Assembly: GCA_947627985.1 (NCBI GenBank)
Contig: CANQYD010000024.1
Location: forward strand, 1 to 32,458
Direction of reading: 5' to 3'
DNA from: an uncultured Clostridia bacterium
GTDB taxonomy: Bacteria > Bacillota > Clostridia > Oscillospirales > Ruminococcaceae
Length of the DNA stretch: 32,458 bases
Part shown: positions 1-32,458 of the stretch, in pieces
Layout: every line of letters begins with the position of its first letter
Numbering within the stretch: position 1 is the stretch's first letter
Position numbers and translations under genes: made by a program
Notes under the pieces: generated by a model
What the model was told of the DNA's origin: nothing
The model's database searches: none
What the model saw: only the letters and a program-made list of their open reading frames with translations

Positions 1-2
1 CC

Positions 3-78
3 GACCGCGCGCGAGCGCGGTCGCTTCCACGGCGAAGCCGTGGAAGCCGGCGCCTTCGGCGCCGGGGGCTTCGCCCCC
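3..78. repeat. Four tandem GC-rich hairpins
   Basis: Four perfect stem-loops lie end to end with almost no spacer: 8-bp arms 3-10/15-22 with a GCGA loop; 11-bp arms 23-33/37-47 with a GAA loop; 8-bp arms 47-54/58-65 with a TTC loop; and 6-bp arms 64-69/73-78 with a TTC loop. Adjacent hairpins share one or two bases at their junctions. The block is much richer in GC than other intergenic DNA here and codes for nothing. It could be an intergenic palindromic repeat family or part of a structured RNA that continues beyond the window edge. The structure is certain; the role is unknown. Confidence 0.75.
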
Positions 79-207
79 GAGCCCCCTCCCCCCGCCAATG
101 TCCGTCAGGGGCACCCACCCCCGCGCAAAGCCCTCATCTCCCTCAAAGCCCGGATAGGAGCAGAAGCCCGCCTCCAAGTCCCCCTCCCAGCCCGCCTGTA
201 ACAATAA
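79..207. other. C-rich intergenic stretch, no gene seen
   Basis: This stretch between the hairpin block and the terminator is very rich in C on the plus strand, with runs such as CCCCTCCCCCC. I see no start codon with a ribosome binding site leading into a credible frame, no tRNA-like fold and no promoter. It may belong to the same repeat element as the hairpins. Confidence 0.4.
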
Positions 208-243
208 AACCGCAAGACCATGCATGCACATGATCCTGCGGTT
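208..243 (-). terminator. Rho-independent terminator of the Bce-like operon
   Basis: Read on the minus strand, 15-nt arms (243-229 and 222-208) pair along their whole length, with G-U wobbles, around a 6-nt loop, and the stem is followed by a T-rich tail (TTATTGTT). It begins six bases past the stop codon of the last gene of the operon, so it probably ends that transcript. Confidence 0.75.
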
Positions 244-248
244 ATTAT

Positions 249-722
249 TTATCTTCCGGCTTCTGTCTGAAGCATCACCCTCCCGGTGAAATTGTCGTAA
301 ACCACCGAAATGTAGTTCGACCCGCCGGACCAGCTGAGCGCAAGGCTGATATTGCCGTCGTCATCGGGCTCAAGGGCTCTTTTGGCGCCCGATTCGTTTA
401 AGATGATTTCCGCACTCCCCTGCTCCGCGTCGATTTGTGCCGTGAGATATACCGTCACCGGGTTTAATGACGTTCCACCGAAGACCGTATCGGTGCCGGA
501 TTTTCCCTCCGGCTCCGCCAGATATTCCCCGAAATATCCCCTGCCTCCCGATGTTCTCGTTCCGATCATGAAAATCTCCGGCGTGAGATTTATCTGACCC
601 ATCAGCTCAATACAGCCGTTATAAGCTTGAAGAGCCGCGTCTTTGTTAAAATGATCGGGAAAATTCAGTATGCCGATGATCGCACAGACCATCAGTATCA
701 ATATCAAAAACCGCCTTATCAT
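249..722 (-). CDS. Hypothetical membrane-anchored protein, last gene of Bce-like operon
   Basis: This 157-aa protein is not recognised. Residues 5-21 form one strongly hydrophobic segment after a basic start (MIRR), so it is probably a signal anchor that places the remaining ~135 residues outside the membrane. The soluble part is rich in Gly, Ser, Asp and Glu and looks beta-rich; no catalytic motif is visible. The start ATG overlaps the stop of a 27-codon gene by four bases (ATGA), which suggests translational coupling, and a terminator follows at once. Position as the tail gene of a peptide-antibiotic ABC module recalls B. subtilis yxeA, a small exported protein gene after yxdLM, but I see no sequence similarity that I can vouch for. 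A role in sensing or binding the antibiotic is inference only. Confidence 0.75.
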   Translation of the reverse strand: MIRRFLILILMVCAIIGILNFPDHFNKDAALQAYNGCIELMGQINLTPEIFMIGTRTSGGRGYFGEYLAEPEGKSGTDTVFGGTSLNPVTVYLTAQIDAEQGSAEIILNESGAKRALEPDDDGNISLALSWSGGSNYISVVYDNFTGRVMLQTEAGR

Positions 723-802
723 AGCTCTTCCTCCCTATCGATTCGGTCGGCAAGCCATGCAATAGCCAAGATCGCAAAGATTATTCCTAAAAATCTCTTC
801 AT
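719..802 (-). CDS. 27-aa single-pass membrane peptide in Bce-like operon
   Basis: A 27-codon frame encodes MKRFLGIIFAILAI, then a short stretch ending in DRIDREEEL: a basic start, one hydrophobic helix (about residues 4-17) and an acidic tail. Its ATG overlaps the stop of the upstream permease gene by four bases, and its own TGA overlaps the start of the 157-aa gene by four bases. Two ATGA junctions in a row strongly suggest a real, translationally coupled gene rather than a chance frame. AGGGAAAG just upstream could act as ribosome binding site. The layout (short, cationic start, one helix) is that of small membrane proteins that modulate a transporter or kinase; which partner it has cannot be told from sequence. 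Confidence 0.65.
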   Translation of the reverse strand: MKRFLGIIFAILAIAWLADRIDREEEL

Positions 803-2862
803 GACTTTCCCTCCTTCGCGCCGCTGACTATCTTATAATAGGAGTTTGAAGTGATGCGGTAGACCAGGACGTAAAACGCCGCAAAGAGCGCAAAACTCAG
901 AACCGTCGCTATCATGAAGGCTGCGCGGCTGTTGAGATATAAAAGCCCCAAGAGCTTGTTGATGATGGGAAACGCGAAGGCGATATGCACCGCAGACATC
1001 GCAAGAGGAAGGAAGAATACCGTCAGAACCTGCGAATTTATGCTCTTTTTGATCTCGCGCTTGGTCATGCCGACCTTCTGCATGATTCCGAAGCGGGACT
1101 GATCTTCATAGCCCTCAGAGAGCTGTTTGTAGTAGATTATCAGAACCGTCGCGAGCAAAAAGACCGCAGAGAGCATTATCCCTATAAAGAACAGCCCGCC
1201 GTTTAAGGCATAGTCGTAATAGCGCTCAGCCTCGCGGGAGGTGATGTCCGCGACCTTGAACTGCACCGTTCTGTCCCGAAGGTTCTGATCTAAAAGAATA
1301 TCGGTGAGATCGTCGGTGAATTGCTGCTGCTCCTCGGGCGGAAGCCCGCAGTCGAAGATGTAATTCCACTGGAACTTCACCATCTGATCTCCGTTGTAGT
1401 CGGCAAGGCGGTCGAGCCCGTCGAGGGCGAAGGACATGTCGGGGACTATCAGGAAAATGGACGGGACGATGTCCACGGCTGATTCTCCGCTGACATTCAA
1501 GGCATTTATCTTTCTGATATCAAACGTCCTGCCCTCTTTAAAAGTCAGCGTCGGGAGGTCGTATTTTCCGTGGACGGCGTATAAAAGCGCCTCTCCGTCC
1601 GTCAGCTCCTCATGGGTTCCCATCATGCGGTTGTAGTCCTCAAGAGGGAGGATAAAGCATTCATACAGAGAATTTATATCGGTTGTCATGTCCATGGAAT
1701 GGGCGGTGTAATCGGTTTCCATCACGCCGTCAGACAGCAGTCCCGCGACATATGCACAGCGGTAGTCTATAAGATTTGTGACCTCTCCTCCGCGGGATTT
1801 TGTGAAATCAACCATCTCCGAACGCACGCCGTCGAGCAAAAGATCGGCTTCGGGTGTCATGTCATCCTGACTTAAGGAAAATGTGATATTTACCTCCCCG
1901 GGGTGGCGCTGCATTATCGACTTCTCCATGCCGAAATAAAGGCTTGTAGTAGATGATACCGTCACAAGGACCATCGTTGAGAGTATGCAAATCGAGGCAA
2001 GCCCCGCTCCGTTTCTCTTCATTCTGTATACCATCGACGAGACGGAGACAAAGTGGTTTGGTTTATAGTAAAACTTCTTGTTTTTTTGTAAAATTTTGCA
2101 GAATATGACCGAGCCGGATATCATCGTCAGATATGTCCCGCCGATGACTAAAAGCACCGCTATAAAGAACAGCGTCAAAGCCGCAAGGGGATTTTTTGTC
2201 GTTATCGCGATGAAATAGCCCGCTGCTAAAAATATCAACCCTAAGACGGCGTATAAAATATTTCCCTTGGGAGGCTTTTCTCCGACGTTTTCGCTTCTCA
2301 GAAGATGTATCGCGGTCGAAAACTGTATCTGCCGAAGTGCGTTGAGATAAATAAGGAAAAAGATCAATAAATATACCCAGACGGTTTTTGTCACCGACGG
2401 CAGGGATATCTTAAAACTGTAGGGAATTTCGGCGTGCATGATGTTCACAAGACCGAGTTCAAACAGTTTTGATAGCAAAATCCCGATCGCAAGACCGATG
2501 ATGAGGGAGCCGAGCGCGGTTATGACGGTCTCGCAAAGAAGCAGCAGCGCGAGATTTTTCTTCCCCATTCCGAGGATATTGTAAAGCCCGAATTCCTTTT
2601 TGCGCCTTCTAATCAGGAAAGAGTTGGTGTAGAATAAAAATATGCAGGAAAAAATACCCATCACCCACGCGCCGAGATACATCATGGACTGAATTATATC
2701 CCCGCCGCGAACGGAAGCCACGCTTTCGGCTTTTGAGAGGAAGCAGAGTATGTAAAACACCGTTATCATGCTGACGCAGGTCATTATGAACGGCAGATAC
2801 AGCCGCCCGTTTTTTCTCATGCCGTCGAGGGCAAGTTTGGGATAGAAGCCGGCTTTTTTCAT
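799..2862 (-). CDS. BceB-like ABC transporter permease
   Basis: This 687-aa permease belongs to the BceB family of peptide-antibiotic resistance and sensing transporters. About ten hydrophobic segments are visible: one at the N-terminus (about 24-42), three more pairs up to residue ~310, then a soluble region of roughly 200 residues (about 315-525) and a last cluster of three helices. The large extracellular domain between helices 7 and 8 is the family hallmark and is thought to recognise the drug or its lipid-bound complex. BceB is near 646 aa, so the length fits. The gene overlaps the ATPase gene upstream by four bases (ATGA) and a 27-aa gene downstream in the same way. The likely role is removal of cell-wall-active peptides from their target and signalling to the adjacent kinase. 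The ligand is unknown. Confidence 0.9.
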   Translation of the reverse strand: MKKAGFYPKLALDGMRKNGRLYLPFIMTCVSMITVFYILCFLSKAESVASVRGGDIIQSMMYLGAWVMGIFSCIFLFYTNSFLIRRRKKEFGLYNILGMGKKNLALLLLCETVITALGSLIIGLAIGILLSKLFELGLVNIMHAEIPYSFKISLPSVTKTVWVYLLIFFLIYLNALRQIQFSTAIHLLRSENVGEKPPKGNILYAVLGLIFLAAGYFIAITTKNPLAALTLFFIAVLLVIGGTYLTMISGSVIFCKILQKNKKFYYKPNHFVSVSSMVYRMKRNGAGLASICILSTMVLVTVSSTTSLYFGMEKSIMQRHPGEVNITFSLSQDDMTPEADLLLDGVRSEMVDFTKSRGGEVTNLIDYRCAYVAGLLSDGVMETDYTAHSMDMTTDINSLYECFILPLEDYNRMMGTHEELTDGEALLYAVHGKYDLPTLTFKEGRTFDIRKINALNVSGESAVDIVPSIFLIVPDMSFALDGLDRLADYNGDQMVKFQWNYIFDCGLPPEEQQQFTDDLTDILLDQNLRDRTVQFKVADITSREAERYYDYALNGGLFFIGIMLSAVFLLATVLIIYYKQLSEGYEDQSRFGIMQKVGMTKREIKKSINSQVLTVFFLPLAMSAVHIAFAFPIINKLLGLLYLNSRAAFMIATVLSFALFAAFYVLVYRITSNSYYKIVSGAKEGKS

Positions 2863-3623
2863 TTGGCGTCGCCTCCCGTCGCGATCAGGGTCAGCGTGTC
2901 GGATATCTTCTGATACATAGATTCGTCGTCCGAGCCGCCTCGGTATATCTGATGATAGACTTCGCCGTCACGAATAAACAGCACCCTTGAAGCCACGCTT
3001 GCGGCTTTTACCGAATGCGTCACCATTATGATTGTCATGCCGCCTCGGTTGACGTCGCGAAATAGATTCAGAAGATCGTCCGATGATTTTGAATCGAGGG
3101 CTCCCGTCGGCTCGTCGGCAAGGATCACCATCGGCTCGGTTATCAAAGCCCTTGCGACGGCTGCGCGCTGTTTTTGTCCTCCCGATACTTCATAGGGATA
3201 TTTTTTCAGTATTCCCGCGATGCCGAGGCGCTGGGAGATGTTCATCAGCTTCGACTGCATCTCCCTAAAAGGCTTCGCCGCAAGTACGAGGGGGAGATAG
3301 ATGTTGTCCTCGACCGTGAAGGTGTCGAGCAGGTTGAATTCCTGAAAGACATAGCCCAAATTGTCCCGCCGAAATTCGGCAAGGGAAGCTTCCCTTATTC
3401 TCGATATGTCGGTGCCCCGCAAAAGCACGCTTCCCCCGGTCGGCTTGTCAAGAGCCGCCAAGATGTTTAAAAGCGTCGTCTTTCCCGAGCCGGATTCACC
3501 CATCACGGCGATGAATTCACCCTCTTCGACCGAGAAGCTGACGTTTTTGAGAGCCTCGACCTTGTTGCCGCCGAAGCGTCCAGAATAGGTCTTTTTGAGA
3601 CCGATGACTTCGATATAGCTCAT
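2859..3623 (-). CDS. BceA-like ABC transporter ATPase
   Basis: A 254-aa ATPase of the MacB/LolD/BceA type. Walker A (GESGSGKTT) is at residues 42-50, the Q-loop lies in YVFQEFNLL, the signature is VSGGQKQR near residue 147, and Walker B with its catalytic Glu is VILADEPTGALD. All residues needed for ATP hydrolysis are present. BceA of B. subtilis is about the same length. It powers the permease encoded directly downstream (4-base overlap). A 131-bp gap with two inverted repeats and a good -10 box separates it from the kinase gene, so the transporter genes probably have their own response-regulator-driven promoter. Confidence 0.93.
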   Translation of the reverse strand: MSYIEVIGLKKTYSGRFGGNKVEALKNVSFSVEEGEFIAVMGESGSGKTTLLNILAALDKPTGGSVLLRGTDISRIREASLAEFRRDNLGYVFQEFNLLDTFTVEDNIYLPLVLAAKPFREMQSKLMNISQRLGIAGILKKYPYEVSGGQKQRAAVARALITEPMVILADEPTGALDSKSSDDLLNLFRDVNRGGMTIIMVTHSVKAASVASRVLFIRDGEVYHQIYRGGSDDESMYQKISDTLTLIATGGDAK

Positions 3624-3644
3624 TTAAATTATCACTCCCTGATA

Positions 3645-3682
3645 AATATTGCCGGAAATTTTTCTTTTCCGGCAATATTATA
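3645..3682 (-). promoter_or_regulatory. Candidate bceAB-type promoter with 14-bp inverted repeat over the -10
   Basis: On the minus strand TATAAT at 3682-3677 is preceded by TGG, giving an extended -10, while the -35 region is poor, as expected for an activated promoter. A perfect 14-bp inverted repeat (3645-3658 and 3666-3679, 7-nt loop) covers the start-site region and part of the -10. It could be an operator or, if transcription starts further upstream, an RNA hairpin in the leader. The ATPase start codon lies 22 bases beyond it, with GGGAG as ribosome binding site. Confidence 0.55.
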
Positions 3683-3733
3683 CCAAAATCCCAAGCGCCC
3701 TTTCCATTGAATTTGCTTACAGTTTTGCCCTTA

Positions 3734-3755
3734 AATCTTACGGTTTTGTAAGATT
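3734..3755. promoter_or_regulatory. Candidate response-regulator operator (8-bp inverted repeat)
   Basis: AATCTTAC, six bases, GTAAGATT is a perfect inverted repeat that touches the kinase stop codon and is centred about 75 bp upstream of the predicted transporter start site. Spaced inverted repeats at this place are how BceR-type regulators activate bceAB promoters. It lacks a following T-run, so it is less likely to be a terminator. Assignment to the neighbouring regulator is inference. Confidence 0.5.
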
Positions 3756-4735
3756 CAGTCCCTGCCTATCTTATATTGCGACAGCTCAAGGCGTATTTCG
3801 GTTCCCTGCCCGGGTTTTGATGAAGCGGAAATTTTGATCGATAGCCGTGAACATATCTCCCGGCAAAGATAGAGCCCGAGCCCCGAAGCCTTCTTGTCGA
3901 GCCTGCCGTTAAGACCGGTGAAGCCCTTTTCAAATATCCTCGGGAGGTCCTCGGGGGATATGCCTATCCCGGTGTCGGCGATGATGAGATTTCCGCCGTC
4001 GGTTTTTATAGTGATACTCCCCTCGGAGGTGTATTTTAAGGCGTTTGAGAGGATCTGCTCGATCACGAATCCGAGCCATTTTTCATCTGTAACAAGGCGG
4101 ATATCCGTCGGCTCATAGTCAAGTTTTAATTTTCTTGCGATGAATTCCGGCGCGAATTTTTTTACAGATGAGCGGATAATCGGATCGAGGTCCTGATCTT
4201 TAAATACGTAATCGGTAGACGGCGAGCCGAGCCTTAGATACGCCAAGACCATGCCGACGTAGCTCTCGATCTTGACAAGCTCCGCTAAAAGCTCACGGGA
4301 TTCGTTTGAATCCATCTCCTGAAGCTTTAAGCGCATGGCTGAAATCGGGGTCTTGATCTGATGCACCCAGACGGTGTAGTAGTCGATCATCTCCCGCTCT
4401 CGTATTAAGGATTCATCGCCGGAGCGCTTGAGTTCGTCCCTTAGGGCGATGACCGCAGCACGAAGATCCTCCCCTTCTATGCTCTCGGGAGGAGGGAGTT
4501 CCGATAAGATTGCAGATGAGACATCTTCCAAAACTTTTAAATTTTTGTGAAGCTCGGAGACTTTGTGATAATCGTAGATAAAAGCGCATAACGATATCGC
4601 AAAACAGAGCAAAAACGGGTAGAAAACCGCGTCGAGGGGAAGTTTATACAGCGAAAAACAGCCCGCAAAGATAATCGCAAAAATTATTAAAATGATGATT
4701 ATACAGCGGCGGTAGTAAAGATATTTTCCGAACAT
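3755..4735 (-). CDS. BceS-like intramembrane-sensing histidine kinase
   Basis: A 326-aa sensor kinase. Two membrane helices (about 11-30 and 34-54) are joined by only a few residues, so there is no extracellular sensor domain; this is typical of the BceS group, which senses through its partner ABC transporter. The phospho-acceptor is His125 in WVHQIKTPISA, a motif characteristic of this group. The catalytic domain shows an N-box (EQILSNALKYT), G1 box (DTGIGISPEDL) and GLGLYLCREI. It is predicted to autophosphorylate and pass phosphate to the response regulator encoded three bases upstream, in response to flux through the BceAB-like transporter downstream. Confidence 0.93.
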   Translation of the reverse strand: MFGKYLYYRRCIIIILIIFAIIFAGCFSLYKLPLDAVFYPFLLCFAISLCAFIYDYHKVSELHKNLKVLEDVSSAILSELPPPESIEGEDLRAAVIALRDELKRSGDESLIREREMIDYYTVWVHQIKTPISAMRLKLQEMDSNESRELLAELVKIESYVGMVLAYLRLGSPSTDYVFKDQDLDPIIRSSVKKFAPEFIARKLKLDYEPTDIRLVTDEKWLGFVIEQILSNALKYTSEGSITIKTDGGNLIIADTGIGISPEDLPRIFEKGFTGLNGRLDKKASGLGLYLCREICSRLSIKISASSKPGQGTEIRLELSQYKIGRD

Positions 4736-4738
4736 AGC

Positions 4739-5410
4739 TCACTCCGTGATGTAGCCGACGCCGAATTTTGTAGTGATGAAGCCCGAAAGCCCGGCGCCGT
4801 CAAGCTTTTTGCGAAGACGGTTGACGTTGACGGTCAGGGTGTTTTCATCGACGAAGCTGTCGGTGTTCCAGAGCCTTTCCATCAGCTTTTCCCGGCTCAC
4901 CACCTTGCCGCGGTTCTCCAAAAGGCAGAGAAGAATCCGGTACTCGTTCGGGGTCAGCGGTATCTGCGAGCCGTTGTAGATGAGGGTGTTGTCGCCGGTG
5001 TTTAAGATGGCGCCTCGGTGCTCGATTACCGGCACGCTCTTTGAGAAGTCGTAGGTACGTCTTAGAAGAGCCTGAATTTTGGCGAGGAGTACCGACATGT
5101 CAAACGGCTTTGCGATGAAGTCGTCGGCGCCCATCTTCATCGCCATCACGATGTTCATGCTGTCGGAGGCTGATGATATGAAGATGATCGGCACCTCCGA
5201 AAATTTTCTTATCTCCGAGCACCAGTAATAGCCGTCGTAGAAGGGAAGATATATATCCAAAAGAACGATATGCGGGGAAAATGCCGCGACTTCGCTTGCA
5301 ACACTCCTGAAGTCCGAGACCGTCCTCGGCTCCATCCCCCACTGCGACGCCTGCTTTTCTATCGCGCCCGCGATCATTCGGTCGTCCTCGATAATCATCA
5401 GCTTATACAT
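4739..5410 (-). CDS. OmpR/BceR-like response regulator
   Basis: A 223-aa two-domain regulator. The receiver domain has the acidic pair at 9-10, the phospho-accepting Asp52 in VLLDIYLPFYDG, a Thr/Ser equivalent in FISSASD and the conserved Lys in FIAKPFD. The C-terminal winged helix of the OmpR type follows from about residue 130 and ends in TTKFGVGYITE. An AAGGAGG ribosome binding site lies seven bases before the ATG. It heads the operon, three bases before the kinase gene. Likely target: the inverted repeat at 3734-3755 before the transporter genes. Confidence 0.93.
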   Translation of the reverse strand: MYKLMIIEDDRMIAGAIEKQASQWGMEPRTVSDFRSVASEVAAFSPHIVLLDIYLPFYDGYYWCSEIRKFSEVPIIFISSASDSMNIVMAMKMGADDFIAKPFDMSVLLAKIQALLRRTYDFSKSVPVIEHRGAILNTGDNTLIYNGSQIPLTPNEYRILLCLLENRGKVVSREKLMERLWNTDSFVDENTLTVNVNRLRKKLDGAGLSGFITTKFGVGYITE

Positions 5411-5437
5411 GATCTGCCTCCTTGGGTTTATGTTTAA

Positions 5438-5466
5438 AGTTTATCACAGTTTTTGATATTTTACAA
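5438..5466 (-). promoter_or_regulatory. Putative promoter of the response regulator operon
   Basis: On the minus strand TTGTAA (5466-5461), a 17-bp spacer and TAAACT (5443-5438) with an upstream TGA give a weak extended -10 promoter 28 bases before the regulator ATG. It stands back to back with the strong plus-strand promoter at 5494-5522. Confidence 0.4.
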
Positions 5467-5493
5467 GCCCGCAAAAAAATTTTCAAAAATGTA

Positions 5494-5522
5494 TTGACAA
5501 CATGAGTAAGGCGTGGTATAAT
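5494..5522 (+). promoter_or_regulatory. Consensus promoter of the metY-cysK operon
   Basis: TTGACA (5494-5499), exactly 17 bases, then TATAAT (5517-5522) is a perfect housekeeping sigma-factor promoter. The predicted start site near 5529 leaves an untranslated leader of about 178 bases before metY, long enough to hold an operator and a short reading frame. Confidence 0.9.
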
Positions 5523-5529
5523 TCGACCA

Positions 5530-5544
5530 ACCTATTTGGTAGGT
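5530..5544. promoter_or_regulatory. Inverted-repeat operator at the sulfur operon start site
   Basis: ACCTA, five bases, TAGGT forms a perfect inverted repeat located at the predicted transcription start, where a bound protein would block RNA polymerase. An overlapping repeat (ACCAA at 5526-5530, TTGGT at 5536-5540) strengthens the symmetry. The Rrf2-family regulator encoded at the end of this operon is the obvious candidate to bind it. Confidence 0.5.
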
Positions 5545-5578
5545 AATTCATCGCTTCAACCGAGAAAAGAGGTTGGAT

Positions 5579-5647
5579 ATGCTCCACGCTATCTACTTTG
5601 AAGGACTTGTAAGAGCTAATTTCCGCTTCGGACGAATGCGCAAATGA
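5579..5647 (+). CDS. 22-codon upstream reading frame in the sulfur operon leader
   Basis: ATG at 5579 has a proper ribosome binding site (AGAGG, six bases away) and opens a 22-codon frame that begins MLHAIYFEG and ends FRFGRMRK, then TGA. The peptide has no Cys, is rich in Phe and Arg (four Arg in the last eleven residues) and has no clear membrane helix. A short hairpin (CAACC 5557-5561, GGTTG 5571-5575) overlaps the ribosome binding site. No terminator separates it from metY, so if it regulates it would act on translation or as a free peptide. I do not recognise the peptide. It is supported by promoter, ribosome site and place, not by homology. Confidence 0.5.
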   Translation: MLHAIYFEGLVRANFRFGRMRK

Positions 5648-5706
5648 TGTAAAAAATTATCAATAATCATCAATTACGCATTTTAATAACGAAAGGAAAA
5701 TGAACT

Positions 5707-6990
5707 ATGTCCGAATACAAATTTGAAACTTTACAGCTGCATGTGGGTCAGGAGAACCCCGATCCCGCAACCGATTCAAGAGCCGTGCCGATCTACGCGA
5801 CGACTTCATACGTCTTTCACAACTGCGAACACGCCGCCGCGCGCTTCGGTCTTGCCGACGCCGGGAATATCTACGGAAGGCTGACAAACTCGACTCAGGA
5901 CGTCCTCGAAAAGAGGGTCGCCGCGCTTGAAGGAGGCGTTGCCGCGTTGGCGCTTGCGTCGGGAGCCGCCGCCATCACCTACGTCCTTGAAGCTTTGGGA
6001 CAGAACGGCGGGCACTTCGTCGCGCAGAAGACCATCTACGGCGGAAGCTATAACCTTCTGGCGCACACTCTTCCCGGGCTCGGGATCACAGCTACGTTTG
6101 TGAATATTCATGATCTTAAAGAGGTCGAAGCCGCGATCAGGGAGAACACAAGAGCCATCTACATTGAAACTTTGGGAAACCCGAACAGCGACATTCCCGA
6201 CATCGACGCCCTTGCGGATTTAGCGCACAGGTACGGGGTGCCGCTCGTTGTGGATAACACATTCGGCACGCCCTATCTTATCCGTCCTATCGAGCACGGT
6301 GCCGATATCGTCGTCCATTCGGCTACAAAATTCTTGGGAGGTCATGGGACCACTCTCGGAGGGATTATCGTCGATTCCGGAAAATTTGACTGGACAAAGA
6401 GCGGGAAATATCCCGCGATCGCCGAACCAAATCCGAGCTATCACGGGGTATCGTTCGTAAAAGCAGCGGGCGCGGCGGCGTTTGTGACATATATAAGAGC
6501 GGTGCTTTTAAGGGATACCGGAGCGACGATCTCCCCGTTTGCGGCGTTTTTGCTGCTTCAGGGTATTGAAACGCTTTCGTTAAGAATAGAGAGACATGCA
6601 GAAAACACCAAGAAAGTTGTGGAATATTTATCCAAGCACCCGCTTGTCGAGAAGGTAAATCACCCGTCGCTTCCCGATCACCCGGATCATGAGCTCTATA
6701 AAAAATATTTCCCGAACGGAGGAGGGTCGATCTTCACGTTCGAGATAAAAGGCGGAGTGAAAGAGGCGCACGCATTCATCGATAATCTCAAGATATTCTC
6801 GCTGCTTGCAAACGTCGCCGACGTCAAGAGCCTCGTCATTCACCCCGCTACGACCACCCACAGCCAGCTCAGCCCCGAGGAGCTCTTGGATCAGGGTATC
6901 AAGCCCAACACGATCCGCCTCTCAATAGGCACCGAGCACATCGACGACATCATAAACGATCTTGAAAACGGCTTTAACGCCGTGAGATAA
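5707..6990 (+). CDS. metY: O-acetylhomoserine (thiol)-lyase, PLP-dependent
   Basis: A 427-aa enzyme of the Cys/Met metabolism PLP family. It joins sulfide or methanethiol to O-acetylhomoserine, giving homocysteine or methionine; some relatives also use O-acetylserine. The N-terminal [15 protein letters not shown] block is typical of the MetY group, the PLP phosphate-binding and ring-stacking region lies around 85-115, [10 protein letters not shown] contains the conserved Asp183, and Lys208 in [11 protein letters not shown] forms the Schiff base. Length near 430 separates it from the shorter (~380-aa) MetB/MetC group. AAAGGA lies nine bases before this ATG; an ATG seven bases earlier is out of frame. 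cysK follows after 13 bases, so the operon covers both homocysteine and cysteine formation from sulfide. Confidence 0.92.
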
Positions 6991-7003
6991 CGGAGGTAAC
7001 ATC

Positions 7004-7933
7004 ATGTCAAAAATTTACACTTCTGCCGATCAGCTCATCGGCAAAACTCCCCTTTTAGAGCTTACGCATGTCGAAAAAGAGCTCGGTCTTAAGGCGAAAT
7101 TGGTCGCGAAACTTGAATATTTCAACCCCGCGGGATCGGTCAAGGACAGGGTCGCAAAGGCGATGATTAAGGACGCCGAGGCTTCCGGAAAATTAAAGCC
7201 CGGTTCGGTCATCATCGAGCCGACGAGCGGAAATACAGGTATCGGATTGGCTGCCGTCGCGGCTGCAAGAGGGTACCGCACGGTAATCGTAATGCCGGAG
7301 ACGATGTCAATCGAGAGAAGAAAAATCGTCGCGGCATACGGAGCGGAGCTGGTCCTGACGGAGGGCGCAAAGGGAATGAAGGGCGCCATCGAGAAGGCGG
7401 AGGAAATCCGCCAAAACACCCCCGGAAGCATCGTCGCAGGGCAGTTTGTCAATCCCGCAAACCCGAAGGCTCACCGCGAGACGACGGGTCCCGAGATATA
7501 TGAAGATACCGACGGCGAGGTGGATATCTTCGTCGCGGGTGTGGGAACCGGAGGAACGGTGACCGGCGTCGGTGAATATTTAAAATCCAAAAAACCCGAG
7601 GTTAAGGTGGTCGCCGTCGAGCCCAAGACGTCGCCCGTACTGTCGGAAGGAAAAGCCGGAAAACACGGGATTCAGGGCATCGGCGCGGGATTTGTGCCGG
7701 ATATTCTGAATACAAAAATTTATGATGAGATAATCCCCGTCGCCGATCAGGACGCGCTCGAGGTCGGCAGACTCATCGGCAAAAAAGAGGGCGTTCTGGT
7801 AGGAATTTCCTCGGGAGCTGCCGCATTTGCCGCGATTCAGCTGGCGAAGCGTCCCGAGAACGAGGGAAAGACTATCGTCGTCCTGCTTCCCGACACAGGA
7901 GATCGATACCTCTCGACGGCGCTGTTTGAATGA
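7004..7933 (+). CDS. cysK: Cysteine synthase A, O-acetylserine sulfhydrylase
   Basis: A 309-aa fold-type II PLP enzyme that makes cysteine from O-acetylserine and sulfide. The Schiff-base lysine is Lys47 in NPAGSVKDR, the substrate loop [11 protein letters not shown] follows, the PLP-phosphate loop is [12 protein letters not shown], and PDTGDRYLS near the C-terminus is diagnostic of CysK. Length and motifs are canonical. A GGAGG ribosome binding site lies six bases before the ATG. It is cotranscribed with metY and with the Rrf2 regulator one base downstream. In Bacillus, CysK also acts as a corepressor partner of the Rrf2 protein CymR, which makes the gene order suggestive. No serine acetyltransferase gene is in the window. 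Confidence 0.95.
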
Positions 7934-7934
7934 C

Positions 7935-8342
7935 ATGACGGTATCGACAAGAGGCAGATACGCGCTCAGGGTTATGCTCGACCTCGCTGCTCAGCCCGAG
8001 GGCTGGGTGCCGATGAAAGAGGTCGCGGCGCGGCAGGGAATATCCTTAAAATATATCGAGAGGATCACCCCGGCGCTCGTCAAAGCCGGGCTGATCGAGG
8101 GCACGCACGGTAAAGGCGGGGGATATCGGCTGGCGGTCGATCCGAAGAACTGCACGGTGGGGGCTGTTTTAAGGCTCACGGAGGGCGACCTTGCGCCGGT
8201 TTCATGTTTAAGACCCGGGGCTCCCGAATGCCCGAGAAAAGACAAGTGCAAGACGCTTCCGATGTGGATCAGGCTTAAAAAGGTGACGGAGGAGTATCTT
8301 GACGGGGTGACGCTGGAGGATTTGGGAAAGCAGACCGTATAA
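7935..8342 (+). CDS. Rrf2-family transcriptional regulator (CymR/IscR-like)
   Basis: A 135-aa winged-helix regulator. The start VSTRGRYALRVMLDLA is typical of Rrf2 proteins and fixes the ATG one base after the cysK stop; an open frame continues upstream inside cysK but is not part of the protein. The DNA-binding helix is in the ISLKYIERI region and the wing in GKGGGYRLA. Residues Cys91, Cys99 and Cys105 stand almost exactly where IscR and NsrR bind an Fe-S cluster. The region MWIRLKKVTEEYLDGVTLEDL resembles CymR, the cysteine-metabolism repressor of Firmicutes, but the CymR-type tail is missing. Operon position points to control of sulfur assimilation, probably through the inverted repeat at 5530-5544. 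There is no clear ribosome binding site, so translation is probably coupled to cysK. Confidence 0.85.
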   Translation: MTVSTRGRYALRVMLDLAAQPEGWVPMKEVAARQGISLKYIERITPALVKAGLIEGTHGKGGGYRLAVDPKNCTVGAVLRLTEGDLAPVSCLRPGAPECPRKDKCKTLPMWIRLKKVTEEYLDGVTLEDLGKQTV

Positions 8343-8351
8343 AATATAAAA

Positions 8352-8386
8352 ATCCCGGAAGGCTTTTGCCGACCGGGATATTTTTT
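8352..8386 (+). terminator. Intrinsic terminator of the sulfur operon
   Basis: ATCCCGG (8352-8358) pairs with CCGGGAT (8373-8379), with an inner GGC/GCC stem and TTTT loop, followed by six T. It starts ten bases after the regulator stop. A flanking A-rich run means it may also stop minus-strand transcripts from polC. No gene is seen between here and the polC stop at 8467. Confidence 0.88.
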
Positions 8387-8466
8387 GTAGGAATCGGTGA
8401 GGGATATCTGAACCGTGGAAAAGACTTTATACTCCGCTCGTATAAATGGCGATTATATCTGCTGCT

Positions 8467-11400
8467 TTACCACAAAGTCATCTGCGACGTAGCCGGCATG
8501 TCGCCGAAGGCGCCGAGGTCATATAGCTGATCCACCACTGCCTTCGAGACGCCGGAGGAATTGGAGAATTCTTCCACGGAGATATAATCCCCCGACTGAG
8601 CCGCGTCATAAAGCGCCTGAGCTGCCTTTTCCCCTACTCCCGACAGCGATATGAACGGGAGCCTGAGCTTTCCGTCCTCAATCTTGTATACCTTCGCGTC
8701 GGATTTGTAGATGTCGATCGGCAGGAATTCATACCCCCGGCAGAGCATCTCATTTATGATCAAAAGAGTTTCCATGGTGCCCGTGTCCTTGGCTGAGCGG
8801 TCCTTGCCCATCTGCTGAAGTTCGGCAATTTTATACTTGGCAGCCTGCTTGCCCCTCATCGCCGTGACCGCGTCGAAGTCCTCGCCTCGGACCGTGAATA
8901 TCGCCGCGTAAAATTCAAGAGGCTTATAGACCTTGAACCACGCGAGCCTTATCGCAGCAGTGACATATGCAGCCGCGTGAGCCTTCGGGAACATGTACTC
9001 GATCTTCATGCAGCTGTCGATGTACCACTCCGGTACGTCGTGCTCGCGCATCGTCTGCTTCATCTCCTCCGTCAGAAGCTTCGGCGCCTTGCCCTTTCTG
9101 ACGATCTCCATGATCTTGAAGGAGAGCGAATTGTCGATCCCGTGGTATATAAGATAGGTCATGATGGAGTCGCGCGTACCTATGACCTGATCGATCGTGC
9201 AGGTGCCGTTGTTGATGAGGTCTCTTGCATTCCCCTGCCAAACGCCGGTGCCGTGGGAAAGCCCGGATATCTGCAAGAGATCGGCAAAGGTCTTGGGCTT
9301 GGTCTCACGGAGCATGTCGCGGGTGTTCGGAGTGCCCATCTCGGGGATAGCAAGCGTGCCGTTCGACCACCCAAGCTCCTCCTCGGTGACGCCCAAAGCC
9401 TCGGGAGATGTGAACAGCGAATAGACCTTCTCGTCCGACATCGGGGTGTCAGTGATCTTCAAGCCGGTCATGTCTTCCAGATATTTGTAAATCGTCGGGA
9501 CATCGTGCCCCAGCTCGTCAAGCTTTAAGATGGTATCGTGAAGAGAATTAAAGTCGAAGTGGGTCGTGACGATATCGGAATCCGTCTTTTCAGCCGGGTG
9601 CTGAACCGGCGTGAAGTCGTAGACTTCATACTCAGACGGGATTACGACCATGCCGCCGGGGTGCTGACCCGTCGTCCGCTTGATACCGGTGCAGCCGTTT
9701 GTGAGGCGGGCTATCTCAGCCTGATTTGCGGTCCGACCGTGCTCCTCAAGGTATTTCATGACGTAGCCGTAGGCGGTCTTTTCGGCGACGGTGGATATCG
9801 TCCCCGCCTTAAAGACGTTCTCGGCGCCGAAGAGCACCTCGGTGAATTTGTGCGCGCTCGATTGGTAGTCGCCCGAGAAATTGAGATCGATATCGGGGGA
9901 TTTATCGCCGTTAAATCCTAAGAAAGTTTCAAAGGGAATATCGTGACCGTCCCGCTTCATGTCGGCGCCGCATTTCGGACATTTTTTCGGCGGGAGATCG
10001 AAGCCGGAGCCGTATTCGCCGTTTGTGAAGAACTGGCTCTCATGGCATTTCGGGCATACATAGTGCGGAACCAGCGGGTTTACCTCGGATATTCCGCACA
10101 TTGAAGCGACAAAGCTCGAACCTACAGACCCACGCGAGCCTACCTGATAGCCGTGCTCAACCGAGTCGGCGACAAGGCGCTTTGCTATGACATACAAAAC
10201 CGCGAAGCCGTGCTCAATGATGGAGGTGAGCTCCCGATCAAGGCGCTTGTAGACGATGTCGGGAAGGGGGTCGCCGTAGATGGATTTTGCGGTCTTCCAG
10301 CATATCTCGGACAGCTCCTCCTCGGCGCCGTCGATATGCGGGGTGAAGGTTCCTTTCGGGAATGCTCTTAGCTCCGGGTCGGTCATGTCCGCAATCTTTC
10401 GGGAATTAGTTACGACGACTTCATATGCCTTTTCTTTTCCAAGATATGCAAAATCTTCAAGCATTTCGTTGGTAGTTTTTAGATATAAAGGCGCTTGGGT
10501 GTCGCTGTCGGTGTACATCACCGAGGTCAGAATGGAGCGGAAAATGCCGTCCTTCTGATCCAAAAAATGCACGTCTCCCGTGGCTACGACGGGAATGCCG
10601 AGCTCGTCGCCGAGTCTGACAATGGTCTTATTGAATTCCTGAAGCTCCTCGACCGTCGAGACGCTGCCGTTTCGCAGCATAAAGGAGTTGTTTCCGATCG
10701 GCTGAATCTCGAGGTAGTCGTAAAATCTCGCGATCTCAAGGAGCTCGTCCCACGGTTTTCCCTGAAATACCGCTCTGAAAAGCTCCCCCGCTTCGCACGC
10801 CGAACCCACGATCAAGCCCTCGCGGTGCTTGACAAGCTCGGATTTCGGAATTCTCGGGACTTTATAATAGTAGTCCAAGTTGGAATATGATACCAGTTTG
10901 TAGAGATTTTTTAGCCCCACCTTATCCTTTGCGATGATGATCTGGTGGAAAGTCGGGAGGCGGTTGATGTCCTTGGTCGCCAAAAATGCGTTTAGATTGC
11001 CGACGTTCGCGGTCTCCTCGCGCTCCAAAAGCCGGCGGGAGAGCTCGATGAAGATATTGGCGTTCATCTCTGCGTCGTCGCAGGCACGGTGATGGTTGAA
11101 ATCTCCAAGCTTTAACGCCTTCGCCACGGAGTCAAGAGTATGTTTGGAAATGTCGGGAAGCATGGAGCGGGAGAATGGCACGGTATCTATATATGTAAAG
11201 GGAAAATCCTTGTCGCACCGCTCGGCAGCGGCGCGGATAAACGAGGTGTCAAATCCCGCGTTGTGAGCGACTAAAACCGGGTTCTCTCCGCAGAAATCAA
11301 TGAACTGCGAAAGCGCATCAAACTCCTTTGCAGCGCCCTTTACCATGTCGTCGCGAATGCCGGTGAGCTCGATTATCCTCGGCGGGATCGGCTTCTCGGG

Positions 11401-12801
11401 ATCGACAAAAATATTCATGCGATCTACTACCGTCAAGTCTTTTACCTTTACAGCCCCGATCTCTATTATCTTCTCATTTGCCGCCGAAAGCCCGGTGGTT
11501 TCAAGGTCAAAAACTATGAATTCGTCGGTCAGATTCCGTGAATCCGAGCCCACCGTCACCGCCGTCTCGTCGTTGACCTGATAGGCTTCGATGCCGTAGA
11601 TGATCTTGAAATCCCCGCCGTTTTTCCGTATCGCGTCGCATTCGTACATCGCGTCCGGGAAGGACTGCACGACGCCGTGATCCGTCACCGCGATCGCCGG
11701 CATGCCCCATTTATAAGCCCTTTTGACGATGTCGGCGACGGGTGTTATCCCGTCCATCACCGACATGTTGGTGTGGCAGTGGAGCTCGACCCGCTTCACC
11801 TCGGCGTCGTCGGTCTTCATAATCCTCTTGACGATTGAGACGTCCCGGGGTTTTAAATTGATATCTTTGTCATAAGTGTCATAAATTACCTCGCCGGAGC
11901 AGATGATCGTCGTGCCGACTTTTAATGATTCGAGGATCGCGGTGCCCTTTTTGACGAGCTCGATTATTTTTACGGTGATGGAGCCCGCGTAATCAGTGAT
12001 CATCAGGGTGATAATGATCCGCTTGCCGTCGCGGGTCGTGCGGGAATCGACCGAGAAGATGTCGCCGATGACCGATACCCTGCCGCTTTGCTCGGTCAGG
12101 GTGTTCATGTCGGCAGGAGGTCCTTGGAAGTAGATGGGCTTTCCCATCACGACAACCGCTTCCCGCTCAAGCTCGACGCCGGGCACCGAGACGGAATACG
12201 TCTCAGCTTCGGGGGTGCCGTCATATCCCCCGAAACCGCTGCTCTGAGGCTGGGAATACTGCATGGGAGGCGGCGGAGGAGGCGTGAAGTTCTTTAAAAG
12301 CTCGTCCTGAGCCCGCTCGCGCTCGCCGGAGTCCACCGATAAATTGCCCGAGAGCTCTATTTCCGGGGAAATGCCGAAGTGGCTGTAGATGATCTTTGAC
12401 AAATGCTGCTCAAAATTGGCAGCTTTCAAGATGCTTTCGCCGCCGTTTTTAAGGGTGATTTTTAAGCGCACGCCGTCGGTATCAAAATCGGCGTTGTCCA
12501 AAAAACCGTTCACCGGAGCCCTCGTCTTTAGCTCCTCGATGACGTCCGGCATGGCTTCTGCCGTGAAAAATTCCTTGGGATATTTCGGGACCGCGTAGAC
12601 TTCTTTCAAGTTAAGAGGTCGCTTCAGGGACGCGGCAAACGCCTTTATCGCAGAAAAGGGAACCAAAGCCTTCGGCTCCAGCTCCAGTGCGATGGCAGTC
12701 TTGTCCCTTGAAAAAGCGATGCGCTTAAGATGTGCGTCCGCAAGCCCGTCGGGAATGCTTTCCGTGTACGCCGCGAAAAATTCCCCTATCGTTGCATCCA
12801 T
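8467..12801 (-). CDS. polC: DNA polymerase III alpha subunit, PolC type
   Basis: At 1444 aa this is the Gram-positive replicase PolC. Order of parts: N-terminal region with a Pro-rich link (about 172-180), OB-fold (~235-325), PHP domain starting at [14 protein letters not shown] (~340), a DEDD-type 3'-5' exonuclease inserted in the PHP domain ([11 protein letters not shown], ~430; [10 protein letters not shown], ~515), the rest of the PHP domain, a zinc site formed by two CPKC motifs (~914 and ~940), the palm with catalytic Asp residues in [11 protein letters not shown] (~970), and fingers with helix-hairpin-helix at the end. A GAGG ribosome site is nine bases before the ATG. It is the last gene of the pyrH-to-polC operon. 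All motifs look intact, so it should be the active proofreading replicase. Confidence 0.97.
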
Positions 12802-12826
12802 TTTTGTTTACCTCGATTATGTATTT

Positions 12827-13864
12827 TCAAATCCTGTCAATTTCCCTAAGAAGTGCCGGGAGAACCTCGTCTTCCGGGAATTTTCCGATAATTTCGTCCT
12901 TTTTAAATATCACGGCGCACCCGTCTCCGCCAGCAAGACCGATGTCCGCTTCCTTGGCTTCGCCGGGACCGTTCACAACGCAGCCCATCACGGCTACGGT
13001 GAGGTCCTTATCAACATTTTTAAGAGCCTCCTCGACCTTTTTTGCAAGCCCGATGAGGTCGATCTTAGTGCGTCCGCAGGTGGGACAGGAGATGATCCTC
13101 ACTCCCCTCTTTTTGCCGAGGGCTCTTAAGATCTCATATCCCGCTTCGACTTCTTTTACGGGATCGTCGGTGAGGGAGACCCTGATCGTCTCGCCTATTC
13201 CGTCGGCGATCAGTGATCCGATCCCGATCGCGGACCGTATCAGCCCCGATTTATATGTCCCGGCTTCGGTCACGCCGACGTGCAGAGGGTAATCGGTCAT
13301 CTCTGAGATCATGCGGTACGCCTCGATCGTGCGCTTGACGTCCGTAGATTTGAGGGAGAGGACGATATCCGAAAAATCAAAACGCTCGAGGGCTTTGATC
13401 TCCTTCATCGCGCTCTCACAAAGTGCCTCGGCGGTCGGGCTGCCGTATTTTGCAAGTATCTCCTTCTCCAAAGACCCGGAGTTGACCCCGATCCTGATCG
13501 GTATTCCGCGCTTTCGGCATGCGTCGGCGACCGCTTTTACCCGCTCGTCGGAGCCGATGTTGCCGGGGTTTATGCGTATCTTATCTATCCCCCGCTCGCA
13601 GGAAGCAAGCGCGAGTTTATAATCAAAATGAATGTCCGCGACCAAGGGCACGCTGATCTCATTTTTGATCGCGGGAATGAGTTTTAGCGCGTTTTCGTCG
13701 GGTATCGAGACCCTGATGATCTCACAGCCCGCGCGCTCAAGCTCCTTTGCCTGCCTGACGTTGCCCTCAATGTCGGTCGAGATGACGTTTAACATCGACT
13801 GGACGTAGATATTTTTGCCGTCAAGCGTAAGATTTTTTAATTTAACCGGTTTAACTTTTCTCAT
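12827..13864 (-). CDS. ispG: 4-hydroxy-3-methylbut-2-en-1-yl diphosphate synthase
   Basis: IspG (GcpE), 345 aa, turns MEcPP into HMBPP in the MEP isoprenoid pathway with a [4Fe-4S] cluster. The N-terminal TIM barrel carries RVSIPDENAL and LVADIHFDYKLAL. The C-terminal cluster domain supplies the ligands CPTC (~260), Cys in GCVVNGPGEA (~294) and the following Glu. The length is that of the short bacterial form without insert. The ATG overlaps the rseP stop by four bases. With dxr two genes upstream, the operon encodes two MEP pathway steps. Confidence 0.96.
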   Translation of the reverse strand: MRKVKPVKLKNLTLDGKNIYVQSMLNVISTDIEGNVRQAKELERAGCEIIRVSIPDENALKLIPAIKNEISVPLVADIHFDYKLALASCERGIDKIRINPGNIGSDERVKAVADACRKRGIPIRIGVNSGSLEKEILAKYGSPTAEALCESAMKEIKALERFDFSDIVLSLKSTDVKRTIEAYRMISEMTDYPLHVGVTEAGTYKSGLIRSAIGIGSLIADGIGETIRVSLTDDPVKEVEAGYEILRALGKKRGVRIISCPTCGRTKIDLIGLAKKVEEALKNVDKDLTVAVMGCVVNGPGEAKEADIGLAGGDGCAVIFKKDEIIGKFPEDEVLPALLREIDRI

Positions 13865-14940
13865 GCCGATCCTCCCGGGAAGAGCTTCATTATGTCAAAG
13901 ACCGTCACGATCAGCATAAGCCCCATCAGAAGCATGAATCCGACAGTGTGGATCATGCCCTCGACCTCAGGTTTCAAAGGCTTTCTGCGTATCCCCTCGA
14001 TGATCAAAAAGAGCGCTCGGGAGCCGTCCAAAGCCGGGATAGGCAGCAGGTTGAATATGCCGATATTTATCGTGATGAATACTATGAAATTCATTAAGTT
14101 GCTTATCATTTCGCCGAATTTTACGCCGTGCGCGGTCTCGCCGACGACGTCGCCGATGGCGTTCACGATGCCGACGGGTCCCGAGAGGTCATTGATCTTG
14201 TACCTGCCTCTTAAGAGGTCGAAGAGCGTCAGCCAGATCATTCTGCCGACCGAGACGAATTTTCTCGCGGAGTAGCTTAAAACCGAGCCCGGCGTGACCT
14301 TCTCGCCTAAAACGTAGAAGTCGATGACAAGCCCCGATGTGCCGTCGTCCATCTCCTTGCCGTCAAAATAAACTGCGGGAAGGGTCAGGCGCTGACCGTT
14401 TCTTATCACCTCAAACTCGAAGGTTCGGTCCTCGTCGAGCTGGAACTGGTAGGAGATGTCGGCGTCGCAAAATACCCGAAGCCCGTTGACCCTCACAATC
14501 TCGTCGCCCTCCTCAAGTCCCGATAGATGTGAAGGCGCGTCATCACTGTAAAACTGCGCCACTTTAGTGGACGTGATACCGTCCGAGAAGGAGGTCACGA
14601 TGATCAAAATCACAAAGCCGAGGACGAGATTCATAAACGCTCCGGCACAGACGATTATAAGCCGCTGCCAGACTGGTTTTCGGTTGAATGCCCTGGGGTC
14701 CTGCGAGCTTTCGTCCTCCCCTTCCATCGCGACGTATCCGCCCAAAGGAAGCGCGCCTATGCAGTATTTCGTCTCGCCCTTGCCCCATTTCAGGAGCTTC
14801 GGACCCATGCCGATCGAGAATTCGTTGACCCTCACGCCGCAGAGCTTTGCCGCGGTGAAGTGCCCAGCCTCGTGGATTATGATGATCACGCTGAAAACGA
14901 GTATCGCTATGATGATGTAAACCGCTATCAACCTAAGCAT
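13861..14940 (-). CDS. rseP: RseP-type site-2 zinc metalloprotease
   Basis: A 359-aa intramembrane protease of the RseP/RasP family. The metal site is His23-Glu24-x-x-His27 in the first membrane helix, and the third ligand is the Asp of NLLPIPALDG near residue 300. One PDZ domain lies between, at about 120-200 (GLEEGDEIVRVNG). Three to four membrane helices are visible. Such enzymes cut anti-sigma factors and leftover signal peptides in the membrane. The start lies 13 bases inside the 3' end of dxr and the stop overlaps ispG by four bases. The substrate cannot be inferred; no sigma/anti-sigma pair is in the window. Confidence 0.93.
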   Translation of the reverse strand: MLRLIAVYIIIAILVFSVIIIIHEAGHFTAAKLCGVRVNEFSIGMGPKLLKWGKGETKYCIGALPLGGYVAMEGEDESSQDPRAFNRKPVWQRLIIVCAGAFMNLVLGFVILIIVTSFSDGITSTKVAQFYSDDAPSHLSGLEEGDEIVRVNGLRVFCDADISYQFQLDEDRTFEFEVIRNGQRLTLPAVYFDGKEMDDGTSGLVIDFYVLGEKVTPGSVLSYSARKFVSVGRMIWLTLFDLLRGRYKINDLSGPVGIVNAIGDVVGETAHGVKFGEMISNLMNFIVFITINIGIFNLLPIPALDGSRALFLIIEGIRRKPLKPEVEGMIHTVGFMLLMGLMLIVTVFDIMKLFPGGSA

Positions 14941-16085
14941 CCTTTCATATAACTTTCGCGGACATATTTCTGTGCTTCCGCGGCAGCCGAAACCGCGTCG
15001 GAAGCGGCTTTTATCGGGGCTTTCGGGATATCCCGAAGCGCCGCCGAAACAAGCCTTCCTATGTCGTTGAAGCCGATTTTTCCCGCCAAAAACAGCCCGA
15101 CTGCCTCTTCGTCGGCGCCCGTGAGAATCGCAGGAGCCGTGCCGCCTTCCTCAGCTGCCGAAAGCGCCGCGCGAATGCAGGGAAAGTGCGTAAAATCAGG
15201 CTTATAGAAGGTCAGCTTGCCGTAATCGGACAGCGACAGGCTCGCGGACGGGCTTTCAAGCCGAGCGGGATATGTAAGCGCATATTGTATAGGAATCCGC
15301 ATGTCGGGAACGCCGAGCTGAGCGATCACCGCGCCGTCCCTGAATTCGACAGCCGAATGGATCACGCTCTCGCGGTGTATCAGTATCTCGATGTCCGAAG
15401 CCGACACCCCGAAAAGGCGCATGGCTTCGATAAATTCGAGACCTTTGTTCATCAGCGTCGCCGAATCGATGGTGATCTTTTTGCCCATCTTCCATGTCGG
15501 GTGGGCAAGCGCCTGATCGACGGTGACGTGCTCCATGTCGGAAAGGGTTTTCCCGAAGAAGGGTCCGCCGGAAGCGGTGAGGATGATTTTTTTGACATCT
15601 TGGCGCCGCGAGCCCTGAAGCGACTGGAAAATAGCACTGTGCTCGCTATCGACGGGGTAAAGGTTTACGCCTTTACGTTTGACGGCTTCCATGACTAAGT
15701 TTCCGCCGGCTACGAGGGCTTCTTTATTGGCAAGAGCTACGTCTTTACCTGCCTCAATCGCCGATAATGTGGGCTTTAAGCCGATGGTGCCGACTACGCC
15801 GTTTAAGACGAGATCAACGGTGTCAAGGGAAGATACTTTACAGAGTCCTTCCATTCCGGTATAGATTTTTATGCCGGAACCGCGCAGATTTTTTTCCAGT
15901 TTTTCGGCATATTTATCGTCAAAAATGCAGACGGCTTCGGGCTTGAATTCCAAAGCCTGCTCGGCAAGTTTATCTGCGTTTTTATTTGCCGCGAGGGCTT
16001 TTATTCTGAAATTGTGGAGCCGGGCTACGTCGAGAGCCTGAATGCCTATGGCTCCCGTCGAGCCGAGAACAGATACGGCTTTCAT
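14928..16085 (-). CDS. dxr: 1-deoxy-D-xylulose 5-phosphate reductoisomerase
   Basis: Dxr, 385 aa, makes MEP from DXP using NADPH, the committed step of the MEP pathway. The NADPH fold opens with VSVLGSTGAIG. The metal-binding acids are in PVDSEHSAIFQ and in NKGLEFIEAM, and the flexible active-site loop is near SASGGPFF. I chose the ATG at 16085, giving MKAVSVLGSTG as in other Dxr proteins; a TTG five codons upstream is also open but overlaps cdsA and fits the family less well. GGACGGTGA just before the ATG can act as ribosome site. It overlaps rseP by 13 bases. Confidence 0.95.
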   Translation of the reverse strand: MKAVSVLGSTGAIGIQALDVARLHNFRIKALAANKNADKLAEQALEFKPEAVCIFDDKYAEKLEKNLRGSGIKIYTGMEGLCKVSSLDTVDLVLNGVVGTIGLKPTLSAIEAGKDVALANKEALVAGGNLVMEAVKRKGVNLYPVDSEHSAIFQSLQGSRRQDVKKIILTASGGPFFGKTLSDMEHVTVDQALAHPTWKMGKKITIDSATLMNKGLEFIEAMRLFGVSASDIEILIHRESVIHSAVEFRDGAVIAQLGVPDMRIPIQYALTYPARLESPSASLSLSDYGKLTFYKPDFTHFPCIRAALSAAEEGGTAPAILTGADEEAVGLFLAGKIGFNDIGRLVSAALRDIPKAPIKAASDAVSAAAEAQKYVRESYMKGCLG

Positions 16086-16089
16086 ATAT

Positions 16090-16938
16090 TCACCGTCCAA
16101 TCATACTTGAAAATACTACCAGCATGAAGGGCGCTACGTAGATCACGCTGTCGAAGCGATCCATAGCGCCTCCGTGCCCCGGCATGATGTTGCCGTAGTC
16201 CTTGATGCCGCATTCCCTTTTGATGAGCGAGGCTGTGAGATCGCCGATAAGTCCCAAAAAGCAGCAGGCGATGCCTATCACCGCATAAATAAACGGGTTA
16301 AAGGATTCCGCGCCGGTAATTTTATTCACAGCGAAGGCAAAAATCCCGAAGGCAAGGGCATTCGTGACCGCTCCGCCGATTAAACCCTCCACCGTCTTTT
16401 TGGGGGAAATTTCGGGGCAGAGCTTGTGCTTTCCAAAGAATGTCCCGGCAAAATATGCACCGCTGTCGGCGACCCATGAGCCCATGTAGGTGAAGACGAG
16501 GCAGAGGACCGCGAGGCTGCCGGAGACCCGGACGATGCCGCATATCGAGGTCATGCAGAGCGCGATTAGGGCTGTGTAGCCGGTGCAGAGATAGAATTTC
16601 CCTGTCGGGAGGGATTTATGCCTATAAAGTAAAATTATAGTAGCAATTACAATATATGCAAATGCGGACAAAATATACTGGGTCAGGATCATCATGAGCC
16701 CCGAGCCGTCAGAATCGGGAAGAAGATAGACGGAAATCGGGCATGTCAGGGCAAAAATCTCGCTCAGGGCGAGGAAGAGATACTCATCTTTATCGAGATT
16801 TTCCGCTCTAAACAGTTCATACACCGCCAAGGCTCCTATCAGCGCAAAGCCGATATTGAAAACAACCGTCGCGTGAAGAACCGTCAGCCCGACGAGGAGG
16901 ACGATCGCCACCGCGCCCGAAATAATTCTCGTTTTCAT
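16090..16938 (-). CDS. cdsA: Phosphatidate cytidylyltransferase
   Basis: CdsA, 282 aa, makes CDP-diacylglycerol from phosphatidic acid and CTP at the membrane. About seven or eight hydrophobic helices are visible. The family signature is in the C-terminal part: SLIKRECGIKDYG followed by PGHGGAMDRFDS, preceded by SPKKTVEGLIGG. The ATG overlaps the uppS stop by four bases. Together with plsY and gpsA, in the next operon, it covers much of phospholipid head-group synthesis. Confidence 0.95.
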   Translation of the reverse strand: MKTRIISGAVAIVLLVGLTVLHATVVFNIGFALIGALAVYELFRAENLDKDEYLFLALSEIFALTCPISVYLLPDSDGSGLMMILTQYILSAFAYIVIATIILLYRHKSLPTGKFYLCTGYTALIALCMTSICGIVRVSGSLAVLCLVFTYMGSWVADSGAYFAGTFFGKHKLCPEISPKKTVEGLIGGAVTNALAFGIFAFAVNKITGAESFNPFIYAVIGIACCFLGLIGDLTASLIKRECGIKDYGNIMPGHGGAMDRFDSVIYVAPFMLVVFSSMIGR

Positions 16939-17657
16939 TTTGCGTCGCCGTACCTCCTGTTCCTGCCCGCGAAGTCCTCAAGCGCCTTTATGAGCTCCTT
17001 CCTGTCGAAGTCGCACCAGAGCGCGTCGGTGATGTATAGCTCCGCGTAGCTCAGCTGCCAGTTCAGGAAGTTTGAGATTCGCTGCTCCCCTCCCGTTCGG
17101 ATCAGAAGATCGACGTCCGGGATATCTTCGGTCATTAAAAGACTGCCGAAGAGTTCCTCGGTGAGGTCCTCCGGCTTTATAAAACCGTCCTTTATCAGCT
17201 CCGCAGCCTTTCTTGCCGCGTGAACGATGTCGTCGCGACCGCCGTAGTTTATGGCGAGCGTGACCGTCATGCCGGTCCTTGTGCGGGACTCCTCCTCGGC
17301 GTCGTTCATCTTCTTTTGGAGGACGTCGGAAAGGCGCTCTCTTCCGCCGATGAAGCGGAGGCGCACATTCTCATTCTTATAATTTACAAGATCGTCAAGA
17401 TTTTCCTCTAAAAGCTTCATCAGCGCCGAGACTTCTTCATCGGATCGCTTCCAGTTTTCGGTGGAAAAGGCATAAAATGTAGCGTACTTTATCCCGATGT
17501 CGTCAAGATCACGAATCAGCTTTTTAAGGGTCTTTGCGCCCTCGCGATGACCCGCCGTCCTCGGCAGACCCCGCTTTTTAGCCCATCTGCCGTTGCCGTC
17601 CATGATGAACGCGGCATGGGTCGGCAGAATCTCGGGAATGTCTTTATTTTGCGCCAT
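16935..17657 (-). CDS. uppS: Undecaprenyl diphosphate synthase (cis-prenyltransferase)
   Basis: UppS, 240 aa, extends farnesyl diphosphate with cis isoprene units to give the C55 carrier for peptidoglycan and other wall polymers. FIMDGNGRWAKKRGLPR holds the catalytic Asp and diphosphate-binding Arg residues, GHREGAKTLK follows, and the C-terminal DLLIRTGGEQRISNFLNWQ with Glu in YAELYIT is typical. The start overlaps the frr stop by one base (TGATG). It consumes isoprenoid precursors produced by the dxr and ispG products of the same operon. Confidence 0.96.
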   Translation of the reverse strand: MAQNKDIPEILPTHAAFIMDGNGRWAKKRGLPRTAGHREGAKTLKKLIRDLDDIGIKYATFYAFSTENWKRSDEEVSALMKLLEENLDDLVNYKNENVRLRFIGGRERLSDVLQKKMNDAEEESRTRTGMTVTLAINYGGRDDIVHAARKAAELIKDGFIKPEDLTEELFGSLLMTEDIPDVDLLIRTGGEQRISNFLNWQLSYAELYITDALWCDFDRKELIKALEDFAGRNRRYGDAK

Positions 17658-18211
17658 CAGACGGTCATGATCTCCTTTTCCTTGACTGAGACGGCTGAAT
17701 CGACGTTTTCGATATATTTGTCGGTCAGCTTCTGAATGTCCTTGTCAAAGAGCTTGACGTCGTCCTCGGTGAGGCCGCCGTTTTTCTTCATGGTCTTGAT
17801 CTTTTCGTTGGCGTCCCGCCTTATCGCTCTCACCGCGACTTTGGCTTCCTCGCCCAATTTCTTGATGTCCTTGGAGAGCTCTTTACGGCGTTCCTCGGTG
17901 AGCTGGGGGAATGTCAGGCGTATAACGGTGCCGTCGTTTGCGGGGTTGATACCGAGATCGGAGGCTTGGATCGCCTTCTCGATGGCTTTCAGGGAGGACT
18001 TGTCCCACGGCTGGATCACCAAAACTCTCGCGTCGGAGACGGAGACGGCAGCCATCTGCTGAATGGGGGTCGGAGTGCCGTAATAATCAACGGTTATGCG
18101 GTCCAGAACCGCGGGATTTGCCCTGCCCGCTCGGATCGCTGCGAAGTCGGAGGAAAGTACCTTCATGGTCTTTTCCATTTTTTCCTTTGCCGTGTTCAGT
18201 ACGTCGTTCAT
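17657..18211 (-). CDS. frr: Ribosome recycling factor
   Basis: RRF, 184 aa, splits post-termination ribosomes together with EF-G. The sequence is canonical: KVLSSDFAAIRAGRANPAVLD near the start, then YYGTPTPIQQMA, LVIQPWDKSSLKAIEKAI and a long C-terminal helix of the three-helix bundle. AAAGGAG lies eight bases before the ATG. It follows pyrH after 35 bases, the usual order. Confidence 0.97.
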   Translation of the reverse strand: MNDVLNTAKEKMEKTMKVLSSDFAAIRAGRANPAVLDRITVDYYGTPTPIQQMAAVSVSDARVLVIQPWDKSSLKAIEKAIQASDLGINPANDGTVIRLTFPQLTEERRKELSKDIKKLGEEAKVAVRAIRRDANEKIKTMKKNGGLTEDDVKLFDKDIQKLTDKYIENVDSAVSVKEKEIMTV

Positions 18212-18246
18212 AATAAAATCTCCTTTCAGAAATTAAGATTCAAATT

Positions 18247-18951
18247 TTACTCGACGAGGGTGCCGACCTGCTCGCCCATGCATGCGCGGTAGATGTTGTC
18301 GGGGTCGTCTATCGAGAATACGATTATAGGGATATCGTTGTCTGCGCACATAGCCGCGGCTGTGGCGTCCATAACGCCTAAATGCTGCGTCAGGACGTCG
18401 TCAAGCTTTATGGTATCGTATCTCACGGCGTCGTCGTATTTATGGGGGTCCTTGTCATATACGCCGTCGACCATCGTCGCCTTGAGCATGACGTCAGCCT
18501 CGATCTCTGCCGCACGAAGGGAGGAAGCGGTATCGGTCGAGAAGAAGGGACTTCCGGTGCCGCAGCCGAAGATCAGCACTCTCCCCTTTTCAAGGTGCCG
18601 GATCGCCTTGTTGCGGATATAGGGCTCGGCGATCTGCTGCATAAAGATGGAGGTCATCACCCTCACGTCAAGACCCATCGACTCCAAGACATCGGCGACG
18701 GCAAGAGCGTTCATCGCGGTCGCGAGCATGCCGATGTGATCGGCTCTTGTGCGGTCCATCGTGCCGGAAGAGCGTCCGCGCCAGTAGTTTCCGCCGCCGA
18801 CAACTATGCCGATCTGAATTCCGGCGTCGCTGCATTTTTTTATGCCCCGGCATATCTTGTCGATAGTCTGAAAATCAAGACCCGTGCCGGCTTCACCTGC
18901 CAAGGATTCGCCGCTGAGTTTAAGCAAAACTCTTTTGTATTTCGGTTCCAT
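18247..18951 (-). CDS. pyrH: Uridylate kinase (UMP kinase)
   Basis: PyrH, 234 aa, phosphorylates UMP to UDP. It belongs to the amino-acid-kinase fold: [12 protein letters not shown] at the N-terminus, [29 protein letters not shown], and the nucleotide loop [19 protein letters not shown] ribosome site is five bases before the ATG. It is the first gene of the operon, with its own promoter at 18980-19008. In many Firmicutes rpsB and tsf stand just upstream; here gpsA and a terminator do. Confidence 0.96.
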
Positions 18952-18979
18952 ATTTACCTCCGCATATTTTCTTTATTCT

Positions 18980-19008
18980 ATTTTACACTATTCCGAGGAA
19001 AAAGTAAA
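18980..19008 (-). promoter_or_regulatory. Promoter of the pyrH-polC operon
   Basis: On the minus strand TTTACT (19008-19003), a 17-bp spacer and TAAAAT (18985-18980), preceded by TG, give a good housekeeping promoter about 30 bases before the pyrH start codon. It is downstream of the gpsA terminator, so the ten-kilobase operon is independent of gpsA. Confidence 0.65.
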
Positions 19009-19044
19009 GAAGATTTTTATAAAATTTTCCGAAAATGAAAAAAG

Positions 19045-19067
19045 CCCTTCCCAAAGATCGGGAAGGG
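19045..19067 (-). terminator. Intrinsic terminator after gpsA
   Basis: CCCTTCCC and GGGAAGGG form a perfect 8-bp stem with a 7-nt loop, followed on the minus strand by C and six T. It begins eight bases past the gpsA stop. Confidence 0.92.
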
Positions 19068-19074
19068 TCAGAAT

Positions 19075-20055
19075 TTATTCCTCGCCGGTGGGTCGGCTCA
19101 TCAGGTCGATGATCCCCTGCCGGACGGGCTGATTTTCAAAGAGGATTTCGTTCAGCTCCTCGGTGATAGGCATCTCGACGCCCAATTTATGCGCAAGTTT
19201 TCGGGTGACGGGAGCACAGCCGTAGCCCTCGACGGTGCCGGTCCTGCGGACCGCTTCCTCGGGGTCGACTCCCTGACCGATCAAAATTCCGCAGCGGTAA
19301 TTTCTTGAATGCATGCTCGTGCATGTGACGACGAGGTCGCCAAGCCCCGCAAGCCCCGAAAATGTCTTTTCCGAACCTCCCATGGCACAGCCGAGGCGGG
19401 TTATCTCACTTAGACCCCTCGTTATCAGCGCCGCCTTTGTGTTGTCCCCGAGACCGAGACCGTCGATGATCCCGCAGCAGAGCGCGATGACGTTCTTGAC
19501 GGCTCCTCCGATCTCGCAGCCGACGACGTCCTTGTTGACATAAAGCCTAAGAACATTATCGGAAAATGCCTTTTGAATGAGCTCGGCAGCCTCTTTATCG
19601 TATGAAGCGACGGCGACGGCGGTGGGTATCCCCCGACCGAGTTCCTCGGCGTGGGAAGGTCCCGACATCACAACAATTCTGTTTTTGGGAAAAATTTCCG
19701 AGATGATCTCGCTCATGCGCATCAAAGTGCCGTTTTCAAGTCCCTTTGCGGTGCTCAAAAGTATCGATTTGTCGGACATGAAGGGCTTTGCCTGCTCGCA
19801 TACCGATCTTACAAACTGCGACGGAATGCCGATGAGGACGATATCTTCATCTTTAACGCAGCTGATGTCGGTCGTGAGCCTGACTTCTTTCGGAATCATC
19901 ACGCCCGGGAGTTTTGCATGCAGTTCGCCGGTGCGCTTGATGGCGTCGATCTCATCGGAAAAAGCGCTCCAGACCGTCACCTCATGCCCCAGTCTCTGAG
20001 ACGTGCAGGCAAGGGCGAGCCCCCAGCCTCCCGAGCCCAAAATCGTGATCTTCAT
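19075..20055 (-). CDS. gpsA: NAD(P)H-dependent glycerol-3-phosphate dehydrogenase
   Basis: GpsA, 326 aa, reduces dihydroxyacetone phosphate to sn-glycerol 3-phosphate for phospholipid synthesis. The Rossmann motif GSGGWGLALA is at residues 7-16, GPSHAEELGRGIPTAVAVA is the conserved central block, and the catalytic Lys lies in GGAVKNVIALCCGIIDGLG, followed by NTKAALITRGL. The ATG overlaps the plsY stop by four bases, coupling production of the acyl acceptor with the PlsY acyltransferase. Confidence 0.96.
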   Translation of the reverse strand: MKITILGSGGWGLALACTSQRLGHEVTVWSAFSDEIDAIKRTGELHAKLPGVMIPKEVRLTTDISCVKDEDIVLIGIPSQFVRSVCEQAKPFMSDKSILLSTAKGLENGTLMRMSEIISEIFPKNRIVVMSGPSHAEELGRGIPTAVAVASYDKEAAELIQKAFSDNVLRLYVNKDVVGCEIGGAVKNVIALCCGIIDGLGLGDNTKAALITRGLSEITRLGCAMGGSEKTFSGLAGLGDLVVTCTSMHSRNYRCGILIGQGVDPEEAVRRTGTVEGYGCAPVTRKLAHKLGVEMPITEELNEILFENQPVRQGIIDLMSRPTGEE

Positions 20056-20732
20056 TCATTTTCCCCCTTTTTATGGAAGCTGAACTTCTTCTCCTCGCCG
20101 CTGAAAAGGTGCCGGATATTGGATAAATGCCGAAAATAGCAGAGGAAAAACATCGGCAGAATCAACAGCCCGTGGAGGGCGATATTTTCAAAATGCATTC
20201 CCAGAAAGCGGTTTGCAAAGGCTTGCCAGATCATGGTGTAAAGCGGATAACCTATACACGCAGCAAGGGAGCCGACAGAGATATATCTTGTCGCGGCGAC
20301 GAGTATCACAAACATGATAAGCTCCAATAGGAACACCATCGGGTCGGTCAGGAGCATGCATATCGCGGCAAGTAAAATGCCTTTACCCCCTTTGAAGCCG
20401 TAGAAGATCGGGAAGCAGTGCCCTATCACGGCAAAGAGAGTGGAGATCAGACAGACGGAAAGGGTATCGAGCTTAAAATCATCAAAGACGGGAAGCAAAA
20501 GTATCAGCCTCGTGCCGAATACGACGACCGCGCCCTTTAAAAAGTCAGCTAAAATCGTGCATATGGCGCAAACGGAGCCGAAGCAGCGGTAGACGTTTGT
20601 TAAGCCCGCGTTGAAGCTGCCGAACTTTCTGATGTCCTTTCTCTTTAAAAGGTAGGTGACGATTATCGCCGAATTGAGGCTGCCGACGAGGTAGCATACG
20701 GCGAAAAACGCCGCTAAAATCAGGTATTTCAT
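20052..20732 (-). CDS. plsY: Acyl phosphate:glycerol-3-phosphate acyltransferase
   Basis: PlsY, 226 aa, transfers an acyl chain from acyl phosphate to glycerol 3-phosphate, the first membrane step of phospholipid synthesis. The first loop motif reads GSFNAGLTNVYR (usually GSGN-G-TN) and the others are GHCFPIFYGFKGGKGI and a C-terminal membrane region with the expected helices. The open frame runs upstream into der, but the start MKYLILAAFFAVCYLVGS at 20732, with AAAGGA nine bases before it, fits the family. gpsA, which supplies its substrate, overlaps downstream. Confidence 0.93.
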   Translation of the reverse strand: MKYLILAAFFAVCYLVGSLNSAIIVTYLLKRKDIRKFGSFNAGLTNVYRCFGSVCAICTILADFLKGAVVVFGTRLILLLPVFDDFKLDTLSVCLISTLFAVIGHCFPIFYGFKGGKGILLAAICMLLTDPMVFLLELIMFVILVAATRYISVGSLAACIGYPLYTMIWQAFANRFLGMHFENIALHGLLILPMFFLCYFRHLSNIRHLFSGEEKKFSFHKKGENE

Positions 20733-20757
20733 GATGTCATATCCTTTGCATAGTCGC

Positions 20758-22092
20758 TCACTTGGTGTCGGAATTGTCCCTTTCCCTGACGATGAACCGT
20801 ACCGGGGTGCCGACGAGCCCGCCGAATACCTCGCGTATCTGATTCTCAAGATATCGCTTGTAGGAGAAGTGGAAGAGGTCCGCAGAATTGACAAATGTAA
20901 CAAACGTCGGCGGTCGCGATGAGGGCTGGGTCATGTAGTATATCTTTAATCGCTTGCCCTTGTCGGACGGCGGCTGGACCCGCTCTGTCGCATATGATAA
21001 AATCTCGTTGAGCCTGCCGGTGGGAATACGTAAGGCGTTATTCTGATAGACCGTGTTTATCAGCTCAAAGAGTTTATTTATCCGCTGACCCGTCTTTGCC
21101 GAGATAAAGACGAATGGCACATAGTCCATGAAGGTGAGGTTTTTCTTTAAATCCTCGGTGAAGCTGTTCATGGTGCCGGTCTCCTTCTCGACGGCGTCCC
21201 ATTTATTGACCGCGACGACGCACCCCTTCCCCTGCTCATGAGCATAGCCCGCGACCTTGGAGTCCTGTTCGGTAAAGCCGACGGAGGCGTCAATGACGAT
21301 GACCGCGACGTCCGCGCGATCGACCGCCATGTAGGACCTGAGAACGCTGTAGTGCTCGATGTTCTCATAGACTTTTGATTTTCTTCTGATACCCGCGGTG
21401 TCGATGAAGATGAACTTGCCGAAGGAATTTTCAACGAGGGTGTCGGTGGAATCTCGGGTGGTGCCGGCGATGTCGGTGACGATGACGCGCTCTTCACCCG
21501 CAACGGCGTTGATTAAGCTCGATTTACCGACATTGGGCTTACCGATGACGGCTACCCTTATCGCTTCGCCGTCTTCGTCTGCCGATTCCGAGGGCGGGAG
21601 ATTTTCCGTCACGCGATCCAAAAGATCGCCGGTGCCGTAGCCGTGAACGGAGCTGACCTCGACGGGGTCTCCCAAGCCGAGGTTGTAAAATTCATAAAAA
21701 TCGGGATCGGGATTGCCGGGTCTGTCGCACTTGTTGACGCATAAAACGACCGGCTTTCCGCATTTTTGCAGCATCTGAGCGACGTCCTGATCGTTTGCCG
21801 TGACCCCGCATTTCAAATCGGTCACGAGGATTATCACGGCTGCCGAATCTATCGCAAGCTGTGCCTGACGGCGCATCTGAATGAGTATCCTGTCGTCGGT
21901 CTTGGGCTCGATGCCGCCGGTGTCGACAAGCATAAACTCCCTGCCGTTCCACTCGCATTTTGAATATATCCGATCGCGGGTGACGCCCGGGGTGTCGTCT
22001 ACTATTGACAGCCGCTGACCGATCAGGCGGTTAAAGAGCGTCGATTTTCCGACATTTGGTCTTCCGACGACCGCTACAACGGGTAAAGGCAT
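20758..22092 (-). CDS. der: Ribosome-associated GTPase Der (EngA)
   Basis: Der, 444 aa, is the tandem GTPase needed for 50S subunit maturation. Domain 1 has GRPNVGKST, DTPGVTRD and NKCD; domain 2 has GKPNVGKSS, DIAGTTRD, DTAGI and NKWD; a KH-like domain follows from about 345 with YYMTQPSSRPPTFVTFVN. Both G domains appear intact. AAAAGGAG lies 11 bases before the ATG. der-plsY-gpsA is a common order in Clostridia; plsY starts 25 bases downstream. Confidence 0.97.
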   Translation of the reverse strand: MPLPVVAVVGRPNVGKSTLFNRLIGQRLSIVDDTPGVTRDRIYSKCEWNGREFMLVDTGGIEPKTDDRILIQMRRQAQLAIDSAAVIILVTDLKCGVTANDQDVAQMLQKCGKPVVLCVNKCDRPGNPDPDFYEFYNLGLGDPVEVSSVHGYGTGDLLDRVTENLPPSESADEDGEAIRVAVIGKPNVGKSSLINAVAGEERVIVTDIAGTTRDSTDTLVENSFGKFIFIDTAGIRRKSKVYENIEHYSVLRSYMAVDRADVAVIVIDASVGFTEQDSKVAGYAHEQGKGCVVAVNKWDAVEKETGTMNSFTEDLKKNLTFMDYVPFVFISAKTGQRINKLFELINTVYQNNALRIPTGRLNEILSYATERVQPPSDKGKRLKIYYMTQPSSRPPTFVTFVNSADLFHFSYKRYLENQIREVFGGLVGTPVRFIVRERDNSDTK

Positions 22093-22158
22093 GGTTTTTC
22101 AGCTCCTTTTTATAAAAATCGGGGGGCGGTGAATATTCTGAAAAACAATTACAAAAAG

Positions 22159-22183
22159 AAGGGAAGGATACAGCCCTTCCCTT
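22159..22183 (-). terminator. Intrinsic terminator after rpmF
   Basis: AAGGGAAGG and CCTTCCCTT form a perfect 9-bp stem with a 7-nt loop, followed on the minus strand by CTTTTTG. It separates rpmF from der. T-rich sequence on both sides means it could also work on the plus strand. Confidence 0.9.
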
Positions 22184-22197
22184 TTTTCGCAGAAGAA

Positions 22198-22380
22198 TTA
22201 AGCTTCCTTGTGGATAACCTCTTTGCCCTTGTAGTAGCCGCAGTTGGAGCATACTTTATGAGGGGAAGTAAGCGAGCCGCAGTTAGAGCATCTCGAGAGA
22301 GCGGGAGCATCTAACTTCCAAACCGCAGAACGCCTCTTATCTCTTCTTGACTTTGAGACCTTTCTCTTCGGTACTGCCAA
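22198..22380 (-). CDS. rpmF: Ribosomal protein bL32, zinc-binding form, TTG start
   Basis: bL32, 60 aa, of the large ribosomal subunit. The N-terminus AVPKRKVSKSRRDKRRS is typical. Two CxxC pairs (CSNC and CSNC) form the zinc ribbon, so this is the zinc-binding C+ form. No ATG is available; TTG at 22380 gives (M)AVPKRK exactly as in other bL32 proteins and lies eight bases after AGGAGG. A GTG three codons earlier sits inside the ribosome binding site and is unlikely. yceD upstream and the terminator downstream complete the usual two-gene unit. Confidence 0.95.
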   Translation of the reverse strand: MAVPKRKVSKSRRDKRRSAVWKLDAPALSRCSNCGSLTSPHKVCSNCGYYKGKEVIHKEA

Positions 22381-22406
22381 TTTCAGCACCTCCTCTTAAT
22401 CATTTT

Positions 22407-22859
22407 TTATCCTTGGCACCTGCATTCTCCGCGATTGAGATTTCCTCCGCAGTCGGGACAAAGCCCCAAACAATCCTCGGAGCATAAAATCTTCGTCGGG
22501 AGACTTATCGCAAGATCCGAAACAGCTAACTCATTCATATCAAGGACATAATCCTCGATGAGAACGTCGTCCTCACCCGTCAGCTCGCTCTCGTTTAAGC
22601 AGAGAATATGCGAGAAGCTCAAATCATAATCCTTGGTGAATTCGTCAAGACATCTGTCGCAGAGAAGGAGAAGCGAAGACCGAAGGCTATAGTCGAGTGT
22701 TACCATGCCGGCGATATTCTGTATCTTCCCTTCGAGCGATATCGGCGAAGTGAATTCAAGACTTGTTCCTAAATCCCTCAATTCCTCCAAAGGGATCACT
22801 CCGGAAAAATCCGTCTGCTCTCCGACTCGGTCGAATAAGCGTTTCAGCTGTAAAATCAC
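22407..22859 (-). CDS. yceD: YceD/DUF177 family protein, probable 23S rRNA accumulation factor
   Basis: A 150-aa DUF177/YceD protein, the usual upstream neighbour of rpmF; family members have been linked to 23S rRNA accumulation. A central CDRC motif precedes DEFTKDYDLSF, and the C-terminus carries more cysteines (CSEDCLGLCPDCGGN and a final CRC), probably a zinc site. I prefer the GTG start at 22859 (MILQLKRLF), which has GAGG six bases before it; a TTG four codons earlier is open but lies on the ribosome site. It is transcribed from the consensus promoter at 22884-22912. Confidence 0.88.
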   Translation of the reverse strand: MILQLKRLFDRVGEQTDFSGVIPLEELRDLGTSLEFTSPISLEGKIQNIAGMVTLDYSLRSSLLLLCDRCLDEFTKDYDLSFSHILCLNESELTGEDDVLIEDYVLDMNELAVSDLAISLPTKILCSEDCLGLCPDCGGNLNRGECRCQG

Positions 22860-22883
22860 TTTGCACCTCAAACATCACATTAC

Positions 22884-22912
22884 ATTATAGCGCCTCGGCG
22901 CCGGATTGTCAA
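22884..22912 (-). promoter_or_regulatory. Consensus promoter of yceD-rpmF
   Basis: TTGACA (22912-22907), 17 bases, TATAAT (22889-22884) on the minus strand is a perfect housekeeping promoter, as expected for a ribosomal protein gene. The spacer is GC-rich. Confidence 0.92.
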
Positions 22913-22935
22913 CAGATTTTTTAAAATTTCCCCGC

Positions 22936-23340
22936 TTAATCGGCGTATTTCATTACGCTTTCGGGAAGATTTTCGGCGTCCTCGGAGACCGTGAAGACGA
23001 TCTCGATCTCGGAGGTGATCTTGTCTACCATGTCGAAGAACACGCCGAGAGTTTCATAATTTCTGCCGCCGATCTTTAAAATGCCGTCTACGAAAATCTC
23101 GGAAATGTCGTAGTTGCCGGCGATCATGCCGCTGATAAAGCCGTAGAGTTTATCGTAGCTGTCGATGCTGTAGCTGTCGACGTCTACAAGGCGGACGCTG
23201 TAGGGAATGTCGTAGGTGAGCTGCATAGCCTTCTCGATGCAGACCACGTTGCCCTTTGTGGACTGTGCCGCGTCCTTGATCTTGTTGATCAGAACCTTCG
23301 TCTTGCCGGATCCTCTTTTTCCTGTTATCAGTTTAATCAT
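22936..23340 (-). CDS. Small P-loop ATPase-like protein, function unknown
   Basis: A 134-aa protein with a Walker A motif at the start (GKRGSGKTK, residues 7-15) and a possible Walker B (EIFVDGI, about residue 103). It looks like a cut-down P-loop fold with alternating strands and helices; there is no membrane segment. Similar short proteins in Clostridia are often labelled twitching motility PilT-like or ATP-binding, without experiment behind the name. GGAG lies seven bases before the ATG. It sits between pgi and yceD, with a hairpin towards pgi. The function is unknown. Confidence 0.75.
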   Translation of the reverse strand: MIKLITGKRGSGKTKVLINKIKDAAQSTKGNVVCIEKAMQLTYDIPYSVRLVDVDSYSIDSYDKLYGFISGMIAGNYDISEIFVDGILKIGGRNYETLGVFFDMVDKITSEIEIVFTVSEDAENLPESVMKYAD

Positions 23341-23387
23341 GTTATACTCCGTTTCCGCCCCAAGAGAGGCTTACTTATTTATTCCGT

Positions 23388-23403
23388 AACGGCAAAAGCC
23401 GTT
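23388..23403. other. Hairpin between pgi and the P-loop gene
   Basis: AACGGC, AAAA, GCCGTT is a perfect 6-bp stem with a 4-nt loop ten bases after the pgi stop codon. No T-run follows, so it is a weak terminator candidate at best; it may be a processing or stabilising hairpin. Confidence 0.4.
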
Positions 23404-23413
23404 GGAGCCTTGA

Positions 23414-24748
23414 TTATTTGCCGAGCTTGGCTTCGAGCTCTGCTTTCTGTCCTTCGTAACCGGGTTTGCCTAAAAGCGCGAACATGTTCTTCTTGTAGCT
23501 CTCCACGCCCGGCTGGTTGAAGGGGTTGACGCCCAGCATATATCCCGAAAGCGCGCAAGCCTTCTCGAAGAAGTAGACCATCTCGCCGAAGTTGAACTCG
23601 TCGAGCCTGTCCACCTCGATAACGATGTTCGGGACTCCGCCCTCGGTGTGAGCGAGAATGGTTCCCTCCATCGCCTTGCGGTTGACGACCGACATGTTCT
23701 GATTCGTCAGGAAGTTGAGACCGTCAAGGTTCTCGGGATCGCTCTCGAGGTAGAGGTCCTGCTTCGGGTTCTTGATATCGACGACAGTCTCGAACATGAT
23801 CCTTGAGCCGTCCTGTACGAACTGTCCCATGCTGTGAAGGTCGGTCGAGAAGGTGGCGCTGGAGGGATAAATGCCCTTCTGATCCTTGCCCTCGGACTCG
23901 CCGTAGAGCTGCTTGAACCACTCAGCCATCATGGTGAAGCTCGGCTCGTAGCTGATGAGCATCTCGATCGCTTTGCCCTTCCTGTAGAGGATATTTCTTA
24001 AGGCTGCATACTTCTCGCAGTCGTTGAGATCGTCGTTTTTATATGCTTCCCGTGCCGCAGCGGCGCCCGCCATGATGGCGTCGATGTCGCAGCCCGCGCA
24101 TGCTATCGGCAAAAGTCCGACGGCAGTGAGCACAGAATATCTTCCGCCTACGTCGTCGGGGACCACGAAGGTCTCGTATCCTTCGGTATCGGAGAGCTCC
24201 TTGAGGGTGCCCTTAGCCTTGTCGGTGGTGGCGAAGATGCGCTTTTTAGCCTCTTCCTTGCCGTATTTCTCCTCGACGAGCTTCTTGAATATCCTGAACG
24301 CCAGAGCCGGCTCGGTGGTGGTGCCGGATTTCGAGATGACGTTGACGCAGATGTCCTTGCCCTCGCAGATGGAGAGGATTTCGTTTAAGTAGGTTGGGCT
24401 GATGGAGTTGCCGACGAAGTAGATATCGGGGGTGTCCTTCTTCAAAGCGTTGTAGTTGGCGCTTTTAAGAAGTTCAATGGCTGCTCTTGCGCCTAAGTAC
24501 GATCCGCCGATGCCGATCACTATCAGAACGTCGCAGCTTTTCTTGATGCGCTCGGCTGCTGCCTTTATGCGGGCAAATTCTTCCTTATCGTAATCGACCG
24601 GAAGATCGACCCAGCCCAAGAAATCGTTGCCGGGACCGTTTCTTTTAACAAGTGTTTCATGCGCGCAGGAAAGCTGTGCGCGGCATGCCTCCAGCTCATG
24701 CGGAGCGATGAATTTATCGAAGTATTTTGTCACAAGCCTGATGCTCAT
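23414..24748 (-). CDS. pgi: Glucose-6-phosphate isomerase
   Basis: Pgi, 444 aa, interconverts glucose 6-phosphate and fructose 6-phosphate. [16 protein letters not shown] starts the SIS fold, the phosphate-binding loop is [14 protein letters not shown], and [19 protein letters not shown] carries the catalytic Glu region. The length is that of the short Firmicutes form. GAGGG lies ten bases before the ATG and a good promoter is at 24787-24815, so it is probably transcribed alone or with the P-loop gene. Confidence 0.96.
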
Positions 24749-24786
24749 TACAGTGAACCCTCTTTCGTGATTATTTGGTTAATCTT

Positions 24787-24815
24787 ATTGTATCACGATT
24801 CAAAAGATTTTGCAA
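24787..24815 (-). promoter_or_regulatory. Promoter of pgi
   Basis: TTGCAA (24815-24810), 17 bases and TACAAT (24792-24787) with an upstream TGA on the minus strand. It lies in the AT-rich gap between the carboxypeptidase-like gene and pgi. Confidence 0.75.
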
Positions 24816-24859
24816 GGAATTTTTATGAAAAAATCATGACAAATCAAAAAAATTTTCTC

Positions 24860-25987
24860 CTAAAGCCCGACATGCCCTAAAATCCGCCGAATGCCGACAA
24901 GAATATCCATTTTTTTGATATCCTCCTTCGCGACGATTTTTAAAGAAAAGAGCTCCTCCCCGTCCACGGAATATATGACCCTGCCAGCCTCGTCTCCCCT
25001 CTTCACCGGGGCTTTGAGCGGCTCGCCGTAGGTAAGTTCTGCCTCCAATTTATCCGCCTGCGACTTTCTGATGACAAACTCCCCGGGGCAGTAAATCTCG
25101 GTTTCGACCTCGGTTTTCTCCCCGCCTTTGACCAAAACGGGCTCGGGGTAGAGATCGATAAGCTTCGGTTTAAATAATGTATATGCCGAGAAGCCGGCGT
25201 TGAGTTTTTCCTTTGCCGTTTTAAATCGCTGATCGGGATCGGTCTCCCCAAAGATCACGCAGACGAGCTTCATGTCGTTTCTCTCAGCCGTCGCGATGAC
25301 GCAGTTGCCGATCTCCTTTTTATAATACGCCTTCATGCCCGTGGCTCCGGTGTAGCTTAAGATCAGCCGATTTTCGGAGGCAAGCTCGGTCTTCCCGCCT
25401 CGCACAGAATCCACCCAAGTCGTGAAATAGGGGGTCAGAAACGGGTATTTTAAAAGCTCCGAGGCGAGAATCGCAGTGTCGCAGGCTGTGGTGACGGTCT
25501 GGGAGGATATCCCTGTGCTGTCAAAATATTTTGTGCCGGTCATGCCGAGGGCGTCCGCCTTTTTGTTCATGATTTTTACAAAATCTTCCTCGGTGCCGCC
25601 TAATCTTTCAGCCATCACCACGCAGGCGTCGTTGGCGTTTCCTACGCTGAGGGATTTTATGATTTCCCCGACGGATATCTCCTCGCCCGGCATCAGCCAG
25701 ATCTGCGCGCCCTGCATGGAATTTGCGTGGGCTGAGGTCTTTAAAATGTCGTCAAAAGACATCTCGCCAGAATCTATCTTCTCGGCTGCAAGTAGAAGAG
25801 TCATCAGCTTTGCCGCGTGATGCGCAGGCACCCGAGCAGAGCCGTTTTCCTGATATAGTAGGGTCGCGGTCGAGCCTTCCATCAGGACGTAGGAATACTG
25901 CGGGTCTGGTGCTTCGTCGGAATTCAGAGGGACCGCGAGGGAAAATATCGCGAAAAATATCGCCAATAATACGGAAAATTTTTTCAT
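24860..25987 (-). CDS. PBP5/DacF-family protein lacking all three catalytic motifs
   Basis: A 375-aa exported protein of the D,D-carboxypeptidase (peptidase S11) family. It has a signal peptide (about 1-25), the penicillin-binding fold, a PBP5 C-terminal domain (from about 260) and an amphipathic C-terminal helix that should bind the membrane. The catalytic residues are changed: SxxK reads His57-Ala-Ala-Lys60, SxN reads Asn117-Ala-Asn119, and KTG reads Lys219-Ala-Tyr. I checked each of these codons in the nucleotides. Without the Ser nucleophile it should not cut peptides or bind penicillin covalently. The frame is otherwise intact, so it is probably a kept pseudoenzyme that binds or scaffolds wall. 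Start: ATG at 25987 with AAGGAG eight bases before it; a GTG three codons earlier is less likely. Confidence 0.88.
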   Translation of the reverse strand: MKKFSVLLAIFFAIFSLAVPLNSDEAPDPQYSYVLMEGSTATLLYQENGSARVPAHHAAKLMTLLLAAEKIDSGEMSFDDILKTSAHANSMQGAQIWLMPGEEISVGEIIKSLSVGNANDACVVMAERLGGTEEDFVKIMNKKADALGMTGTKYFDSTGISSQTVTTACDTAILASELLKYPFLTPYFTTWVDSVRGGKTELASENRLILSYTGATGMKAYYKKEIGNCVIATAERNDMKLVCVIFGETDPDQRFKTAKEKLNAGFSAYTLFKPKLIDLYPEPVLVKGGEKTEVETEIYCPGEFVIRKSQADKLEAELTYGEPLKAPVKRGDEAGRVIYSVDGEELFSLKIVAKEDIKKMDILVGIRRILGHVGL

Positions 25988-26035
25988 CTGCAACACTCCT
26001 TTTTATAATGATATGCGGAGTTTTGCGGATAAAAA

Positions 26036-26065
26036 ACCGACCCCGGAGCATTGTCCGGGATCGGT
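26036..26065 (-). terminator. Intrinsic terminator of the ABC exporter operon
   Basis: A 12-bp stem with one G-U pair and a 6-nt loop follows the stop of the second exporter gene by six bases, and is followed by a six-T run on the minus strand. A strong terminator that isolates the exporter operon from the carboxypeptidase-like gene. Confidence 0.93.
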
Positions 26066-26071
26066 GTAAAA

Positions 26072-28327
26072 TTATGCCATAGCGGGGTTGGGCTTGTGCT
26101 CTTCGACGGCGTCGATGTTTGCCTCGCGCATTTTTGTGGTCTTGCGCTGCGCCATGACGAGCTCATAATATACGCCTTTTTTGCGCATCAGCTCCTCATG
26201 GGAGCCCGTCTCCACCATTCTTCCCTTGTCAAGGACGATGAGCTGATCGGCGTTTGAAAGCGTCGAGAGTCGGTGGGCTATCGCGATGGTCGTCCTGCCG
26301 CGGCAAAGTTCGGCAAGTCCTTCCTGAATCTGCCTCTCGGTCTCGGTATCAAGGGAGGCTGTGGCTTCGTCAAGGATAATGATCTTCGGATTGTGAAGAA
26401 TAGCCCTTGCGATGGCTACGCGCTGTCTTTCACCGCCGGAAAGGGTGTGCCCCTTGTTGCCGACGCGGGTGTTGTAGCCGTCGGGGAGTTTTGTGATAAA
26501 CTCGTGGCAGTGGGCGATCTTTGCCGCCTGAACGACCTCTTCAAAGGTCGCCTTGGGGTTCGCGTAGGTGATGTTTTCAAGCACCGTTCCCTCAAAGAGA
26601 TAGGTCTCCTGCAAGACGACGCCGACCTGCGATCTCAAGCTTTCCTGCGATATCTTTCTTATGTCCACGCCGTCGATCTTCACGGCTCCCTGAGTGACGT
26701 CGTAGAGCCGAAGGACGAGGTTTATCATGGTGGATTTTCCTGCGCCCGAATGACCGACGATTCCGTACATCTTCCCCTTTTCGAGGTTGACGGTGACGTC
26801 CTTTAAGACGGGATTATAGACCTTGTAGCCGAAGTAGACATGATCGAAGCTGATATCACCCTTGATGTCGAGGTCAATGCAGTCTTTGGCGTCACGTACA
26901 TCGGTATTTTCTTCCAAAATTTCAAAGACTTTAGAGGCGGAGACGGATACGTCCGCAAGCTGCCTCGGAAGCTGCATCAGCCAGCGAAGCGGGGTATAAA
27001 GCATCGCAACATAGCTTGTAAACTGGGTCAACTGACCGAGGGTGAATGTCCCGAACATCGGAAGCCGAGAGAGGATCATCATCGAGCCGAAGTAGAGGAC
27101 AAAGTAGTTTCCGATGGTGAGCAAAAAGTCGCAGGCGGGCCAGATCAGATACCAAACGACCTCGGCTTTGGAGGCTGCTTTTGCGGCGTTTTCGGAGGCT
27201 GTGCGGTACTTTTCGATCTCAAGCTCCTCGGTGCCGCAGGTCTTGACGACGCGTATGCCGTCGAGAGCGTCGTGCAGAAGTTTTGAGTGTGCGTTTGAGA
27301 ATCGCCAGCTCCTGCCGTAGTACATCTGGATGGTGTTATACGCCCTCTTGATGATGACGACGACGATGGGTATCGGCAAAATCGCCAAGAGCGAGAGCCG
27401 CCAGTCCATCGTGAACATGATTATCGCGACGATGACGAGAGAGAAAATCCTCACTATCGCGTTCTTGCCGTTGTCCGTCATGAAGCTCTGGAGCTTGTTG
27501 GCGTCGTTGGAGACGCGGTTGATGAGGTCTCCCGCGGTCTTTTTAGAGATGGAGTTCATCGACAGATCAAGCGTCTTGTTGAATACGTCCTGTCTTAAAT
27601 CCTGACCGAGGTTCAGGGAGACATAGAAGCTCGCCTTCATGTTAGCCCAGTTGAGGACGGTGTTTATGATGATTATCACAAACATCGACGCGCAGAGAAT
27701 CCCGAAGCCGAGCCATGCTTGGGCGTTCCATATCACCGGTTCCGAACCCTCGGGAAGCCAGACATAGTTATCGATCAAAAGCCTGTTTATCATCGGCGAG
27801 ACGACGTTTAAAAGCTCACCCAAGACGGTGCAGATGATCGCTATCGCAAAGACGCCTTTATAGGGCTTGAGTCTTGCAAAGATTTTTGAGAAGGTCTTGA
27901 CCTTTGAGGCGCAGTAGGGGCACTCGGTGAAGCTGTCGAGCGGAAGCCCGCATTTAGGGCACTTAGGTTCGTCGATGTCCGATTCCTCGACCAAAACCCC
28001 GGTGGTGAGGTAGTGGTTTAAAATCTTACATAATTCGGCGAACATTATGAAGCTGTCCTGAGTGAAGGCGCAGATGCATTTTTGCGAGCGGTCGGCTATC
28101 TTTCCGACCATCATAGAACAGCCTATCAGCTGTTCGCAGGCGTATTCCTCATATTCGTCAAAGGAGTATCTGTCCTTGATCTCGCCGTCGATATAGACCA
28201 AAAGTTCGCTTTTGGTGACCGCAAGAACGCCGTCGACCTTCTTTGCCTTGCCGTACAGGTTAAACGGCAGGGAAAATATGTATTCCGAGAGCTCATGACC
28301 CTTCGGCGCTTTTAAAAGGAGATTCAT
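26072..28327 (-). CDS. ABC exporter subunit with N-terminal PH-like region and zinc ribbon
   Basis: A 751-aa type IV ABC exporter half. Residues 1-110 are soluble and beta-rich and end in a helix, reminiscent of a bacterial PH domain; Cys123, Cys126, Cys136 and Cys139 form a zinc ribbon; six membrane helices span about 155-460; the ATPase domain follows. Walker A is GIVGHSGAGKST, the signature LSGGERQR, Walker B IIILDEATASLD with catalytic Glu, and the switch His is in IAIAHRLSTL, all canonical. Most exporters of this type begin directly with the membrane part at ~580 aa, so the N-terminal extension is unusual. It probably pairs with the other exporter subunit of the operon (28939-31494), which has the same order of parts. 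The substrate is unknown; a drug or peptide is possible. Confidence 0.9.
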   Translation of the reverse strand: MNLLLKAPKGHELSEYIFSLPFNLYGKAKKVDGVLAVTKSELLVYIDGEIKDRYSFDEYEEYACEQLIGCSMMVGKIADRSQKCICAFTQDSFIMFAELCKILNHYLTTGVLVEESDIDEPKCPKCGLPLDSFTECPYCASKVKTFSKIFARLKPYKGVFAIAIICTVLGELLNVVSPMINRLLIDNYVWLPEGSEPVIWNAQAWLGFGILCASMFVIIIINTVLNWANMKASFYVSLNLGQDLRQDVFNKTLDLSMNSISKKTAGDLINRVSNDANKLQSFMTDNGKNAIVRIFSLVIVAIIMFTMDWRLSLLAILPIPIVVVIIKRAYNTIQMYYGRSWRFSNAHSKLLHDALDGIRVVKTCGTEELEIEKYRTASENAAKAASKAEVVWYLIWPACDFLLTIGNYFVLYFGSMMILSRLPMFGTFTLGQLTQFTSYVAMLYTPLRWLMQLPRQLADVSVSASKVFEILEENTDVRDAKDCIDLDIKGDISFDHVYFGYKVYNPVLKDVTVNLEKGKMYGIVGHSGAGKSTMINLVLRLYDVTQGAVKIDGVDIRKISQESLRSQVGVVLQETYLFEGTVLENITYANPKATFEEVVQAAKIAHCHEFITKLPDGYNTRVGNKGHTLSGGERQRVAIARAILHNPKIIILDEATASLDTETERQIQEGLAELCRGRTTIAIAHRLSTLSNADQLIVLDKGRMVETGSHEELMRKKGVYYELVMAQRKTTKMREANIDAVEEHKPNPAMA

Positions 28328-28335
28328 ACCTTAAA

Positions 28336-28363
28336 TTACACTCCCCTTTCTTTATAAGTGTAA
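28336..28363 (-). promoter_or_regulatory. Hairpin around the ribosome binding site of the second exporter gene
   Basis: TTACACT and AGTGTAA form a perfect 7-bp inverted repeat in the gap between the DUF1854-like gene and the exporter gene. On the minus strand the GGGGAG ribosome site lies in its loop and 3' arm, so folding would hide it. It may tune subunit stoichiometry or couple translation; this is inference. Confidence 0.4.
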
Positions 28364-28368
28364 GCGGG

Positions 28369-28911
28369 TTATACGAATATCTCAAGAATGGCGAGGCTCT
28401 TCTTGTCGAGCTTTTCGATGTCGGGACAGAAGTATTTGTTGCCGTCGACGTCTACAGCGTAGAGAAGGCTCTCTGACAGCATACGGAAGTTTGAGTACCA
28501 GTCGCGTATGCAGATCGTTTTGCGACCGCTCGTCGTGTCGATATCGACGAAGATGAAGCCGCGGTTGTTGTCCTTGATGGAGTAGATTTTAGTGATCTCG
28601 GGCATGTAGTATTTATATTCGAGATACCCGTCGATCATCTCGTACTGATCCTTATCGAGCTCAGCCATGTCCTTGATGACCCCGAGCTCTACAAACTCGT
28701 TGTCCTTGTTGTCGTACGCCACGCTGATATAGGTGGTCTTGGAATAAAAGGGCACGAGCCTTGTCAGTCGCACGTTGAAATAGTCCTCTCCGCGGTACTT
28801 CAGGGAGATGAAGTTTCCCTCGTCGCGGTAGAATTTAAGCTCCTTGCAGTCAAGTATCTCAAGACGGTCTATTTCAAATTTTTCTTCGTTGAGTATATCT
28901 TCCTTATTCAA
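28369..28911 (-). CDS. DUF1854-like protein of ABC exporter operon
   Basis: A 180-aa soluble protein with no membrane segment. The pattern of the second half matches my knowledge of DUF1854: a YYMPEITKIYSI block, a strand pair ending in DIDTTSGRKTICIRDW, and the end SLLYAVDVDGNKYFCPDIEKLDKKS. In Proteobacteria DUF1854 genes are found beside similar exporters near cyanophycin genes; no cyanophycin gene is in this window. It starts with TTG, eight bases after a strong AGGAGG; no better start exists. It lies between the two exporter subunits with short gaps (27 and 41 bases), so it probably works with them, perhaps as a cytosolic partner of their N-terminal domains. Function unknown. Confidence 0.8.
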   Translation of the reverse strand: MNKEDILNEEKFEIDRLEILDCKELKFYRDEGNFISLKYRGEDYFNVRLTRLVPFYSKTTYISVAYDNKDNEFVELGVIKDMAELDKDQYEMIDGYLEYKYYMPEITKIYSIKDNNRGFIFVDIDTTSGRKTICIRDWYSNFRMLSESLLYAVDVDGNKYFCPDIEKLDKKSLAILEIFV

Positions 28912-28938
28912 AATTTCTGCCTCCTTTTTTGGGGGAAA

Positions 28939-31494
28939 TCAGTCCTCTTCGATGAATTTGAGGGCGTCGGCTTGCAGAACATACAGCTCGAAATATTTGC
29001 CCTCAAGAGCCATCAGCTCGTCGTGGGTGCCTATCTCTCTGAGCTCGCCGTTTTCGATGACGCAGAGCATGTCGGCGTCCCTTAAAGTAGAAAGGCGGTG
29101 GGCGATCGAGATTATGGTCCTGCCCTCTTTCAGACCGTCGATCGCGACCTGAATCTTGCGCTCGGTCTTTGTATCCATCGAAGCCGTAGCCTCATCAAGT
29201 ATCAGGATATTCGGGTCCTGAATGATAGCGCGCGCGATGGAAATCCTCTGGCGCTCGCCTCCCGAGAGGCTGTGCCCTCCCCTGCCTATCTTTGTGTTGT
29301 AGCCGTCGGGGAGTTTTGTGATGAATTCATGCGCGTTGGCGCTCTTTGCAGCCTCGATGACCTCTTCTATAGTCGCGTCGGGTCGGGCATACCTGATGTT
29401 GTCGGCGACGGTGCCCATGAAGAGATATGTCTCCTGCGAGACGATGCCGATATTTCTTCTCAGGTCCTTTGTGGGTATCTGCTTTATCGGCACGCCGTCG
29501 ATGGTTATCTCCCCGCCGGTGACGTCATAGAGCCGGGCGATGAGGTTGATGATGGTGGACTTTCCGGCTCCCGTCTTTCCGACGATTCCGAACATCTGCC
29601 CGCCCTCGACCTTGAAGCTGAGGTTCTTTATGATAGGTCTGCCGGCTTCATATTCAAAGCTGACATTCTTAAACTCGATGTCGCCCTTCATGTTCTCGAT
29701 ATGTACGGGGTTTTCCGGCTCGGCAACGGTGGGCTTCGCGTCAAGTATCTCAAACATTCTCGAAGCCGCGTCGATGCACCTTGCCCAGCGATCTCCTATC
29801 CACATGAAGAAGTCGATCGGTTCGTAGATCATGTCGGTGTAGCCCAAAAGCGCAGTGAGGGTGCCGTATCTGAACTGCCCCTTGATGACGAGGAAGCAGC
29901 CGAAGCAGAAAAGCGCCTTGGAGACGATGTTGTAAAAGCTCCACATGAAGGGCTGAGTGTGCAAAATCCTGTCGTTGATCCTTGTGTTGACCTGATATGC
30001 GTTCTCGTTCTTCTTTTTGTAGCGGGCGCGCTCTTTGTCTTCCTTTGCAAACGACTTGACGACCCTCTGACCGTTCATGACGTCGGACAAAACGGAGTTT
30101 AAGCTTCTCATCGCGACGTCGAGCTTGCGGTAAAGCTTTCTCTGCGAGCGGTAGAGGTAGTTGTCGGCGGCAAGCAGCATGGCGATTATCAGTATGATCG
30201 CTATGGAGAGCACCGGACTGAGCCAGAACATGACCGCGGTCACTCCGACGAGCTTGATGACGTTTGCGACGCCGTAGGGAACGATATCGACAAAGAAGTT
30301 GTAGACGTTCTGACTGTCCCGGTCAACTCTTGACATCAAAGAGCCCGTCTGCTTGGAGGTAAAGAACGCAAGCGAAAGGTTTGACATCGTGGAATAAATC
30401 CTCGTGCGGAGTTTGTGGGTGACGATCGGCACGACCTTTGCGGTGATGACGCCGGAGACGACTCCCGCTATTCTGCCGAGTAGGTTGACGATCACCATCA
30501 GCATGATCACAAACATTACCTGACCGTAGTATTTTCCTTCCGGCGCGATGACGTCGTCGTAGAGCATTTTTGAGCCGAACCACGGTGAGACGACCGCAAA
30601 GACGTTTGACATGATAATCGTCAGGAAAATCAGGCTGATCTCGACCTTAAAGTCCTTAAACATTCCGACAAGGCGGTCTAAGATCGAGCGGCGGTCAAGG
30701 CAACGAGGACACACCGGTCTGTTGGGGTCGGGATATGGCTGGTGGCAGATCGGGCAATTCAGCTCGACCGCGTCAAGAAGGCTGTCGTCGTTTTCGATGC
30801 CGCGGTGGATATTGTTTAACCTTTCGCAGAATTTTTCAAACTTCTCGGCATAGCCGATGGAAAGCCTCGCGACGACGATATTGGGTCGGTTCTTGTCATA
30901 GCTCGAGCCGAAGCCTCCCCTGTAGTGCCCGCCGTGACCCGGAATGTGATATATGCCGTCGTCGGGCTGAGGCGGAGGTGAGAAGTCCCCTCCTCCGTGG
31001 TTTGCATGGGAATATATTCCTCCCGTTATCGGCGGAATGCTGACCTTCGGCGGAGGATAGCTCTTCGGGGTCGGCATTTTGATCTCGCTCGGATCGGGCT
31101 CCGGCTCGCCGGGTATCTTTAATCCCAAGACAAGCCTTGCGGAGGTCTGATGGCGGTCGACATAAGCGGTCCTGATGTCGCTGATCTTGTACTCCTTAAA
31201 ATCCGTCACGTTGTAGCAGAGTATCTCGGGGATATAAAATCCCTTGACAAACGAGCGGACGATCGGTACTTCGCGCATCGACTCCTTGATGCGCTCTTCC
31301 TTCGGGATCGCCTTGTACTCCTCGTTTCCGTAGATTATGTAGAGATTTTCCTTATCGATCACGCAGTACACGTCGCAGTATCCGCCTTCGTCGTCGAGAT
31401 CGGCTTTTACGCAGTATAAAAGCCCGCCGACATCTACTCCACGCTCCTCCAAGCGGTCGGAAACGACCTTGGGAAGCGCGTCAAAATACTTCAT
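28939..31494 (-). CDS. ABC exporter subunit with PH-like region, His/Pro/Gly-rich insert and zinc ribbon
   Basis: An 851-aa ABC exporter half. The first ~230 residues are a soluble beta-rich region ending in a helix (EKFEKFCERLNNI), like a PH domain, interrupted at about 129-206 by a low-complexity insert rich in Pro, Gly and His. Cys247, Cys250, Cys262 and Cys265 form a zinc ribbon. Six membrane helices and a canonical ATPase domain follow: GIVGKTGAGKST, LSGGERQR, ILILDEATASMD, ISIAHRLSTL. Both subunits of this pair keep a full catalytic set, unlike many heterodimers with one dead site. I chose the ATG at 31494; another ATG four codons earlier touches the AAAGGAG ribosome site with no spacing. 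The gene lies downstream of a leader peptide and terminator, which suggests induction by attenuation. Confidence 0.9.
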   Translation of the reverse strand: MKYFDALPKVVSDRLEERGVDVGGLLYCVKADLDDEGGYCDVYCVIDKENLYIIYGNEEYKAIPKEERIKESMREVPIVRSFVKGFYIPEILCYNVTDFKEYKISDIRTAYVDRHQTSARLVLGLKIPGEPEPDPSEIKMPTPKSYPPPKVSIPPITGGIYSHANHGGGDFSPPPQPDDGIYHIPGHGGHYRGGFGSSYDKNRPNIVVARLSIGYAEKFEKFCERLNNIHRGIENDDSLLDAVELNCPICHQPYPDPNRPVCPRCLDRRSILDRLVGMFKDFKVEISLIFLTIIMSNVFAVVSPWFGSKMLYDDVIAPEGKYYGQVMFVIMLMVIVNLLGRIAGVVSGVITAKVVPIVTHKLRTRIYSTMSNLSLAFFTSKQTGSLMSRVDRDSQNVYNFFVDIVPYGVANVIKLVGVTAVMFWLSPVLSIAIILIIAMLLAADNYLYRSQRKLYRKLDVAMRSLNSVLSDVMNGQRVVKSFAKEDKERARYKKKNENAYQVNTRINDRILHTQPFMWSFYNIVSKALFCFGCFLVIKGQFRYGTLTALLGYTDMIYEPIDFFMWIGDRWARCIDAASRMFEILDAKPTVAEPENPVHIENMKGDIEFKNVSFEYEAGRPIIKNLSFKVEGGQMFGIVGKTGAGKSTIINLIARLYDVTGGEITIDGVPIKQIPTKDLRRNIGIVSQETYLFMGTVADNIRYARPDATIEEVIEAAKSANAHEFITKLPDGYNTKIGRGGHSLSGGERQRISIARAIIQDPNILILDEATASMDTKTERKIQVAIDGLKEGRTIISIAHRLSTLRDADMLCVIENGELREIGTHDELMALEGKYFELYVLQADALKFIEED

Positions 31495-31581
31495 CCTATT
31501 TAACATCTCCTTTCTTTTTCGGTTGGTTTCGGTTGAAAGGCTGGGATTTTTTTGATCACCTCAAATTAACTGATTAACTAT

Positions 31582-31610
31582 AAAAAACCGTCCGGTTTTC
31601 ACGCGGACGG
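31582..31610 (-). terminator. Intrinsic terminator/attenuator before the exporter operon
   Basis: Minus strand: CCGTCCG, 9-nt loop, CGGACGG, then six T. It starts three bases after the stop codon of the 29-codon leader frame and about 90 bases before the first exporter gene. Its 5' arm and loop (31604-31599) can instead pair with 31664-31659 inside the leader frame (six base pairs), and that same segment also takes part in a separate leader hairpin at 31649-31670. This gives mutually exclusive folds, as in attenuators. Confidence 0.85.
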
Positions 31611-31613
31611 ATT

Positions 31614-31703
31614 TTAACGGTATAAGCCGAAAAGGCAGGAACCGACATATGCCGATAAGCGTGATCGCATGATTTTTTCAGTGAGAACAAACTGCTTTTT
31701 CAC
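31614..31703 (-). CDS. 29-codon leader peptide upstream of ABC exporter operon
   Basis: A GTG start at 31703 has a full AAAGGAG ribosome site nine bases before it and opens a 29-codon frame starting MKKQFVLTEKIMRSR and ending SCLFGLYR, then TAA. It lies exactly between a consensus promoter and an intrinsic terminator, so promoter, ribosome site, frame and terminator form a complete unit. The exporter genes lie beyond the terminator. In B. subtilis the heterodimeric multidrug exporter BmrCD is controlled by such a leader peptide (BmrB): ribosomes slowed by an antibiotic prevent termination. By layout I infer the same here; the peptide sequence itself is not recognised. It could also be an exported peptide. 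Confidence 0.65.
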   Translation of the reverse strand: MKKQFVLTEKIMRSRLSAYVGSCLFGLYR

Positions 31704-31749
31704 TTTAAACGGCTCCTTTCTTTTTGTTTTCGATTTATAAAGCTTTAAC

Positions 31750-31778
31750 ATTATAGACCCAATCCGGGGATTTGTCAA
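31750..31778 (-). promoter_or_regulatory. Consensus promoter of the leader peptide and exporter operon
   Basis: TTGACA (31778-31773), exactly 17 bases, TATAAT (31755-31750) on the minus strand, a perfect housekeeping promoter. The predicted start is near 31743, giving a leader of about 240 bases before the first exporter gene. Such a strong promoter suits control after initiation. Confidence 0.92.
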
Positions 31779-31781
31779 TAG

Positions 31782-31795
31782 TTATTTTAAAATAA
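31782..31795. promoter_or_regulatory. AT-only palindrome just upstream of the -35
   Basis: TTATTTTAAAATAA is a perfect 14-bp palindrome three bases upstream of the -35 box of the exporter promoter. It may be an UP element or an operator; in AT-rich intergenic DNA it could also be chance. The rest of 31796-31905 is AT-rich and shows no gene. Confidence 0.3.
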
Positions 31796-31905
31796 ATTCG
31801 GTATATTTTTCAAAGGATTCGGAGCAAAATTTTGTGCAGATTATACATAATAATTAACAGGAAAACTACAGGAAAAATCCCGGAGAAGATAATACATATA
31901 TTGAC

Positions 31906-31932
31906 AAAAATCCCCGCCCTACCCGAGCGGGG
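31906..31932 (-). terminator. Intrinsic terminator after rpiB
   Basis: CCCCGC and GCGGGG form a 6-bp GC stem with a 9-nt loop, followed on the minus strand by A and five T. It begins six bases after the rpiB stop. Confidence 0.88.
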
Positions 31933-31938
31933 AAAAAA

Positions 31939-32376
31939 TTATTTCTCTTCAAGAGCAGTGATCTTATCGACCCGGCGCTGATGTCTTCCGCCCTCAAATC
32001 CGGTGTCGAGAAAGACGTCTACAAGTTCGCACGCAAGTCCCGGTCCGACGACTCTTCCTCCCATGCAGAGGACATTTGCGTCGTTGTGAAGACGGGTGTA
32101 CTTTGCGGAAAAAGCGTCGGAGCAGCAGCAGGCTCTTATCCCTTTTACCTTGTTCGCCGAGATGGATATCCCGACCCCGGTGCCGCAAAGAAGTATGGCG
32201 CGCTCAAGCTTTCCCGAGACGACGTCCCGGCAGACCGCCTCAGCCATGTCGGGATAGTCGATCTTCTCGCCCTTCTGAATGCCGTAGTCCTTAAACTCGA
32301 TGTTTCTCTCCTTAAGATGCTCGCAGATCGCCTCTTTGAGCTCGATCGCGGCGTGGTCGTTTCCGATTCCTATCAT
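31939..32376 (-). CDS. rpiB: Ribose-5-phosphate isomerase B
   Basis: RpiB, 145 aa, interconverts ribose 5-phosphate and ribulose 5-phosphate in the pentose phosphate pathway. GNDHAAIELK is the N-terminal substrate motif, Cys64 in LLCGTGVGISISANK is the catalytic base position of the family, and RLHNDANVLCMGGR follows with conserved His and Arg; GGRHQRRVDKI near the C-terminus is typical. AAAGGAG lies eight bases before the ATG. The LacAB subunits of galactose 6-phosphate isomerase are related, but the single gene and the Cys favour RpiB. Confidence 0.95.
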   Translation of the reverse strand: MIGIGNDHAAIELKEAICEHLKERNIEFKDYGIQKGEKIDYPDMAEAVCRDVVSGKLERAILLCGTGVGISISANKVKGIRACCCSDAFSAKYTRLHNDANVLCMGGRVVGPGLACELVDVFLDTGFEGGRHQRRVDKITALEEK

Positions 32377-32409
32377 TTTATTTCTCCTTTGCTAATATAA
32401 TAAATACGG

Positions 32410-32437
32410 ACAAGATGCGGAGCTTTCCGTGTCTTGT
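32410..32437. other. Interrupted hairpin upstream of rpiB
   Basis: ACAAGA/TCTTGT outer and CGG/CCG inner pairs, with two-base mismatches between, form an imperfect stem in the last 82 bases of the window. No T-run follows on either strand. It could be the end of an upstream transcript or part of the rpiB promoter region; no clear -35/-10 pair is seen. Confidence 0.3.
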
Positions 32438-32458
32438 TTGTCTTTATTGCCTAAGCTA

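Follow-up and report, generated by a model that had tools for sequence, protein, structure and literature searches.

The window, by which we mean the entire 32,458-nucleotide stretch of DNA analyzed, carries on its minus strand an operon in which a short leader frame and an intrinsic terminator precede genes for two ABC exporter half-transporters (ABC1 and ABC2), with the gene for a DUF1854 protein between them. The features of the locus are as follows.

31939-32376, minus strand: rpiB, upstream of the leader promoter
31933-31911, minus strand: terminator-like hairpin between rpiB and the leader promoter, from a sequence scan
31750..31778, minus strand: promoter TTGACA-17-TATAAT of the leader-exporter operon, a 12/12 consensus match with a 17-base spacer
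31713..31719, minus strand: leader Shine-Dalgarno sequence AAAGGAG (SD; part of segment 1)
31614..31703, minus strand: leader frame, with a GTG start at 31703 and 29 codons plus a stop ending at 31614
31659..31664, minus strand: segment A, TCACGC, putatively pairing with the 5' arm and loop of the terminator, and as far from the start codon as A is in relatives
31638..31644, minus strand: core of segment B, CGGTTCC, which pairs with GGAGCCG 31716-31710 (SD) in the minimum-energy fold and the duplex test
31588..31610, minus strand: intrinsic terminator hairpin, -13.6 kcal/mol, whose 5' arm and loop hold GCGTGA 31604-31599
From 31587, minus strand: T tract 3' of the terminator hairpin, TTTTTTAT
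31504..31513, minus strand: ABC1 ribosome site region, AAAGGAGATG
28939..31494, minus strand: ABC1, an ABC exporter half-transporter extended at its N terminus (PF00664 and PF00005)
28369..28911, minus strand: DUF1854 protein (PF08909, 111.3 bits)
26072..28327, minus strand: ABC2, second ABC exporter half-transporter (PF00664 and PF00005)

Every anatomical element named in the original prediction, from the promoter and AAAGGAG site through the 29-codon frame and terminator to the exporter genes, is present. The terminator starts 3 bases past the leader stop codon, outside the leader coding region, and was missed by a simple scan because the loop limit of that scan is 8 bases. No sigma-70-type promoter was found by a simple sequence scan of the minus strand between the terminator and ABC1, and exporter transcripts should therefore cross the terminator. 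Elsewhere in the window, a 687-codon open frame (799-2862, minus strand) has no NCBIfam match at E 0.001.

As judged by profile scores below the cut-offs, the exporter proteins and their DUF1854 partner resemble NCBIfam families associated with cyanophycin. Membership of ABC1 and ABC2 in NF052233 (cyanophycin metabolism-associated ABC transporter) was considered and rejected, given that their scores of 525.7 and 520.7 bits lie under the 880-bit cut-off; the DUF1854 protein scores 44.8 bits against NF052234, under a cut-off of 150. The locus had been likened to BmrB-BmrCD of Bacillus subtilis, and the likeness of the exporter appears to extend to its general type only. Among the best 60 of the 206 and 212 matches to solved sequences, the top ones for the exporter chains are P-glycoprotein-type chains and TM0288, and the name BmrC or BmrD is absent from these 60, some of which are named only “ABC transporter.” Our literature search, which covered few subscription papers, found no function in print for this exporter and no publication on DUF1854.

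Distribution of the leader among relatives

Leaders of this layout precede orthologous operons in the genus of the window and in Ruminococcus-type relatives, and 49 were curated. Both the frame and the terminator are kept in these relatives, which is the conservation that had been proposed as a check on the original prediction. ABC1 scores above the cut-off in 29 of the 31 genomes of the genus, and the full set of promoter, SD, frame, and terminator occurs at 25 of the 28 genus loci that have enough upstream sequence, a count that leaves out L003 because its contig ends 83 bases upstream. Three loci of the genus (L007, L009, and L014) have a consensus promoter 78 bases before ABC1 without leader or terminator, and these are natural leaderless variants. 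The ABC1 frames of L014 and of L012 are each broken by one in-frame TAG, reflecting decay or assembly error, and both were excluded from the ABC1 tree for this reason.

Another 24 of the curated leaders lie outside the genus, including those of R. albus (L070 and L087) and R. bicirculans (L053). In a sample of 394 genomes from the order, 63 have an ABC1 relative at E 1e-180. Thirty order loci were inspected, among which L092 and L093 carry the leader and L094-L099 are repeats of genus loci. Outside the clade that holds the leaders on the tree below, a leader of this layout was not recognized in L073-L077, L080, L100-L119, or L121, with only 198 bases available upstream in L112. One locus from another family of the same order (L120) has a 20-codon frame preceded by an SD and followed by terminator-like hairpins, about 210-147 bases before a distant ABC1, and is possibly a candidate leader of independent origin.

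On a tree of 81 ABC1 proteins built with a quick method, all 48 leader-labelled rows fall inside one clade of 53 rows (SH-aLRT 97), although long branches make some joins in this tree unsure. The other five rows of the clade are L003, whose upstream DNA is missing; L081, which carries the leader but stands outside the 49 curated; L064, for which no leader was found; and the leaderless L007 and L009. The simplest reading of this pattern is that the leader had a single origin and was lost a few times, being missing in at least two lineages (L007/L009/L014 and L064). For the statistical comparisons below, removal of the near-copies L013, L067, L087, L092, and L093 from the 49 leaves a non-redundant set of 44 leaders.

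Competing pairings within the leader RNA

Two competing pairings are supported by the comparison of leader sequences. The first joins the SD region to a segment later in the frame (SD:B). Against dinucleotide shuffles, this pairing reaches p<0.05 in 31 of the 44 leaders (mean z -2.5), and against codon shuffles it is significant in 32. It lies above p 0.05 in 13 of 44, the clearest misses being L015, L021, L025, L065, and L066 (p 0.20-0.47). Its mean energy is -16.8 kcal/mol in leaders versus -10.3 in 160 long SD-preceded open frames, a control set taken from the fetched loci and the window and not curated as genes. In the window, the helix formed by GGAGCCG 31716-31710 with CGGTTCC 31644-31638 has a duplex p of 0.020 versus shuffles, and in some other leaders (for example L082, L057, and L053) the start codon itself lies within the helix.

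We consider partner swaps to be better evidence for the pairings than the pair table, which derives from predicted duplexes and is not independent. When the SD was fixed, the cognate B segment outperformed foreign ones in every one of the 30 clusters (mean better-foreign fraction 0.11), and when the frame was fixed, the cognate SD was better in 26 of 30 (0.16). These results support a long-range SD:B helix that is kept in relatives and that, in our best model, would act as an anti-antiterminator.

The second pairing joins segment A to the 5' arm of the terminator (A:T5). In the swap test, cognate partners were superior to foreign ones in 27/30 and 26/30 clusters, a result to which base composition common to a genome may contribute. 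Significance is reached in 12 of the 44 leaders with dinucleotide shuffles and in 9 with codon shuffles. Segment A ends within -20..+6 bases of the start of B in 33 of the 44 leaders, where 14.7 are expected, and falls outside this range in 11. Where A lies beside B (33 leaders), its first base is 24-100 bases from the beginning of the start codon, and in 31 of these leaders the distance is 34-77. In Ruminococcus-type leaders (L053, L056, L057, and L082), a frame stretch resembling TCAGATGTC stands opposite GACCTCTGA in the terminator.

In the window, the segment at 31659-31664 was originally predicted to pair either with 31599-31604 in the terminator 5' arm or within a local leader hairpin (31670-31649). 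The complementarity to the terminator is exact and relatives share its offset, but the window duplex does not reach significance by itself (p 0.39 for the best duplex, which includes part of the TCACGC:GCGTGA match), and foreign partners are better in 36-40% of cases. Support for the exclusivity of antiterminator and terminator comes from the swap and position results across the family, versus the p of 0.39 for the window pairing alone. The local hairpin fared worse: the most stable fold of the 22-mer is another hairpin, of 3 bp and -2.5 kcal/mol, and the corresponding span is better than shuffles at p 0.05 in none of the 49 leaders. Ribosome-mediated attenuation as such is well supported by comparison, with SD:B rather than the local hairpin as the competing structure.

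Because SD:B and A:T5 cross or overlap, they are mutually exclusive except as a pseudoknot. Their competition was modelled by partition-function folding of transcripts that end before the terminator 3' arm, a calculation that describes equilibrium and not kinetics. When the start site is covered as by a ribosome, predicted A:T5 pairing rises by an average of 7.5 bp, compared to 2.4 bp after codon shuffling (30 clusters, Wilcoxon 1.4e-6), and the gain exceeds 2 bp in 27 of 30 clusters. With the 44-leader set, the mean gain is 6.7 bp for real leaders versus 2.6 for shuffled ones, and a gain above 2 bp is predicted for 36 of 44 real leaders versus 28 of 44 by the mean of their shuffles. The switch of the window is modest, with A:T5 predicted to go from 5.8 to 9.4 bp upon covering (5.7 to 7.6 for shuffled sequences). 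In several leaders, such as L025, L058, L061, and L086, A:T5 is predicted to be well formed even without a ribosome.

Leader frame and proposed mechanism

The promoter matches the consensus at 12/12 positions in 32 of the 44 non-redundant leaders and at 11/12 in 11 more; the promoter of L056, truncated by the end of its contig, scores 9. Across the curated set, leader frames are 23-43 codons long, and in the L008 group they span 36-43 codons with conserved start and stop regions. With one representative taken per cluster, frame 0 lacks stops over the first 23 codons in all 30 (which were selected so); frame +1 is open over this span in none and frame +2 in 7. A comparison of 15 pairs of relatives, which are not independent and some of whose alignments are loose, gave 42 synonymous versus 211 non-synonymous changes, where the neutral expectation is 19-25% synonymous. 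These counts suggest that the frame is kept open while its amino acid changes accumulate at close to the rate expected under neutrality, such that the peptide is hardly conserved. Given a frame that is retained while its residues are not, ribosome position is the most likely signal, as in vmlR.

The peptide bears most directly on an alternative in which the nascent chain and a bound drug together would stall the ribosome at a defined codon, after which the same RNA switch would operate. Leader translation is the usual sensor for such drugs, drug-dependent ribosome stalling by a leader peptide being the ErmCL type, and the short peptide motifs IRMC and SRFLE are common to some subgroups. Against this reading stands the near-neutral amino acid change, and the motifs coincide with pairing segments A and B, for which reason we rejected a peptide motif as the conserved element. 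Peptide-specific arrest therefore seems rather improbable. The DNA of the motifs occurs at 12 places in the genus, of which nine are ABC1 leaders and three (L122, L126, and L132) are without the leader layout by eye.

We consider it likely that the leader is a ribosome-mediated transcription attenuator in which SD:B serves as the anti-antiterminator and which is opened by a ribosome held near the start. The RNA can be divided into four segments, with the leader SD as segment 1, A and B in the frame as segment 2, and the 5' and 3' arms of the terminator as segments 3 and 4. For the ribosome's role and the order of events, we infer the following. The full-consensus promoter should yield leader RNA constantly. 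In a leader free of ribosomes, SD:B would form and exclude pairing of A with segment 3, such that 3:4 forms and transcription stops. During normal translation, the ribosome would sweep across A and B, again permitting 3:4 to form and resulting in termination. If instead a ribosome is arrested on the start codon or within approximately the first 4-8 codons, the SD would be masked and A left free to pair with segment 3 before segment 4 is transcribed, allowing polymerase to read into ABC1-DUF1854-ABC2. A start-arrested ribosome covers to about +16 to +18 according to PMC12121999, and A, which starts farther on, should therefore stay free.

Since the SD closes after B is transcribed, mainly the first ribosome would be read. 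With an anti-antiterminator made from the leader's own ribosome-binding helix, the RNA would accordingly read the departure of that ribosome from the start region. Our confidence is about evenly balanced on the fuller proposal that this is a peptide-independent sensor that detects when the first co-transcriptional ribosome has cleared the start, that has kept its pairings and frame while the peptide drifts almost freely across Ruminococcus and its neighbors, and that gates a DUF1854-linked ABC exporter. If ribosome position is the signal, the first candidate inducers are inhibitors that arrest at or near start codons. By analogy with the vmlR and toiL systems described below, compounds of the pleuromutilin, lincosamide, streptogramin A, or tetracycline type would be the first candidates. 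Ribosome occupancy would presumably be the signal, an antibiotic the inducer, and a toxic compound the material exported.

Three other explanations appear considerably less probable. A terminator with alternative pairings would by itself also permit a riboswitch, T-box, or protein-binding attenuator in which the frame is incidental. We find this very unlikely, because the window has no Rfam match at the gathering threshold (the one hit obtained was a chance lncRNA at E 0.62), little sequence is common to all leaders, and the frame stays open behind a strong SD. An amino acid starvation attenuator with regulatory codons, in the style of trpL or hisL, is slightly more doubtful still. The trp-type attenuators of Escherichia coli share the 1:2, 2:3, and 3:4 logic, and Asn is 3-fold enriched in the first 11 residues of the leader peptides (0.118 vs 0.040) and Arg 1.35-fold overall, but no regulatory run of a single codon kept across the curated leaders was found and the downstream genes encode exporters rather than biosynthetic enzymes. 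Least probable of all is that the short peptide is an exported cargo or signal with the terminator merely setting the ratio of peptide to exporter message, a reading that fits a short peptide gene placed behind a strong promoter and beside an exporter but conflicts with the unconserved amino acid sequence, the covering of the SD by its own message, the lack of a peptidase family among the exporter's Pfam matches, and the intact ABC1 frames of the leaderless orthologs L007 and L009.

If the attenuator opened by a held ribosome is correct, it would represent a switch that spans a lineage of common gut bacteria of the Ruminococcus type and that probably responds to inhibitors. A drug or competitor product that opens the switch would then point to the substrate of the exporter. 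The 30 divergent leader clusters, together with the leaderless strains, offer a natural test set for deciding between pairings and frame on one side and the peptide on the other.

Comparison with known attenuators

Judged by sequence comparison, the leader is a real and conserved attenuator that is related in kind to known attenuators. Our literature search, which covered few subscription papers, found no earlier description of this Ruminococcus-type leader. Among the closest parallels is the vmlR leader of B. subtilis, which according to PMC9226507 comprises a short upstream frame, an anti-antiterminator, an antiterminator, and a terminator, together with an SD-sequestering hairpin and a pause site. 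Drugs that arrest ribosomes at the start break its first helix, and two of three natural peptide variants tested there worked like wild type. The anti-antiterminator/antiterminator/terminator logic is the same in both systems, as is a helix that competes with the antiterminator and can be covered by a start-codon ribosome, a role we propose for SD:B. In contrast, the vmlR frame consists of 3 codons inside the helix compared to the 23-43 codons found here, its target is an ABC-F factor rather than an exporter, and its SD precedes the helix within a single-stranded region (PMC9226507), whereas here the SD itself would be one arm.

In bmrB-bmrCD of B. subtilis, a leader frame and terminator likewise govern a two-gene ABC exporter, and the response to drugs targeting the 50S subunit requires leader translation (PMC4191407). 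The terminator of that system lies inside bmrB, whereas those described here are mostly 3' of the stop codon, and a DUF1854 gene stands between the ABC genes here, unlike in bmrCD. The same paper gives the bmrB anti-antiterminator as predicted from one sequence, with its function unclear.

The ABC-leaders of Naville and Gautheret are attenuators predicted upstream of ABC transporter genes, among which is a multidrug exporter of lactobacilli (PMC2965389). They come from other lineages and are described as possible aptamers; in the available text of that report, the five examples are presented without mention of a leader frame, and the word Ruminococcus is absent. The toiL-topAI system of E. coli has a short frame that senses several classes of inhibitor, some via start-codon arrest (PMC12121999). 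It differs in unmasking the ribosome site of the downstream gene and in working with Rho, and the text of that report available to us does not mention an intrinsic terminator switch.

The SD pairing test was also applied to six amino acid leaders of E. coli, and significance was reached in none of these (p 0.15-0.98). In trpL of E. coli K-12 (L136), the SD region AGGGTATC matches GATACCC about 80 bases past the start over 7 bp, which is not significant versus shuffles. The SD of trpL is reportedly masked.
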